Shown here one piece after another: positions 1 through 64,000 of a stretch of 64,000 bases of DNA. Below the pieces are notes generated by a model. That model made no database searches. It was given only the letters and a program-made list of their open reading frames with translations, and was not told where the DNA came from. Source of the DNA: Victivallis vadensis (lineage in GTDB: Bacteria > Verrucomicrobiota > Lentisphaeria > Victivallales > Victivallaceae); NCBI RefSeq assembly GCF_003096415.1, contig NZ_QEKH01000010.1, positions 1 to 64,000 on the forward strand, in the 5' to 3' direction. How positions within the stretch are numbered: the first letter of the stretch is position 1; each line of letters begins with the position of its first letter. A program made the position numbers and the translations under genes.

Positions 1-253
1 GGGGGGCTACTTTTGAGAATTGGTGTGAAATAGATGAAAATGAGGGGGCGTAATCAGAAAATTACGCCATTTTGAAAATTGTTAGGACAGGTGTGAGTTT
101 CTCCTTTCAATGTAACCGCAACTTTCGCCGATTTCAAGGAGAGGGGCCGCAAGAACAGCCGATTTTGAAACCGCGCCGGATCTCCCGGGCGGCATGTCTT
201 GCGGTTCTCTCACGGGAAGCCCGCCGCCTTAGAGCTTATCCCTAAATAAGCTC
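1..253. other. Intergenic stretch with two short repeats
   Basis: I see no gene here. Two short sequences recur elsewhere in the window. The 18-mer TTGTTAGGACAGGTGTGA at 79-96 is repeated exactly at 17883-17900. A stem-loop at 231-254 (arms AGAGCTTAT and ATAAGCTCT, loop CCCTAA) has a near copy at 19393-19416. The stem-loop touches the stop codon of the glycosidase gene on the minus strand and lacks a U-tract, so a standard terminator role is doubtful. Confidence 0.6.
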
Positions 254-3200
254 TTACTCCAGTGCAATGCTCTGAACCGTAAATTCCTGAGCGGGACGGA
301 GGCGGCTGTCGCCGTCGAAGTTGCGGTAGAAGAAGAACAATTCTCCCCGCAGGTTTCGACTGGAGATATTGCCTGATTTCCGCAGTTCCTTCCCCAGGCG
401 GAGCCGATAGGTATGCCACCGGCCGTCGCCGCGCAGCTTGATTTTCCCCGAATACTGTCCCGACCAGTCCTGCGAGGGCAAAAGCAGTTGAACCGAACCG
501 GACTTCGCGCTCCGGATCCGCAAGACCAGATATTCCGGCGAACGTCCGATTTTTCCGGCATCGAAGGAAAGCATCGCCGCCGGGACATCGCGTTCTTTTG
601 AGGCCGGAAAGACGACTTCCAGTGCAAGTTTCCCCCGGCGCCGGAGCAGGCGGGTTTTGCCGGGAAGGCTGGTGCCGCTCTCCTTCATATCGGAAAAGCC
701 TCTGAATATATCGGGCGCCAGCAGGTCGGCCGCATCCGCCGGCAGCTCCTCGGCCGTCACCCCGATCAGAACCGGCACCGGCTCTTCGGCCGGAATATAA
801 TTCACCTTGCCGTCCCGCGCCGCCTGTGCAGAAAGAAAATCGAAGGAAGCGATCGGAACAAAAGGCCGCGGATTTTCCCACTCCATCACGAATGCGCCGA
901 CTTCGGCCATGATCGCGGACCGGCAGCGGATTCCCACCTTTGCCTCCGGCAGCTGGGAAACCGCCCACCAGTCGCCGATGTTGGTCTGGCCGCGCAACGG
1001 AACATCCACTTTCGTGCCGTCCGAGTAGTTGATCCGGTAGGCTCCGGCCGGACTGTTCGTCTTGCCCCAGCCTGCGGTATGCAGAAAGAAGAGCCGGGAG
1101 GCCCGTTTGCCGATTTTGATATCGCGGATTGCCGCCGGAAAACGCGGGCGGGCCGAACCGCGCAATACCAGGCAGGAACGTCCGGAGTTTTCGGCCGGAT
1201 CAAGAATATCAAAGAGGATGCCGCCCGCCGTCTGCCGTCCGAGCGGAACCGTTCGGAAATCATTGCGTCCCTGGTCGAGCCAGCCGCCTTCGCCGTCATT
1301 GTCGACCTCATCGGCGAATCCCCGATTGGCGTATGGAGCCAGGTCGACAGGCGACAGGCGCGATTCGACCGCGGAATATTCGCGGTTCTCCGCTTCGACG
1401 AGCGGCCGCGCCTCCGCCCACAATACCGGAGTCGCCGTTGCGTATGCAATCAGGTTGCCGAGGTAGACCGCAGCCGCACTGTCGCTGTTCCGGCAGAGGA
1501 CCGCATTCAGCTGCGACAGCACAATCCGGCCTTTTCCGCTGGTTCCTTCGACGATCGCGTTGGAGATCAGGTCGGTTTTATTCAGGCCCGGTCCCCGGAC
1601 GGCGATGGCATTTATGGTATGCGGCGCGAAGGAGCCGCTGACCACATAACCGTGATCCGGGTTGTTCCAGGTATCGAATTCATCCCGCGAAAGCCCCCGG
1701 AACACCGGATGGCCGGGGACGACCAGATCAATGAAATTATTTCCCTTGCTGAATACTTTCTGCCCTCCGGGCATGGATGAATCCGGGTTCTTCTGCTCAA
1801 GAACCAGAAGTATGCCGCCGCGTTTCCTGACAAGGTCGTCCACTTCCGACGACAATCCGGGATTTACGGTCTGCGGTTCAGGGTATTCCGCCGGCACGAT
1901 CAGGCAGCCGCCGTCGGGGACCGAGGAGGCGGATGCGACGACCTGATGCGTTATCCCGAAGCCGTTCAGGATATTCCGCAGCTCCGCCACATTGCGGGGA
2001 GCCCTGGTGTCGAGTACGCATACCGGCCGGACCGGGTCGATTTTCCGTGCCGATACGGCACGGGGCGCGACGAAAAGATCGAACCAGTTCTGTCCGGCCG
2101 TCTCCCCCCGGTCATTCAGGAGCGTCAACCGCAACTGGGCTTTGCCCTGCGGCAGTTCCGGCAAAGTAAGTTCATATGGCGTAACCGCCTTGGCCAACGG
2201 TGCAATTTCGGGAATTTCCGTTTCGCCGCAGGGATAACTTGTCCCATCCGGCAGCACGACCGAGAACTTGAGCTTCAGGCCGGCGGCCTTCTCCGGGGTG
2301 CCGTTTACGACCGAAAGATTCCACCGGCTGGAATCGCCGGAGAAGAGGTTCTGTGGAAAGAGCCCGTTGTCCGAATGCAGCACCGGCAGCAAAGGCTGCG
2401 TCCAGACCGTCGCGACCGGATTGGACTCGAACCAGGGCGCAAATCCGGCATAACGGTCGTCGAGCCGGTAGAGCGTAAAAACCCGTTTGCCGAACCGGGC
2501 CTGCGCCCAGGGGCCGAATCCCGGCGCCAGCGCCTGTTCCAGCGGGGCGCAGCCGATGAAGCCGATCCCTTGCGGATCTCCCCAGCTCGGCGAACGGCCC
2601 GCATATTGCATATATTGATCGACATCGCCGGGCCGGAATCCCGGTTCGGCCTTGATTCCCCAGCTGAAGCCGACCGTTTCCCAGCTGATCAGGGGATGTG
2701 CCAGACGTCCCCGGGGATTGCGTCCGTAAACTTTGCATTCGCCGTCATAGTGGTAATCGGCCCGGTCGCGCCAATGCACCCACGGCTCGTGCAGCGCGGT
2801 GTATTCGTGCCGGTCGTGCACATCGGTATCGAGCTTCGCATCGCCGAAGTCGTGCCACTGGGCAGCGCCGGAGAAAGTGCTCACCGGGCGGTTCTGCCAA
2901 TCGTGCCGCCGCATGAGCCCGACCTGCCGATTCATGAACTCCTGCACTTTCGGGCGGCCGAAGTGGGTCACTTCATTGCCGAGACTCCACATCACCACCG
3001 ACGGATGGTTGCCGGTGGCGTTCAAAAATTCCAGCAGCTCCGGGAAATTGTTTTTTTCAAACTCATCATTATCGAGAATATTGGTGAAGCACCAGGCCCA
3101 TTCATTGTAGATCATCATGCCGAGTTCGTCGGCAATTTCGTAACCGGCCGGCAGCAGCGGCATATGCGCGGTGCGCACGATGTTGTAGCCTTCGGCTTTC

Positions 3201-4378
3201 AACTGCTTCAGATAGTTTTCGATTTGGCGCGGAGCATTCTCCAGGTCACCCGGAGCACCGCCGTAATTACGGGAAGTGATATTCTGGCCGAAAAGGTAAA
3301 TCGGCTTCCCGTTCAGCAGGAATTTCCCGTCCGCAATCCGGAAGTCGCGGAAGCCGAACCGTTCCGTGGCGCAGGCGAGCGTTTTTCCGCCCGCGTTGAC
3401 CCGGAAGGTCAGAAAATAAAGATACGGCTGATCCGGCGTCCAGCGGCGGGGTGCGTCAAGAGGAATCTCCAGACGGCCGGAATTCCGGCCGGGCTTCAGC
3501 AGCAGCGACAGAGGCGAATTTTCGCCGGTGCATTGCTTCTCGTCACCGCGAATTGCGGGCGAAACCCGTCCGGTCAGTTCTGCTTTCACGGTTTTTCCGG
3601 TATGGTTTTCGAGCTCATAGAGGACGATCAACCGGTCGGATTTCAAGTCGGGCGTCAGGCGAAAGCTGCGGATTCTGATTTCCGGTTCAAGCGACAGGGT
3701 GACGCTTTGCCATAGCCCTCCCTTGATGTCGCCCGGTCCCCACAACGAACCGTAAGCGTGAGTCGGTTTGTATCTGGAGCCCTCCTTATTGTGCCAGAGT
3801 CCGAGGTGGTCCGAAAGAACGCGGAGCGCAAGAACATTGCGTCCCGCCTTGGCGGCGGCGGTTCCGTCAACCTCGAACCCGGTGAAATCGCCATGGTGCG
3901 AGCCGATCGGAACGCCGTTCAGGAAAACCTCCGCCCGGTAACCCGCCACATCGAATTTCAGAATGACCCGCCGTTTTTTCAGGTCGTCGGGCGAGAGTTC
4001 GAAGCTTGTCCGGTAATACCCCTTTACGAACGGCTTTCCGGCGTCTTTCACATTCGGATATTGCCGGTACCAATCCAGGGGGACCGCGATGGCGTCCCAT
4101 TGGGAATCGTCGAATTCAGGAGCCGAGAATTTACGGTCAAGCTCCGGCGACTCGGCAAAGGGGGCGTCGGAGGTTTCCAGCCCGGAACACTTCCAGGTTC
4201 CATTGAGCGAACGCCGTTCCGCGGCGGCCCGGCCTGCAAAGGCCGGACCATGTGGAATTTCCGAAACGGAAATCACTCCGATCCGATCCGCCGGACGGGG
4301 CGGAGGAGCATATGGCTCCATTGCGGACAAAGTCCGCGAAAAGGCACATAACACCCCTAAAAACAACAGACTGCGCAT
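254..4378 (-). CDS. Secreted GH2-family glycoside hydrolase (beta-galactosidase/glucuronidase-like)
   Basis: Predicted exported glycosidase of 1374 residues that would hydrolyse beta-linked sugars outside the cytoplasm; the exact substrate cannot be read from sequence. A hydrophobic signal peptide (MRSLLFLGVLCAFSRTLSA) opens the protein. A jelly-roll sugar-binding domain follows at about residues 50-190, then an Ig-like domain and the TIM barrel. The acid/base Glu lies in SLGNEV (codon 2973-2975) and the likely nucleophile Glu in LISWETVGFSWG (codon 2678-2680). The last 650 or so residues are extra: a ThuA/glutamine-amidotransferase-like stretch (GHPVFRGL region) and C-terminal beta-rich, carbohydrate-binding-like segments. 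The ATG at 4378 is preferred over a GTG at 4402 because GAGGAAAAG sits 10 bases upstream. It lies 20 bp after the interrupted pilin-like gene and is probably co-transcribed with it. Confidence 0.85.
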   Translation of the reverse strand: MRSLLFLGVLCAFSRTLSAMEPYAPPPRPADRIGVISVSEIPHGPAFAGRAAAERRSLNGTWKCSGLETSDAPFAESPELDRKFSAPEFDDSQWDAIAVPLDWYRQYPNVKDAGKPFVKGYYRTSFELSPDDLKKRRVILKFDVAGYRAEVFLNGVPIGSHHGDFTGFEVDGTAAAKAGRNVLALRVLSDHLGLWHNKEGSRYKPTHAYGSLWGPGDIKGGLWQSVTLSLEPEIRIRSFRLTPDLKSDRLIVLYELENHTGKTVKAELTGRVSPAIRGDEKQCTGENSPLSLLLKPGRNSGRLEIPLDAPRRWTPDQPYLYFLTFRVNAGGKTLACATERFGFRDFRIADGKFLLNGKPIYLFGQNITSRNYGGAPGDLENAPRQIENYLKQLKAEGYNIVRTAHMPLLPAGYEIADELGMMIYNEWAWCFTNILDNDEFEKNNFPELLEFLNATGNHPSVVMWSLGNEVTHFGRPKVQEFMNRQVGLMRRHDWQNRPVSTFSGAAQWHDFGDAKLDTDVHDRHEYTALHEPWVHWRDRADYHYDGECKVYGRNPRGRLAHPLISWETVGFSWGIKAEPGFRPGDVDQYMQYAGRSPSWGDPQGIGFIGCAPLEQALAPGFGPWAQARFGKRVFTLYRLDDRYAGFAPWFESNPVATVWTQPLLPVLHSDNGLFPQNLFSGDSSRWNLSVVNGTPEKAAGLKLKFSVVLPDGTSYPCGETEIPEIAPLAKAVTPYELTLPELPQGKAQLRLTLLNDRGETAGQNWFDLFVAPRAVSARKIDPVRPVCVLDTRAPRNVAELRNILNGFGITHQVVASASSVPDGGCLIVPAEYPEPQTVNPGLSSEVDDLVRKRGGILLVLEQKNPDSSMPGGQKVFSKGNNFIDLVVPGHPVFRGLSRDEFDTWNNPDHGYVVSGSFAPHTINAIAVRGPGLNKTDLISNAIVEGTSGKGRIVLSQLNAVLCRNSDSAAAVYLGNLIAYATATPVLWAEARPLVEAENREYSAVESRLSPVDLAPYANRGFADEVDNDGEGGWLDQGRNDFRTVPLGRQTAGGILFDILDPAENSGRSCLVLRGSARPRFPAAIRDIKIGKRASRLFFLHTAGWGKTNSPAGAYRINYSDGTKVDVPLRGQTNIGDWWAVSQLPEAKVGIRCRSAIMAEVGAFVMEWENPRPFVPIASFDFLSAQAARDGKVNYIPAEEPVPVLIGVTAEELPADAADLLAPDIFRGFSDMKESGTSLPGKTRLLRRRGKLALEVVFPASKERDVPAAMLSFDAGKIGRSPEYLVLRIRSAKSGSVQLLLPSQDWSGQYSGKIKLRGDGRWHTYRLRLGKELRKSGNISSRNLRGELFFFYRNFDGDSRLRPAQEFTVQSIALE

Positions 4379-4398
4379 AACAGATATCTTTTCCTCAA

Positions 4399-5143
4399 TC
4401 ACTGGCGTCCCCAGTAGTTAATATCGCATTCCTGATCATAGGAACTCCGTGTCACGATTCCCGAATTCGCATCCATCGCGGACACATGACCATCCAGCCA
4501 GACGACATTGGTCTTCGTGCCGTGACGGAATGCCAGAGTGGACCATCCGCCGCCCTGCTTGAATCCCCAGCCGCCGGTTCCGAGCATCGGGGACCAGTGC
4601 TCATCGTCGTTGTAGCGGGGATCGTCCTTCCCGATATATTTGTCCCCGACAAAAACAACCGAGGAGGGCTTTTTGAAATGGCCATATTTGATATACTTAT
4701 TATAGTCGTTCCTGTTGCCCAAATTCGGGTCTGTCTGAATGCTCAGGTATTGCGCGTTATGACCATAGCCGAATTCATCCCTGATGTTCGGACAGAACAT
4801 GGGTTTATATTGCCTGGAACTCTCAATATAATAACCGGATGCGTCCGCCGATGTGGGCAGCCCGAGATAAGAGCGTAATTTTCCGGGCCACAGGTTGACG
4901 TGCCGCATTTTGTCTTCCGAACTCGACCCGGCATCAGTGGGGGCCATGGTGGGGACGGTGCAGCCCTCAAAATCATCGCCGTATAAAGTTCCGGCAGTAC
5001 CGATCTGTTTCAAGTTTCCCGAACAACTGATCGCATACGCCTTTTACCGAGCCTGATTCAGGGCGGGCAGCAACATACCGGCCAGAATCGCAATAATCGC
5101 AATTACCACCAACAATTCAATTAATGTGAATTTTCTTTCCATA
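4399..5143 (-). pseudogene. Pilin-like (DUF1559-type) protein interrupted by an in-frame TAA
   Basis: Starting at the ATG at 5143 (upstream AAAGGATCATT) the frame reads [30 protein letters not shown], the type IV pilin-like N-terminal helix. It then meets TAA at 5044-5046 and continues in the same frame as [15 protein letters not shown] to a stop at 4399. Intact relatives have a residue such as Glu, Asp or Lys at this position, so one base change explains the break. The C-terminal part keeps the DUF1559-style ending (FRHGTKTNVVWLDGHV). Such proteins accompany secreted glycosidases in Lentisphaerota and Planctomycetota. Either the gene is dead or this is a sequencing error. The GH2 gene follows within 21 bp and the LacI gene precedes it by 17 bp. 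Confidence 0.8.
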
Positions 5144-5160
5144 ATGATCCTTTCCGACTG

Positions 5161-6186
5161 CTATTGAGCCTTGGTTGTTTTACGTTGAATCAGTTCCGCA
5201 GGAACTTCAAGCCGAACCCGGTAATCCGGCTGTTCAATCAATTTCTGAATGGCTTCGGCCGCAAGGCGGCCGATTTCAAAATCATCGACCACGATGGTGG
5301 AGACCCAGCCCTTTTCGCTTTGAAAGCTGTAACAGGAAACCACTTCCAGATTATCCGGCACCCGGTATCCCGCCGCCGCCAATACTCCGATCGCCTCCTC
5401 CGCCATCGCATAATTATAGCTTAAAATCGCGGTCGGCGGCAACGGCTGCCGGAAGCGTTCCACCGGTAAATCTTCACATTTCCGGCTGATATCCACCCAT
5501 TCCAGTTTCAGGTCCGGCCTCTGTTGTTCCATTTCCCGCACCGCAAGATCCATCTGTTCGACCAGAAAGCGCGCCTTGCCGGTTTCGCGTAAATACATGA
5601 TGCGCCGATGGCCGCGGTCGAGCAGCAATTGCAGCGCCCGCCGGGCGCCTTCGCGCGTCGCGTTGATCACATAGTTGAACGGCGCTTCCGGTTTGCCCGG
5701 CAGCGTGACGGCAAACACCACCGGCAGGCCGGCTTCGACCGGCTCGCGCCAGTACTCCTCATCCGGCTGCGCCCCCCAGACCAGCAGTCCGTCGATATCC
5801 TGGGAGCGGATCAGCGACATGTATTCCCGGTTCTCCTGAAACTGCTCGTCGTTGAAGATCAGCAGCAGCCGGTATTTGTTTTCTCCCAGCCCTTCTTCGA
5901 TGCCGCTGATCAGCCGCCGCAGATGGCCGTCCTCGAAAATATGCATTTTCATCTGTCTGTAGGAGGGAACCAGCAGCCCGATGATCCCGGCCCGGTGGCT
6001 GAACACCCGGCGCGCATTCGCGTTCGGCACGTATTCCAACTGCCGGGCACACTCCTGTACCCGCTTATGCACCTCCGGCGGAATCGTTTTCGCTTTCTCG
6101 TGATTGTTCAAGATCCGCGACACCGTGCTGATCGACACGCCAGCCAGCGCTGCAACATCGCGGATCGAACATTTCTTCAAACTCAT
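5161..6186 (-). CDS. LacI-family transcriptional regulator
   Basis: A 341-residue cytoplasmic repressor-type protein. The N-terminal HTH (IRDVAALAGVSISTVSRIL, about residues 8-27) with hinge helix is followed by a periplasmic-binding-protein-like sensor domain (IIGLLVPSYRQ, then DIDGLLVWG). The effector is probably a sugar released by the neighbouring exported enzymes; this is inferred from context only. It heads the minus-strand group lacI, pilin-like gene, GH2. Its promoter carries an operator of the LacI type, which points to autoregulation and probably control of the downstream genes and of the divergent SGNH hydrolase. The start ATG at 6186 has a purine-rich GCGAGGAAAAT upstream. Confidence 0.92.
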   Translation of the reverse strand: MSLKKCSIRDVAALAGVSISTVSRILNNHEKAKTIPPEVHKRVQECARQLEYVPNANARRVFSHRAGIIGLLVPSYRQMKMHIFEDGHLRRLISGIEEGLGENKYRLLLIFNDEQFQENREYMSLIRSQDIDGLLVWGAQPDEEYWREPVEAGLPVVFAVTLPGKPEAPFNYVINATREGARRALQLLLDRGHRRIMYLRETGKARFLVEQMDLAVREMEQQRPDLKLEWVDISRKCEDLPVERFRQPLPPTAILSYNYAMAEEAIGVLAAAGYRVPDNLEVVSCYSFQSEKGWVSTIVVDDFEIGRLAAEAIQKLIEQPDYRVRLEVPAELIQRKTTKAQ

Positions 6187-6214
6187 ATTTTCCTCGCAGA
6201 GTTTAACTCGTTAT

Positions 6215-6264
6215 GGAAACACGTTTCCTGCCTATATTATACCAAACTTTCCACTCAATGTCAA
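6215..6264 (-). promoter_or_regulatory. Consensus sigma-70 promoter with LacI-type operator
   Basis: On the minus strand TTGACA (6259-6264) and TATAAT (6236-6241) are separated by 17 bp, a perfect consensus. GGAAACGTGTTTCC (6215-6228), with six-base palindromic arms, lies at the expected start of transcription. This position fits steric repression of the lacI gene by its own product. Confidence 0.75.
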
Positions 6265-6322
6265 TATGCGGAACAAAAAAAATTGAAAAAGAATCAAATT
6301 CCGATTTTTCCCGGAATCCCAT

Positions 6323-6351
6323 TTGCAAAAACAGAATTTCCGGTCTATAGT
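6323..6351 (+). promoter_or_regulatory. Predicted promoter of the SGNH hydrolase gene
   Basis: TTGCAA (6323-6328), a 17 bp spacer and TATAGT (6346-6351) precede the SGNH gene at 6388. The sequence TTAACT-GTTAT occurs here just after the -10 box and again next to the lacI operator, so shared regulation is possible. Confidence 0.55.
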
Positions 6352-6387
6352 TAACTTGTTATCCAACGATGTGAAACAAGAGGTTCC

Positions 6388-7014
6388 ATGATGAAAACCA
6401 TGCTCCCGGCCGTCGCCGCCGTGCTGTTTTTGCTCGCCGGATGCGCGACCGCCCCCCGATATCAGAAGATGCTCGTCGTGGGCGACAGCCTCACCGCCTG
6501 CGCCCCCCTGCCCGCCCTCGGCTGGAATCATGACTGGGGCCTCGCCGCCACCGCTCGCGAAAACGACTTCGTCCACCGGCTCCATGGGCAGCTCAAGAAA
6601 CACTCCCCCGATCTCCGGCTCGCCGTCGACAGCATCATGTATCAGGACGAAATGACCGGCTGGGTCCACCTGATCCCCTGCGACGCCGACCTCGTCGTGA
6701 TCCAGCTCTCCGAAAACTATCAGGGCGGCATCTCCCTTGAAGAATACCGTGACGCCTACGCCCAGATGATCGACGAACTCCGCGAAGGCTCCCCCAAAAC
6801 CATCGTCTGCCTCGGTCCCTGGAAAAATACGCAACTCGAACCCGTGATCGCCGAAGCCGCCAAAAGCCGCAACGCGATTTTCGTCTCCCTGCGTGAAATT
6901 TACGACGATCCGGCCAACCACGCCGCCTCGGAAGGCGTTTATCCCAAAGCCGGAGATTTCCCCGGCGACCGCGGCATGGCCGCGATCGCCCGCGCCATTC
7001 TCGCGGCGCTGTAG
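6388..7014 (+). CDS. SGNH/GDSL-type hydrolase lipoprotein, apparently missing the catalytic His
   Basis: A 208-residue predicted lipoprotein (lipobox LLAGC, Cys19) of the SGNH esterase fold, the family that deacetylates or de-esterifies glycans. The block-I motif is GDSLT, with Ser34 as the expected nucleophile. The C-terminal block reads DFPGDRGM, whereas the paralogue immediately downstream has NWHPGDRGM. Thus Phe191 takes the place of the catalytic His. The protein may be inactive or use another base. AAGAGG lies 4 bases before the ATG; a second ATG three bases on is equally possible. It is divergent from lacI. Confidence 0.85.
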   Translation: MMKTMLPAVAAVLFLLAGCATAPRYQKMLVVGDSLTACAPLPALGWNHDWGLAATARENDFVHRLHGQLKKHSPDLRLAVDSIMYQDEMTGWVHLIPCDADLVVIQLSENYQGGISLEEYRDAYAQMIDELREGSPKTIVCLGPWKNTQLEPVIAEAAKSRNAIFVSLREIYDDPANHAASEGVYPKAGDFPGDRGMAAIARAILAAL

Positions 7015-7422
7015 CGCAGCAGGGACTTGCCTCCGGCGGCCGGGGGCGCTTCGCCCCCCGGTCCCCCCGACCGGCAAGGTGCCGGCGCCGGATACGGTTT
7101 CGAGCTTTTTGCTGCGCAAAAAGCTCAAAACCGGGGGATTAATAATAGGTAGCGAGAGGTCTGCCAGCAGTATACGCCACCGGGTGCTACCCGGTCGGGG
7201 TCAAGGGGCGAAGCGCCCTTGTCGTCGAAGACACTTGTGCGCTACAGCGCCCAGCTACCGGTGCCTGATTGAAAATCAGGCCGCGTAGCGCACAAGGTCT
7301 GCAAACCGCAGGGTTGCAGACCCGCCCGCCGCGAAAGCGGCAGGGCTTCCCCAACGGGAATTGGCCTCCGGTAACCGGGGTGAAGTTCCATAACACAACA
7401 TAACTCAGGAAAGGTAAGAAAG
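7015..7422. repeat. Composite GC-rich hairpin repeat, copy B1 plus A1
   Basis: No gene. The first part (about 7030-7200) is a forward copy of the reverse-oriented element at 10400-10733. It includes GACCGGCAAGGTGCCGGC, a long hairpin around GAGCTTTTTGCTGCGCAAAAAGCTC, and CCACCGGGTG. The second part (about 7190-7330) is module A, which also occurs at 8100-8240 and, inverted, at 23630-23830. Its outer stem is CTTGTGCGCTA / TAGCGCACAAG and its inner stem pairs CCTGAT with ATCAGG. It separates the two SGNH genes. Confidence 0.8.
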
Positions 7423-8088
7423 ATGAAACGGATTGCACTGCTTTTGACGGCGGTTCTGTTCTGCTGCGGAGCCCGCGCGGAAGAGATTCGCAAGGTGCTG
7501 GTGATCGGCAACAGCATTATGAAACACGGGGCGGCTCCGCAGCTCGGCTGGAACACGGACTGGGGCATGGCGGCGACAGCGGAAGAAAAGGATTACGCCC
7601 ATTTGCTGCACAGGAAGATCAGCGAAACGGCAAAACAGGCCAAAGCGCCGGAACTGCAGCTCGCGCGGATTGCCGATGAGAAACACATGCTCGGCTGGGA
7701 CAAACTGAAAAACAGCGGAGCCGACGTGATCGTGATTCAGGTTTCGGACAACTACCGGGGCAAACAGACCAGAGAGGTGTTTCAGAAAAACTACGAACAG
7801 ATGATCCGCGATCTGCGCGGCGACGGAAATCCGATCATCGTCTGCGTGACCAACTGGGGCGGACCGACCAAACTGACGCAGATGATCCGCGAAGCGGCGG
7901 CGGCGAACAACGTGCTGTTCGCGGACATCGCCACGCCCGGTGCGCTCCCGGAGAACCGGGCGGGCAGCGAAGGGCACTTCACCAACGGCGGCGTGAACTG
8001 GCACCCCGGCGACCGCGGCATGGCGGTCATCGCGGACACGATCTACGCCGCAATCGAACCTGCGCTGAAGCAAAAACTGGCCAGATAA
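7423..8088 (+). CDS. SGNH/GDSL-type hydrolase, secreted
   Basis: A 221-residue paralogue of the preceding gene, with a cleavable signal peptide (MKRIALLLTAVLFCCGARA) rather than a lipobox. The nucleophile block is VIGNSIM (Ser31). The C-terminal NWHPGDRGM supplies the catalytic His (His194), so this copy should be active. Shared features with the upstream copy are LGWN-DWG, the run VIQ.S.NY.G, and GDRGMA. It probably acts on acetylated or esterified carbohydrate in the periplasm. An AGGAAAGGTAAGAAAG purine run precedes the ATG. Confidence 0.87.
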   Translation: MKRIALLLTAVLFCCGARAEEIRKVLVIGNSIMKHGAAPQLGWNTDWGMAATAEEKDYAHLLHRKISETAKQAKAPELQLARIADEKHMLGWDKLKNSGADVIVIQVSDNYRGKQTREVFQKNYEQMIRDLRGDGNPIIVCVTNWGGPTKLTQMIREAAAANNVLFADIATPGALPENRAGSEGHFTNGGVNWHPGDRGMAVIADTIYAAIEPALKQKLAR

Positions 8089-8300
8089 GATATTCCGCGC
8101 CGGCACGTTGCCGGTCGTGATCCAACGGCGAAAGCGTTGGCCGTCGGAGACACTTGTGCGCTATGCGCCCAGCTATTGGAGCCTGATGGAAAATCAGGCC
8201 GCGTAGCGCACAAGGTCTGCAACCCGCAGGGGGGCAGCCCCGCCAGCCTTCAAAACGGCAGGCTTCCCACGCGAATCGCCTCCGGCGGCCTGATAGATTG
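8089..8300. repeat. GC-rich hairpin repeat, copy A2
   Basis: No gene. Module A runs GCCGGCACGTTGCCGGTCG, GATCCAACGGCGAAAGCG, GAGACACTTGTGCGCTA, GCGCCCAGCT, then AATCAGGCCGCGTAGCGCAC. It is closest to the inverted copy at 23630-23830. It lies between convergent genes (SGNH hydrolase and chromate transporter), where its nested stems could act as a bidirectional transcription barrier. Confidence 0.8.
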
Positions 8301-8897
8301 TTAGCGGCACAGAAAAGCGCCGAGAATGGCGGAAACCAGCAACAGATACATAAAGGAAATGCGGGTTTTCAGCATGACCACAGTCGTCGCCGCCGCAATC
8401 AGCAATGCGGAAATCCGCAGGTGAAAGCCGTGAAAATCCACCGTCGCCCCGGTCAGCCACTGCCAGATGCCATGCCACGGGATATCGGCGGAAAAGACCG
8501 ACAGCTCCGCGAAGATCACCGCCGCCGACAGGATCAGCCCGAAGGAGGCCGGTTTCATCCCCGCCAGAAAGCCCTGCACCGGAAGGCTCTGTTCGTACCG
8601 TTTCAGGAGTTTGATCGCGAGAATCACCAGAATCAGCGCCGGAGTGATGATTCCGGCGGTCGCCAGAATCGAACCGATCACGCCATGCTGGGTGAAGCCG
8701 ACATAAGTGGCGGTGTTGATTCCGATCGGCCCCGGCGTCGCCTGCGCGATCGAGACCAGGCTGGAAAACTCTTTGGGAGCGAGCGGCTTGCCCGGTCCCA
8801 CCAGTTCGGCGGTCAGCAGCGGTACAAGCATATAGCCGCCGCCGAAGCAGAGAAGGCCGAATTTGGCGAACACCAGATAGAGCTGCAGAATCGTCAT
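8301..8897 (-). CDS. Chromate transporter (CHR family), short subunit 2
   Basis: A 198-residue membrane protein of the CHR family, which exports chromate or related oxyanions. The conserved blocks are FGGGYMLVPLL near residue 20 and QATPGPIGINTATYVG near residues 52-67, with about six hydrophobic segments. It is a half-length form that would pair with the next gene upstream. The start ATG at 8897 overlaps the partner's stop (ATGA), which implies translational coupling. The natural substrate may not be chromate. Confidence 0.88.
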   Translation of the reverse strand: MTILQLYLVFAKFGLLCFGGGYMLVPLLTAELVGPGKPLAPKEFSSLVSIAQATPGPIGINTATYVGFTQHGVIGSILATAGIITPALILVILAIKLLKRYEQSLPVQGFLAGMKPASFGLILSAAVIFAELSVFSADIPWHGIWQWLTGATVDFHGFHLRISALLIAAATTVVMLKTRISFMYLLLVSAILGAFLCR

Positions 8898-9529
8898 TGC
8901 GCCGCTTCCCCTTTCTCCGGATGGATTTTCTTCAGGGCGGAACCAACTCCGACCTTGATCAATCCCGCCGCGATCGCCGCGACGATCAGCCACGCCGGAC
9001 TGATCCGGAACACCGAAAGCCCGACGAAGCAGCCGATTGCGACGCACCAGCCGAATACGTTCCTGGCCGCCTTTTTGCGCATTTTGAGCGCAGTCACGAC
9101 CACCATGCCGACGATGCAGGCGATTACGCCGATAAACGCCCCCTGCACATAAGGAGTCTCGATCACGTGCCGGATCGAATCCACCCCCGCCGCGATCAGC
9201 ATGATGATGACCAGCGACGGCAGCACCGATCCGGCCAGCGCCGAAAGCGCCCCGCTGTATCCGCCGATCCGCCAGCCGACGTAGATCGCGGAATTGCACG
9301 CGAGAATGCCCGGCACGGTCTGGGTGATCGTGATCATTTCAACCACGTCGTCGTCGGTCAGCCAGCCGCGGCGGCGGACGAACTCCTCCTGCGCGGCCGC
9401 GATGATCGCGTACCCTCCCCCCAGCACCAGGCTGGTGATTTTGATATAGCTCCAGAACAGAATCCAGTTGCGTTTCAGCAGCGATTCCTGCCGGAACGCC
9501 TCCAGCGATTGCGGCGGCCGATCAGACAT
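8894..9529 (-). CDS. Chromate transporter (CHR family), short subunit 1
   Basis: A 211-residue integral membrane protein and the other half of a split CHR transporter. It carries LGGGYAIIAAAQ near residues 36-47 and TQTVPGILACNSAIYVG near residues 70-86, the counterparts of the two signature blocks in the partner. Two half-size CHR proteins in tandem usually form a heterodimer. The gene overlaps its partner by 4 bp and starts 1 bp after the esterase stop, so all three share a transcript. Confidence 0.88.
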   Translation of the reverse strand: MSDRPPQSLEAFRQESLLKRNWILFWSYIKITSLVLGGGYAIIAAAQEEFVRRRGWLTDDDVVEMITITQTVPGILACNSAIYVGWRIGGYSGALSALAGSVLPSLVIIMLIAAGVDSIRHVIETPYVQGAFIGVIACIVGMVVVTALKMRKKAARNVFGWCVAIGCFVGLSVFRISPAWLIVAAIAAGLIKVGVGSALKKIHPEKGEAAQ

Positions 9530-9530
9530 T

Positions 9531-10319
9531 TCAGCGGTTTTCCAGTAAAAATTTCAGCCCGTATTGGATATGCAGATCCCAGAAGCTCCACTGGTGGGCG
9601 CCCGGAGCTTCGAGATATTCGTAGTTCGGGAAGTTCAGCTCCCGCATATGGTCGCGGAAACGCAGGTTATCCTGATACAGGAAATCCTCCGTCCCGCAGA
9701 CCGTCAGGATGCGCGGCGTCTCCGGCGCGTTCACCGCTTTCGCGGCCAGCTCGAACAGGTCGTTGCCGCGCGGAATCAGGTCTGAAGCCGAACCGAAAAT
9801 ATTGTTCAGTTCCCGGCCCATCGTCTTCCAGTCCGCCGACTCCATCCGCGCCCGGATGTCCGTCACCGACGACAGCCCCACCGCCCCGGCGTACCGGTCC
9901 GGGCGGCGCAGCGCCAGCTTCAGCGCCCCGTAGCCGCCCATCGACAGCCCCGCCGCGAACGTATCCTCCCGCCGCGGACTCACCGGAAACAGGTTGCATA
10001 CGATCTCCGGCAACTCCTCCGACAGCATCGTCCAGTAGCGGTATCCCTCGATCATATCCGTATAGAAGCCGCGCTCCCCATTCGGCATCACCACCGCGAC
10101 CTCGTACTCCGCCGCATACCGTTCGATCGAACTGCGGCGGCTCCAGATCGTGTGATCGTCGCTCAGGCCGTGCAGCAGATACACCACCGGATAATCCTTC
10201 CGGCCCGATCCCGAACTGGCCATTCCGATCTGCGTTTTCACCTTCTGCGGCAGAATCACGTTCATCGCACAGGCCCGGCCCAACACATCCGAATGAAACC
10301 CACACTGAATAAATGCCAT
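9531..10319 (-). CDS. Esterase D-type alpha/beta hydrolase
   Basis: A 262-residue cytoplasmic esterase of the S-formylglutathione hydrolase/tributyrin esterase type. The triad is visible: Ser126 in GLSMGG, Asp212 in GTEDFLYQD and His242 in GAHQWSFW. The oxyanion region is LLHGLSDDHTIW. It probably cleaves small acyl esters, possibly acetylated sugars, given the SGNH and GH2 genes nearby. No signal peptide is seen. It leads the operon with the two chromate transporter genes, a link whose meaning is unclear. Confidence 0.88.
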   Translation of the reverse strand: MAFIQCGFHSDVLGRACAMNVILPQKVKTQIGMASSGSGRKDYPVVYLLHGLSDDHTIWSRRSSIERYAAEYEVAVVMPNGERGFYTDMIEGYRYWTMLSEELPEIVCNLFPVSPRREDTFAAGLSMGGYGALKLALRRPDRYAGAVGLSSVTDIRARMESADWKTMGRELNNIFGSASDLIPRGNDLFELAAKAVNAPETPRILTVCGTEDFLYQDNLRFRDHMRELNFPNYEYLEAPGAHQWSFWDLHIQYGLKFLLENR

Positions 10320-10733
10320 CTTCTATTCCTTTTCCTTTAGGAAATTCATGTCACAACTGCCGGAATATCCCGTCTTCAAGCCTATGCCCGGCAGACGGGC
10401 AACCTTGGAGTGCGGAGATTCATCTCCGCTTTCCAATCGCGCATCCCTCTGCGGAGGCAAGGAACAAATTCAAACTTCCACGCCAATTCCTCAGAAGCTT
10501 TCCGGGAAAGCCCTGCCGCATTCGCGGCGGGCGGGTCTTGCGGCCCTTGGCCGCCGACCGGGTGCCACCCGGTGGCGGATACTGCCGATAAAACAAATAA
10601 ACTTATAGATACTCTCCCCGGTTTTGAATTTTTTGCGTTGCAAAAAATCCAAAACCGTACCCGGCGCCGGCACCTTGCCGGTCGGGGGGGACCGGGGGGC
10701 GAAGCGCACCCGGCCGCCGGAGGCTGCCTCCCG
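10320..10733. repeat. GC-rich hairpin repeat, copy B2 (inverted)
   Basis: No gene. Read on the minus strand, 10733 down to about 10400 matches 7030-7400: GCCTCCGGCGGCCGGG, CCCCGACCGGCAAGGTGCCG, a perfect A/T-rich hairpin around TTTTGCAACGCAAAA, then CCACCGGGTGGCACCCGG and CCCGCCCGCCGCGAA. The CTTGTGCGCTA hairpin module present in the 7 kb copy is absent, which shows modular build. The A/T hairpin lies directly downstream of parC and could end its transcription. Confidence 0.8.
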
Positions 10734-13367
10734 TCAGAACCCGAATTCGGGTTGGACGATGCCGAATTCGTCGTCACCGTCCGGCGGCGGAACCTGAATG
10801 CGCGGCTCTTTAGGCACAGATGGCGCCGCCGGTTTGTGACGCGGTTTGCGCGGCGGCTCCGGATCGGCGGTCAGCACCAGCGGTTCATCGAAATTCGGCG
10901 GCTGTTCGACGCCGAAGTCGACCGGATGAACTTCGGGAGGCGGCAGTTCGGAATGGGGTTTCGCCTCGCCGGCTTTCTTCTTCGGCTTCGCAGGTTCGGG
11001 AGCCGCCACTTCTTTTTCCATCACGACAGTGGCGCCGTCGGCGGTATCCCACGGCGGAGCATCCTCCGTCACTTCCGGGACTTTTTTTGAGGGTGCCTGA
11101 GCGGATTTTTCCACAGTTTCCGTTATTTTCGCCGTCACTTCCGACGCCGGTTTCTCAATTTTTTTCACAGGTTCGGAAAGCTCCGGCGGATCGACCGGTT
11201 CGGCAGCCTGCGGCACCGCAGCGGTTTCACCGGAAGCCGTCCCGGCATTTCCGTTTCCGCCGCCGTTCGCCGACTCGTCGTTTTCATCCGTTATTTCGTC
11301 GTCACTTTCCGTTTTCAAGCTCAATGCAGCCAATTCCTCCGGCGTCAAATAACGGTTATGGGTGATTTTGACGATCGGTTTGGAGGAGATCAGAATGCCG
11401 CGCGCCTTCGGGGAGCGGGCGGGCAGTTCCATCAAATTGAGTTCAGTCTGCTGTTGCTTGCCGCGCGCTCCGGCGACAGTCAGCATATAGACGGCATCGG
11501 CGCGGGGAGTCAGAAGTTCCAGCTTGCAGCCGACCGGACAGAGATTGTACTCCTTGTCCAGAATAAAACCGCCGATGGCGGTGCGCTTGCCGTAATATTT
11601 GCCGCTCTTGGTTTCCCGGTAGATCACGCCGAATTCGGTCGCCGCGTCGTACTTGCGGAAATCGTAGAGCTTGCCGATGAAAAGCTTCTCCGGCGGCAGC
11701 GCGATCACTTTGTACGAACCGGATTTTTCCACACACAGAAAGCGGTCGAATTCGTTGCAGGCAAGAATGTCGTCGCTCTTGATCGAAGTGCCGACGTAAC
11801 CGTTCTTGCGGTCCCAGCCGACCTTGATGTTGTTCAAAGCGGCCTCGCGGCGGTCAATCTTCTCGAAATGCTCGATCTCGGTGCGGCGCGGGAAATCTTT
11901 GCCGTATTTGTCGAGCAGTTTCCGCAGGTAGTTGATCGCGTACTTCTTCAGCGAACCGAGATTCTTTTTGATCTCCTCCATTTTGGCAAGAACCTCGGCC
12001 AGTTCGCGCTGGTTCTTCTCGATGTCGAAACGGCTGATCCGGCGCACCGGCAGCGCGAGCAGCTTGTCGATATCCTGATCGGTCACGTCGCGGCGGAGCA
12101 GGTGGCGGAACGGAGCCAGCCCGGCATGCACCTCGGTATATTCCTCCTTTTCGCTCTTGCACTCCTCGATCTTCTTGTAGATGCGGTTCTCGAAGAAAAT
12201 CTGGGCCAGCGTCTTGGCGTGGAACAGGTCCTCCTGCTTGGCGAGGTCGATTTCCAATTCGCGCTTCAGGTATTCCAGCAGCTTGTCGGCGTTGCGGCGC
12301 AACACTTCGGAGACGCTCATCTGCACCGGGCGGTTTTCACGGATCACGGTCATATTCACCGAGATCGACACCGAGCAGTCGGTGTACATGTAAAGCCCCT
12401 GCATCGTCTTTTCCGGATCGTAGCCGCGGGTCGGCACCACCTTGATTTCCACCTTGTCGGTGGTGTAGTCATTCACGCTCGAAATCTTGATTTTGTTCTT
12501 TTCGGCGGCTTTTTCGATCGATGCGACCAGTGTTTCGGTGGAGGTGGTCGCCGGAATTTCACGGATGATCAGGTCGCGGCCGACGATTTCGATCTTCGCG
12601 CGCAGCGTGATCTTGCCGTTGCCGTCGTTGTACTCGCGCACATCCATCAGCCCGCCCTGCTGGAAATCGGGATAAAGCTCGAACTCCTCTCCCCGCAGCA
12701 CCGCGATTTCGGCTTCGAGCAACTCGTTGAAGTTGTGCGGCATGATCTTGGTCGCCATGCCGACCGCGATGCCGTCGCTGCCCAGCATCAGCAGAGACGG
12801 GACCTTCGCCGGCAGCGTTACCGGCTCCACGCCGCGCCCGTCGTAGGTGTCGACGAACTCGGTGATGTCGTTGTTGAACAGCACCTCATGGCCGAGCGGC
12901 GAAAGGCTGCACTCGATGTAACGCCCCGCCGCAGCCGGGCTGCCGGTCAGGATGTTGCCGAAATTGCCCTGCCGGGTGATGTAATACTCCTTGTTGGCCA
13001 GCACCACCAGCGCATCCTCGATCGAAGCGTTGCCGTGCGGATGATAGTGCATGGTGTTGCCGACCACGTTCGCGACCTTGTGGGTGCGTCCGTCGTAGAC
13101 CTGATAGAGCGCCCAGAGCACACGGCGCTGCACCGGCTTCAGTCCGTCGTCCACATCGGGAATCGCGCGGTCCTTGATCACATAGCTGGCGTATTCAAGG
13201 AAGTTCCGGTCCATCATGGTCCGGAAATAGTCGTTATTGCCGCGGTAGCGCTCGGCGGCAACGCTGTTCGGATCGCCGTTTTCCGCCGTATCGTCGTTTT
13301 CGGAAACGACTTCGGCGTCGAGCGGAACCGGCGCGTCCAATTCGTTCTTTTCCGGTTCGTCACTCAT
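10734..13367 (-). CDS. parC: Topoisomerase IV subunit A-like protein (ParC)
   Basis: An 877-residue type IIA topoisomerase subunit that cuts and rejoins DNA and would decatenate chromosomes with the adjacent ParE. The winged-helix region has RPVQRRVLWAL and HYHPHGNASIEDALV. The active-site Tyr is in AGRYIECSL at about residue 150. The coiled-coil tower and a reduced C-terminal region follow. The last 180 or so residues are a Pro/Glu/Lys-rich, probably disordered tail ending in FGIVQPEFGF. GyrB is encoded separately at 58.6 kb, so this pair is best read as topoisomerase IV. The start overlaps the parE stop by 8 bp. Confidence 0.9.
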   Translation of the reverse strand: MSDEPEKNELDAPVPLDAEVVSENDDTAENGDPNSVAAERYRGNNDYFRTMMDRNFLEYASYVIKDRAIPDVDDGLKPVQRRVLWALYQVYDGRTHKVANVVGNTMHYHPHGNASIEDALVVLANKEYYITRQGNFGNILTGSPAAAGRYIECSLSPLGHEVLFNNDITEFVDTYDGRGVEPVTLPAKVPSLLMLGSDGIAVGMATKIMPHNFNELLEAEIAVLRGEEFELYPDFQQGGLMDVREYNDGNGKITLRAKIEIVGRDLIIREIPATTSTETLVASIEKAAEKNKIKISSVNDYTTDKVEIKVVPTRGYDPEKTMQGLYMYTDCSVSISVNMTVIRENRPVQMSVSEVLRRNADKLLEYLKRELEIDLAKQEDLFHAKTLAQIFFENRIYKKIEECKSEKEEYTEVHAGLAPFRHLLRRDVTDQDIDKLLALPVRRISRFDIEKNQRELAEVLAKMEEIKKNLGSLKKYAINYLRKLLDKYGKDFPRRTEIEHFEKIDRREAALNNIKVGWDRKNGYVGTSIKSDDILACNEFDRFLCVEKSGSYKVIALPPEKLFIGKLYDFRKYDAATEFGVIYRETKSGKYYGKRTAIGGFILDKEYNLCPVGCKLELLTPRADAVYMLTVAGARGKQQQTELNLMELPARSPKARGILISSKPIVKITHNRYLTPEELAALSLKTESDDEITDENDESANGGGNGNAGTASGETAAVPQAAEPVDPPELSEPVKKIEKPASEVTAKITETVEKSAQAPSKKVPEVTEDAPPWDTADGATVVMEKEVAAPEPAKPKKKAGEAKPHSELPPPEVHPVDFGVEQPPNFDEPLVLTADPEPPRKPRHKPAAPSVPKEPRIQVPPPDGDDEFGIVQPEFGF

Positions 13368-15189
13368 ATTTGTGCACTTCCAGGTTGTTCATGATGTATT
13401 CGCGCCGTTTCGGAGTGTTGTTGCCCATGAAGAAGCCGAGCAGTTCCGGCACGTTGCGCATGTTTTCAAGGGTGACCGGCTGCAGTTTGATGTCCTCGCC
13501 GATGAACTGGCCGAACTCCTTCGGCGAAATTTCGCCAAGCCCCTTGAACCGGGTGATCTCCGCCTTTTTGCCCAGCTTCGCGGCGGCCGCGTCACGTTCG
13601 GCGTCGCTGTAACAGTAAACCGGCTTCTCTTTCGGCTTCTGCACGCGGAAAAGCGGCGTTTCCAGCACATACAAGTGGCCGGAGAGCACCAGCTGCTCGA
13701 AGAAGCACAGGAAATAGGTGATCAGCAGATTGCGGATGTGCAGTCCGTCCACGTCGGCGTCGGTCGCGATCACCACCTTGTCGTAGCGGAGGTTTTCGAT
13801 ATCGTCCTCAATGCCGAGCGCCTGCATCAGGAAAGTCAGTTCTTCATTGCTGTAGATTTTGTCGAACTTCTCGCCGTAGCAGTTCATCGGCTTGCCGCGC
13901 AGTGCGAAGATCGCCTGACTGTTCACATCGCGGCAGACCTCCAGCGACCCCGCCGCCGAATCGCCCTCGGTCAGGAAGATCATCGTATCGGATTTTTCCA
14001 GGTTGCGCGGCCATTTGTCGCCGATGTGGAACTTGCAGTCCTTCAGCTTCGGAATGCGCAACCGCGTCTTCTGCTGGGTTTCGCGCCCCTTCTTCTTCAC
14101 TTCCTGAATCTGGCGGTGCATCTGCTCATTGCGGGCGACCTTGTCGAGCAGTATTTCGGAGACGTCCTTATTTTTATGCAGATAGTCCACGATCGCGTCG
14201 CGCACCGCCGCGACGATCGGCCCGCGCACGTCGGTATTGCCGAGCTTGTTCTTGGTCTGGGATTCAAAGACCGGGTCCTTGATCTTGATCGCGACCGCGC
14301 CGATCATGCCGTCGCGGATTTCGTCGGCCTTGTAGTTCTTGCCCGAAAACTCGTTGATTCCCTTGAGCACCCCTTCCTTGAATGCGGAGAGATGGGTGCC
14401 GCCGTCGTTGGTGTACTGGCCGTTCACGAAACTGAAACTGGTTTCGCCGTAATTGTCGCTGTGGGTCAGCGCGAATTCGATGGTCTTGGAACGGTACGCG
14501 ATCACATTGTAGAGCCGTTCCTCGCCGGTTTCGGATTCGAGCAGGTCCTGCAGGCCGTTGGCGGAGAGATAGCGCTGGCCGTTGAAATAGAGCGCGAGGC
14601 CGCTGTTCAGATACGCGTACATCCAGAGCCGTTTTTCAATATACTCCAGCTTGAACGCATAATTCGGAAACAGCGTCGGATCGGGGATGAAACGGACGAA
14701 CGTGCCGTTCTTCTCGCCGCACTCTCCCTCGTTTTCACCGGTCAGCACACCGCGCTCGAAGGTCGCTTCGTGAAATCTGCCGTCGCGGACGGCCCGGACC
14801 AGGAAGAATTCCGAAAGCGCGTTGACCGCCTTGGTGCCGACGCCGTTGAGTCCGATCGAAAACTTGAACACATCGTCGTTGTACTTGCCGCCGGTGTTCA
14901 TCACGGAGACGCATTCGACGACCTTGTCGAGCGGAATGCCGCGGCCGTAGTCGCGGATGGTCACTTCATTCCCCTCGATGGAAAGCTCGACCCGCTTGCC
15001 GTGGCCCATGATGAATTCGTCGATGCTGTTATCGATGATCTCCTTGATCAGGATATAGATACCGTCGTCCGGATGCGAACCGTCGCCCATGCGGCCGATA
15101 TACATACCGGGCCGGAGCCTGATGTGCTCCAGAGCGGACAAGGTTTTGATGGCGCTGCCGTCATAAGCGACGCTGTTTTCTTCCGGCAT
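13360..15189 (-). CDS. parE: Topoisomerase IV subunit B-like protein (ParE)
   Basis: A 609-residue ATPase subunit of a type IIA topoisomerase. The GHKL ATP site has EIIDNSIDE, the lid region GLNGVGTKAVNAL, and the TOPRIM domain has TEGDSAAGS and DADVDGLHIRNLL. It lacks the long insertion of the GyrB at 58.6 kb, as expected for ParE. The ATG at 15189 has GGAG 13 bases upstream and is preferred to a TTG at 15216 that has no Shine-Dalgarno sequence. It is the first gene of the parE-parC operon. Confidence 0.92.
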   Translation of the reverse strand: MPEENSVAYDGSAIKTLSALEHIRLRPGMYIGRMGDGSHPDDGIYILIKEIIDNSIDEFIMGHGKRVELSIEGNEVTIRDYGRGIPLDKVVECVSVMNTGGKYNDDVFKFSIGLNGVGTKAVNALSEFFLVRAVRDGRFHEATFERGVLTGENEGECGEKNGTFVRFIPDPTLFPNYAFKLEYIEKRLWMYAYLNSGLALYFNGQRYLSANGLQDLLESETGEERLYNVIAYRSKTIEFALTHSDNYGETSFSFVNGQYTNDGGTHLSAFKEGVLKGINEFSGKNYKADEIRDGMIGAVAIKIKDPVFESQTKNKLGNTDVRGPIVAAVRDAIVDYLHKNKDVSEILLDKVARNEQMHRQIQEVKKKGRETQQKTRLRIPKLKDCKFHIGDKWPRNLEKSDTMIFLTEGDSAAGSLEVCRDVNSQAIFALRGKPMNCYGEKFDKIYSNEELTFLMQALGIEDDIENLRYDKVVIATDADVDGLHIRNLLITYFLCFFEQLVLSGHLYVLETPLFRVQKPKEKPVYCYSDAERDAAAAKLGKKAEITRFKGLGEISPKEFGQFIGEDIKLQPVTLENMRNVPELLGFFMGNNTPKRREYIMNNLEVHKYE

Positions 15190-15235
15190 AACAAAAAGCT
15201 CCGAACGCTGGTACAATTACATGGACAGATTAGGA

Positions 15236-15263
15236 AATGTACCATTTTTTTGCAAAATTTCAA
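15236..15263 (-). promoter_or_regulatory. Predicted parE-parC promoter
   Basis: On the minus strand TTGAAA (15258-15263), a 16 bp spacer and TACATT (15236-15241) lie about 45 bases before the chosen parE start. Confidence 0.45.
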
Positions 15264-15295
15264 GGTAAAATCCCCAAAAAATCTCCGGAAACGAT

Positions 15296-15324
15296 TTGCA
15301 CGCCGCCAAACACCGCACTATATT
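15296..15324 (+). promoter_or_regulatory. tRNA-Thr promoter
   Basis: TTGCAC (15296-15301), a 17 bp spacer and TATATT (15319-15324) stand 20 bp before the tRNA. Confidence 0.65.
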
Positions 15325-15344
15325 AAGGCGTATTTTCATGGGCT

Positions 15345-15421
15345 GCCGACTTAGCTCAGTTGGCTAGAGCGGTTGACTTGTAATCAGCAGGTCGTGGGTT
15401 CGATTCCCACAGTCGGCTCCA
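15345..15421 (+). tRNA. tRNA-Thr (anticodon TGT)
   Basis: A complete cloverleaf: acceptor GCCGACT paired with AGTCGGC, D-loop TTAGCTCAGTTGG, anticodon loop CTTGTAA between GTTGA and TCAGC, and T-arm GTGGGTTCGATTCCCAC. The 3' CCA is encoded. Confidence 0.95.
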
Positions 15422-15764
15422 TTCTCTTTTCCTGATTTAAGTTCATAGTTCTCCAAATCTGCTTCTCATACAGCTCAACAGATCATGCTTTTCGTTTTGG
15501 CATAGTTTCTTCGATATTATCATTTCTCTTCGGAAACCAGGGAAATACGGCCCAGGGATGCCATTTTTATAAAAAATTATAACATCCCGAGGCCAGTTCC
15601 CGACAGTTTGAGACTAAATCAGGCATCTCATCTCAATTATTTCACACAAAGATTTACAATAAACGGCGTCACCTGATATTCATCTGTCATAGTCTGCCGA
15701 CCACATCCGTAAATCCCAATGATGTATTCAACTATAACCATACCAATTCCGGATGACAAACGGT
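15422..15764. other. Intergenic, nothing recognised
   Basis: This AT-richer stretch between the tRNA and the phage-like operon has no convincing ORF, strong hairpin or copy of the tRNA 3' end that would mark an attachment site. Confidence 0.5.
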
Positions 15765-17800
15765 CTATGGAGAAAAGCTGCTCTCCGTTTCATTGATAGT
15801 TTCGGAATATTGGGCATTTCCATTGCGTTCTCCAGAGGTGGCACCGGAATCAGAGACGTCGGGAATCACTGATTCCGGGCTGTCGACGTTCACGTTCACT
15901 TCAGCAACAGCCTCATTGTAGGCAGTAGCCTCATAATCCATGTCATAGGTGTTTTCCTCAATCTGTTCGACATCGTCCGCCCCGTTCGCCCGTGTGACCG
16001 TCACCTTTTTGATGTAGGTCACAGCTGTTGATTTATCCTGATTTACCCGGCCGTTCTCGTAAATCACCATTGCCGTGTGAGTGATTGTGATTTCCATGAC
16101 CACGTTTTTCCAGGCAGAATCTTCCTGATGACGACCATCCGTGCTGGCTCTCAGGGAATTGGAGCGAGTTACCGTCCGGTAAGAAGGCAGCACAACACCT
16201 TCGCCCAAGATCCGGGCGGCAAAGCTGCCAGTTGCTCCGACAGTGGATTCCTCGGTCGTCGTTTCATCGGTCAATGTTTCACCATCAGAGATATATTTAT
16301 CTGTTTTAGTTGTCCGGATTTTCCAACTGCCGCCGCCCTGTCCATTCCCAGTACTGTAGATTTGCACCTTTTCTCCGGCAGCCGGCCTGCCATAGCCCAG
16401 ATAAAGCTGCAAATCCGAGGTAGCGCTCAACTGCTCGATAATTTCAGAACGTTCAGTCTTGTTCTCCGTCGTGGTAGATGAATAAGGTTCGCCATTGTAA
16501 ACACCGTTGCTTTTCAGTGCAAAGTCATAATCGTAAGTTTTGTCAAGTTCGAAGTCACCAGAAGCCTCCGGATTGTATAGAAACAACCGTTGGAGCATGT
16601 CGCCATTACGGCTCGCACCGGACAGTGTTCCCGGTGAAATTGTGATTGTGTAATTATTTTTCCGTTCTTCTTTTAACGAAGCATTCACATGTTCCCAGGA
16701 ATCACCGGACGCATAATACGTATATATATCCCCTCCCGATGCCGTTCGGGTCTCCTCACGATGCTTGATCCGGAAATGTCCGGAAACAGTCGGAGCAACT
16801 ACTCCGTCGGTCCCGTTCGGCGGAGCGATCTGGCGGTGCAGCGGGTAGAACGGCCAGTAGCCGCCTGCCGTGCCGTTTGCACCGGTTGCGAAAGCGAGCT
16901 GCCCCGCATCGGGGAGCCGATTCAGATTGAGGCTTTCCAGCGCCAGATCCCGTACCGTGTGTTTTCCGACCTTTTCCGAAGTCGCCGGACTGTACGGCAG
17001 TGCCGTCCCGCCGGTGAGTTCCGCCGGAAAAACCGTCGCTCCGTCGATCTGCCAGCCGCCGTTTCCGTCAGCGATCAGGAACGAACCGTCCCAGCCCTGA
17101 AAGCACCCCTCCAATCCCTTGTTGTCGAAGAATCCCCGCCCTTCGACAAAATACCGGGTGTCGCCGACAAACGTGACGCCGTCCGACCATGTGCCGGAGG
17201 GCGGGATTTCCGAGCCCGGAATAGCCGATGCGGATGCCAGCACTTCAAATTCCAAAGGAGTTTCATCCGAAAAGTAACGCCTTCCCGACAGCTGCCAGAT
17301 ATCCCCGCTGCGCGCAACCTGATAATCAAATACCTCATACAAATTGAAGGAGGCATTGATCAGCTCACGGGCAGTCCGGCGCCATATGTCGCCGGAGCGG
17401 GTGAACGATCCGAGGGCCGAACCGGTGTAGCCGCCGGAGAGCAGCCGCAGAAAATCCGGATTCCTGAGATATTCCACTTCCGGGTCCTGCACAATCACGG
17501 TTCCCCTGTCGAATTTCTCATAGATCGAAACCACCACCGGCACCGATCCCGAACCAGCCGGAAACGACGACGGCAGATAATCGTACTGGCCGCCTTCATC
17601 CCATGTCTGCGCTTCGGTCAGGAACAAATAGGTCCCGACCTTCGCCGCCGTGCCGCGCAGATGCACATTGGTGATCGCCCCTCGGTCGGTTTTGTCACAG
17701 GCGATGTACAGTCCGGAATCCTCCAACGGCCCCTCGTGACGCACGTTGTAGTCGATCACCGGATTGACCACCCACGGTATCTGACTGATGTATTTTTCAT
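15765..17800 (-). pseudogene. Large phage-like protein of unknown function with a frameshift just after the start codon
   Basis: The open frame encodes about 668 residues rich in Thr, Gly, Ser and acidic residues, with no motif I recognise. The ideal start (AAGGAGG at 17808-17814, 7 bases before ATG at 17798-17800) is out of frame. ATG is followed by five A residues; six would read MKKYISQIPWVVNPVIDYN straight into the long frame. The real ATG frame ends after 14 codons. Either one A has been lost, in the organism or in sequencing, or the start involves slippage. It is the third gene of a minus-strand group whose first two products look like phage head-completion proteins, so a virion or tail-fibre role is a guess. 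A GTG at 17771 is an alternative start without a ribosome site. Confidence 0.6.
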
Positions 17801-17882
17801 TACGGAGCCTCCTTGTGGTTTAGGCAACCGTAATATACTATTACGGACAAGTTGGCTCCACTTTTTTCACCCCTTCAAAAGT

Positions 17883-17900
17883 TTGTTAGGACAGGTGTGA
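17883..17900 (+). repeat. 18-bp repeat, second copy
   Basis: TTGTTAGGACAGGTGTGA is identical to 79-96. It sits upstream of the frameshifted gene, in a spacing without other features. It may be a remnant of a mobile-element end. Confidence 0.6.
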
Positions 17901-18032
17901 AATCACACGTGTATCCATAAGAAATTTCCTTTATCGCGGACTCCCTCCTGACAGAAGAACAGGGAGGAACATCCGCCGGTTAAATCGTAAACTCCACACC
18001 GGGTCAGAATCAGTGCCTGTTTTCAAAATTCC

Positions 18033-18398
18033 CTACTGTGAAACTGAAGCGTATACCACCGCGACCCGCTGCGGTTCTTCGCCTGATTTCAGGGAGATGT
18101 TCCGGATCAGGCCGGAAGCATCAAGCTCCTGTGCCGTGATCCGGTACTGGCGGCGCCGGTAAGTCACGCCCGACACCTCGCCGAGCTGCCGCCAGTCCGA
18201 TTCGAGAAATCCGAGCCGGAATCCCTCCCCGCCGTCCGATTCCTCTCCGTTCCGGGAAACAACACAGGATACCCGGCGGTTGCCGACTTCGCACCATTCG
18301 GTGACATCAGGATTGCCGAACAGGTCTTGTGCAAAACAGTCGAAAACCCCAGGTCCCGGCTTCCGCGCGGAACTGCCCTTGATTGATTTGATCGCCAT
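18033..18398 (-). CDS. Small phage-like protein (possible head-tail joining type)
   Basis: A 121-residue protein that I do not recognise by motif. It has a predicted beta-rich C-terminal half (VTYRRRQYRITAQELDASGLIRNISL) of the sort seen in phage head-tail joining proteins, which agrees with the position just after a gpW-like gene. The ATG at 18398 has GGAG 9-10 bases upstream. Function is inferred from context alone. Confidence 0.6.
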   Translation of the reverse strand: MAIKSIKGSSARKPGPGVFDCFAQDLFGNPDVTEWCEVGNRRVSCVVSRNGEESDGGEGFRLGFLESDWRQLGEVSGVTYRRRQYRITAQELDASGLIRNISLKSGEEPQRVAVVYASVSQ

Positions 18399-18428
18399 GA
18401 TTCGATACTCCGTTTGAACTTGCGTGAC

Positions 18429-18881
18429 CTATTCCCGGTTCGCCTGCGCCTGTTCGGCCGCCAGCTGCTCGCGGTAGTATTCCCGCCACTGTTTCAGCTC
18501 CGAAATCGGGGAATAGCCGATCGCCTTTCCGCCGACCGCCACCCAGCGCTGCTGAACCGTCGCCCGGTTCGCCAGCATTGCGTCGATCGCTTCAAGCGTG
18601 ATCTCCGCAGTGCTTCGCGGATCGAAATCCTCCGCGGCGTGTTCGAGGTCCTGTTCCAGCCGGAAGCGGCCGGCTCCGGTCACCGCTCCCGCCGTCTTCT
18701 GCTGATAGACGTAAAGTCCCGGAAGCCAGTCGTCGGTGCGGAACACAAAATTGTCCGCTTCGACCGTATCGATCACCTTCACCTCATCCGCCACGGTTCC
18801 GGTCAGTTTCACCGCCAGCGAATCGGCGCCTGCGGCCGGAAGGCGTACTTCCGACCAATTGTAGAACTTCAAGTTTTCCAT
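18429..18881 (-). CDS. Phage-like structural protein with gpW-like C-terminal segment
   Basis: A 150-residue protein. Its first 90 residues are beta-rich (FYNWSEVRLPAAG, FRTDDWLPGLYVYQQ). The C-terminal segment IDAMLANRATVQQ..VGG..IGYSPISELKQW resembles the short helical motif with a central beta-turn seen in phage head-completion (gpW-like) proteins. The ATG at 18881 is preferred over the longer frame because GGGAG lies about 10 bases upstream. It starts a minus-strand operon of three phage-like genes. Confidence 0.65.
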   Translation of the reverse strand: MENLKFYNWSEVRLPAAGADSLAVKLTGTVADEVKVIDTVEADNFVFRTDDWLPGLYVYQQKTAGAVTGAGRFRLEQDLEHAAEDFDPRSTAEITLEAIDAMLANRATVQQRWVAVGGKAIGYSPISELKQWREYYREQLAAEQAQANRE

Positions 18882-19078
18882 CGTGTCATGCTCCCAATTG
18901 TTATGGTTTGCTTCTCTTCCCTTTGCGGTTTCGTCAACCAAATCCGCCGTAAAAACAGGGAAACAAGCAGAACTTGCCGTAAACCGGCAATCGGGGGAGT
19001 TGACAAATTGCGTTCCGGTATACGGTCTGCATTCGCCGGACCTGTTTGTTCAACCGTTCGCAACGGAAAGGAAGAAAG

Positions 19079-19393
19079 ATGTATCAACGCAAAACAACCG
19101 GAAAATGCGTCCGGTGCCGCCGGAACGACCCGATCGCCGGGGATACGCTGTGCCTCCAATGCCGGCTGGTCAGGGAAGCCCGGAAAAGAGTGCTGGCCGC
19201 ACGGCAGCGCCGTTTCAGGGAGCTGGCCGGGCAAATCGACTGTACCGGCCGGAACGGTATTTTTGCCGGTGATCTGCCGGGCAGCGAACCCGCCGATTGC
19301 TTCGGCGCCGTCATCGAAGAACCGGAACAGTTTGAATTATGCCCCGTTATTCCAGGTAATCCGCATCCCGGCAGTTCCGGGAAGAAACGATAA
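19079..19393 (+). CDS. Small zinc-ribbon protein
   Basis: A 104-residue basic protein with one Cys4 cluster near the N-terminus: CVRC, 13 residues, then CLQC, the spacing of a zinc ribbon. A basic helix (RLVREARKRVLAARQRRFREL) follows. AAGGAAG lies 4 bases before the ATG. It is divergent from the phage-like operon and followed by an HTH gene, so a regulatory role in the island is likely but unproven. Confidence 0.65.
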   Translation: MYQRKTTGKCVRCRRNDPIAGDTLCLQCRLVREARKRVLAARQRRFRELAGQIDCTGRNGIFAGDLPGSEPADCFGAVIEEPEQFELCPVIPGNPHPGSSGKKR

Positions 19394-19416
19394 GAGTTTA
19401 TCCCTAAATAAGCTCT
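19393..19416. repeat. Stem-loop repeat, second copy
   Basis: Arms AGAGTTTAT and ATAAGCTCT around CCCTAA. It differs by one base from the stem-loop at 231-254. It touches the stop of the zinc-ribbon gene and lies just before the ribosome site of the next gene. Confidence 0.6.
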
Positions 19417-19428
19417 AAGGAGAACAAG

Positions 19429-19842
19429 ATGCAGCAGAATTGGAAAGAACTCGCCGACCTGACCGGATATGAAGTCGAAAAACTCTATCAGTCCGTACGT
19501 CAGGAAGCGCTCCGCGAACTCGCCTTTCAGGAGCTTGCCGTCACCCGCATCCTGAAAGACCTGATCGAAATCCGGAAGCATTCCCCCAGACATGCCGATC
19601 TTCTCACCGACGCCGCCGGATTACCCTTTTCAAGCTATGAAGAGCTCGGCGACCGGCATCGGATCACCAAACAAGGAGTTTATTCCATCATGAAACGGTA
19701 TGCGAAATCGTATGGCTGGATCGAAGGAATCATGCAGATTCGCGCCATCCGTAACACTCGCGGCGTCCCCGATCCCGAATCCCGCAGGCGCATCGCTTCA
19801 TGGCGCGAAAAACGCCAGACTGAATTGCACAGGGGAAAATAA
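19429..19842 (+). CDS. Sigma-region-4-like HTH protein
   Basis: A 137-residue protein with a C-terminal helix-turn-helix (SSYEELGDRHRITKQGVYSI, about residues 65-84) resembling the region 4 HTH of sigma-70 factors (YEEIG.. followed by the recognition helix). The N-terminal 60 residues are helical. It probably binds DNA. AAGGAG stands 7-8 bases before the ATG. It ends 20 bp from the tRNA-Leu gene on the opposite strand. Confidence 0.65.
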   Translation: MQQNWKELADLTGYEVEKLYQSVRQEALRELAFQELAVTRILKDLIEIRKHSPRHADLLTDAAGLPFSSYEELGDRHRITKQGVYSIMKRYAKSYGWIEGIMQIRAIRNTRGVPDPESRRRIASWREKRQTELHRGK

Positions 19843-19862
19843 AAAACAGAAAAAAGAAACAA

Positions 19863-19947
19863 TGGTACCGGAGATGGGACTTGAACCCATACACTCAGAG
19901 AGTACCAGATTTTGAGTCTAGCGCGTCTGCCATTCCGCCACTCCGGC
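19863..19947 (-). tRNA. tRNA-Leu (anticodon CAA)
   Basis: A class II tRNA: acceptor GCCGGAG paired with CTCCGGT, anticodon loop CTCAAAA, a long variable arm (TGGTACTCTCTGAGTGTA) and T-arm TGGGTTCAAGTCCCA. The 3' CCA is encoded. Confidence 0.95.
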
Positions 19948-19957
19948 TTGTGTTTAT

Positions 19958-19986
19958 AACATAATCCGGTGTTCGCTCCTTGTCAA
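19958..19986 (-). promoter_or_regulatory. tRNA-Leu promoter
   Basis: On the minus strand TTGACA (19981-19986), a 17 bp spacer and TATGTT (19958-19963) lie immediately upstream of the tRNA. Confidence 0.75.
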
Positions 19987-19996
19987 GCCGCGTTTG

Positions 19997-20041
19997 AAAA
20001 AAAGCGTCCGGTTTTCAGCTCGAAGCTTCAAACCGGACGCC
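19997..20041 (-). terminator. Rho-independent terminator of the secretin operon
   Basis: On the minus strand the stem GCGTCCGGTTT / AAACCGGACGC is followed by seven T residues, 15 bases after the second secretin gene. Confidence 0.85.
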
Positions 20042-20055
20042 GGGGAAGGAGCGGA

Positions 20056-21921
20056 TCAATCCTTATCCGGATCGAGGAAATACTGGTCGAATCCGTACTC
20101 ATTTTCGACCAGCAACTTATGCTTCAAACCGAAATTCGACAGCTTTTCGACCGTCTTTCCGGCTTCGTCGCGCAGCCTGGCGTCGACCGGAGTATCAGGC
20201 GTAACCGGAACCACCGTCAGCACGGCTACGATCTGCGTCTTTTTCACCGACTCCGACTCCCCGGCAAACACCCAGCCGAGAAACGGGATATCTCCGAGAA
20301 ACGGCACCTTGCTCACGCTCCGCACCAGCGCCGACTTTTCCAGCCCGCCGATATAAAATACACCGCCGTCGTTCGCCATCTGCAGACTTGTATTCAGCAC
20401 CGTCTCGCTGGTGCGCGGTTCGCCGTTGCCCTTGAAACCGAGCAGATTGGTGTTGCTCATCGCAACTTTGATCTGCGATGCTTCGGTATTCACTTCCGGC
20501 GTCAGTTCCAGTGTGAAACCGAACTCCGCCTGTTTCGTAACCCGTTTCTTATCCTTCCGGATGATGTAGGAATAGGCGCTCGTCCAGTCGTCCACATCCG
20601 TCGTGACCGGCGGCGTCACGGTGTTGTCGGTCAATGTCACGGAAACATCGTAGGCTTTGCAGGTCCGCCCGAGGTTCTTGCCGTCCGCCCGGGTCAGATA
20701 CGCGCCGGATTTGTCCAGTGAAATATTGTAGTAGGTGCGGGTGTTGATCTTCGTGCGGGTAATCACCACTTCCCCTGTATAGCCCGCCGGCCGGATATTG
20801 ATTGCAAGCCCCTTCTCCTGATCGACCGCATTCAGCGTGTAGTCCGTGTTCCACGCCGGAATCAGCAATGCGTCGCTCAACGTCACCGGACCGGAATCGC
20901 CGGCGGTTTCCTCTCCGGCCTCAATCACCGGAATCCGGGTCACGCTTGAAATCGTGCCGGTGCAGCGGTTCATGATCGAGGTCCGGCCGGAGGTGATCAC
21001 CTTCGCCTTGCTTTTCGCGACCAGGAAATCCAGATATTTGGAGTTCCATTTCGGATTGAAGTTGAAGGCGCTGGTGTGTGAACTTTTGATCAGGTTGGAG
21101 GCGACGTTGTTGTTCAGGAAGTCCCAGCCGCTCGCGTAGCGCGCCCCCGCCGCGAAGAGGTCCGCGCCCGGACCGTTCTTCCACGCCTGAAAGTCGACGC
21201 CGAGGTTGCCGTCGTTTTCGCTGTCGATCTCGTAGATTTTATAATCGACCAATGCCTCGGTAACCGGCGCGTCGTACTCCTTGAGAATCCGTTCGATCGC
21301 CTTCTGGCTGAACGGGCTGGTATGGAACATCAGCGCATTCAGCCCGACATCCGCCCGGACGGTGTCGATGCCGCCCTGCAATTCCACATCATCGTCGGCT
21401 TCAGTCATGCCGACCCGCCGCACCAGAGCAGCCAGCGTCGCCGAATCCCAATATTTCGGATAATAAAGGAAGAATTTCCGGCCGGTCTCCGAGGCCAGCC
21501 CTGGTTTGTCGAGCATCGCGACGATCTGGTCGATGCTCATGCCGTTTTCGACCGGTTCAAAGCGGTATTGTTCCGCGGAAACAATCAACATTCCGGTGCC
21601 GTCCATATAGCGGATCGCCTCAACCTTGGTGTCGTTGGTGTCGACCCGCCGCGACCGCACCGCCGCCATGATGAACGGGCGGATCTCATACGGATCGGCG
21701 TGCTTGAGCACATAGACCCGGGTGTAGACGAACGGGTCGTTGTTGGTGTTCACAAAGGTGATCGCGTCGGTTTCGCGATTTACCTCGACGTTCAGCAGCG
21801 GCAGCACCTGCGTCGGCAGCGGCGAAGGCGTCGGTTTGTCCCATTCGGCGGCGGCGCGGAGGCCCGGCAGAAGGGCCGCAAATGCAAATACGGCGGCGAT
21901 GATTTTTCTGTTCGTTTTCAT
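20056..21921 (-). CDS. Secretin-like protein (type II/III secretion or pilus outer-membrane channel family), copy 2
   Basis: About 621 residues with a signal peptide (MKTNRKIIAAVFAFAALLPGLRA). The secretin core is seen near the C-terminus: GGLEKSALVRSVSKVPFLGD and IPFLGWVF, then a beta strand ending in VAVLTVVPV. The N-terminal part holds N-domain-like repeats (RVYVLKHADPYEIRPFI). The upstream gene shares the unusual run AWKNGPGA(D/E), so the two are paralogues. The ATG at 21921 has GGAG 12 bases ahead; an ATG at 21939 follows the upstream stop codon directly and is equally possible by coupling. No ATPase or inner-membrane partner is nearby. Confidence 0.85.
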   Translation of the reverse strand: MKTNRKIIAAVFAFAALLPGLRAAAEWDKPTPSPLPTQVLPLLNVEVNRETDAITFVNTNNDPFVYTRVYVLKHADPYEIRPFIMAAVRSRRVDTNDTKVEAIRYMDGTGMLIVSAEQYRFEPVENGMSIDQIVAMLDKPGLASETGRKFFLYYPKYWDSATLAALVRRVGMTEADDDVELQGGIDTVRADVGLNALMFHTSPFSQKAIERILKEYDAPVTEALVDYKIYEIDSENDGNLGVDFQAWKNGPGADLFAAGARYASGWDFLNNNVASNLIKSSHTSAFNFNPKWNSKYLDFLVAKSKAKVITSGRTSIMNRCTGTISSVTRIPVIEAGEETAGDSGPVTLSDALLIPAWNTDYTLNAVDQEKGLAINIRPAGYTGEVVITRTKINTRTYYNISLDKSGAYLTRADGKNLGRTCKAYDVSVTLTDNTVTPPVTTDVDDWTSAYSYIIRKDKKRVTKQAEFGFTLELTPEVNTEASQIKVAMSNTNLLGFKGNGEPRTSETVLNTSLQMANDGGVFYIGGLEKSALVRSVSKVPFLGDIPFLGWVFAGESESVKKTQIVAVLTVVPVTPDTPVDARLRDEAGKTVEKLSNFGLKHKLLVENEYGFDQYFLDPDKD

Positions 21922-21939
21922 AATCGCGGTTTTCTCCAT

Positions 21940-23379
21940 TTAAAATCCGGTTTTGTTCGCGGCCGCCAGTTCGGCGGCTTCGATCACTTTGCCCGCAGCC
22001 GGATTCGGGATATTCTTCGTTTCGACCGGTACGGCGCTCATCGTCACGAACACCCTCATTTTGCTGTCCACCTTGCTTTCGGCGCCGAAAAGGTATTTCA
22101 GCACCGGAATTTCGCCGAGAAACGGCATGCCGTTGTACTGCTCGGTTACCACGTGCTTGTCGTAGACCGCCAGCAGTTTTTCCGTGCCGGCCTCAAGGGT
22201 CAGGTTCGAGCTGAAACTGTTGCTGTCAATGGTCGCCACGCCCTGATTGTCGGTTTCGACCAGCGAATTGACTTCGAGATTCCAGTTGCACATCAGCGTC
22301 AGCGCCTTTTTGGCCGGATCATCGCCGAAGCAGATCACCGGCGAACTCAAATAAAACGAAAATTCACTGCCGTCGAGCGCGTCAAGCGAAGTGGTCTGAT
22401 TTTCATCCTTCACGATATTCTGCAGTTGCGGCGTGAATTTGAAGCGGTAGGAGGCATCCTCCCACGAAGTCGCCGCCGGAGTGGTGAAGTCATTGGTCAG
22501 CGTCAGCATCGCGGAGGCGGCGGTCCACGCCTTGCCTTTCTGCGCAAGCATCCGCAGGAAGGTCGCGTCGAAGTTCGGGGCGACCAGAATGCCGCCCAGC
22601 CCGGTCGCATCCCAGATTGGTCCGCTCGACAGGATATTCGTGAAATCCTGCAGATGCTCGACCGAGTAGAAGTTCGAGAAATCGAATCCGGTTGCGAAAA
22701 TTTCCGCCCCCGGGCCATTTTTCCACGCCAGATAATCGATGCCCAGTTCGCGGAAATTGTTATCGCTGATCACATAGATGTTCAGTTGAACCTGAAGCTG
22801 CGGCAGCGGGCGGTCGAGCGCGGTCAAAAACTTCAAATATGCTTCCCCCTGCGACTTTGAACTTTTCCAGTAGAACATATTCGAACCGACATCGAAATAG
22901 CTTGCGCCGGAGCCGAATCCGTCGATGAAGGTCTGCGACACGACATGGTTCATATTTTCGCTGGTGCGGTACTTCCCGCAATAAACGAACCGGGTCACGC
23001 CGTCGCCTTCGATGGCCGAACCGTTTTCATCGATTTTGGGAGATGGATAGTCCAGCTTGGCGACCATGTCGTCGATGTAGGGGAGCAGCTGACTGCCGGT
23101 GGAGACCACCAGATATTGTTTTTTCCCCGCCGCGTAGTCCAGGCTCTGGATCGTCGACTGATCGTCGAACCGTTTGATCGCGCCTTTGATGAACGGCAGG
23201 ATGTCATGCGCCCTGACATGTCTGAGTTCATAGGTTTTCGTGGTCATGTAGTGCTGGTTACGGTCCTCGTTGAATACGATGGTGCGCTCTTTGCTTTCGG
23301 CCGCGAATGCGGCGGCGGACATGGCACCCGCCAGAAGCAGGGCCGTGATCCGTTTTATACCGCCTGACTGATAGTTCAT
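21940..23379 (-). CDS. Secretin-like protein, copy 1
   Basis: A 479-residue exported protein (signal near residues 8-26, ITALLLAGAMSAAAFAA). The N-terminal domain has YELRHVRAHDILPFIKGAIK, the counterpart of the YVLKHADPYEIRPFI run in copy 2. The C-terminal secretin signature is MPFLGEIPVLKYLF, followed by VFVTMSAVPV. It is shorter than a standard GspD. The ATG at 23379 has AGGAG 7 bases upstream, so the long N-terminal extension of the open frame is not real. The two genes abut (TAA then ATG) and share a terminator at 20.0 kb. Confidence 0.82.
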   Translation of the reverse strand: MNYQSGGIKRITALLLAGAMSAAAFAAESKERTIVFNEDRNQHYMTTKTYELRHVRAHDILPFIKGAIKRFDDQSTIQSLDYAAGKKQYLVVSTGSQLLPYIDDMVAKLDYPSPKIDENGSAIEGDGVTRFVYCGKYRTSENMNHVVSQTFIDGFGSGASYFDVGSNMFYWKSSKSQGEAYLKFLTALDRPLPQLQVQLNIYVISDNNFRELGIDYLAWKNGPGAEIFATGFDFSNFYSVEHLQDFTNILSSGPIWDATGLGGILVAPNFDATFLRMLAQKGKAWTAASAMLTLTNDFTTPAATSWEDASYRFKFTPQLQNIVKDENQTTSLDALDGSEFSFYLSSPVICFGDDPAKKALTLMCNWNLEVNSLVETDNQGVATIDSNSFSSNLTLEAGTEKLLAVYDKHVVTEQYNGMPFLGEIPVLKYLFGAESKVDSKMRVFVTMSAVPVETKNIPNPAAGKVIEAAELAAANKTGF

Positions 23380-23463
23380 GATGTATCTCCTGTAACTGAC
23401 CGGTTGTTTTTCTGGCCGCCCCATCGGCGGATTTTCCGGACGCACCATAGAGAAGCACTTCAC

Positions 23464-23861
23464 GTGCCAAGTCTCACGGCATATCTCATATCGTACTTAT
23501 AATAAAATAATTACGTTTGAATTCAGGACAATGGTTTATTTTCAATTCCTTACAATTATGTAAACCGGAACCTTGCGTTTTACAAAACCGGGAGAGTACG
23601 GCGATAAAGCGACACCGATCACTGAAGACGAGTTGCAAGGAAAGTCTGCCGTTTTGAAGGCAGGCGGGTCTGTCCGCCCTGCCGGGCGGCAGGGCTTGTG
23701 CGCTACACGGCCTGATTTGCAATCGCATCTCCGGCAGCTGGGCGCTGTAGCGCACAAGTGTCTCCGACGGCCAACGGTTTCACCGTTGGATCACGACCGG
23801 CAACGTGCCGGAGCGGAGTATCGCCGATAGATCATAACGCGCCCCGGTCCCGGGCAAAGAC
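23464..23861. repeat. GC-rich hairpin repeat, copy A3 (inverted), in a gene-free stretch
   Basis: No gene. About 23630-23830 read on the minus strand matches 8095-8290 closely: CCGGCACGTTGCCGGTCG, GATCCAACGGTGAAACCG, GAGACACTTGTGCGCTAC, AGCGCCCAGCT, then GTAGCGCACAAG and CTTCAAAACGGCAG. Differences inside paired arms such as CGGCGAAAGCG versus CGGTGAAACCG suggest the stem is under selection or gene conversion. Confidence 0.8.
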
Positions 23862-23910
23862 AAAAAAACACGCCGGATCATCGAAGGGGGGGATTTCGAA
23901 CGACCCGGCG
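23862..23910 (-). terminator. Rho-independent terminator
   Basis: On the minus strand an imperfect stem (CGCCGGGTCGTTCGAA pairing with TTCGATGATCCGGCG) is followed by TGTTTTTTTG. It ends the short transcript unit at 23931-24040. Confidence 0.7.
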
Positions 23911-23930
23911 CGCAAAAGGGACTGAATAAC

Positions 23931-23999
23931 TCAAACCAGCCAGGCGACTGCAATTGAAGCCGCCGCTATGAAAATTACCTCGCAGGTAAATTTACTCAT
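23931..23999 (-). CDS. Putative 22-residue single-pass membrane peptide
   Basis: An ORF of 23 codons beginning MSKFTCEVIF and ending IAVAWLV; almost the whole peptide is one hydrophobic helix. AGGAG lies 9 bases before the ATG, and a good terminator follows 20 bases after the stop. It overlaps the preceding 14-codon ORF by ATGA. This is too short to prove by sequence, but start site, coupling and terminator together make a translated micropeptide plausible. Confidence 0.45.
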   Translation of the reverse strand: MSKFTCEVIFIAAASIAVAWLV

Positions 24000-24040
24000 C
24001 CATCAGACTCCTGTACTTCCTCATACTCCGGAGGAATCAT
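23996..24040 (-). CDS. Putative 14-residue peptide, coupled to the membrane peptide
   Basis: The ORF MIPPEYEEVQESDG begins at ATG 24040 with AGAGGG about 9 bases upstream. Its TGA overlaps the ATG of the 22-residue ORF. It is acidic and hydrophilic. It could be a leader that controls translation of the second peptide. Support is limited to spacing and overlap. Confidence 0.35.
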   Translation of the reverse strand: MIPPEYEEVQESDG

Positions 24041-24132
24041 CCTGTTGATCCCTCTTTCTGTTATATAGTATACCCGTCTGGAATGGCCGGAATATTGCCG
24101 CAAGATTGCAAATCGGCAATCTTCGCGAAAAA

Positions 24133-25731
24133 TCAGCAATTTTTCGGAAGTTCGACGGTAAAACAACTGCCTTCGCCCAGTTTGCTGGCGGCGGTAATCT
24201 CGCCGTGATGGGCGCGCACGATCGCCCGGACCAGTGCCAGCCCGAGGCCGTTGCCGGGACGGGTACGGCTCGCGTCACTGCGGAAGAAGCGTTCAAAGAT
24301 ATGTTCCAGGTCCTCTTCACGGATGCCGCAGCCGGTATCCGCAACCCGGAACAGGATCGTATTCTCCTTCACCGTCAGCGAAAGCGTGATCGTTCCGCCG
24401 GGCGGCGTGAATTTCAGCGCATTGTCGATCAGGTTGGAGACCACCCGCTGCAGCTTGATCCGGTCTCCCCGGAACGGCACCGCCGCATCCGGCAGTTCCG
24501 CAGCCAGTCGCACATCGCCGTCTTCGGCCAGCGGCTGGAAAAGCTCGGCCGCGCGCGCGATCATTTCGCGCAGGTCCAGCAGTTCGGCTTCTGGAGTTTC
24601 GATATTGGACTCGGTCTTGGTAATCTCAAGCATCGTATTGATGATCTGGATCATCTGGCTGCATTCGTCGGCCACCACGCCGGCCAGCTCCCGGTAACGG
24701 CCCAGCTCGGGGGGCCCCTCGACGGTCACTTCGGCAAGGCCCCGCATCCGGGTCAGCGGAGTGCGCAGATCGTGCGCGACATTGTCGGTGACCATCTTCA
24801 ATTCATTGAACAGTTTTTCCGTATTGGAATTCATTAAATTGAAAGTGCAGACCAGTTCATTGATTTCAGCGCCGCCATCCCCTTCCGGAACCCGCCGGCT
24901 GAAATCTCCGCCCGCCGTCTCGCGTGCCGCATCACTGACGCGCAGCACGCCGTTCACGAATTTGCGGGCGATCAGCCACCCGACCACCGTGCCGACAATC
25001 AGGAAAAAACTGAAAATGCCGACATGGAGCAGGGTATATTCCTCAATCAGTTGCTGGACCGGCTTCAGGCTCTGCCCGACTTCCAGCGTGGCGCCGTCGA
25101 ACAGCCGCAGCCGCATGATCCGGAAATCGGAACGGGCGCTCCCGCGGACGCTGAATCCCGGCGTCAGTTCCCCGGCGTCGGCAAGTTCCGCACTATTCGG
25201 GGATGATGCGACCAGTTTGCCGTCGGCGCTGTACAGCGCGTACCAGACGTTGCGGATCCCTTCCAGCCGGGCGCGATTTTCAAAGCTGCTTTCCAGCATC
25301 TCCAGATGGTTGGCGGGACGCAGTTCGCGCGAATAGACGCCGCCGGAACTTTCCTGCCTCAATTCATAGAGTTTTCCGTGCTGCACGCCGAAGAAGGTCT
25401 GATAGCGTTCGTCGCCGCCGCTCTTTTCAAAACCGAGCAGCAGCACGACGCCCGGCAGTTTTTTGCGGAATGCATCGAATTCGCCGCGCGTTACCGCGCT
25501 GACCGGAATTTCCCGGTCGAACTGGCGGTAACGCTGCCCGGTCAGATATTCATAGAGAAACTGGCGGGCGCCGGCTTCCAGCTGCCGGTCGAAGCCGTTC
25601 AGCAGCCCGCGCCGGATCGTCAGGTGCGCGATCAGCACGCAAAGGGCCGACGAGAGGGCGAACAACAGCGCGTAGCGCAGCGCGATCCTGAATTTAACGG
25701 TGTCGAAAATCCGCTTCCGGCTCAAGGACAT
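24133..25731 (-). CDS. Sensor histidine kinase (CusS-like)
   Basis: A 532-residue membrane sensor kinase. Transmembrane helices at about residues 15-37 and 233-255 enclose a periplasmic domain of about 190 residues. A HAMP linker (IARKFVNGVLRVSDAARETA) follows. The phosphoacceptor is His320 in VAHDLRTPL. The N-box LIDNALKFTPPGG, G1 DTGCGI and G2 GNGLGLALV complete the ATPase. It phosphorylates the response regulator encoded upstream, whose 3' end it overlaps by 38 bp. Domain order resembles heavy-metal sensors, but no metal genes are adjacent. The start ATG is chosen by homology to kinase N-termini and has only a weak ribosome site. Confidence 0.9.
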   Translation of the reverse strand: MSLSRKRIFDTVKFRIALRYALLFALSSALCVLIAHLTIRRGLLNGFDRQLEAGARQFLYEYLTGQRYRQFDREIPVSAVTRGEFDAFRKKLPGVVLLLGFEKSGGDERYQTFFGVQHGKLYELRQESSGGVYSRELRPANHLEMLESSFENRARLEGIRNVWYALYSADGKLVASSPNSAELADAGELTPGFSVRGSARSDFRIMRLRLFDGATLEVGQSLKPVQQLIEEYTLLHVGIFSFFLIVGTVVGWLIARKFVNGVLRVSDAARETAGGDFSRRVPEGDGGAEINELVCTFNLMNSNTEKLFNELKMVTDNVAHDLRTPLTRMRGLAEVTVEGPPELGRYRELAGVVADECSQMIQIINTMLEITKTESNIETPEAELLDLREMIARAAELFQPLAEDGDVRLAAELPDAAVPFRGDRIKLQRVVSNLIDNALKFTPPGGTITLSLTVKENTILFRVADTGCGIREEDLEHIFERFFRSDASRTRPGNGLGLALVRAIVRAHHGEITAASKLGEGSCFTVELPKNC

Positions 25732-26386
25732 AGCCAAACCCCCGCACCGTATGGAGCAGTTTTTCTTTGAACGGTTTATCAAGTTTTTCGCGGAGCCGGC
25801 ACATCCGGGTCTCCACAATATTGGTCTGCGGGTCGAAATTGTACTCCCACACGTGTTCCATGATCATCGTTTTGGAGACCACCCGGCCCGCATTCCGCGC
25901 GAGGTATTCCAGAAGCGTGAACTCCAGCGGCTGGATATCGATCCGGGTGGAACCGCGGTACACCTTGCGCGACAAAAGATCGATCGACAAATCGCCGACC
26001 GTCAATGTGGAAGGCTCCGCCGTCGCGCTGGCCCGGCGCAGCAGCGCCTGAATTCGTGCGATCAGCTCCGAAAAACTGAAAGGCTTGACCAGATAGTCGT
26101 CGCCGCCGGTCTGCAGCGCCCGGATCTTGTCATCGACCGAACTGCGCGCGCTCAACACGATCACCGGTAATTTGATTCCGGCAGCCCGCAGCTTTTCGAT
26201 CAGAGTGAAACCGTCCAGGCCGGGCAGCATGATATCGACCACGGCGAGGTCGCAGGATTCAGTGGTCGCCTTGAACAGGCCGTCCCGTCCGTCCGCCGCG
26301 TGGACCGTGGTGTAGCCGGACTGCTGCAACCCCTTCAGTATGAAATCGGCGGTTCTGGCATCATCCTCCACCAAAAGAATCTTCAT
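25694..26386 (-). CDS. OmpR/CusR-type response regulator
   Basis: A 230-residue two-domain regulator. The receiver domain has the acidic pair in LLVEDD, phosphoacceptor Asp51 in VVDIMLPG and Lys in YLVKPFSF. The winged-helix DNA-binding domain follows (PLEFTLLEYLARNAGRVVSK, ending in RGFGYVLE). GGAG lies 8 bases before the ATG at 26386. Partner kinase downstream. Confidence 0.94.
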   Translation of the reverse strand: MKILLVEDDARTADFILKGLQQSGYTTVHAADGRDGLFKATTESCDLAVVDIMLPGLDGFTLIEKLRAAGIKLPVIVLSARSSVDDKIRALQTGGDDYLVKPFSFSELIARIQALLRRASATAEPSTLTVGDLSIDLLSRKVYRGSTRIDIQPLEFTLLEYLARNAGRVVSKTMIMEHVWEYNFDPQTNIVETRMCRLREKLDKPFKEKLLHTVRGFGYVLEPEADFRHR

Positions 26387-26460
26387 AATCGCTCTCCGGC
26401 TGGCTCCTTCGTCTTTTCTCTGGGTTATACTGTACAATATTCACCGGACGTTGTCAAGCA

Positions 26461-27309
26461 TCATTGCCGAAATGCAATCCGCACGCTCACGAACCGGTCG
26501 CGGCGGGTGTAATCCGCAAGCACGTCGATCTCATCGAACCCGCCGAGCTTGACGAAAAGTTCCGCCAGGCGGGGCGCCTGCGGCGGCGAAAGCTCAAAGA
26601 TCGCCCGTCCGCCCGGATTCAAATGATCCGCAAGTTCGCGGGCGGCGCGTTCGATCAACCGGAAACCGCCGTCCGGGGCAGTCAGGGCGAGCTGCGGTTC
26701 AAAAAGCCGGACCTCCGGCTCAAGCGCCGGGTACTCTTCCTGCGTCACATACGGCAGATTCGCTCCGACCAGATCGAAGCGTTCCCCCGGCAATTCCGAA
26801 AAGAGATCCGACTGCAGGAAGCGCACTTCACCGCCGCAGCGGACGCGATTGCGCCGCGCAACCTCCAGCGCGTCGGAGCTGACGTCCACCGCCGTAATCC
26901 GCACGTCGGGGCGTTCCGCCGCAACCGCCAGCGCGATCGCTCCCGAACCGGTGCCGAGATCCAGCATCGAACCGCCCTCCGGCAGATGTTTGACCGCATA
27001 TTCCGCCAGCAGTTCCGTCTCCGGGCGCGGAATCAGCACGGCAGGCGTCACCTCAAGTTCCAGATCCATGAAATAGGCGACGCCGAGCAGATACTGCAGA
27101 GGTTCGCGGTTCGCGCGGCGGCGGGCCAGCTCCCGGATATGCCGCTCCAGCTCCGCCGGAACCGGTTCGCCGGCGCACAAAAAAAGTTCCGGCCGCGAAA
27201 TCCCGGCCAGCTCCGTAATCAGAAGGTCGCTGTCCACCGCCGCCGAAGCGATTCCGGCATCGGCGAACATCCCGACCAGTTCGCGGCGTAGTTCCGAATA
27301 GGTAATCAT
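26461..27309 (-). CDS. prmC: Peptide-chain release factor glutamine methyltransferase
   Basis: A 282-residue SAM-dependent methyltransferase that methylates the GGQ glutamine of RF1 and RF2. The N-terminal helical domain has REPLQYLLG, the entry to the methyltransferase fold IPRPETELL, and the SAM loop LDLGTGSGAIAL. The catalytic motif normally NPPY is NLPY here (GANLPYVTQEEY). prfA, its common neighbour, is not in the window. The ORF is stand-alone, between the two-component system and a regulator. Confidence 0.9.
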   Translation of the reverse strand: MITYSELRRELVGMFADAGIASAAVDSDLLITELAGISRPELFLCAGEPVPAELERHIRELARRRANREPLQYLLGVAYFMDLELEVTPAVLIPRPETELLAEYAVKHLPEGGSMLDLGTGSGAIALAVAAERPDVRITAVDVSSDALEVARRNRVRCGGEVRFLQSDLFSELPGERFDLVGANLPYVTQEEYPALEPEVRLFEPQLALTAPDGGFRLIERAARELADHLNPGGRAIFELSPPQAPRLAELFVKLGGFDEIDVLADYTRRDRFVSVRIAFRQ

Positions 27310-27426
27310 TCCTGCGGTATTCCCCCGTTATTATCATTTTTCATAATATAGCGGCAGAGGAATATTTTGCCAACCCGAACCTCCGGCAATCCCGCAATAG
27401 ATAATAATTCCGGCCGCCGGAGGCAT

Positions 27427-28566
27427 TCACAAACGGCGCAGGCTTTCGCGTTCGGTCAATTCCACATCGAGCAGCATTACCCTTGACCCGACTTCCCCGG
27501 GAGTGAAGATAATCTTCATTGCGGCGTCAATCATCACTTCAGCGGTGGAACCGGAAACGGCGGTCAGGCGCGGGCAGGTGAATTCCGCCTGCACCGTGTC
27601 AGAAAATGCCGTCACAATGCTGACATCCTCCGGGCACCGCAGCTTCAAGTCGGCCAAAGCCCGCAACGCCCCCGCCGCTCCCGATGCGGTATCGACCACC
27701 AGGGCGGTCACTTCCGGGTGATTCCGCATCACTTCAAGCGTCTGGTCGTAGGCGCATTTCATGGAACTGCCCCAGTTCTCCATGATTTTGACCGGTTTGG
27801 CGATATCGCTCCAGCGCATCTTACGGCGGCGGACCGCATCCTTCATTCCCCTGAGGCAACTGCGCGACGCGATGGTGGTGGGCAGCTCGTTCGGAATAAT
27901 GCCGATATGGCGGTGGCCGGCGGCGATCACCGCATCCATTTTCAGGAACCCGGACTGCACATGGTTGCGCCGGATGCAGAAAATATTCCGGTAAGAATCG
28001 ATATCCTCGATCTCTCCGGCCACCACCACCGGCACACCGATTTCGTCCAGCCGCCGGATCACGTTCGGCGTGAAACTGGTGCAACTGGCCAGAATGATCC
28101 CTTCGAGTTTCCGGCATTCCCGCACCAGCTCGAACAGCAGTTCGTAGTCGGAATCCGGCTGCATTTTCAGATTCAGCAGCAGCCGGTTGGAGCGCATCGC
28201 GGCGATTTCGGCACAATGCACTTTGCTCCAGATATCGAAACTGAAGAAATCGGGATAGACGATGATCACTTCACCGCGGACGCGGCGGCTTGCCGGAGAG
28301 CTTTTCATCATCTGGTTGCGCGGCAATACAAAACTGCCCACTCCGATCTTCCGGGAGACATATCCTTCGACGGCAAGATCCGCCAACACGCGCGTCATCG
28401 TCGAACGGCACACTCCGAATTCTTCGGCCAGCATCCGTTCCGGCGGCAGCTTCGCGCCGACCTCCAGTGCGACGATGCGGTCGAGCAGGGCCTGTTTTAC
28501 CTGATGACGGTTCAATGGAACGGTTCTCCCGGTTGCCGGAATTGCGATTTGATCATTGTATACCAT
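27427..28566 (-). CDS. GntR-type HTH regulator with LacI-like sensor domain
   Basis: A 379-residue transcription factor. A winged HTH of the GntR family (GAKLPPERMLAEEFGVCRST) occupies about residues 20-90, followed by a periplasmic-binding-protein-like domain (VIIVYPDFF, then LEGIILASC, GHRHIGIIPNE). This arrangement is common in regulators of sugar use. The ATG at 28566 stands 14 bases after the stop of the beta-helix gene, without a clear Shine-Dalgarno sequence, so coupling is likely. Probable target: its own operon with the pilin-like and beta-helix genes. Confidence 0.87.
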   Translation of the reverse strand: MVYNDQIAIPATGRTVPLNRHQVKQALLDRIVALEVGAKLPPERMLAEEFGVCRSTMTRVLADLAVEGYVSRKIGVGSFVLPRNQMMKSSPASRRVRGEVIIVYPDFFSFDIWSKVHCAEIAAMRSNRLLLNLKMQPDSDYELLFELVRECRKLEGIILASCTSFTPNVIRRLDEIGVPVVVAGEIEDIDSYRNIFCIRRNHVQSGFLKMDAVIAAGHRHIGIIPNELPTTIASRSCLRGMKDAVRRRKMRWSDIAKPVKIMENWGSSMKCAYDQTLEVMRNHPEVTALVVDTASGAAGALRALADLKLRCPEDVSIVTAFSDTVQAEFTCPRLTAVSGSTAEVMIDAAMKIIFTPGEVGSRVMLLDVELTERESLRRL

Positions 28567-28579
28567 ACCGGCGGAACCG

Positions 28580-30289
28580 TCATTTTTCAAGGAGTCCGAC
28601 CGCCTTTCCGGCGTCGTTCCGGAGCCTCCGGCCGCCGACTGCGCCGAAGGTGTTGCCGTCAAGCGTGACCTTGCCCCGGACATTGCCCAGAATCCGCACG
28701 CCGTCGCCGGTGGTGCTCTGAATGCGGTTGTTCCGGCACACCAGTTCGATTTCCGATTTGCCGCCCTGCAGCTTCACTGCGTCGTTCAGTCCGTTCCGGA
28801 TGGTGTTGTTTTCAATCACCGCGCCGGCGATCGGAGCTCCGGGAGAGTGAACCCAGATCGAACCGAACTTCTGGTTCCAGTTCACGCCGCCGCAATCGAC
28901 GATCCGGTTGCCGCGGACGGTCACCCCGTCGAACGGCCACGCACTGTGTCCGGTCGAAACCTGAATGCCCGCCACCGGCTGCGCCCCCCGGACGAGGTTG
29001 TTTTCGGCTGCAATATTCACTCCGCCGTACAACCCGATCCCGTTGCCCCACCAGTTCGACTCGGAGGTGTTGCGGCGAAACAGGATGTCGCTGTTGCTCC
29101 CGACGAGTCCTCCGCCCTTGTCGGTATTGGAAAACGCGGCGAAGGAGTCGTCGCCGTTGCCGCGCGCATGGCAGTTTTCGATCAGTACCCGGTGAGAATT
29201 GTTGTTGACGTTGATCCCGTCGGCCTTGTTGTTGCGGAACCGGCAGTTGCGGATCACTCCATCCCGGCAGTTCCCGATCCAGATGCCGACGCCGCACCGC
29301 TCAATCCAGAGATTCCGCAACTCAAAGTTCTCGCCGGAACCGACCACGCCGCGCTGGAACGGCTTTCCGCGCCGCCGGCTGAAACCGATCACGTGCAGGT
29401 CGCTGACCCTGATATTCCTGCCCGCCAGCCGGAAACCGAGGTTGCCGTTCCACGGCCCCTTGTCGGAAGGCAGCACATGGGTCATCAGCGTGGAGTGCCA
29501 CATGCCCGCGCCGCACACCGTGACGTTGTCCAATTCGAGGATGCCGTCCTGCCGGAACACGCCGCGCGGAATGTAGACTTTTTTCCCCTGTTTTTTCGCT
29601 TCCGCCACACACTTGCGCAACGCGGCGGTATCATCGGCGCCGTCGTCGGCCGTCGCGCCGAATTCAGTGACCGGCAGCGCATCCGGCGGGCAGGGCAACG
29701 GCGGCGGAACAAGTTCAAAATCGACCAGATCGATCACATAAAAAGGCGCATCGTCACCGGCGCTTTTCCGCAGCGTCAACACTGTTCCGGCCGGAAATTC
29801 CCGGTCCAGCAGCAGCCGCGCCTCATCGAAGAAATTGCGTGCGAAACCGCCCGGCTTCTGCGCAACCGCCGGATCTTCCAGCAGTCCGCCGTCGGAATCG
29901 GCATACAGCCAGGTATACCGGGAGTGAAGCGGAAGTTTCGCCGCCGGTCCGCCGTCGGCCAGCACGCTCAACGTCGCATCGATCCCGCCGCCCTGCGGCG
30001 CATCCGGGATGCAGCAGCGCACCACGATTGAATTGAACGGTTTTTCGGCTTTGAATGAGATCCGGTCGCCCTCCCGTTCCAGCCGGACCGCCCGGCGGGT
30101 CACCGCTTCCGCGGCGATATCACCGCGTTTTACCGATTGGAGCAGCGTGCCGGTGTATTCGGCATCCGCCGCAAAACAGGTGATGAAAGGCACGTCGGCC
30201 CCGGCCGCACCGGATGCCGCAGATGTATCCGCGCTTTGCACACAACAACTCAACAGCAGCGCAACCCCCGCAGTCAGGTACTGTTTCAT
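28580..30289 (-). CDS. Exported right-handed beta-helix protein (pectate-lyase-like)
   Basis: A 569-residue protein with a signal sequence (MKQYLTAGVALLLSC), possibly a lipoprotein at LLSC. From about residue 195 it has the Pectate_lyase_3 entry motif TEFGATADDGADDTAALRKC and YIPRGVFRQDGIL. Parallel beta-helix repeats follow, with recurring Asn ladders (GVIRNCRFRNNKADGINVNNN, then ENNLVRG, VRGNRIVDCGG). The family cleaves or binds polysaccharides. The start at 30289 has GGGAGAGAG upstream. Operon order is pilin-like, beta-helix, regulator. Confidence 0.85.
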   Translation of the reverse strand: MKQYLTAGVALLLSCCVQSADTSAASGAAGADVPFITCFAADAEYTGTLLQSVKRGDIAAEAVTRRAVRLEREGDRISFKAEKPFNSIVVRCCIPDAPQGGGIDATLSVLADGGPAAKLPLHSRYTWLYADSDGGLLEDPAVAQKPGGFARNFFDEARLLLDREFPAGTVLTLRKSAGDDAPFYVIDLVDFELVPPPLPCPPDALPVTEFGATADDGADDTAALRKCVAEAKKQGKKVYIPRGVFRQDGILELDNVTVCGAGMWHSTLMTHVLPSDKGPWNGNLGFRLAGRNIRVSDLHVIGFSRRRGKPFQRGVVGSGENFELRNLWIERCGVGIWIGNCRDGVIRNCRFRNNKADGINVNNNSHRVLIENCHARGNGDDSFAAFSNTDKGGGLVGSNSDILFRRNTSESNWWGNGIGLYGGVNIAAENNLVRGAQPVAGIQVSTGHSAWPFDGVTVRGNRIVDCGGVNWNQKFGSIWVHSPGAPIAGAVIENNTIRNGLNDAVKLQGGKSEIELVCRNNRIQSTTGDGVRILGNVRGKVTLDGNTFGAVGGRRLRNDAGKAVGLLEK

Positions 30290-30308
30290 TTTGCTTTCTC
30301 TCTCCCTG

Positions 30309-31097
30309 TTATTCAGCCAGTTCATATCTCTGATCATCCTTGTTGCAGCGGCCGTACCGGAAAACTCCATACTTCTGCCGGCCGCTCTCCACATGCCCGT
30401 CATACATCAGCACATTGGCCTGCAGCTTGTGAACGAGGCCGAGCGTGTCGAACGCCGCCTTGTAAAACTGCGAATACCCCTTTTCGCCGATATAATACCA
30501 GCTGTCGAACGTAGTCACGAACCGTGACGGAGAAACCGACTTTCCATCGGTCGTATCGTCGGTCCGGGCCGTCGAAGCCGCTTCGATGTCCACCGCCGTA
30601 AAACGGTTTCCGGAATTTTTCCAATAGCAGTTGAAATTTTTTGAGGTGTTGTCTTTGGTCCGGGCGCCCCGCTTTGCATAGCTCCAGTTCTCATGCTGAA
30701 AGAAGAACGGAGAACTGGCGGGACAGACCGCGATCCACGCATGTCCTTTCTTTTTCGTATTATATTTCGGCAGATAACCGAGATTCGCCATGCTGATCGC
30801 CCACCTTGCCTGATTCAAAGCTCCCGGAAACGACGGCGAAGCGGCCGCCTGCAGTCCCGGCCCGTACAGAAATTCATCGTAGTCGGAAATGTACTGAAAA
30901 TCGGCCAGACCGATCTGCTTCAGATTTCCCGAACACTGCACCGCCCTCGCCCGGTCCCGCGCCGAATTCAACGCCGGCAGCAGCAGCGATGCGAGAATTG
31001 CAATGATCGCTATCACGATGAGCAGCTCAATAAGCGTGAAATTACACGGCAATGATCTCCGGCCGACCTGTTTTTCTTCCATACCGCCTCTGTGCAT
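30309..31097 (-). CDS. Pilin-like protein with DUF1559-type C-terminus
   Basis: A 262-residue protein with the cleavage/methylation N-terminus [20 protein letters not shown] preceded by a 20-residue leader, then [23 protein letters not shown]. The C-terminal ending [10 protein letters not shown] matches the H-DG motif of this family. GGAGG lies 5 bases before the ATG at 31097; an ATG at 31082 also has AGAGG upstream. Stand-alone proteins of this type are thought to be membrane-anchored surface proteins. It leads the beta-helix operon. The broken gene at 4.4-5.1 kb is a relative. Confidence 0.9.
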
Positions 31098-31152
31098 CCG
31101 ATCCTCCAAAATAAGAACCAAAATATTTTTTCAAAAATTGGATTACACATAT

Positions 31153-31181
31153 ATTATGACAAAAAGTATCCCTGATGTCAA
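31153..31181 (-). promoter_or_regulatory. Promoter of the pilin/beta-helix operon
   Basis: On the minus strand TTGACA (31176-31181), a 17 bp spacer and CATAAT (31153-31158). Confidence 0.65.
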
Positions 31182-31249
31182 GTCCTGCGGAAAAGATATT
31201 CGTTTTTTTACCGGCTGCGGGCAGAATTGCGAATCTGCCGGGCGGACGC

Positions 31250-31498
31250 CTATTTGCCGGAAGCCTCACGAACGATTTCGGCAAATTCCTGCGGAGAAAG
31301 CTCGGAAAGATGCTTGCCTTTGCGCGCCAGCTTCTCATTGACCTTGATCGCCGTTTCCGTCATCCGTTCATGCGTCTCCTCGGAGCCGCCGACCAGATAG
31401 AAATTGTCTCCTTTGGTCACCCGTTTGTGACCGTCCTGATTATCCAGGCCAACGCCCAGCATCAGGCCGTCCGGAGATGGTTTCGGGGTATTCTCCAT
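31250..31498 (-). CDS. Hypothetical 82-residue protein
   Basis: A small hydrophilic protein without a recognised domain. It begins MENTPKPSPDGLMLGVGLDN and ends in a helical segment (NEKLARKGKHLSELSPQEF). AAAGGAG sits 4 bases before the ATG, and it follows the phosphoesterase gene by 14 bp, so it is a true gene in that operon. Function unknown. Confidence 0.65.
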   Translation of the reverse strand: MENTPKPSPDGLMLGVGLDNQDGHKRVTKGDNFYLVGGSEETHERMTETAIKVNEKLARKGKHLSELSPQEFAEIVREASGK

Positions 31499-31512
31499 TA
31501 TACTCCTTTACT

Positions 31513-32967
31513 TCAGGGTTTGACCAGGATATCCGCGAAATCGCCGTTGTAACCGATCTTTCGCAACAGCCAGATATGCGGCTGCAGGAAGCCGAAGTTC
31601 GCGAGATTATGCGAATCCGTCCCGAAGCTCAGCTTCAAGCCTGCTTCAATCGCCCGGCGGGTGAATTCGGGATTCGCGGAATTCTGGTGAAAGTTGACTT
31701 CCGCCGCCATATTGTATTGTTTCAGCACTGCGATAATCCGGTCGAACCACGGTTCTTCATCGAAACCGCGCGCCGCCAGAATCCGGGTCGGATGCGCGAG
31801 CACGTTGATTCCCGCTTTGCCGTGGGCTTCGATCAGAGAGAGCAACTGCAATCCGCTCTCTTCCGCACTCAACCCCTGATCGATATAGTGGGTCGCCCCG
31901 ATCTTGAACGGCAGCGATTTCAGAATTTCCGGTTCCAGAACCGGCTCTCCCGCGCGGGAAACATCCACTTCAAAACTGACCCGGAATCGCGGGTCGGCCG
32001 TCGTCACATACTGTCGGAACAGCTTCATGCGCGGTTGAACCGCGGGCGAATCGAGTCCCTCATCGAACCAGCGGTGTCCCCAGAAATCCCGGTTGGTGTA
32101 ATACAACTGGCCGGAGTGTTCGGTAATCACCGCACCGGTCAGGTTCAACTGATCCATCAGGTCCGCCTCGATTCCGATGTCCATATTTTCACTGCAATAG
32201 GCGAACGGCGTATGGGTGTGGCAGTCGAACCACTCAAAACCGCCGGGCAGCCGGAACGATTCCACTTCAGTACGGACCGTGCCGTCGTCGCCCAGCTCGA
32301 CCATCGCATAGCGGAACGGACTTTCACACAGCGCCGGAACCGTCACATACGTACATTTACCATCGCTGAACTGCGGAACTCCCCGGTGACAGTGGGCGCC
32401 GACCGACAGCACACAGCCGGTCTCGTGCATCTTGCGGATCACCGCGTCATGATTCACATAGTTGTAAGGACAGTCAGCACCGGACGGCAGCACCGGAACA
32501 TGCTGGAATGCCACCAGATTTCCCGAAAAATTCCGACGCGCCCGATCGAAACGTTCCAGCTCCTGCGGCAGGCGTTCGGAATTGTAGCCGGGACGCTCCG
32601 GATCAGCCCAAAACGGAAGAATCCGGGCGTTTCCGATTTCCAGATAATCGGGCGGCTGCGGAAATACCTGATAGAACATTTCCGGCGCCGGATCGTGATT
32701 GCCGGGCAGAACCAGCACCGGAACCGGAATTTTTTTCAACAGTTCCGCAATCTCCTGCAACCTCCCGAATGCCGCATGGTCACATGCTCCGGCCGGATCG
32801 ATCAGATCGCCTCCGATCAGCACCGCGTCCGGCCAGCCTGTAATCATCAGCATCTTCACAAAGCGGTGCAGAAAAAAGTACGCGTACTCACCTTTGCGCT
32901 CCGGATGTTTCCAATTCGCCGTTTTCTGATAGTGCAAATCGGCGGCGACAGCAAGTTTCAGGCTCAT
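31513..32967 (-). CDS. Fusion of calcineurin-like metallophosphoesterase and PHP-domain phosphoesterase
   Basis: 484 residues with two metal-dependent phosphoesterase folds. The N-terminal half has the metallophosphoesterase motifs ADLH (residues 9-12), GGDLID, GNHD, and GAHCH. The C-terminal half is a PHP domain starting at Asp248 in DCHTHTPF, with ITEHSG, LAHPTRI and FGTDSHN. All expected metal ligands appear present in both. The substrates are unknown; nucleotide or sugar phosphates are possible. It overlaps the upstream thioesterase by 4 bp (ATGA). Confidence 0.87.
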   Translation of the reverse strand: MSLKLAVAADLHYQKTANWKHPERKGEYAYFFLHRFVKMLMITGWPDAVLIGGDLIDPAGACDHAAFGRLQEIAELLKKIPVPVLVLPGNHDPAPEMFYQVFPQPPDYLEIGNARILPFWADPERPGYNSERLPQELERFDRARRNFSGNLVAFQHVPVLPSGADCPYNYVNHDAVIRKMHETGCVLSVGAHCHRGVPQFSDGKCTYVTVPALCESPFRYAMVELGDDGTVRTEVESFRLPGGFEWFDCHTHTPFAYCSENMDIGIEADLMDQLNLTGAVITEHSGQLYYTNRDFWGHRWFDEGLDSPAVQPRMKLFRQYVTTADPRFRVSFEVDVSRAGEPVLEPEILKSLPFKIGATHYIDQGLSAEESGLQLLSLIEAHGKAGINVLAHPTRILAARGFDEEPWFDRIIAVLKQYNMAAEVNFHQNSANPEFTRRAIEAGLKLSFGTDSHNLANFGFLQPHIWLLRKIGYNGDFADILVKP

Positions 32968-33320
32968 TTTTCCACTCTTTCCAGTAATTTTTTGCAGCCG
33001 TGTTCATCGACCGCCACAAAAGTGCATTCCGCCCGGACTGCGACCTCATTTCCAACCCGTCCGGTCAGTTCAAAAGTCACACTGCTGCGCCCAAACCGAG
33101 ATTCTCCACCAGAAAAATCGATGATCTCTCCCGCCCGGACCGGTCTTGAAAGCACAATCTCCCCGAACCGGTATCCGACCATATGCGGTTCACCGGTGCA
33201 TTTCATGGCATGGATCGCAGCATGTTCCGCAACGAAATCAAGCATCCGGCCGCCGTAAAGCACACCGCCGAGGCTCAGGTCGAGCGTCTTTACCAGCCTG
33301 CTGCCAAGATGAGTTTCCAT
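32964..33320 (-). CDS. Hotdog-fold acyl-CoA thioesterase
   Basis: A 118-residue protein of the YciA/acyl-CoA hydrolase type: GGVLYGGRMLDFVAEHAA in the N-terminal helix region, with the potential catalytic Asp in MLDF, and FGRSSVTFELTGRV in the sheet. It probably hydrolyses acyl-CoA. First gene of a three-gene minus operon with the double phosphoesterase and the small protein. Confidence 0.85.
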   Translation of the reverse strand: METHLGSRLVKTLDLSLGGVLYGGRMLDFVAEHAAIHAMKCTGEPHMVGYRFGEIVLSRPVRAGEIIDFSGGESRFGRSSVTFELTGRVGNEVAVRAECTFVAVDEHGCKKLLERVEK

Positions 33321-33475
33321 CGTCGTTCTGTCTCCGCAATTCTTTTGCGGTTTAATATACTATATCTCCGCAATTCCTGCAACCCGGCATTCCCTGCAAA
33401 CAGGGGGATTTCAGAGTAGTTGATTTTGGCTGAAATAAAAAATAAAAAAATATCGATGTTTTTATATCGAATGGG

Positions 33476-33505
33476 TTGAAATTTCCGTTTTTCCTCTTAT
33501 ATTAT
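33476..33505 (+). promoter_or_regulatory. Orphan sigma-70-like promoter
   Basis: TTGAAA (33476-33481), an 18 bp spacer and TATTAT (33500-33505) on the plus strand, with no coding gene downstream before the terminator at 33604. Confidence 0.45.
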
Positions 33506-33511
33506 ATGGCA

Positions 33512-33637
33512 ACGCAAGATGATAGAGGTTGATGTAAAAAAAATTGTAATTTCCGGTTTCAAGCCGGTTTAATATATTTCCCTGTTCCCTTTTCCCTTCT
33601 CCCGGCCGGGTGCCTCCCTGTACCCGGCCACTTTTTT
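33512..33637 (+). ncRNA. Possible small RNA of about 125 nt
   Basis: Between a promoter-like sequence and a terminator (stem GGCCGGGT / ACCCGGCC at 33604-33629, then ACTTTTTT) lies a stretch with no ORF of note. It contains a hairpin CCGGTTTCAAGCCGG. Flanking genes are both on the minus strand, so the terminator does not belong to them. I cannot assign an RNA family. Confidence 0.35.
33604..33637 (+). terminator. Rho-independent terminator, plus strand
   Basis: An eight-base GC stem GGCCGGGT / ACCCGGCC with a 10-base loop, followed by ACTTTTTTG. Confidence 0.75.
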
Positions 33638-33675
33638 GTCCGGATTCCGGTATGAAATGAATAGCGTGGCGCAGA

Positions 33676-34380
33676 TCAATAAGGGCGGGTATAGCACGCC
33701 CCGTTGCCGGCGGCGCCGTAACTGACCCACATCAGTTCGCGTGGATTCGCGCGCAGGAAAAGGTCGCCGTTTCCCTGAATCGACGGATCGGCTTCATTTC
33801 CGGCCGCCTGCCAGCCGCGTGACCGCAGGAAATCGGAGGTGTTGCGCAACAGTTGCTCCGGGGAATTTCCGCTGTTTTCAAAGGAGCCGTAAACTGCTTT
33901 GCGTCCGGGAAACTCCACAACCTGAACGGCCTTCGCCCCAACCGGCAGCGGCGGCAGCGATGCGGGCCATTCCCCCGGCCCCGGCAGCTTCAATGGAGAA
34001 GTGATGCAGAACATCGTCAGCGGTTTCCCGTCTCCCGAATTCACGATCAGCCACCGTTCCACTTGTTTTTCACCGGTTTTGTAAGCGACCCGGATGGTAT
34101 CGCCGGCGGCGCGAAGCTCTTTCGGATCAAAGTTCCCCTTCAAAAAAAGAATCAGGTTGTCGAACGTCGAATCGATGCGCCGGACTTCCAGTTTCAGGCG
34201 CACCCCGTTCACGATCATCGGTTCGATAAGCAGTATTTCCCGGTCGATTCCTGGAATCGAATCCACTTTGGAACTCAACACCGATCCGCCGCCGGAATAC
34301 GGCCACAGGGTAAATACTTCCGCGCGAACGGCAAAAAAGAAGAGGAACATTATGAAGACGAATATGCTTTTTCGCATCAT
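33676..34380 (-). CDS. Exported protein of unknown function
   Basis: 234 residues with a signal peptide (MRKSIFVFIMFLFFFAVRA). The mature part begins EVFTLWPYSGGGS and contains a Pro-rich linker (LPGPGEWPASLPPLP) and a C-terminal WVSYGAAGNGACY. No family is recognised. AAGGA lies 8 bases before the ATG at 34380. A LacI-type operator sits just upstream, so it may belong to a sugar regulon. Confidence 0.7.
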   Translation of the reverse strand: MMRKSIFVFIMFLFFFAVRAEVFTLWPYSGGGSVLSSKVDSIPGIDREILLIEPMIVNGVRLKLEVRRIDSTFDNLILFLKGNFDPKELRAAGDTIRVAYKTGEKQVERWLIVNSGDGKPLTMFCITSPLKLPGPGEWPASLPPLPVGAKAVQVVEFPGRKAVYGSFENSGNSPEQLLRNTSDFLRSRGWQAAGNEADPSIQGNGDLFLRANPRELMWVSYGAAGNGACYTRPY

Positions 34381-34396
34381 AATCATTCCTTTACAA

Positions 34397-34410
34397 TGAA
34401 AACGTTTCCT
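34397..34410. promoter_or_regulatory. LacI/cre-like operator
   Basis: On the minus strand AGGAAACGTTTTCA is a near-palindrome sharing GGAAACG and the pseudo-dyad form with the operator at 6215-6228. It lies 17 bases before the exported-protein gene. Confidence 0.4.
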
Positions 34411-34441
34411 GATCGCCAACTCCCGGCAATGCTTTATGCTT

Positions 34442-35638
34442 TTACCTTTTAAGTGTCGCGAGAAAATGCTCCATGCGGTTTACCGCTTCGATGATATCCT
34501 CGGCGCTTGCCGCGTAGCAGCACCGCACGAATCCTTCGCCGCACGCGCCGAACGCCGAGCCCGGCACGACCGCCACTTTTTCAGCTTTCAACAACTCTTC
34601 CGCAAACTCTGTCGAACTCAATCCCGTCGACCTGATCGACGGAAATGCGTAAAACGCCCCTTTCGGCATCAGGCACTCCAGCCCGATCCGGTTGAAGCCG
34701 TTGACCATCAGGTCGCGGCGTTCATGATAGCTGTCCCGCATCTGCTGCATCGACTTCGTGCCGTTGCGCAACGCTTCCAGCGCCGCTTCCTGCGCCATCG
34801 TCGACGCGCACATGATCGAATACTGGTGAACCTTCATCATCGCGTCGATGATCTCCCGCGGCCCGCAGGCGTAACCCACCCGCCATCCGGTCATCGCGAA
34901 CGCCTTCGAAAAACCGTGCAGGAAAATCGTCCGCTCCCGCATTCCCGGCAGCGACGCGATCGAAACATGTTCGCCTTCATACAGCAGTTCGGAGTAGATT
35001 TCGTCGGTCAGTACGATCAGGTCGTGTTCAACCGCAATCTCGGCGACCTTTTCCAGATTTTCGCGGGACATCACCGCGCCGGTCGGATTGCACGGGAAAT
35101 TCAGCAGCAGCGCCCGGCTTTTCGGCGTGATCTTACGAAGCAGAATCTCCGGGTCGAGTGCAAAACCGTCCTTCGCATAAGTTTCGACCACCACGGGCAC
35201 GCCGTGCGCCATGCGGATTTCAGCCGGATACGACACAAAACACGGCTCAGTGTAAATCACTTCATCGCCCGGATTCACCAGTGCGCGCATCGCGATATCC
35301 AGCGCCTCGCTGACGCCGATGGTGACGATGCACTCGTTTTTCGGATCGTATTTGACGTGGTAATTCTCCTCCACATAGCGGCAGATTTCCCGGCGCAGCG
35401 CCGGAGTGCCGAGGTTGGAGGTGTAGCTGGTATGCCCTTTTTCCAGCGAAAAAATCCCGGTTTCCCGGATGGTCCACGGCGTGGTGAAATCGGGTTCCCC
35501 GACGCCGAGGCTGATCACATCGTCCATCGTATTGACCAGATCGAAAAAGCGGCGGATGCCGCTCTTGGGCAGACTTTGGATATGGTCGGCAACCAACGGC
35601 CTACGGACACACTTTGAGTCGTTCATATTCTTCATCAC
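34442..35638 (-). CDS. PLP-dependent class I/II aminotransferase
   Basis: 398 residues of fold-type I. The PLP Lys is in HGFSKAFAMTGWRVGY; the NPTG motif is FPCNPTGAV, the Asp that contacts the pyridine is in LTDEIYSEL, and the substrate-carboxylate Arg is in FVRCCYA. It probably transaminates an amino acid such as aspartate or an aromatic residue. It overlaps the Lrp-type regulator by 38 bp; the same pairing is common in Firmicutes. A start at the ATG at 35626 is also possible. Confidence 0.9.
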   Translation of the reverse strand: MMKNMNDSKCVRRPLVADHIQSLPKSGIRRFFDLVNTMDDVISLGVGEPDFTTPWTIRETGIFSLEKGHTSYTSNLGTPALRREICRYVEENYHVKYDPKNECIVTIGVSEALDIAMRALVNPGDEVIYTEPCFVSYPAEIRMAHGVPVVVETYAKDGFALDPEILLRKITPKSRALLLNFPCNPTGAVMSRENLEKVAEIAVEHDLIVLTDEIYSELLYEGEHVSIASLPGMRERTIFLHGFSKAFAMTGWRVGYACGPREIIDAMMKVHQYSIMCASTMAQEAALEALRNGTKSMQQMRDSYHERRDLMVNGFNRIGLECLMPKGAFYAFPSIRSTGLSSTEFAEELLKAEKVAVVPGSAFGACGEGFVRCCYAASAEDIIEAVNRMEHFLATLKR

Positions 35639-36083
35639 TTTGCATAATCCTGCCGGATTCTTTGTATTTCTTCAGCATAAACGAGGTAGAAGTCGAGAGC
35701 ACGCCCTCGATCGTCGAGAGCTTGGCCGAAACGAACGAGGCCACTTCCTGAAGCGAATTCCCCTCAATCGTCAACAACAGATCGAATCCCCCGGAGACCA
35801 GCGAAAGATCGATGACCTCCGGGTATCGCGCAATACGCCGCGCCACCTGGTCGAAACCGCCTTCGCGACTGGGTGTGACCTTCACCTCGATAATCGCCTT
35901 GACTTTGTTGTCTTCCAATTCCGATTCGTTCAGAATCGCGGTATAACCGCGAATCACGCCGCGTTTTTCCAAATCCGTAATCGCAGCCTCGACGGCCGCG
36001 GCATCCAGTCCGGCCCGCAAAGCGATTTCAGATGCGCTCATGCGCGCATTTTCGCTGAGCAGGTTCAAAATTTTCGATTCCAT
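35601..36083 (-). CDS. Lrp/AsnC-family transcriptional regulator
   Basis: A 160-residue protein: winged HTH (ENARMSASEIALRAGLDAAA) and RAM domain (KAIIEVKVTPSREGG, then LVSGGFDLLLTIEG). It would sense an amino acid and control the aminotransferase it overlaps. GGAG lies about 10 bases before the ATG. Confidence 0.9.
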   Translation of the reverse strand: MESKILNLLSENARMSASEIALRAGLDAAAVEAAITDLEKRGVIRGYTAILNESELEDNKVKAIIEVKVTPSREGGFDQVARRIARYPEVIDLSLVSGGFDLLLTIEGNSLQEVASFVSAKLSTIEGVLSTSTSFMLKKYKESGRIMQSDEEYERLKVCP

Positions 36084-36144
36084 GATACGCTTCTCCGAAA
36101 TAGTTGAAAACCTGTTCCGATTAATATAGACCCGTTTTAAATGA

Positions 36145-37065
36145 TTACCAGCGCAACGCTCCGAGAACCCAGAAAATCACGCCGTTGTAAATAAAGCTGT
36201 CCATCACGTCAAAGACGCCGCCCATCCCCGGAATGATGTGCCCGGAATCCTTCACGTCGCAGGCCCGTTTCAACGCCGACTCCGTCAGATCCCCCGCCAG
36301 GCTGCCGATCGCCAGCAGGATTCCGGCGGCGACATACCACGAAAGCGAAGTGCCGAGATTCTGCATCGGGAGCCGGCAGAACGGCGCTTCCGCATAGATA
36401 TGCCAGAAAATCAGGCTGACGCCGACGGACATCGCCATGCCGCCGATGGTTCCCTCCCACGATTTTTTCGGACTGACGGAAGGGCAGATTTTATGATTGC
36501 CGCCGGGCAGATAGCCGGAAAGCTTTCCGAAAATATACCCGCCGGTATCCATCGCCTTGGTCACCAGAATCAGGAACAGAAGCTGCCGGGCGCCGATGTT
36601 CAGCGGAACCGGCCCGACCGGCAGATTGCGGTTGAAGTAGACCAGTGCGACCAGAACCAGCGGAAATCCGGTCAAGATCAACACCCCGATGGAAGTCAGC
36701 ACCTTTTCAATCGCCGCCTTGCGGTCTCTGCTGAAAAGCAATATCAGCCAGCCTCCGATTCCCGCAACCGCGATCGTTGCGGGCAGCACCGCCGCCATCA
36801 CTTTCGCCGCCTCGGATTTTTCAAACAGAATCAGCACATTGAAGAGCATCAGCACGAAAAACAGCACGCCGCCGGCCATCGCCGCCAATCGCGGATAACT
36901 TTTCACGCCGAGCCTGCCGACCATTTCGCAGACTTCATACACCACTGCGGCAAATACCAGCGGCACGATCAGCGCATACAAATACGGTCCGCCTGCGGAC
37001 CAGTAGATGATCGCCGCAAGCAGCGCGAGCAACAACGGAAAACTGATGGCGCGGTATTTAAGCAC
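36145..37065 (-). CDS. cdsA: Phosphatidate cytidylyltransferase
   Basis: A 306-residue inner-membrane enzyme that makes CDP-diacylglycerol. Eight or so hydrophobic helices precede the C-terminal signature SLAGDLTESALKRACDVKD and GMGGVFDVMDS. uppS is upstream as in most bacteria, but a roughly 500 bp repeat lies between the two. Confidence 0.94.
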   Translation of the reverse strand: MLKYRAISFPLLLALLAAIIYWSAGGPYLYALIVPLVFAAVVYEVCEMVGRLGVKSYPRLAAMAGGVLFFVLMLFNVLILFEKSEAAKVMAAVLPATIAVAGIGGWLILLFSRDRKAAIEKVLTSIGVLILTGFPLVLVALVYFNRNLPVGPVPLNIGARQLLFLILVTKAMDTGGYIFGKLSGYLPGGNHKICPSVSPKKSWEGTIGGMAMSVGVSLIFWHIYAEAPFCRLPMQNLGTSLSWYVAAGILLAIGSLAGDLTESALKRACDVKDSGHIIPGMGGVFDVMDSFIYNGVIFWVLGALRW

Positions 37066-37563
37066 TTTTCTGAAATTCCTTTTTTAAAAAAATTCTATCA
37101 ATAAACGATCCGTTACAACTCCGTCACTTTTCCGCCACTTTACTGTCTTGAGCGTAAAAACGGCAAAAATAACCCTGCGCCAGCACGTTATCGGTCGGGG
37201 CCGAACGTCGGCTTCGACGACCGGGTGAAAGCACCTTGGCCGTCGAACATTCTATCACAACCGGCGCCAAAAGCTCCCGCACCTGTCCGGGCCGCATCCG
37301 CAATAACTTGCCGATATCGCCGCCCCTCGCAGCGGCTCCGCGCTCCGAACCGGCTGTTTCAAATCCGCTTCGCTTATTTGCAACAACCACGCGCTCCGCC
37401 GGGTGGTACTGCTGCTCCGATTGCGGTCGGCACTTGCCGACCTTACATTTCGCCCGGTTCCGGACCCGCGCCTGCGCGGTCCTGCACCGGGCGACCAGCG
37501 TTCCGCCGCTGGACCGCGTCCGGCAACGTACCGGTGCGAAGTGCCGCTTTGCGGTTTTTATTT
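37066..37563. repeat. GC-rich repeat, copy C1 (inverted), between uppS and cdsA
   Basis: No gene. Read on the minus strand it starts at the uppS stop with AAATAAAAATAAAAACCGC, then AAGCGGCACTTCGCACCGG, CGGGCGAAATGTAAGGTCGG, CAAGTGCCGACCGCAAT, and GGAGCCGCTGCGAGGGGCGG. Copy C2 at 41.5 kb has the same modules in the same order but is about 150 bp shorter. The uppS-side end carries the same CGTTGCCGG-type module as repeats A and B. Confidence 0.8.
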
Positions 37564-38271
37564 TTATTTGCGGCCTCCGAAGCGCCGATCCCTCTGCCCA
37601 TACGCTTCCAGCGCTTCCCCAAACTCTTTTTTTCCGAAATCCGGCCACAGCGTATCCGTCACATACATTTCCGAATATGACAGTTCCCACAACAGAAAGT
37701 TACTCAGCCGCAGTTCACCGCTGGTGCGGATCAGCAGATCCGGGTCCGGAATGTCCGACGCGTACAGATAATTACGGAAACTCTCCTCCGTCACTTTCGG
37801 AAATCTGCCGCCTTTTTCCGTCATTTCCGCCGCCATTTTATTCACGGCATCCACAATTTCCGCGCGTCCCCCGTAATTCAACGCCAGATTCAAGGTGCCG
37901 CCGTTATTTTTTTCCGTCATTTCAATCGCATGCAGCAGCTTTTTGCGCGCCCCCGGAAACAGGTCCTCTGTCCGCCCGATCGTCCGAAGCCGGATTCCGT
38001 TCTTCATCAATTCCGGCAGTTTGTCGTCGATGAACTCCTCCAGCAATCCCATCAGCGCCGTCACTTCCGCAACCGGCCGTTTCCAGTTCTCGGTGCTGAA
38101 TGCGTAAAGCGTCAGAAATTCGACGCCGTATTCCTGAGCCGCCTTCAGCACCTCCGTAACCTGCCGCGCCCCCTGCCGGTGCCCTTCCACCTTCGGCAGG
38201 CCGCGGCGCTCGGCCCAGCGGCCGTTTCCATCCATGATGATCGCGACATGCCGTACTTTCACGTTTTTCAA
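37564..38271 (-). CDS. uppS: Undecaprenyl diphosphate synthase
   Basis: A 235-residue cis-prenyltransferase making the lipid carrier for peptidoglycan and O-antigen. Motifs: AIIMDGNGRWA (metal-binding Asp14), HRQGARQVTEVL, TLYAFSTENWKRP, and DLLIRTSGELRLSNFLLW. The start is the TTG at 38271, which overlaps the TGA of the SIS gene (TTGA); a GTG at 38262 is an alternative. The longer open frame lies in the SIS coding sequence and is not used. Confidence 0.93.
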   Translation of the reverse strand: MKNVKVRHVAIIMDGNGRWAERRGLPKVEGHRQGARQVTEVLKAAQEYGVEFLTLYAFSTENWKRPVAEVTALMGLLEEFIDDKLPELMKNGIRLRTIGRTEDLFPGARKKLLHAIEMTEKNNGGTLNLALNYGGRAEIVDAVNKMAAEMTEKGGRFPKVTEESFRNYLYASDIPDPDLLIRTSGELRLSNFLLWELSYSEMYVTDTLWPDFGKKEFGEALEAYGQRDRRFGGRK

Positions 38272-38912
38272 AGCGACACCCCGCCGAACATATTCTCCTC
38301 CACCGCCAGGCAGATCGCATGGTAAACCGGCAGATGCAGTTCCTGAATCCTGTAGGTCTCCGTCTCCGGCACCGCAATCACGATATCGGCGTACCGTTCG
38401 CACGCGCCATGCTTTGAACCGGTGAGCAGAATGGTTTTGATTTTTTTCAGCTTCGCCGCCATCATTGCGTAACGGACATTCACCGCGCCGCCGCCGGTGG
38501 AAATTCCGAGCAGGATATCTCCGGGCGTTCCCAGCGCGTAAAGCTGCTGCGCGAAAACCAGGTTCGGATCGACGTCATTGCAGAACGCGCTGGTAAAACC
38601 GGGATGGGAGAGCAGTGAAATCGCCCGCAACCCGCGCTGCAGCCGTTCCCCGAGCAGCACACCGTCCTCGCCGAACAGCTCCTCCAGCTTCGCCTGTTCG
38701 TGCTCCGGCAGTTCCCGGCGCAGCACGAATCCCTTCAGGAATTCGCCGCAGATATGGTCGCAGTCCGCCGCGCTGCCGCCGTTGCCGCAGGTGAAGAACG
38801 TGCCGTTGGAACGGAACAGGCCGGTCAGCTCCTCCACGGTTTTTTCGATCGCCGCCGAACAGCTTTCCAGAACCGGATACCGGTTCAAAAGTTTTTCAAT
38901 TTGATTTTTCAT
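38268..38912 (-). CDS. SIS-domain sugar-phosphate isomerase (GmhA-like)
   Basis: 214 residues with the phosphosugar-binding SIS fold: FTCGNGGSAADCDHICGE, LGISTGGGAVNV and LTGSKHGACERYADIVI. It resembles sedoheptulose-7-phosphate isomerase, an early step of ADP-heptose synthesis for lipopolysaccharide, but other SIS functions are possible. The ATG at 38912 has GGGGGAA about 13 bases upstream. Translationally coupled to uppS. Confidence 0.85.
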   Translation of the reverse strand: MKNQIEKLLNRYPVLESCSAAIEKTVEELTGLFRSNGTFFTCGNGGSAADCDHICGEFLKGFVLRRELPEHEQAKLEELFGEDGVLLGERLQRGLRAISLLSHPGFTSAFCNDVDPNLVFAQQLYALGTPGDILLGISTGGGAVNVRYAMMAAKLKKIKTILLTGSKHGACERYADIVIAVPETETYRIQELHLPVYHAICLAVEENMFGGVSL

Positions 38913-39344
38913 AAGATTTGCAATTCCCCCTTCTCCGATATATCTTATTACAATAAAATAGTTGTCGAAGGGAGCTTTTTCAATCCCGTTTCCGCAAAAA
39001 ACCAGGGTGGATTTCATCTCCGGTGCAGCGGTTGAAGGATTGACAATAAGCCGGTCAACAGGTTGTTAATAGATTGTGCAGCAATTGTGAACGGCGTTAT
39101 AGCCAACATTGGTTCAACCGTTTATCAATAGAGTTGTCAACAGAGGAACGGCCCTGTAATCGGTTGCAAATTCGAGATTTGTGAGGTTATTAACAAAAAA
39201 GTCCGCCCTCTGCTGTTACTTATTTATATTTTAAAAATTAAGATATAAGTAGGAAAAAGAGGCGGCCCGGCCTGGCGGACGGGGCACTGCATTTTGATGG
39301 TTTATGTTCTGTAAAATGAATTGAGATATGGAGGATCAGAAACG
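38913..39344. other. Candidate replication-origin region upstream of dnaN
   Basis: No gene. Four 9-mers of the form TTRTYAAYA, related to the DnaA box TTATCCACA, lie at 39063-39071, 39122-39130, 39134-39142 and 39187-39195. They are followed by an AT-rich block with an imperfect dyad at 39216-39252 (ACTTAT...ATAAGT) that could be an unwinding element. dnaN and recF follow directly. dnaA is not in view. Confidence 0.5.
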
Positions 39345-40439
39345 ATGAAATTTACGGTCAATCGGGAAAAACTGCAGAAAGCACTGCAGAGAGTGGGCAG
39401 CATCATCGGCTCGCGGTCGATGCTTCCCGTGCTGGGCAATGTGATGATTCAGGCGGAGGAAGGCGTTCTGACGCTGACCACGACCGACCTTGAAATCCGT
39501 ATTTCGACGAAGGTGGATGCGGTGGTGGAGGAAGCCGGCGTGACCACCGCCCCGGCGCGCAAGCTCGCCTCGCTGGTCGGCTGCTTCGTCGGCACCGACG
39601 TCGTGTTCGAGGTCGACGACAAGGATCACATCAAAATCAAGTGCGGCACCAGCCATTTCACTTTGCTCGGACTGCCCGCCGCCGATTTCCCGGCCGCGGT
39701 CGAATTTGAAGCGCAGCGTGAAATCAAGATCAAGGAGAGCGACTTCAAGCGCATGATCGGTTCGATCTCCTATGCGGTCAGCGCGGACGATTCCCGGAAA
39801 GTGCTGACCGGCGTGCTGCTGAGCGCCCGTGAATCGACCGTCACGCTGGTGGCGACCGACGGCAAGCGCCTGGCGATGCAGGAAAAGACGCCGGAGGCGA
39901 TCGAAGGCGGCGACGGCGATGCGATCATTCCGTTGAAGGCGGCTTCCGAAGCGCGCCGCCTGCTCGAAGGCGATGCGGTGATGACGATCCGGCTCGGCGA
40001 CAAACAGTGCACCTTCGTCGCGGGCGGCTTTGAACTGACGACCAAGCTGATCGAGGGGACCTATCCGAACTACCGCCAGGTGGTGCCGGCTTCGTTCGCG
40101 CGGACGGTGGAAGTGCCGACTTCGGTGTTTCTGGCCAAGATCGAGACGGTTTCGCTGGTGCTGTCGGATTCGAGTTCCTACATCATCCTGCGTTTCGAGA
40201 ACAACCAGTTGAATCTGCAGGCTTCCAGCGCGGAGGTCGGCGAGGGCAGCGACATGGTCGAAATCGCGTTTGAGGGTGAACCCTTTGAAGTGTCGTTCAA
40301 CCCGGCTTATCTGGCCGATCCGCTCCGCAACGCGGATGCGGACAAGATCCGCATGAAGATCAACGACCCGCTGAACCCGGTCGCGATCGAGGGCAGCGAA
40401 GGCTTCCTGTACGTGATCATGCCGATCCGCAAGAAGTAA
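39345..40439 (+). CDS. dnaN: DNA polymerase III beta subunit (sliding clamp)
   Basis: A 364-residue clamp that tethers the replicative polymerase. It starts MKFTVNREKLQKALQRVGSI; the three repeated domains are visible, with TTDLEIRIS in the first, LVATDGKRLA in the second and VIMPIRK at the C-terminus. GGAGG lies 10 bases before the ATG at 39345. recF follows after 15 bp. Confidence 0.97.
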   Translation: MKFTVNREKLQKALQRVGSIIGSRSMLPVLGNVMIQAEEGVLTLTTTDLEIRISTKVDAVVEEAGVTTAPARKLASLVGCFVGTDVVFEVDDKDHIKIKCGTSHFTLLGLPAADFPAAVEFEAQREIKIKESDFKRMIGSISYAVSADDSRKVLTGVLLSARESTVTLVATDGKRLAMQEKTPEAIEGGDGDAIIPLKAASEARRLLEGDAVMTIRLGDKQCTFVAGGFELTTKLIEGTYPNYRQVVPASFARTVEVPTSVFLAKIETVSLVLSDSSSYIILRFENNQLNLQASSAEVGEGSDMVEIAFEGEPFEVSFNPAYLADPLRNADADKIRMKINDPLNPVAIEGSEGFLYVIMPIRKK

Positions 40440-40454
40440 GCGCGTCCGAAACTT

Positions 40455-41516
40455 GTGGCTCTGATCGAACAACTGGAACTGGCGAATTTCCGCAGCTATG
40501 CGGCCGGCCGGTTCCGGTTTTCTTCTTCCCGGGTGGTGTTCACCGGCCCGAACGGGGCGGGAAAGACCAATCTTCTGGAAAGCATCTATTTCCTGAGCAT
40601 CCTGCGTTCGTTCCGCACGGTTTCCGGCCGGGAGCTGGTGCGGATCGGCGAGCGCGGCTTTGAGTTGAAGGCGCGGGTTGACAAAGGTGCGTACCATGAG
40701 GAACTGCGCCTGGCGCAGACTCTGGCGGGGAAGCGGGAGACCTGGATCGGCGCGAACCGCATCCGCCGTTCCAGCGAGTTCATCCGGGAGTTCCGCGCGG
40801 TGGTGTTCGTGCCGGAGGACCGGAATATTTCCGGTGGAAGTTCATCGTTCCGCCGCCGTTTTTTCGATATGATGATTTCGACGCTGGACGGCGGTTATCT
40901 GACGGCGCTGAACAACTACTACCGGGCGCTGAGCCAGCGGAACCGGGCGTTGAAGCAGAAAGAGCAGGCGGCGGTGGCGGCGGCATTCGAGCCGGAGATG
41001 GCGGTGAATGCGCCGCTGATCGCGCGGCAGCGCCGGATTTATGCGAAGCTGATTGAGGAAGAGGTGAGCCGGATGCTGGCGGAGGACGGCAATCTGGAGT
41101 TCCGCATCGTATGCCGGACGGATTATCCGGAAAACGCGGCGGAGTACCGGGAGATGCTGGAGCGGAACCGCCCGAAAGAGCAACTGCGGTCCTGCACGCT
41201 GTCGGGGCCGCAACTGGACGAATTTGATTTTCTGCTGAACGGGAAGCTGCTGCGGTATTACGGATCGACGGGGCAGATCCGGATTATTTCGCTGCTGCTG
41301 AAACTGGCGGAGTTCAATCTGGTCAAACGGGCGGCGAAGGAGCCGGTGGCGGTGCTGGTGGATGACGTGACCGGTGAGCTGGATGAGTTGAACAAGGCGC
41401 GGTTTTTCCGGACGATTTCGGGGGCGGATCAACAGTTTTTTACGTTTACGGAATTGCCGGAGCTGGAGATTTTCCGCGACGCCGAAGAAATAAAAATAGA
41501 AAAAAATAAAAACTAA
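40455..41516 (+). CDS. recF: DNA replication and repair protein RecF
   Basis: A 353-residue SMC-like ATPase that loads RecA at gaps. Walker A GPNGAGKTN (about residue 35), signature TLSGPQLDEFDF and Walker B VAVLVDDVTGELD. The GTG start at 40455 has only a weak ribosome site. The last residues, IKIEKNKN, are coded by an A-rich run that resembles the beginning of repeat C1 at the uppS stop, so the repeat may have supplied the present stop codon. Confidence 0.94.
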   Translation: MALIEQLELANFRSYAAGRFRFSSSRVVFTGPNGAGKTNLLESIYFLSILRSFRTVSGRELVRIGERGFELKARVDKGAYHEELRLAQTLAGKRETWIGANRIRRSSEFIREFRAVVFVPEDRNISGGSSSFRRRFFDMMISTLDGGYLTALNNYYRALSQRNRALKQKEQAAVAAAFEPEMAVNAPLIARQRRIYAKLIEEEVSRMLAEDGNLEFRIVCRTDYPENAAEYREMLERNRPKEQLRSCTLSGPQLDEFDFLLNGKLLRYYGSTGQIRIISLLLKLAEFNLVKRAAKEPVAVLVDDVTGELDELNKARFFRTISGADQQFFTFTELPELEIFRDAEEIKIEKNKN

Positions 41517-41695
41517 AAACCGCGAAGCGGCACTCCGCACCGGGCGAAATGTAAGGTCGGCAAGTGCCGACCGCAATTGGAGCAATACCGCCCGGCGGAG
41601 CCGCTGCGAGGGGCGGCGACATCGGCAGGTTGTTGCGGATGCGGCCCGGACAGGGGCGGGAGCTTTGTGCCGGCGCGAAGTACGTATTGGATTTT
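41517..41695. repeat. GC-rich repeat, copy C2
   Basis: No gene. The modules ACCGCGAAGCGGCACT, CGGGCGAAATGTAAGGTCGG, CAAGTGCCGACCGCAAT, GGAGCCGCTGCGAGGGGCGG and GCGGATGCGGCCCGGACAGG match copy C1. It begins at the recF stop and ends about 15 bases before the radical SAM gene. Confidence 0.8.
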
Positions 41696-41710
41696 ATGGA
41701 GCTATTCGAT

Positions 41711-42676
41711 ATGGTCAGGCATTATGTGTTCGGTCCGGTCGCCTCGCGGCGGCTCGGCGTTTCCCTTGGAGTCGATCTCGTTCCGGCGAAAACCTGTTCG
41801 CTGGACTGCATCTATTGCGAGGCGCGGCAGACCACCTGTCTTACTCTGGAACGCAAAGAGTATGTTCCGGTTGATGCTGTCATCCGGGAACTCGACGAGG
41901 TGCTTTCCGGAAAGCCGGAATTGGATTTCATCACCTTTTCCGGTTCCGGCGAACCTACCCTCAACTCCGGCATCGGCCGGGTCGTCGATTTTCTGAAAAC
42001 GCGGTATCCGCAGTATCCGGTCTGTCTGCTGACCAACGGTTTTGCGCTCGGCGATCCTGAAGTCCGGCGTGAAATCGCCCGGATCGACCGGGTGGTGCCG
42101 TCTCTGGACGCATCGAATACGGAGGAGTTCATCAGGATCAACCGTCCAGCTCCCGGGCTTGAATTCGGCCGGTTTGTGAAGGAACTGACCGCCTACACGC
42201 AGACCGCGTCAAGTGAAATCTATCTGGAACTTTTCATCGTTCCCGGCGTCAACGATTCAGATGAGTCGATCCGTCGTTTCGTCGAGATTGTGCGCGGCAT
42301 GAAGCTGGTGATGGTGCAGCTCAACACATTGGATCGTCCCGGCGTGGTCGACTGGGTGCGCCCGTCGACGCCGGAAAACACGCGGCGCTTTATCCGGGCG
42401 CTGGAACCGGTGGTTCCGGTTGAAGCGGTGGGAGCGTTCCGTTACCGGACGCGGGTGCACGAAACGGCGGAAAACCTCTGCACCGATGTCGAACGGCGAA
42501 TTCTGGAACTGGTGACCCGCCGTCCTGCCACCGTGCCGGATCTGGTCGTGGCGCTCGGAATCCCGGAGGAGGAGGTGCGGCTGCTGCTGGACAGCCTCTT
42601 TAAGTTCGGGCTGATCGAGATTGAAAAACAGCAGCGCGGCACCTTTTACGCCGCTGCGCAAAAGATGGAAAAATAG
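41711..42676 (+). CDS. Radical SAM protein with C-terminal winged helix
   Basis: 321 residues. The 4Fe-4S motif CSLDCIYC lies near residue 27, followed by TFSGSGEPTLN, the SAM-binding GGE-like motif. It resembles COG0731-type Fe-S oxidoreductases. The last 70 residues look like a winged helix (VPDLVVALGIPEEEVRLLLD). Substrate unknown. The ATG at 41711 has GGAG 9 bases upstream; an ATG at 41696 is possible. Confidence 0.83.
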   Translation: MVRHYVFGPVASRRLGVSLGVDLVPAKTCSLDCIYCEARQTTCLTLERKEYVPVDAVIRELDEVLSGKPELDFITFSGSGEPTLNSGIGRVVDFLKTRYPQYPVCLLTNGFALGDPEVRREIARIDRVVPSLDASNTEEFIRINRPAPGLEFGRFVKELTAYTQTASSEIYLELFIVPGVNDSDESIRRFVEIVRGMKLVMVQLNTLDRPGVVDWVRPSTPENTRRFIRALEPVVPVEAVGAFRYRTRVHETAENLCTDVERRILELVTRRPATVPDLVVALGIPEEEVRLLLDSLFKFGLIEIEKQQRGTFYAAAQKMEK

Positions 42677-42677
42677 G

Positions 42678-42706
42678 TTGCGTTTCCCGGTTCGGCATAC
42701 TATATT
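42678..42706 (+). promoter_or_regulatory. Promoter of the Lol ABC operon
   Basis: TTGCGT (42678-42683), a 17 bp spacer and TATATT (42701-42706). Confidence 0.6.
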
Positions 42707-42745
42707 ACCGGATGCGGTTCAATCATTAAAACGGAAATTCAACGG

Positions 42746-44014
42746 ATGCGGACGGAACTTTTTCTCGCATGGCGCTATCTGAAGCCCAAGCGCAATGCGG
42801 TCTCTCTGATTACGGTGTCGAGCATTCTCGGCGTCACGCTCGGCGTGGCGGTGCTGATGGTGGTGCTCGCGGTGATGACCGGTTTCACCGACCTGATGAA
42901 GCAGAAGCTGGTCGAAACCCAGGCGCATTTCCAGATTCGCGACAAGTGGCGGCGGGTGATTTCCGATCCGGCTCCGATCATTCAGGCGGTGGAGGCGGCA
43001 GGCGGCGAAGCGGCCGCGGTGATTCAGTCGCCGGTGCTGGTGCAGTATGACCGACGCCGGCTCGATATGCAGGTGCTGATGTTCGGGGCTGCGGAACAGG
43101 ATTTGCGGAACCGTCTCGATTTCAATGTGGCATTGCGTGCCGGAAAGCTTTCACTCGGCAAAAACGAGGTGGTGATCAGCCAGAACATGGCGCTGCGTTG
43201 GAATGTGAATGTCGGCGATAAGCTCCTGTTTCACTCCGCAGGGCGGTTGACCGGTCTGGTGAAGTTCAAGCCGGAGGGTGGAGTTGAATTGAATTCGACC
43301 GCATCCGCCTATCTGCCCGCCGAATTTACGGTTGCGGGAATCTATTCGATCGGCAAGTACGATTTCGACCGCAGCGTACTGTTTGTGGGGTTGGATGACG
43401 CCGCCGACCTGCTCGACTTGCCGTGGGGATGCGCCACTTCGGTGTTCGGCTGGGGGCCGGATCCGTTCGACCAGAAAGCGTTGATCGAAGCGATCCGCAA
43501 GGCGCTGCCGCAATACACTGTCGCAACCTGGGAAGAGGACAACCAGCAGTTGCTCGGCGTGCTGGCGGTCGAAAAACGCATGATGTTCTTTCTGCTGATC
43601 TTCATCGTACTGGTGGCGGCGTTCAGCATCACCAATACGCTGATCACCTCAGTTTACCAGAAAACCCGCGAAATCGGCGTATTGAAGGCGATTGGAGCCG
43701 GAGACGGCAGCGTGACGCTGATTTTCGTGTTGCAGGGCTTCCTGATCGGAGTGGTCGGCAGCGGCGTCGGAACTCTGCTGGGCTGGCTGGTGATTACTTT
43801 CCGCAATGACATCATGCACAAGGTTTCAGAGTGGACGCATATGGAGTTGTTTCCGAAGGAACTCTATTTTTTCAATGAGCTTCCGGCGCACATCGTGCCG
43901 GGAGATGTCGCATTCATCGTGATTTCGTCGGTGCTGCTGTGCACGCTCGGAGCATTGCTTCCGGCGAGCCGGGCGGCCCGGCTTGACCCTGCAAAGGCGC
44001 TGCGCTATGAGTAA
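42746..44014 (+). CDS. Lipoprotein-releasing ABC transporter permease (LolC/LolE family)
   Basis: A 422-residue inner-membrane permease that helps free outer-membrane lipoproteins. It starts MRTELFLAWRYLKPKRNAVSLIT, has one N-terminal helix, a large periplasmic MacB-like domain, then three C-terminal helices of the FtsX type (REIGVLKAIGAG cytoplasmic loop). Only one permease gene is present, so it probably forms a homodimer. It overlaps lolD by 8 bp. Confidence 0.92.
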   Translation: MRTELFLAWRYLKPKRNAVSLITVSSILGVTLGVAVLMVVLAVMTGFTDLMKQKLVETQAHFQIRDKWRRVISDPAPIIQAVEAAGGEAAAVIQSPVLVQYDRRRLDMQVLMFGAAEQDLRNRLDFNVALRAGKLSLGKNEVVISQNMALRWNVNVGDKLLFHSAGRLTGLVKFKPEGGVELNSTASAYLPAEFTVAGIYSIGKYDFDRSVLFVGLDDAADLLDLPWGCATSVFGWGPDPFDQKALIEAIRKALPQYTVATWEEDNQQLLGVLAVEKRMMFFLLIFIVLVAAFSITNTLITSVYQKTREIGVLKAIGAGDGSVTLIFVLQGFLIGVVGSGVGTLLGWLVITFRNDIMHKVSEWTHMELFPKELYFFNELPAHIVPGDVAFIVISSVLLCTLGALLPASRAARLDPAKALRYE

Positions 44015-44696
44015 TCCGGAATTGATCATCGAAGCGGCGGGAGTGACCCGGACCTATCGCGTCGGAACTGCGGAACTGAACGTGCTGCGCGGCGTGGATT
44101 ATCAGGTTCAACGCGGCAGATGGGCCTGTCTGCTCGGAGCTTCCGGCAGCGGCAAGACGACACTGCTGAATATTCTGGGGGCGTTGGAAAAGCCGACCGC
44201 CGGCACGATCCGGGTGGGCGGGGTGGACCTTTCGGCGCTTTCGCGCCGGAGCGCCGCGCATTTTCGCAACCGCTCCCTTGGGTTCGTGTTTCAGGCGTAC
44301 CACCTGCTGCCGGAGCTTTCGATGCTGGAAAATGTGATGCTGCCGGGGTTATTGGCCGGGAACTCCAGATCTGCGGTCCGCGGGAAAGCGGAGGAGTTGC
44401 TGGCGAGAGTCGGACTCTCCGGCCGGTTGAAACACCGCCCGTCGGAACTTTCCGGCGGTGAACAGCAGCGCGCTTCGATCGCGCGCGCTCTGATCAATGA
44501 CCCGGAACTGCTGCTGGCCGACGAACCGACCGGAAACCTCGATTCCGCGACCGGAAACGGGATTCTGGAGCTGTTCCGCGAGCTTCGCGCCGACCATCCG
44601 CAGCGTTCGATCGTGATGATTACGCACAACCGGGACATCGCCGCGCTGGCGGATCAGGTGGACGAGCTGGCCGACGGCGTCCTGCGCCGCCTTTAA
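44007..44696 (+). CDS. lolD: Lipoprotein-releasing ABC transporter ATPase
   Basis: A 229-residue ABC ATPase: Walker A GASGSGKTT, Q-loop FVFQAYHLLPELS, signature LSGGEQQRASIARAL, Walker B LLLADEPTGNLD, H-loop MITHN. It pairs with the permease upstream. The ATG at 44007 lies inside the permease 3' end with AAAGG about 9 bases ahead. Confidence 0.94.
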   Translation: MSNPELIIEAAGVTRTYRVGTAELNVLRGVDYQVQRGRWACLLGASGSGKTTLLNILGALEKPTAGTIRVGGVDLSALSRRSAAHFRNRSLGFVFQAYHLLPELSMLENVMLPGLLAGNSRSAVRGKAEELLARVGLSGRLKHRPSELSGGEQQRASIARALINDPELLLADEPTGNLDSATGNGILELFRELRADHPQRSIVMITHNRDIAALADQVDELADGVLRRL

Positions 44697-44710
44697 TTTG
44701 AAGATATCGC

Positions 44711-45496
44711 CTATTTGAGGCGGCGGCGTTCTTCGGAGGACGACAGCTCACGGGCGGCGCGGTTCAGCGACCGGTTTAGCTGCGCGATCATTTCATCGGC
44801 GGGATCGGGGATGAATTCGACCGGTTTTCCGACGAAACAGTCGCGGACGCGGCTCCAGACCGGACGAAGGCGGCGGCGGAGCTGGTCCATTTCCTTGCGG
44901 ACGCCGAGCAGAAGCTGTTGGGGACGGCGGCGCGCGCCGAACTGCAGCGCCAGTTTGTAGTGGTATACTGACGGCCAGTAACGGTCGCTCCGGGCGATAA
45001 CCCGGGCGAGGTAGACCCGGAATACGATGTTCTGCGGGGCCCGGGCGACGATGAAGCGGAAGCACTCCTCAGCCGCTTCGTTGCGGCGGTGGTCCAGATG
45101 GTCGCGCCCTTCCCGGTATTTCATGAAAATTTCGGTCTTTTCCAGATCGGCCAGCAAAGTGGCGAGGGAGGTTTCGGGCGGCGCGTCATTGCCGACGATC
45201 AGCTCTTCGAGAATATCGTCGGCTTCGGAGTCCATCACCGGCTGCTGTTTGCGAAGCTGCCGGGTACGCAGTTGTTCTTCCTCATCCAGCCGGGAGATGT
45301 CATAACGGCGGCGTTTGAGGCCGTCCGAAAGCGTATCGAATGCCTCGACCAGAATCTGGAATTCGCGGGTTTTGACCGGAGAGTTCTGAAACCGGTCGGG
45401 ATGGCACTCCTTGGCCCGCCGGTAATAGGCGCGTTTGATCGCCGCAAAATCCGCGGTGGAAGGTACGCCGAGTATCTGGTAAAGGTCGCCAGTCAT
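44711..45496 (-). CDS. J-domain (DnaJ-like) protein
   Basis: 261 residues. An N-terminal J domain (LYQILGVPSTADFAAIKRAY) includes the HPD motif in CHPDRF. The middle is charged (DEEEQLRTRQL), and the region RRNEAAEECFRFIVARAPQN is TPR-like. No Gly/Phe or zinc domain, so it is a specialised DnaK co-chaperone. GGGAG lies 8-9 bases before the ATG at 45496. It ends 14 bp from convergent lolD. Confidence 0.87.
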   Translation of the reverse strand: MTGDLYQILGVPSTADFAAIKRAYYRRAKECHPDRFQNSPVKTREFQILVEAFDTLSDGLKRRRYDISRLDEEEQLRTRQLRKQQPVMDSEADDILEELIVGNDAPPETSLATLLADLEKTEIFMKYREGRDHLDHRRNEAAEECFRFIVARAPQNIVFRVYLARVIARSDRYWPSVYHYKLALQFGARRRPQQLLLGVRKEMDQLRRRLRPVWSRVRDCFVGKPVEFIPDPADEMIAQLNRSLNRAARELSSSEERRRLK

Positions 45497-45526
45497 GAAA
45501 ATTCTCCCGGAAAATGGTTCAAACGC

Positions 45527-45555
45527 TTGCCATCGGTTCGAAAATCGAGTATAAT
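45527..45555 (+). promoter_or_regulatory. Promoter of the CheY-like gene
   Basis: TTGCCA (45527-45532), a 17 bp spacer and TATAAT (45550-45555). Confidence 0.7.
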
Positions 45556-45603
45556 ATATACGAGGCAAGTGAAGAACGCCAGCGAAGAGGAAAATATTTT
45601 AAA

Positions 45604-46017
45604 ATGAGCGATACCATAAAAACCCTTCCGACCGGTTCGGAAACCATCCTGATCGTGGATGATCACGAAACGATCTGGGATTTTCTGATTGAAGCGCTGC
45701 AGCAGCTGGGCTATTCGGTTCTTTTGGCCGAAAACGGACTGGACGCCGTGGAAATTTACGAGGCGAATCCGAAGGAGATCGATCTGGTGCTGCTGGATAT
45801 GATCATGCCCAAGGCGGGCGGCCATCAGACTTTTTATAAAATCCGGTCGCTTGACCCGGAAGCGAAAATCCTGCTGTCGAGCGGATTTGTTTCGGAGGCG
45901 GAGGTGCATGACCTGCTTCAGCAGGGGGCGTGCGGTTTCCTGCCCAAGCCCCATCGTCTTCCCGCTGTGGCCCGCGCGATCCGGCAGGTGCTGGATACGG
46001 GCCGGATCGCCGGATAA
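45604..46017 (+). CDS. Single-domain response regulator (CheY-like)
   Basis: A 137-residue receiver without an output domain: acidic pair in LIVDDHET, phosphoacceptor Asp in VLLDMIMPK, Lys in FLPKPH. The ATG at 45604 follows a good promoter, with GAGGAAAA about 13 bases upstream. Partner kinase unknown. An HNH gene follows after 7 bp. Confidence 0.88.
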   Translation: MSDTIKTLPTGSETILIVDDHETIWDFLIEALQQLGYSVLLAENGLDAVEIYEANPKEIDLVLLDMIMPKAGGHQTFYKIRSLDPEAKILLSSGFVSEAEVHDLLQQGACGFLPKPHRLPAVARAIRQVLDTGRIAG

Positions 46018-46024
46018 GTTTGAG

Positions 46025-46348
46025 ATGGATGACTGGATTGAGATCAACCGCGACGAGCGGCATATCAAACGGGAGCGTGCCAGGGCGCGCGAATTGCGCA
46101 ATACTCCTTACTATCAGAATTTGTTCCGGCAGGGAATTTGTCACTACTGCGGTAAAAAATTTTCACGGGAAGAATTGACGCTGGATCACATCGTACCGGT
46201 GGCGCGGGGCGGAAAAAGCACGCGCGGCAATCTGGTGGTCTGTTGCCGGGGTTGTAATCAGGCTAAAAAATATCTGACTCCGGCCGAACTGCTCCTGCGG
46301 CAGCTGGAACAGCGGAAACCGGCCGATACGGAGGATGAAAACGGCTGA
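46025..46348 (+). CDS. HNH endonuclease-domain protein
   Basis: A 107-residue protein with CHYCGKKF, LTLDHIVPVARGG and CCRGCNQAKK, i.e. a zinc-binding HNH fold with Cys pairs and the DH metal site. The same small type occurs near stress and housekeeping genes in many bacteria; its target is unknown. Downstream of the receiver gene, probably in the same transcript. Confidence 0.85.
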   Translation: MDDWIEINRDERHIKRERARARELRNTPYYQNLFRQGICHYCGKKFSREELTLDHIVPVARGGKSTRGNLVVCCRGCNQAKKYLTPAELLLRQLEQRKPADTEDENG

Positions 46349-46350
46349 AT

Positions 46351-46396
46351 CGCCGGTTCCGGAGCTTTCCGGCGTAAAAAAATCCGATTTTTTTTG
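46351..46396 (+). terminator. Likely terminator after the HNH gene
   Basis: CGCCGG / CCGGCG stem followed by TAAAAAAATCCGATTTTTTTT. Confidence 0.5.
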
Positions 46397-46484
46397 GTTT
46401 TGGATGAGCATTTTGGCAAAAATGGGTTAAATTACATACGCAAGTGACATTCTGTATCACCAACGTATTGAAAGAGAGTGCAAC

Positions 46485-46574
46485 ATGGGCAACCTGAAAA
46501 AGAAACGTCGCAAGAAGATCGCGAAGCACAAACGGAAAAAGCAGCTCAAACTGCTGCGGCACAAGAAGAAGTAA
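46485..46574 (+). CDS. AURKAIP1/COX24-type 29-residue basic protein
   Basis: A 29-residue peptide beginning MGNLKKKRRKKIAKHKRKK and ending LLRHKKK, the signature of the AURKAIP1/COX24 domain found in small ribosome-associated proteins. Almost half the residues are Lys. AGAGAG stands 6 bases before the ATG and a strong terminator follows. It would be missed by length filters. Likely a ribosomal component. Confidence 0.85.
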   Translation: MGNLKKKRRKKIAKHKRKKQLKLLRHKKK

Positions 46575-46603
46575 GCCGCAGGGAGCGTTTTCCCGAATTG
46601 CGA

Positions 46604-46660
46604 CGCCCGCTTCCGGTTTCTTCGCTGATGCGAACCGCTGGAAACGGGCGCGTTTTTTTT
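46604..46660 (+). terminator. Rho-independent terminator
   Basis: A long imperfect stem (CGCCCGCTTCCGG region pairing with GGAAACGGGCG) with an internal TTCGC / GCGAA pair, followed by TTTTTTTT. It ends the AURKAIP1/COX24 transcript. Confidence 0.7.
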
Positions 46661-46690
46661 ACCGGATACCAGATCAGGGAGATGAGGATC

Positions 46691-48340
46691 GTGACTGAAA
46701 AAGCATGGCTGTTGATGTTGACCGGAATCTGTTGCTGTTCTACCATCTGCGCCGTTCCTCCCGGAGCGGCAATCGCAGCGGACCATCTGCCTGCGGAAGA
46801 GGCGGCGACAGCGGCATTTCCCGGGTCGGAACGGGGTCATAAATTGCTGGCGCTGGAAAGTTACCTGCAAAGCTTCCGCTACCCGCCGAACAGTGAGAAG
46901 CGGATCGAACTTCTGTTGAACGTTCTCGATCAGGACCCGTCCGCCCGGATGCCTCGGCTGATGCTCGGCAAGGCACTGCTCAGCCGGAAACAGGCGGAAA
47001 CTTACGCGCCGCGGCTGCTGCTGATCGCCTCCAAACATGCCGGTTCGCTGGAGCTGGTCAACTTCGCGCTGCAGGTCGCGCGGCGCAGCGGAAAGTTCGA
47101 GAATGCCGAGTATAAGCTGGTGAATCAGGCGTTGAGATCAGTCGGCGATCCGGCTTCGCTCCCGGATTCGGAGCGGTATCTTTATTTGCGGCTGGCGGAT
47201 GAAAAACTCGCGGAATACAAAAGAGAGCGCAATTTTGAAGCGGCGGAACAGCTTCTCGACGGACTGCTGAAGAACGAGCGGTTTCCGGAACAGGACCTGA
47301 TCCGGGAATCCGCCGGGCGTTTCTACCGCTACGCCGCCGACTTTTCCCCGTCGGAACGTCGCTTTCTCGGCCTGCTCCCCTCGCTTCGGAGTGTGTATCA
47401 GGATAAATTCGACCGGATTGCGGCCGAGTTGGCCGAATCGGAGGTCAAGTTGCAGACGGTTCCGGAACTTCGTCGTCGGCTGGCTCTCTATCAGAGGATG
47501 GGATTGTTCGACGATGCGATGCGGATCGCCCGCAGAATCTATGTGATGCAGCCGAATGAATCCAATCTGGCACAGGAGGTCGATTGCGCAATGAGCGCCG
47601 GTCGGTATGACGCGGCTCTGGTGTTGGCGGAGGAGCTGCGCAAGAAATATCCGGCGCTTTCGCGGATCGCGGATATGATCGTCTGCCGTGCGCTGGCCGA
47701 CTCCGGCCGGATTGAGGAAGCGGTGAAATTTCTGGATCAGCTGCCGCCGGGAAAGTTCCGGACTGAGCAGGAGCTCTATCTCTATTTTCAGGGAAGGGAT
47801 TACAAAAAATTCCGCAAGGCGTTCCTGGCTTACGACCATAAAACTCCGTGCAAGAGCCCGGAGCTGCTGACATTCGTGCTGGTTGCGGCGGAAAAACTGC
47901 GCGATCCCTCGCTGCTGCGGCTGGCGGTGGAACGGCTGAAGAAGATCGACCGGCTGGAGGACCCGCTCTTTGCGAATTCGGTCGGATATATCAGCGCCGA
48001 ATTGAATATCGACCTGCCGGAAGCGGAACGGCTGATCCGTCTTGCCGTCGCGGTGGACAGCCGCAACAGTGCGTTTCTGGACAGTCTTGCGTGGGTGCAG
48101 TTCCGCCGCGGCAACCTGAAGGAAGCGCGGAAGAACATCGAACTTGCGCTGAGCTGCCTGGAATCCCCGGAAGACGCCGGAACGATCCTGTTTCATGCCG
48201 GGGAGATTGCGCTTGCCCAGGGAGAACCTGCCGCTGCGCTGGACTATTTCAGGCGGGCGCTCGCTTCGCCGGAGGATATCGAACTCGACCCGGAGGCTGT
48301 CCGGGCCCGGATTGATGAATTGGAGAAAACGCAGCAATGA
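46691..48340 (+). CDS. Exported TPR-repeat protein
   Basis: About 549 residues. A signal peptide (LLMLTGICCCSTICAVPPGAA) is followed by TPR-type helical pairs throughout, such as FDDAMRIARRIYVMQPNES and the last repeats PLFANSVGYISAELNIDLPE and AALDYFRRALASPEDIELD. The GTG at 46691 has GGGAG 9 bases upstream; an ATG at 46682 is an alternative. The last four bases overlap rlmN (ATGA). Role probably a scaffold at the cell envelope. Confidence 0.8.
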   Translation: MTEKAWLLMLTGICCCSTICAVPPGAAIAADHLPAEEAATAAFPGSERGHKLLALESYLQSFRYPPNSEKRIELLLNVLDQDPSARMPRLMLGKALLSRKQAETYAPRLLLIASKHAGSLELVNFALQVARRSGKFENAEYKLVNQALRSVGDPASLPDSERYLYLRLADEKLAEYKRERNFEAAEQLLDGLLKNERFPEQDLIRESAGRFYRYAADFSPSERRFLGLLPSLRSVYQDKFDRIAAELAESEVKLQTVPELRRRLALYQRMGLFDDAMRIARRIYVMQPNESNLAQEVDCAMSAGRYDAALVLAEELRKKYPALSRIADMIVCRALADSGRIEEAVKFLDQLPPGKFRTEQELYLYFQGRDYKKFRKAFLAYDHKTPCKSPELLTFVLVAAEKLRDPSLLRLAVERLKKIDRLEDPLFANSVGYISAELNIDLPEAERLIRLAVAVDSRNSAFLDSLAWVQFRRGNLKEARKNIELALSCLESPEDAGTILFHAGEIALAQGEPAAALDYFRRALASPEDIELDPEAVRARIDELEKTQQ

Positions 48341-49371
48341 GCCGCCCTTTTCTTGTTGGAACGTCGCCCGCTGTGTTGCGCGAATGGGCGAAATCCCATG
48401 ATCTGCCTGCCTTCCGCGGCACTCAAATCGCCGACTGGGTGTATAAAAAAGGGATCGTCGAACCGGAACGGATGAACAATTTGCCGCTGCCGGTGCGGGA
48501 ATTGATCGGAAATGAATTTCTCGCTCCCGGAACCGCGGTGACCGAAACGGCCGGCTCCGGGGACGGTACAGAAAAGCTGCTGCTGACTTTGCAGGACGGC
48601 GAAACGATTGAAATGGTGTTGATTCCGGCGGAGGAGCGGTTGACCTTCTGTTTGTCCACGCAGGTGGGGTGTCCGGTGCAGTGCCGCTTCTGCGCCAGCG
48701 GCCGCGACGGACTGATCCGCAATCTCGCCGCCGGTGAAATTCTGGAGGAGTTCCTGCTCGGCTGCAGTCGGGCGGGCCGCCGCCCGGACAATCTGGTTTT
48801 CATGGGGATCGGTGAGGGACTGCTCAATTTCAGGGAGCTGGCCGCCACGTTGGAGGTGTTGAGTTCCCCGGAGGGATTCGGGATGTCGCCGCGGCGCATT
48901 ACCGTTTCGACCAGCGGCTATGTGCCGGGAATGCTTAAATTCGCGGAACTGGAGCGGGAATTTACTTTGGCGATTTCACTTCATGCGCCGGATGACGAAA
49001 CCCGTTCCCGGCTGATCCCGGATAAGCTGCGGTACCCGGTCGCGGAGATTATGGCCGCCGCCGATCTCTATTTGCGCAAAGCGGGGCGGATGGTCACTCT
49101 TGAATATACCTTGCTGGAGGGATTCAACGATACTCCGCCCCATGCCCGCGCCCTCGGCGCCCTCGCGGTGCGCCACCGTTGCAAGGTGAACCTGATTCCG
49201 TACAATTCCACCGGCGGGGAGTTCCGGCGTCCTTCCCGGCAGGCGATCCGGGAGTTCGAGGAAACCGTGGCGGCCGCCGGCGCGCATGTGACCGTGCGGG
49301 TCGAGCGCGGCGCGAAGTCGGTCGCTGCCTGCGGCCAGCTCCGCACCCGTGCGAAGCACCCGGATTCGTGA
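48337..49371 (+). CDS. rlmN: 23S rRNA/tRNA C2-adenosine methyltransferase (RlmN family)
   Basis: A 344-residue radical SAM methyltransferase. The cluster motif CPVQCRFC is preceded by Cys (TFCLSTQVGC) at the spacing of the methyl-carrying pair, and the second catalytic Cys is in AACGQL near the C-terminus. The SAM motif reads FMGIGEGLLNF instead of the usual GMGEPLLN. All catalytic cysteines are present, so it should be active. Coupled to the TPR gene. Confidence 0.9.
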   Translation: MSRPFLVGTSPAVLREWAKSHDLPAFRGTQIADWVYKKGIVEPERMNNLPLPVRELIGNEFLAPGTAVTETAGSGDGTEKLLLTLQDGETIEMVLIPAEERLTFCLSTQVGCPVQCRFCASGRDGLIRNLAAGEILEEFLLGCSRAGRRPDNLVFMGIGEGLLNFRELAATLEVLSSPEGFGMSPRRITVSTSGYVPGMLKFAELEREFTLAISLHAPDDETRSRLIPDKLRYPVAEIMAAADLYLRKAGRMVTLEYTLLEGFNDTPPHARALGALAVRHRCKVNLIPYNSTGGEFRRPSRQAIREFEETVAAAGAHVTVRVERGAKSVAACGQLRTRAKHPDS

Positions 49372-49389
49372 AAAAATCGGGCAACCCTC

Positions 49390-49417
49390 TTGCAGTTGAA
49401 TAAAAACAGGTTATAGT
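49390..49417 (+). promoter_or_regulatory. tyrS promoter
   Basis: TTGCAG (49390-49395), a 16 bp spacer and TATAGT (49412-49417). I see no T-box leader motif in the short leader. Confidence 0.5.
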
Positions 49418-49471
49418 AAACGGTTCAGGCTTTGAGCCGGAACTTTTAATTTTTAACGTTGTGTTGAGAAA

Positions 49472-50755
49472 ATGAACATCTACCAGGAACTGAAGGCTCG
49501 CGGCTTCTGCTACCAGCAGACCGATGAGGAAGCGATCGAAAAACTCCTGACCACGGAACAGGTCAAGTTTTACGTCGGCTTCGATCCGACCGGCAACAGC
49601 CTCCACGTCGGCCACCTGCTTCCGGTCATGGCGATGCGCCTGATGCAGAAGGCCGGACATATTCCGATCGTTCTGGTCGGCGGCGCGACGGCGCAGATCG
49701 GCGATCCCTCGGGACGGATTTCGGCTCGTCCGATGATGACGCTCGAAACCATCGAAGAAAATGTCCGCTGTCTGCGCAACCAGTTGAAGCGATTCATCGA
49801 CGACGGCGACGGCAAGGCCCATTTCGTGAACAACGCCGACTGGCTGTGCAAGATCGGTTATATCGAAATGCTCCGCGAAGTCGGCAGCATTTTCAGCGTG
49901 AACCGGATGCTGGCCCAGGAATCGGTGAAATCCCGTCTGGAAAACGGCCTCTCCTTTCTGGAATTCAATTACTCGATCCTGCAGGGATATGATTTTTACA
50001 TCCTGAACCGCGACTTCGGCTGCAAGCTGGAAATGGGCGGACAGGACCAGTGGGGCAATATGGTGGCGGGTACCGAACTCGTCCGCCGCAAGAGCGGCAA
50101 CGAGGTCCAGTGCATGACGATTCCGCTGCTGATGAACAGCAACGGGCAGAAGTTCGGCAAAACCTCCGGCGGCACCAACGTCTGGCTGGATGTGAACCGC
50201 ACCAGCGTATTCGACTACTACCAGTTCTGGCGCAATTCGGACGACGCCCAGGTGGAAAAGCTGATGCTCTATTTCAGCCCGCTGCCGATCGACGAGATCA
50301 AGCGGATCTGCGATCCGGCCGGCAATATCAACCGTGCCAAGGAGATTCTCGCCTACGAGGCGACCTGTCTCGCCCACGGCGAAGCGGCGGCGCGGGAAGC
50401 TTTCGTGACCGCCGGCACCCGGTTCGGATTCGCGGACCCGGAGAAAAAAGTGGCCACCACCAGTTCCATTCTGACGGTGGATACCGCGAATGTCCAGGCC
50501 GAGCTGCCGACCGCGGAAATCGACGGCGCCGTGTTCGACGATCCGGCCGGAGTGACGGTGGCGAAGCTGCTGGTTCTGGCGGGGCTGTGCAAAAGCAACA
50601 GCGACGGACGGCGGCTGATTCAGGGAGGAGCTGTTTCGATCGACGACGAAAAGGTGGCCGATCCGGTCGCCGCGGTAACCCGCGACAGCTTCAAGGCGGG
50701 CAGTCTGACGCTGCGCGCCGGCAAGAAAAACTTCCGCCGCGTGATTTTGAAATAA
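49472..50755 (+). CDS. tyrS: Tyrosyl-tRNA synthetase
   Basis: 427 residues. Class I motifs HVGH (GNSLHVGHLLP) and KFGKT (KMSKS equivalent) are present, with the tyrosine pocket GFDPTGNS and QYDF-type helix (ILQGYDFYIL). An S4-like RNA-binding domain closes the protein (GLCKSNSDGRRLIQGGAVSI). Confidence 0.95.
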   Translation: MNIYQELKARGFCYQQTDEEAIEKLLTTEQVKFYVGFDPTGNSLHVGHLLPVMAMRLMQKAGHIPIVLVGGATAQIGDPSGRISARPMMTLETIEENVRCLRNQLKRFIDDGDGKAHFVNNADWLCKIGYIEMLREVGSIFSVNRMLAQESVKSRLENGLSFLEFNYSILQGYDFYILNRDFGCKLEMGGQDQWGNMVAGTELVRRKSGNEVQCMTIPLLMNSNGQKFGKTSGGTNVWLDVNRTSVFDYYQFWRNSDDAQVEKLMLYFSPLPIDEIKRICDPAGNINRAKEILAYEATCLAHGEAAAREAFVTAGTRFGFADPEKKVATTSSILTVDTANVQAELPTAEIDGAVFDDPAGVTVAKLLVLAGLCKSNSDGRRLIQGGAVSIDDEKVADPVAAVTRDSFKAGSLTLRAGKKNFRRVILK

Positions 50756-50779
50756 CCGCTTTTTCAATCGAATTCGGTA

Positions 50780-50808
50780 TCCGGGGATTTTTTCCCCGGA
50801 TTTTTTTT
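50780..50808 (+). terminator. tyrS terminator
   Basis: TCCGGGGA / TCCCCGGA stem followed by eight T residues. Confidence 0.9.
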
Positions 50809-50898
50809 GCCGGTGAAATTCACCTCGCCGCCGCGGTGCGGCTTGAGATTGCCGCGGAATGGCTTATTGTAATGGAAAGCAGCAAGGAGGAAAGGTGT

Positions 50899-51759
50899 AT
50901 GGACTACCGCGGAAAATTCATGGTGAAGCCGGGCGAAGAGGTGAAGCTCTCTAAAATCGATCCGGACGAAACATTCAAAACCGACAAAGACGCGGAAACG
51001 CTGGAGTTGACCGCGAAATACACAAAGGAGCTGACGGAACTTCAGAATCATCTCTATGCGGAAAACCGTCATTCCCTGTTGATCGTACTGCAGGGAATGG
51101 ATGCCGCCGGCAAGGACGGCGTGATCAACCATGTGCTTGCTCCGTTAAATCCGCAGGGATGTCGCTGTCAGCCGTTCAAGGCTCCGACTGAACTGGAATT
51201 GGCGCACGACTTCCTGTGGCGGGTTCACCGCGCGGCGCCGCGCAAAGGAGAAATCGTGATTTTCAACCGCTCCCATTACGAGGATGTGCTGGTGCAGCGG
51301 GTGCACAATCTTGTGCCGAAGGAGGTCTGGAGCGAGCGGTACGAATTGATCAACGATTTTGAAAAGCTGTTGTGGAAAAGTGGAACCACGATTGTGAAAT
51401 TCTTCCTGCACATCAGTGAGGAAGAGCAGCTGAAGCGGTTCAAACAGCGGTTGGAGGATCCGGAGCGCAACTGGAAAATCAGCCAGAGCGATTACTCCGA
51501 ACGGACCTATTGGGATGAGTATCGGAAAGCTTTCGAAGAAGCGCTTTCCCGCTGCAGCTTCAATCACGCCCCGTGGTATGTGATTCCGTCGAATCATAAA
51601 TATTTCCGCAATCTGGCGATTTCGCAGATTCTGGCCGATACCTTGCGGGACCTGGATATGCAGATGCCGCCGTGTAAAGTGGACCTGGAAAAAATCCGGC
51701 AGGAGTACGAACAGGCCGCCGAGACAATCAGACGGAAAAAGCAGTCCGGCCATTTATGA
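50899..51759 (+). CDS. Polyphosphate kinase 2 family protein
   Basis: A 286-residue cytoplasmic phosphotransferase moving phosphate between polyphosphate and nucleotides. Walker A is GMDAAGKDG, the lid begins RLEDPERNWKIS, and Walker B is FNRSHYEDVLV. One PPK2 domain only, in line with the class that phosphorylates nucleoside mono- or diphosphates. AAGGAGG lies 8 bases before the ATG. Confidence 0.92.
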   Translation: MDYRGKFMVKPGEEVKLSKIDPDETFKTDKDAETLELTAKYTKELTELQNHLYAENRHSLLIVLQGMDAAGKDGVINHVLAPLNPQGCRCQPFKAPTELELAHDFLWRVHRAAPRKGEIVIFNRSHYEDVLVQRVHNLVPKEVWSERYELINDFEKLLWKSGTTIVKFFLHISEEEQLKRFKQRLEDPERNWKISQSDYSERTYWDEYRKAFEEALSRCSFNHAPWYVIPSNHKYFRNLAISQILADTLRDLDMQMPPCKVDLEKIRQEYEQAAETIRRKKQSGHL

Positions 51760-51939
51760 AAAATGCGGTTTCAGTGATTTTTCAAGGGAAAAAGGTCAAA
51801 AAACTGAAAAAAGATGCTAAAAAGAGGGAAAAACTATTTGAATTTTCCTGATTCGATTATACCGTAACAAACAGGGAATGAAAGATGGAAAGTCGCCATC
51901 GATCAAAGAATCATCAAAAATAAGGGGATTTTATAGAAA

Positions 51940-52695
51940 ATGGCAGTAGTGTATGGTGCCCTGATGGTATTGGCGTTGATCGGTATGATCATCTGCAGCA
52001 AAAAACAGAAGACCAATCCGGCAATGCAGCCTGTCGCGTTCGTGTTGTTCATCGTCGTGGTGATCGGCGCGATCATGCTTCTGCGTGAAATGAATGTGTT
52101 CGGCGGCAATGATTCGCTGCTGAGCAACGAACTGAAGTTCTACACTTCGCAGGGTAACGAAGTCGGCAAATTCCTGGCCAAGGAAAACGGCGGCAAAAAG
52201 GTTCTCTTTGTGGCCGATCCGGGGTTCGAAACCTCCGACAACATCAAGAGCCTCGTGGATGCGTTCAAAAAGGGGTATGGTTCGGAGAATGTGGTCGTCG
52301 ACACCATTGCTCTGCCGGACGATCAGAAGGACGCTCCGATGCCGCTGTACATGATCATGAAGGCGAAGGATTTCGATGCGCTGCTTGAAAAGCACGCCGA
52401 TTGCCAGGTGGTCGTCACCTCCATCGGTCTGCCGGGCGATGTGAACAAAATGAAGTTCTGGAGAATGGCTGCGGACAAGCGCCCGGCGCTCTTCCTGCTG
52501 GGCCTTCCCTCCGGCCGCATCGACGGTCTGGCCGACCAGATCAAGAAGGGTGTGGTTGCCGGCGTGGTTGTCTCCAATCCGCAGGCCAAGTACGATGTGC
52601 CCGCTCCGAGCGATCCGGCGGAAGCGTTTGCGATCCGCTACATTCTGGTCGACAAGAGCAACGTCGATGCGAATGCGGCCAGCCTGAACAACTGA
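51940..52695 (+). CDS. Membrane-anchored protein of unknown function
   Basis: A 251-residue protein. Two N-terminal helices (YGALMVLALIGMIIC and VAFVLFIVVVIGAIMLL) anchor a C-terminal domain with a Rossmann-like pattern (KVLFVADPGFETSDNIKSLV, then VVVTSIGLPGD, VAGVVVSNPQ). It resembles part of a periplasmic-binding fold but I cannot assign a family. It has its own terminator. The codon use is as strongly biased as in pckG, pointing to good expression. Confidence 0.7.
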   Translation: MAVVYGALMVLALIGMIICSKKQKTNPAMQPVAFVLFIVVVIGAIMLLREMNVFGGNDSLLSNELKFYTSQGNEVGKFLAKENGGKKVLFVADPGFETSDNIKSLVDAFKKGYGSENVVVDTIALPDDQKDAPMPLYMIMKAKDFDALLEKHADCQVVVTSIGLPGDVNKMKFWRMAADKRPALFLLGLPSGRIDGLADQIKKGVVAGVVVSNPQAKYDVPAPSDPAEAFAIRYILVDKSNVDANAASLNN

Positions 52696-52715
52696 TCCGA
52701 CGCATTCCGATTGAA

Positions 52716-52745
52716 AAGCCGAAGGCAAGCGCCTTCGGCTTTTTT
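52716..52745 (+). terminator. Rho-independent terminator
   Basis: AAGCCGAAGGC / GCCTTCGGCTT stem with loop AAGC and a run of T residues. Confidence 0.92.
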
Positions 52746-52813
52746 CGTATCCGGAAAGGGAGCGGATTCCTTATTCAGGCCGTATAAACCGGAAAAATCA
52801 ACCGGAGCGTACC

Positions 52814-52842
52814 TTGTAATGCTACCGGTTCGGGTGTATATT
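52814..52842 (+). promoter_or_regulatory. pckG promoter
   Basis: TTGTAA (52814-52819), a 17 bp spacer and TATATT (52837-52842). Confidence 0.6.
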
Positions 52843-52902
52843 TTAGTGAATATAGAAATTGAAAAGTCCCCAAACCATAATTATCGGAGGAATCAAAAAA
52901 TC

Positions 52903-54747
52903 ATGTCCAAGCAGCTTAATGCTACCCCGACCAAGAATGAAAAACTGGTCAAGTGGGTCAATGAGTGGGTTGCGATCTGCAAGCCCGACGCGGTTTACTG
53001 GTGCGACGGCTCCAAGGAAGAGTACGATCGTCTCTGCAACGAACTGGTCGAATCCGGCCTCGCCATCCGTCTGAATCCCGCGAAGCGCCCGAACAGCCTG
53101 CTGTTCCGCTCCGACCCGTCCGACGTCGCCCGCGTTGAAGCCCGTACTTTCATCGCTTCCGAAAAGAAGGAAGACGCTGGTCCGACCAACAACTGGATTG
53201 ACCCCAAAGAGCTGAAGAAGACTATGCTCGGGCTGTACGACGGCTGCATGAAGGGCCGTACCATGTACGTTATCCCGTTCTCGATGGGTCCGGTCGGCTC
53301 CAACATCGCCAAGATCGGCGTTGAAATCACCGATTCCGCGTATGTCGTGATCAACATGGAAGTGATGACCCGTGTCGGCACCAAGGTGCTCGATGTCCTC
53401 GGCGACAACGGCGAATTCGTCCCGTGCGTGCATTCGGTCGGCAAACCGCTGGCTCCCGGCGAATCCGACAACGGCATCTGGCCGTGCGCGCCGATGGACA
53501 AGAAGTATATCGCCCACTTCCCGGAAACCCGTGAAATCTGGTCGTTCGGCTCCGGTTACGGCGGCAACGCGCTGCTCGGCAAGAAGTGCCTTGCGCTGCG
53601 TATCGCCAGCGTCCAGGCCCGCGACGAGGGCTGGATGGCCGAGCACATGCTCATCCTGAAGCTGACCAATCCGAAGGGTGAAGTCAAGTACGTCACCGGC
53701 GCTTTCCCGTCGGCCTGCGGCAAGACCAACCTCGCGATGCTGATTCCGACCATTCCGGGCTGGAAAGTCGAGACCGTCGGCGACGACATCGCCTGGATGA
53801 AGTTCGACAACGAGGGCAACCTCCGCGCGATCAACCCGGAAGCCGGTTTCTTCGGTGTCGCTCCGGGCACCAGCATGAAGTCCAACAAGAACGCGATGCT
53901 CTCCTGCGCCAAGGACACCATCTTCACCAACGTCGCGCTGACCGACGACGGTGACGTCTGGTGGGAAGGCATCGGCTACGACGCCCCGGATCACCTGATC
54001 GACTGGAAGGGCAAGGATTGGAAACCCGGCCAGGTCGATGCGGAAGGCAAGCCGGTCAAGGCCGCCCATCCGAACGCCCGTTTCACCGCCCGCGCCTGCA
54101 ATTGCCCGGCGATCGCCGCCGAGTGGGAAGATCCTGCCGGCGTGCCGATTGCGGCGTTCCTGTTCGGCGGCCGTCGTCCCTCGACCCTGCCGCTGATCTA
54201 TCAGGCGAAGAGCTGGGAACACGGCGTGTTCATCGGTTCGACCGTCGGCTCCGAAGTGACCGCCGCCGCGCTCGACGTGAAGGCCGGCACCGTCCGTCGC
54301 GACCCGTTCGCGATGCTGCCGTTCTGCGGCTACAACATGGGCGACTACTTCAAGCACTGGCTGGAAATCGGCAAGAAGGGCGCCGCCCAGGGCAATCTGC
54401 CGAAGATTTTCTGCGTGAACTGGTTCCGCAAGAGTGTGGAAGGCAAGTTCATGTGGCCGGGCTTCGGCGATAACAGCCGCGTGCTGGCCTGGGTCTTCGA
54501 CCGCTGCAACGGCGACGGCGCCGCGAAGGAAACCGAAATCGGCGCGATGCCGACTGAGGATGCGATCGATCTCAAGGGAATCGAGGACGAAGTCAGCAAG
54601 GCTGACCTCGCCGAGCTTCTGAAGGTCGACGTCGAAGGCTGGAAGAACGAGCTTGCGATGATCAAGGAACACTACAAGAAGTTCGAAGGTCATCTGCCTG
54701 CCGAGCTTTCCAAGCAGCTCGAGGAACTCGAAGCGCGCCTGAAGTAA
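52903..54747 (+). CDS. pckG: Phosphoenolpyruvate carboxykinase (GTP)
   Basis: A 614-residue enzyme interconverting oxaloacetate and phosphoenolpyruvate with GTP/GDP. The P-loop is [13 protein letters not shown], the reactive-loop Cys follows in the same segment, and the guanine-binding region is [24 protein letters not shown] is 11-12 bases before the ATG at 52903. It is probably important for fermentation through succinate or for gluconeogenesis. Codon bias is strong. Confidence 0.95.
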
Positions 54748-54769
54748 TTCAGTCACGGTTTGACTCAAG

Positions 54770-54797
54770 ACGGCCGGGATTTTTCCCGGCCGTTTTT
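54770..54797 (+). terminator. pckG terminator
   Basis: ACGGCCGGG / CCCGGCCGT stem with a T-rich tail. Confidence 0.9.
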
Positions 54798-54825
54798 CTT
54801 TTTACCCTCACTTTCCGCATCCCGC

Positions 54826-54854
54826 TTGAAATAAGGAAAACCGAACGATATATT
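54826..54854 (+). promoter_or_regulatory. Promoter of the MlaA-hydrolase gene
   Basis: TTGAAA (54826-54831), a 17 bp spacer and TATATT (54849-54854). Confidence 0.65.
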
Positions 54855-54892
54855 ACAATATGTTCTGATGATGAAAGATTTTGGAGGAGAAC

Positions 54893-57043
54893 ATGAATCG
54901 TTTTTCGGGAGTACGCCGCAATGCCGCAAAATCGCGGAAAATCCGGCTGGGACTGTGGTTGCCGGCTCTCTGCGTGTTGCTGTGGACGGCCGGATGCGCG
55001 ACCGCGCGGACTGCCCCGGATGAAACCGGTGCAGTTGCCGCCCATACGGGGCCGTGGACGCTGACGGAGTTGACCGATGAATTGGGCGGGCCTGATCCGA
55101 TAGAGGGATTCAACCGGGCGATGTTCAGCGTCACCGATTTCGTGATGGTCTGGATTGCGGACCCGGTGGGGCGGGTTTATACGACGATTCTGCCTCGTCC
55201 GGTGATCGAACATTTCGACAATGTCTGCAAAAATCTGGAATTTCCCGCCCATGCGTTCAGCAGCCTCGGCCGCGCCGAATGGAAGGGAGCGTGGGATGAG
55301 ACTGCCCGTTTCCTGCTCAATACCACCGTCGGCATCGCGGGGATTTTCGATCCCGCCGCCCATTGGTTCGATATTTATCCGACGGATTCGGATTTCGGGC
55401 TGATGTTCTGCGACTGGGGGATCGGGCCGGGTTGCACGTTCATGCTGCCGCTCGTACCTACGGTCAATGTGCGCGATACGGTCGGATATCTTTTCGATAC
55501 GGCTTTCGACCTTAAAACCTACATTCCCTATGCCGGTTATGCAACGGCTTTGAACCGGATGACGATAGCGGAACGCGATTACTCCAAATTGCGGGCAGGC
55601 AGCTCGGACCCCTATAAGTCCTATCGCGAAATGATGCTGGCACGCCGGGAATTGCAGCGGCGCATGTGGTTCTACCGTGCGAAAAACGCCGCTGCCGAAC
55701 AGCGGCGGAAACTGGAAAAGGAACCGGTTCCGGTTGAGGAGCCGCATGTTGACGCTCCGGCTCCGCGCCCGGCGTGGGTGACGGCCGGGTGGAAGCAGAT
55801 TCCCGGTTACCGGCCGCAGAGCCCGGTGCTGGATACCATGCGGGTCGCCCGGTTCAATGCGCAGAATGACGATGACCCGTGGTATATGCGCCTTTCCTTC
55901 CTGAACGGCGATTTCAGCCGGCAGTGCGAAGACGGCGAACTGGAACTTGCACCGGATACTCCGCCGCTGCATTACGGTTTCTGGGCCGCTCCGGAGCCGG
56001 AAAAGGATCAGAAGGGGGAACCGGTTCCGCTGCCGGAAAAGCTGGCGATCCTGATTCCCGGCATCGGCGGCAACTATTTCGGCATGACCTCGACCGCGCT
56101 GGCGGAGCTGCTGCATCTGCATGGATATGCGGTGCTTTCGCTGGACAGTCCCTTTGCGTGGCAGTTCATGGTGGCGACCGGCAACAGGCGGCTGCCGGGG
56201 TTTCTGCCTGACGATGCCGCTGAAATCCGTGCCGTATTGCCCGGAATCCTCGGCAACCTGAAAAAAGACGGGCTGATTCGTGATCCGCAGATTGTGATGC
56301 TCGGTTATTCGATGGGGGCTTTGGAAACATTGAAGATTTCGGAACTGGAGGAGAAGGACAACACCCTGAATATCAAACGGTATCTCGCGATCAATCCGCC
56401 GGTCGAACTCTCCAACGCGATCGACCGGGCCGATGCGCTGGCGCAGACCGGTTCCGGCTGGAGCAGCGCCGAAGCGATCGATCAGTTGAGCGATGTGGCG
56501 GGAAAGGGATTGTCGGTCCTGTCGCGGACCGCTCCGCCGTATGATCCCGCCGCCGGTGGGGAACCGGGATTCGATTACCGTTTGCCGGTTTCGCAGGAGC
56601 AGGCCGAGTATGTCGCGGCGCTCTATTTCAAAACCTGCCTGCGCCATCTGCTGCTTTTTGCTCACAAGGAGCGCACGCTTCCTCAATTTCAGAATGAGTA
56701 CCGCTGGGGAAAACGCAATGCGCTTTACCATGAGATCGACAAGATCGGTTTCAGGGAATACGCTGAAGAGTTTCTGGCTCCTGAATACCCCGATATTCCG
56801 TTGGCCGAGCTTTACCGGCAGTCCGGCATGCGCTCTTTCGCGGAGTCACTCAAGCGCAACCCGGAAGTGCGCGTGATCCAGAGCTTCGACGATTTCCTGC
56901 TGACCGAAGAGGACCGCAAATGGCTTGACGCCACATTCGGCAAGCGGCTGACCTGGTTCGACCACGGCGCCCACCTCGGCAACCTTTACACCCTCCCCGT
57001 GCAACAGCAAATTATCGCCGATCTCGAACTTCCCGCCGAATAA
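54893..57043 (+). CDS. mlaA: MlaA (VacJ) lipoprotein fused to an alpha/beta hydrolase
   Basis: 716 residues. A lipobox (WTAGC, Cys35) is followed by an MlaA domain at about residues 65-275: DPIEGFNRAMFSVTDFV, RFLLNTTVGIAGIFDPA, DWGIGPGCTFMLPL. Canonical MlaA is about 250 residues and extracts phospholipid from the outer membrane. Here a Pro-rich linker (VPVEEPHVDAPAPRPAW) leads to a second domain of about 320 residues with an alpha/beta hydrolase layout: LIPGIGGNYFGM, nucleophile elbow GYSMGA (Ser473) and His694 in DHGAHLGN. A lipase or phospholipase acting on MlaA cargo is a natural guess. GGAGG lies 5 bases before the ATG. Confidence 0.87.
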   Translation: MNRFSGVRRNAAKSRKIRLGLWLPALCVLLWTAGCATARTAPDETGAVAAHTGPWTLTELTDELGGPDPIEGFNRAMFSVTDFVMVWIADPVGRVYTTILPRPVIEHFDNVCKNLEFPAHAFSSLGRAEWKGAWDETARFLLNTTVGIAGIFDPAAHWFDIYPTDSDFGLMFCDWGIGPGCTFMLPLVPTVNVRDTVGYLFDTAFDLKTYIPYAGYATALNRMTIAERDYSKLRAGSSDPYKSYREMMLARRELQRRMWFYRAKNAAAEQRRKLEKEPVPVEEPHVDAPAPRPAWVTAGWKQIPGYRPQSPVLDTMRVARFNAQNDDDPWYMRLSFLNGDFSRQCEDGELELAPDTPPLHYGFWAAPEPEKDQKGEPVPLPEKLAILIPGIGGNYFGMTSTALAELLHLHGYAVLSLDSPFAWQFMVATGNRRLPGFLPDDAAEIRAVLPGILGNLKKDGLIRDPQIVMLGYSMGALETLKISELEEKDNTLNIKRYLAINPPVELSNAIDRADALAQTGSGWSSAEAIDQLSDVAGKGLSVLSRTAPPYDPAAGGEPGFDYRLPVSQEQAEYVAALYFKTCLRHLLLFAHKERTLPQFQNEYRWGKRNALYHEIDKIGFREYAEEFLAPEYPDIPLAELYRQSGMRSFAESLKRNPEVRVIQSFDDFLLTEEDRKWLDATFGKRLTWFDHGAHLGNLYTLPVQQQIIADLELPAE

Positions 57044-57758
57044 TGTGGGATTTCGCCTTCGGCGAGCAGGGCGCTTCGCCCCTGCACCCCGACCGGCAAG
57101 GTGCCGGCGCCGGGTACTTAGATCCGGGAAAGGCGAAACGCCTTTCCCTCCGGGCGGGGGAGGCTCCGCTGTGGACAGGCAAGCGAGTACCTGAGCGGCA
57201 CACTGCTCCGGTCGGCGCAAAGCCTGCTTTTTTGCAGGCTTTAGGCACTCCCTGCACCTGCTGCCGCCGGAGGTCACGCGCGGAACGGCCAGATGCTGAC
57301 CGGGTAATAGAAAGATACCCTGATGGAGGCTGATAAGAGTTTATCTGCCGATATACGCAAAGCGAGGTCAGGCAACAATACAATTGCCATATCACAGGCA
57401 AGCATCTTGGAATACGAACCTTACTGAACCTTGCCTGTATTATGAGGATAGGCAGAGTTCAGCCTCCATGAGTGTAATTTCACATCAGATGGTCAGCATC
57501 TGGAGGTTCCGCGCGTGACCTCCGGCGGCAGCAGGCGCAGGGAGTGCCCGGCGTCGGCAAAAAAGCCGACGCGGTCGCCGACCGGAGCGGTGTGCCGCTC
57601 CTGTACAACCATGCCTGTCTCTACCGGGGCCTCCCCCACCCGGAGGGAAAGGCGTTTCGCCTTTCCCGGATCTAAGTACCCGGCGCCGGCACCTTGCCGG
57701 TCGGGGTGCAGGGGCGAAGCGCCCTGCTCGCTCCAAAGGAGCGAAATCCCTTTGCGGA
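57044..57758. repeat. Large inverted repeat with internal hairpins between convergent genes
   Basis: No gene. The left arm (57045-57300) and right arm (57490-57745) are inverted copies, about 85-90% alike by eye. One run of more than 85 bases looks identical, starting GCGAGCAGGGCGCTTCGCCC. The centre (57301-57489) holds a further inverted pair ATGGAGGCTGA / TCAGCCTCCAT. The arms contain the CCGGCAAGGTGCCGGCGCCGG module of repeats at 7 and 10 kb. Convergent genes end at each edge. Confidence 0.85.
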
Positions 57759-58400
57759 CTACAGGAGGAAAGCGAGCTGGAGGGCGAGTCCGACGATCAG
57801 GGGAATGGAAAAGTTGTCGTCCAAGCGGAGCTGCTTTTCAAAAAGCTCGGCGGCGGCGGCCGGGAAGAGTGCGAGATAGCCGGCAAAATAGAATTTGCAC
57901 GGCGCTCCGGTGACGGCGAAGAGAATGGAAAGCGCGACGGCTCCGACGACGATGAAGGCGGCGACTCCCTCATAGCTTTTGTTGTTCGGGGCCTTGTGGC
58001 GTCCGAACCGGCGGCCGACCAGAGCGGCGGCGGCGTCTCCGGTCAGCATCACGGCGAGAGCTCCGGCGGCGGCGAGCGGAGCGTACAGGATCACCACAAG
58101 AAGCGCGGCGGCGAGCACATAGGCGCCGCCGGAGACGATCCAGGCGCCGGGCGCGGGCGGCTTGCGCAGCATTTTCCGGAAGAAGAAACCGTACATCGGA
58201 GCCATCACCGGCCAGTTGCAGGCGTAGGCGTGTTCAAACAGCAGCGTGATGACCAGCAGGACCGCGAAGATTGCGGCGGTAATGCGCCAGTCCGGGATCA
58301 GGATGATCGCAACGACCATCCACAGCGAGGAGAGGTGGATCCCTTTGCGCTTCAACTCTTCAAAATAAGTAATCTGAGGATGCGGAGTGTCCGGTGCCAT
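57759..58400 (-). CDS. CTP-transferase-like polyprenol/phosphatidate kinase family membrane protein
   Basis: 213 residues with about six transmembrane segments. It resembles SEC59/dolichol-kinase and CdsA-like proteins: ELKRKGIHLSSLW near the N-terminus and LTGDAAAALVGRRFGRHK, followed by KSYEGVAAF. This family uses CTP to phosphorylate prenols or diacylglycerol. AAAGGA is about 10 bases before the ATG at 58400. It could recycle undecaprenol or make a lipid precursor. Confidence 0.75.
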   Translation of the reverse strand: MAPDTPHPQITYFEELKRKGIHLSSLWMVVAIILIPDWRITAAIFAVLLVITLLFEHAYACNWPVMAPMYGFFFRKMLRKPPAPGAWIVSGGAYVLAAALLVVILYAPLAAAGALAVMLTGDAAAALVGRRFGRHKAPNNKSYEGVAAFIVVGAVALSILFAVTGAPCKFYFAGYLALFPAAAAELFEKQLRLDDNFSIPLIVGLALQLAFLL

Positions 58401-58516
58401 GGCAGAAATTCCTTTCGTTTGTGAAATATAGCACCGGATCGGAAGCCCTGCCAGCGCAGAGGAAAAAAATCCCCGGAAAGAATGGGAAAAACTCATACAT
58501 TTCCCCTCGGAAAAGA

Positions 58517-61058
<2,542 letters not shown>

Positions 61059-61082
61059 TCAAACAACACAGGAGTCAATATC

Positions 61083-62165
61083 ATGGCCGACAAGGAAGCC
61101 AGGAATAATATAAGCAAGGACAAGAGCCTTGAAATCGCGATCAGCCAGATCGAAAAGGAGTTCGGCAAAGGATCGATCATGCGTCTCGGCGACACCGGGG
61201 CCGCGATGACCGATGTGGTCGCGATCAGCACCGGTTCGATGGCGCTGGACCTCGCGCTCGGCATCGGCGGCGTGCCCGCCGGCCGGATCGTGGAGATTTT
61301 CGGACCCGAATCAAGCGGCAAGACCACTGTCTGTCTGCATGTGATTGCGAATGCGCAGGCCAAAGGCGGCAAGTGCGCGATCATCGATGCGGAGCATGCG
61401 ATTGATCCGGGCTACGCGAAGAAGATCGGCGTCGACATCGACAATCTGCTGATTTCGCAGCCGAACTGCGGTGAGGACGCGCTGAACATCTGCGATACGC
61501 TGGTCCGTACCAACGCGATCGACGTTCTGGTGATCGATTCGGTCGCCGCGCTGGTGCCGAAGGCGGAAATCGAGGGTGAGATGGGCGATTCCCACGTCGG
61601 ATTGCAGGCCCGGCTGATGTCGCAGGCGCTGCGCAAGCTGACCGGTGCGGCCAGCCGCAGCAAGACCTGTATCATCTTCACCAACCAGATCCGCGAAAAG
61701 ATCGGCGTGATGTTCGGCAACCCCGAAACCACTCCCGGCGGCAACGCGCTCAAATTCTACGCGTCGATCCGCATGGACATCCGCAAGACCACCGTGATCA
61801 AGGACCCGGCCGGCAACATCATCGGCAACCGCGCCCGCGTGAAGGTGATCAAGAACAAAATGGCGCCTCCGTTCCGGGTCGCCGAATTCGACATCATGTA
61901 CAACGAGGGCATTTCCAAGGCCGGTTCGCTGCTGGATGTGGCGACCGACATGGGAATTCTGGAAAAGCGCGGCTCGTGGTTCAGCCTCGACGGCGAACAG
62001 CTCGGGCAGGGGCGCGACCAGACCAAGGCGCTGATTGCCGCCAGTCCGGAGCTTCAGCAAAAACTGATGGACCGGATCAATGCCAAGATCAAAGGCGGAG
62101 AAGCTTCCGCCCCGATGGAGCTTCCCGAAGAGTCAGCCGAACCGGCTCCCGCTCCGGAAGCCTGA
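61083..62165 (+). CDS. recA: Recombinase RecA
   Basis: A 360-residue recombinase. Walker A is GPESSGKTT; Walker B is [10 protein letters not shown]; loop L2 is [22 protein letters not shown]. The tail is Pro/Glu/Ala rich. AGGAG is 9 bases before the ATG. No LexA-like box is evident upstream, in keeping with co-transcription with gyrB. Confidence 0.97.
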
Positions 62166-62192
62166 TCCGGCCTGAACCGGAGAGCCGGCAAG

Positions 62193-64000
62193 TTGAAGAA
62201 CTTCTTCACCATTACGGAAACGGCGTTCGCGGCGATGCTTCTGGCTTCCGCGGTCGCCGTCCATGCCGCCGACGAGGCGACCGAACGGCGGCTGGGCATC
62301 CGGGCCGTCGCGAACGGCGATTATTCCAATGCCGTCAACTTCTTCAAGAGCGCCCTCGCTCTTTCCGGAGAGGATCAGGAGAAGTGGGCCGCCAATGCGG
62401 TTGACCTCGCCGCCGCGAAGCTGCGCACCGGAGATCTGGCGGGGGCCAGGGAGCTGCTGGCGGAATTCCGCAGTCGTTTTCCTGCCCGTTCCGCCGGCTT
62501 GCTTCCCGGTGAGATCATGATCGCGGAGCGCAAATACGACGATGCGGAAAAGTTCTTTCAGAGCCTTGCCGCCAGTGCGGCCGATCCTGAATTGAGCTGC
62601 CAGGCACGCTATGCGCTGGCACTCTCCCGGCTCCATCAGAATAAGTTTCCGGCGGCGCTCGCCGATCTGGAACAGCTGGAACGGGAAAATGCCGATCTCC
62701 CCTCCTGGGCGGCTCGCGCCCATCTGACCCGCATCTATACGCTGCTGGCTTCCGGGGATCTCAAAACCGCCGAGGAGTTGCTCAAACAGGACAAATACCG
62801 CAAAGAGCTTCCGGACCGCTACCGCCGGCTGGAGCTGGCCCTGATGCTGAAACGGCGGCAGTTCGACTCCTTCTATCGGCTTTGGCCGGAGATTGCCGCT
62901 GAAGCGGGCGACCGCCAGGACAAGCTGCTTTATGACCTTGCGGTCTCCGGGGCGTTGCAGGCGGCGGCGGCCAAACAGTATGACGCGGCGGTTCGGCTGT
63001 TGAACGACGGTTTCCGTTTTGCCGGAAACGATCTGGAGAGGCGCAATGCACTGCGCGAATTGATCAATGTCGACGCCGTGGTCGATCCGGAGCGGGCGGC
63101 TGATGCGATTAAACGTTACCTGGAATTTTTCCCGGAAGCGAACGACCGGACCGAACTTTTACTGCGCGGTGCCCGGCTGCTGGCTTCCGTGAAATCCTAT
63201 GACCGGGCGATTGCGCTTTTCACGCAGGTGACCGGGGACAACCGGATTCCGACTGAACAGCGGCTCGGGGCGGCGCGGGAAGCGGCGGTCACCGCGCAGG
63301 CGGCGGGCCGGCCGGAGGTCGCGCGCCGGATGTACCGGTATCTGATCGAACAGGCGGAGACGCCGGATCAGAGGCTGGAGGGAAACTATCTGTTCGGCGA
63401 GTACTCATTCCGGGAGAAAAATTTCCGCCAGGCCGCCAACCTGTTGAAAACAGTCGCCGATTCCGGTTCCAACCGGGCCGATGCGGCCCGTTACCGGCTG
63501 TTGCAGTCGCTGGTGGAGCTGAAGCGGTATAAAGAGGCCGAACCGGTTGCGGAGGCGCTGCGTCGTTCCCCGGTGCAGACTCATGCCACCAGTGCTGATT
63601 TCTACCGTGCGCTGCTGCTGGAAAAAGCGGGGCACAGCGCGGAGGCGCGCAGCGAATATCTGAAATTTCTGGTTGCGCATCCGGATTCGGAGTACAGTCC
63701 CCGGGCGTTGTTCAGTGCGGCGGAACTGGCGATGGAGCTGCGGGAGTATCCGGCGGCGGTCCGCGAGTTCTTTGAATTTGCCGAAAAGAATCCGAAATCC
63801 GACAGCGCTCCCGCCGCGCTCTATCAGGCGATGCAGTCCGGTTACTTCGCCAGAAACGCGGCGGAAACCCGGCGTGCGATCGAGCTGCTGGAGAAGAAAT
63901 ACCCGGAATCCCCGGTGGTGATCGAAAGCCGCCTGCAGCTGGCCGACTACCTGATCCGGGACGCAGATTACGACGGGGCGCTGGCGCAGCTGGCGGAAGT
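62193..64000 (+). CDS. Exported TPR-repeat protein, truncated by the window end
   Basis: At least 602 residues, open through base 64000. The proposed TTG start at 62193 gives a signal peptide (FAAMLLASAVAVHAA); CGGAGAG lies about 11-14 bases upstream. The rest is a chain of TPR units: GDYSNAVNFFKSALALSGED, KYDDAEKFFQSLA, SYDRAIALFTQVTGD, NFRQAANLLKTVADSG. It resembles periplasmic TPR proteins such as the YbgF/BamD type, but the exact role is unknown. It begins 27 bases after recA. Confidence 0.8.
   Translation, partial: MKNFFTITETAFAAMLLASAVAVHAADEATERRLGIRAVANGDYSNAVNFFKSALALSGEDQEKWAANAVDLAAAKLRTGDLAGARELLAEFRSRFPARSAGLLPGEIMIAERKYDDAEKFFQSLAASAADPELSCQARYALALSRLHQNKFPAALADLEQLERENADLPSWAARAHLTRIYTLLASGDLKTAEELLKQDKYRKELPDRYRRLELALMLKRRQFDSFYRLWPEIAAEAGDRQDKLLYDLAVSGALQAAAAKQYDAAVRLLNDGFRFAGNDLERRNALRELINVDAVVDPERAADAIKRYLEFFPEANDRTELLLRGARLLASVKSYDRAIALFTQVTGDNRIPTEQRLGAAREAAVTAQAAGRPEVARRMYRYLIEQAETPDQRLEGNYLFGEYSFREKNFRQAANLLKTVADSGSNRADAARYRLLQSLVELKRYKEAEPVAEALRRSPVQTHATSADFYRALLLEKAGHSAEARSEYLKFLVAHPDSEYSPRALFSAAELAMELREYPAAVREFFEFAEKNPKSDSAPAALYQAMQSGYFARNAAETRRAIELLEKKYPESPVVIESRLQLADYLIRDADYDGALAQLAE

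Follow-up and report, generated by a model that had tools for sequence, protein, structure and literature searches.

The window, a 64,000-nucleotide stretch of contig NZ_QEKH01000010.1 of the gut bacterium Victivallis vadensis, contains one unbroken reading frame of 716 codons that joins an MlaA domain to an alpha/beta-hydrolase domain (Table 1). The lipoprotein signal of the encoded protein spans residues 17–35 and ends at Cys35, in the motif TAGC with alanine at position +2; most fused relatives also have a lipobox, with FAGC, AAGC and LAGC as variants. A preliminary description of this DNA had proposed a continuous frame carrying a lipobox, an MlaA domain and a hydrolase, preceded by a strong Shine–Dalgarno sequence and divided by a Pro-rich linker, and our analysis bore out each of these elements. 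In the AlphaFold2 model of the whole chain, the pLDDT fell to 58 at linker residues 281–290.

Table 1. Features of the fusion gene and of the adjoining DNA, in window coordinates.
Feature	Position	Strand	Remarks
MlaA–MlaY fusion gene	54893..57043	+	716 codons plus stop; same fusion in relatives
Shine–Dalgarno GGAGG	54883..54887	+	5 bases before ATG 54893; from sequence
Lipoprotein signal peptide	54893..54997	+	lipobox TAGC, Cys35 codon 54995-54997, Ala at +2
MlaA domain, residues 68–253	55094..55651	+	PF04333; phmmer 5nuq; Foldseek 5nuo
Helix 259–276 and Pro-rich linker, residues about 254–309	55652..55819	+	pLDDT low point
MlaY-type alpha/beta-hydrolase domain, residues about 310–712	55820..57028	+	fold model; MlaY homology
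Asp441, invariant, in PGxxPxD	56213..56215	+	aligns with MlaY Asp158
Catalytic Ser473 (GYSMG)	56309..56311	+	alignments; column of MlaY Ser187
Catalytic Asp667	56891..56893	+	alignments; column of MlaY Asp388
Catalytic His694 (GAHLGNLY)	56972..56974	+	alignments; column of MlaY His415
Large inverted repeat	57062..57731		just downstream of fusion gene
Outer arms, 156 nt	57062..57217 / 57576..57731		92% complementary
Inner arms, 108 nt	57226..57333 / 57459..57566		81% complementary
DGK-like ORF	57759..58496	-	membrane protein

The genes on either side, one for PEP carboxykinase upstream and a DGK-like ORF downstream, were not found beside the fusion in the other loci compared, even in those of the same genus (flanks of 1.5 to 5 kb), and were therefore not used as functional context. 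By eye, the product of the downstream ORF resembles the dolichol/phytol/diacylglycerol kinase group (SEC59/DGK1/VTE5), with no significant match in Pfam. Between the fusion gene and its downstream neighbour, the inverted repeat makes up a structure like a long hairpin or a mobile element.

Several comparisons identify the N-terminal half as MlaA. Residues 68–253 matched PF04333 over profile positions 3–193 of 195 (E = 9.1e-42; 143.4 bits against a cut-off of 25), phmmer related this half to 5nuq (E = 8e-14), and Foldseek superposed the MlaA fold of the whole-chain model on 5nuo_F with a TMt of 0.79 and 3.0 Å over 199 columns. A full MlaA domain, a lipobox and the fold are thus shared with canonical MlaA of E. 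coli and Klebsiella (PDB 5nuo, 5nup and 5nuq). Thirteen residues of the domain are invariant in the fusions (N74, F140, N143, G150, G169, W175, G176, G180, P186, R194, D202, D239 and Y241), and a search of the V. vadensis genome found no other MlaA. The C-terminal tail of E. coli MlaA recruits MlaC, and its removal abolishes function (PMC10245069, PMC10719372). It is at this end that the hydrolase is attached: whereas the canonical E. coli protein has a short MlaC-recruiting tail, the window protein has a hydrolase of about 400 residues there, in a genome without MlaC.

The C-terminal half matched Abhydrolase_6 of Pfam weakly (E = 3.6e-5; 25.0 bits, just below the cut-off of 26.3), yet its modelled fold supports the initial assignment to the alpha/beta hydrolases. 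Modelled alone by AlphaFold2 with an alignment of relatives, the domain reached a pLDDT of 94.4 and a pTM of 0.94 and took up an alpha/beta-hydrolase fold, for which VIA-align gave a Z score of 19.2 to 2jbw (265 residues, 3.6 Å); the nearest structures were assorted esterases, peptidases and thioesterases, none of which stood out. In an alignment of the window's order, Ser473 was present in 47/47 sequences, and Asp667 and His694 were present in 46/46 untruncated ones. The serine and the histidine had been correctly picked out from the sequence; Asp667, the acid of the triad, had not been named. Asp441 is as invariant as the triad, being present in 47/47 sequences of the order's alignment and in all 50 aligned rows when MlaY is included. 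The whole-chain model had a pLDDT of 88.9 and a pTM of 0.87, a value that only hints at a fixed arrangement of the two domains.

In Pseudomonas aeruginosa, MlaZ (PA3239) is reported to be an MlaA paralogue and MlaY (PA3238) an adjacently encoded lipase (PMC11131202, PMC12569750). MlaY is proposed to take up and degrade outer-leaflet lipids removed via MlaZ (Guest et al. 2023, as cited in PMC11131202, PMC11977310 and PMC12569750); it is described as acting with MlaZ on misplaced phospholipids (PMC12569750) and as a phospholipase with the triad Ser187, Asp388 and His415 (PMC11977310). By tblastn of plasmid records, we found a P. aeruginosa record encoding a 453-residue alpha/beta hydrolase and, three bases further on, a VacJ-family protein, and identified the hydrolase as MlaY because it has Ser, Asp and His at exactly these positions. 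A hydrolase profile built from the MlaA-linked hydrolases of PVC and allied bacteria, with MlaY left out, scored MlaY at 247 bits (E = 1.9e-72 at PDB database size), a Fusobacterium protein at 231 bits and a Skermanella protein at 197 bits; among proteins of known structure, the highest score was 22.8 bits. The MlaY-specific score rules out the accidental capture of a generic esterase. MlaY was also matched by blastp, with an E value of 6e-21 in a two-sequence database. In a joint alignment, the overall identity to MlaY is low, at 23% (90 of 391 aligned positions), and Ser473, Asp667 and His694 share columns with MlaY Ser187, Asp388 and His415.

Adjacent pairs of MlaA-type and MlaY-type genes also occur in Skermanella and Fusobacterium. 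The pair of Fusobacterium vincentii lies on NZ_CP084075.1, a 2.1-Mb record that is labelled 'plasmid' and is probably a chromosome, and its MlaY-like protein has Glu as the triad acid. Because both halves of the window protein have homologues in MlaZ and MlaY, and because an MlaA is paired with a hydrolase in both cases, we identify it by homology as MlaZ–MlaY in one chain. The two systems have in common an MlaA-family channel, an exported hydrolase of the same family, a triad that aligns one for one and genes that are kept together. By contrast, P. aeruginosa has two genes, in the order mlaY–mlaZ, beside a canonical MlaA–MlaC pathway, whereas V. vadensis has one polypeptide in the order MlaA–hydrolase, as its sole MlaA and in a genome that lacks MlaC.

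The fusion is conserved well beyond V. vadensis. The protein was found in 51 of 61 genomes (its own and 60 relatives), and a single-frame fusion was found in at least 33 relatives within the window's order, in 19 further genomes of other orders and classes and in 58 named loci of several phyla, sets that partly overlap. The same architecture occurs in Lentisphaerota, where it had been suggested that it be sought, and in further phyla. Chance read-through, or an assembly artefact joining two genes, has next to no probability as an explanation and is ruled out by this conservation: the same unbroken fusion recurs in dozens of independent assemblies, including four that consist of a single contig or a few (G017, G026, G123 and G203). 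In other relatives the two parts are neighbouring or overlapping genes, with mlaA first and the hydrolase second, and both products start with ordinary Sec signal peptides. Since the split hydrolase has a Sec signal peptide of its own, its periplasmic placement is independent of the fusion. Among the loci compared for lipidation, fused proteins (L037–L047) mostly have a lipobox, whereas split MlaA and hydrolase genes (L002–L031) encode signals of the SPase I type, so that lipidation is gained or lost together with fusion.

The pairing with MlaA is close to exclusive. A scan of about 85,000 species for the hydrolase motifs only returned 67 loci, with the hydrolase fused to MlaA in 58, beside MlaA in 6, at a contig end in 2 and without MlaA in 1. 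The loci are labelled Lentisphaerota (including Victivallis), Verrucomicrobiota, Kiritimatiellota, Planctomycetota, Sumerlaeota and, in one case, a 'Deltaproteobacteria' MAG, although such labels are sometimes mistaken for MAGs. The one member that appears to be unpaired is an MlaY-like hydrolase of a Pseudomonadota MAG (L231:2731-3969), in whose assembly neither MlaA nor MlaC was detected. Within the phylum, a strong match to the hydrolase profile (E below 1e-30) was found in 106 of 388 genomes, including other orders and classes, and all 106 also carry MlaA. One genome of the same genus (G007) and about 16 others of the order, several of them at least 95% complete, have neither MlaA nor the hydrolase, indicating that the system is dispensable or has been lost in places.

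MlaC and the hydrolase alternate as partners of MlaA. No match to MlaC (PF05494) was found in the V. vadensis genome or in 60 of the 61 genomes searched, so the statement in the preliminary description that MlaA passes lipids to MlaC does not apply to this lineage, although a very divergent MlaC could escape detection by the HMM. MlaA is present in 153 of the 388 genomes of the phylum; MlaC was found in 1 of the 106 with an MlaA-linked hydrolase and in 44 of the 47 with plain MlaA (Fisher's exact test on the 2 × 2 table, p = 1e-33, a value that ignores common descent and treats lineages that are not independent as if they were). In the sole exception among the 106 (G203), a second, plain MlaA adjoins the MlaC. 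Three genomes have plain MlaA without MlaC (G287, G290 and G321); in G287 the contig ends inside the gene, and its MlaA clusters with the fused ones in our first tree. Among 20 further genomes, mostly of other classes or phyla, MlaC was present in two, each time beside a plain MlaA separate from the fusion, so that in all three genomes found with both, MlaC adjoins a separate plain MlaA. A purpose-built MlaC profile likewise found MlaC next to almost all plain mlaA genes and next to none of those linked to a hydrolase. As contrasts between hydrolase and MlaC also appear within families (f19 and f39) and within the class, the pattern reflects more than one deep split, and horizontal transfer could contribute to it. 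The first MlaA tree suggested two separate hydrolase clades. In a quick tree with wider sampling and no constraint, MlaZ fell with plain MlaA, and a single clade of all hydrolase-linked MlaA was not rejected (p-AU 0.85); we therefore claim no number of origins.

PldA (PF02253) had no match in the window protein, in the V. vadensis genome or in any of the 61 genomes, and its absence from relatives rules it out as the missing degradative enzyme. PldA/OmpPLA shares with the window protein the proposed output, the destruction of misplaced outer-leaflet phospholipids; PldA is, however, a beta-barrel whose active site lies at the cell surface, and its fold is unrelated to that of the window hydrolase. 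One report likens MlaY to the beta-barrel PldA (PMC11977310), a likeness that we did not adopt as PldA is unrelated. On one contig (C2), the V. vadensis genome has two MlaE–MlaD loci (L056:6120-8707 and L057:7143-8994), with MlaD proteins of 326 and 339 residues. In one locus an MlaF-like ATPase gene lies in between, and the other locus follows a small lipoprotein ORF (L057:6604-7146) reminiscent of PqiC. These loci, with their long MlaD, may provide a second route for intact lipids. The elongated MlaD of Veillonella is another solution that works without MlaC; V. vadensis shares the long MlaD, whereas the Veillonella bridge has no MlaA at all and presumably carries lipid in intact form (PMC10665443).

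These data point to a mechanism in which the N-terminal half would be exported, lipidated and set in the outer membrane as an MlaA channel, through which phospholipids that have ended up in the outer leaflet could leave towards the periplasm. The C-terminal domain, a predicted serine phospholipase of the MlaY family standing in place of the MlaC-recruiting tail, would receive and deacylate the lipid at the channel mouth. Because the hydrolase sits at the MlaC-recruiting end, lipid leaving the channel should encounter the tethered phospholipase at the place that MlaC would otherwise take. The products, lysophospholipid and fatty acid, would be recycled, and in this lineage degradation would replace the MlaC-dependent return of intact lipid. 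Our data show the architecture, the conservation of the fusion, its homology to MlaY, a triad that is intact in close relatives, export signals, the exclusive pairing and the lack of detectable MlaC and PldA; from these we infer phospholipase activity, hand-over within the molecule and recycling of the products. We consider it probable (roughly 0.78) that the protein is a one-chain MlaZ–MlaY in which the tethered phospholipase, instead of MlaC, takes over the outer-leaflet phospholipid that MlaA has extracted. The architecture and the proposed function, a possible degradation of lipid at the point of extraction as suggested when the frame was first described, have good support: each half is a genuine domain, and the hydrolase is a member of the MlaY family placed at the MlaC-recruiting end.

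Counting against this reading are the low identity to MlaY, the mixed set of esterases and peptidases among the closest structures, and the fact that acyltransferases and thioesterases share the alpha/beta-hydrolase fold. The MlaA half might do no more than anchor a periplasmic esterase in the outer membrane, with some other ester as its substrate, such as lipoprotein acyl groups, imported esters or envelope polysaccharide. MlaA, as a stable membrane protein, could act as a tether, and the generic esterases and peptidases among the nearest structures would fit such a role; the strong conservation of MlaA-domain residues in the fusions, with 13 invariant from N74 to Y241, the persistence of unfused hydrolases beside mlaA and the reported action of the homologue MlaY with MlaZ on misplaced phospholipids (PMC12569750) make a mere anchor improbable. 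Slightly less probable again is that the domain is an acyltransferase or transacylase moving acyl chains from the extracted phospholipid to another acceptor. The fold is common to acyltransferases, of which 2vat was among the Foldseek matches, and envelope acylation with phospholipid as donor is known from PagP. We found no acceptor-binding feature in the window protein, however, and the P. aeruginosa homologue MlaY has been described as a phospholipase (PMC11977310).

It is also conceivable that the fusion does not replace MlaC at all, and that lipid returns intact through the long MlaD of the two MlaE–MlaD loci, with the hydrolase in an auxiliary or regulatory role. The size of both MlaD proteins and the MlaF-like ATPase in one locus are compatible with such a return, and a long MlaD can bridge the envelope; the beta-barrel characteristic of the bridge form is, however, missing from PVC MlaD (PMC10665443). 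As MlaC and the hydrolase alternate as MlaA partners, we rate an intact return about as low as the anchor.

The preliminary description knew of no described case. For the mechanism this does not stand, because degradation coupled to an MlaA-family channel is already known from the two-gene MlaZ–MlaY of P. aeruginosa. The fusion itself was not found described in open-access literature on MlaA in Lentisphaerota, Verrucomicrobiota or Planctomycetes, or on MlaA joined to a hydrolase, although the founding MlaYZ paper may mention fused forms. Also apparently new, within the same literature, are the occurrence of the single-chain form throughout PVC and other phyla, the fact that it is the genome's sole MlaA, and its alternation with MlaC.

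The fusion provides strong evolutionary evidence for the proposed hand-over from MlaZ to MlaY, which has so far been inferred mainly from the genetics of one species, and as a single protein it would allow both extraction and destruction to be followed with one structure and one assay. That MlaC and the hydrolase alternate suggests that one channel has two exchangeable outlets, one for recycling misplaced phospholipid and one for destroying it. More broadly, we give even odds to the idea that Lentisphaerota, parts of Verrucomicrobiota and Planctomycetota and scattered other bacteria maintain the lipid asymmetry of their outer membrane with a degrade-only, single-protein machine, in which MlaA with a tethered phospholipase has displaced the MlaC shuttle, hydrolase and MlaC being interchangeable outlets. 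PVC bacteria, whose Mla systems have been catalogued as mostly MlaEFD, thereby gain a predicted asymmetry pathway.
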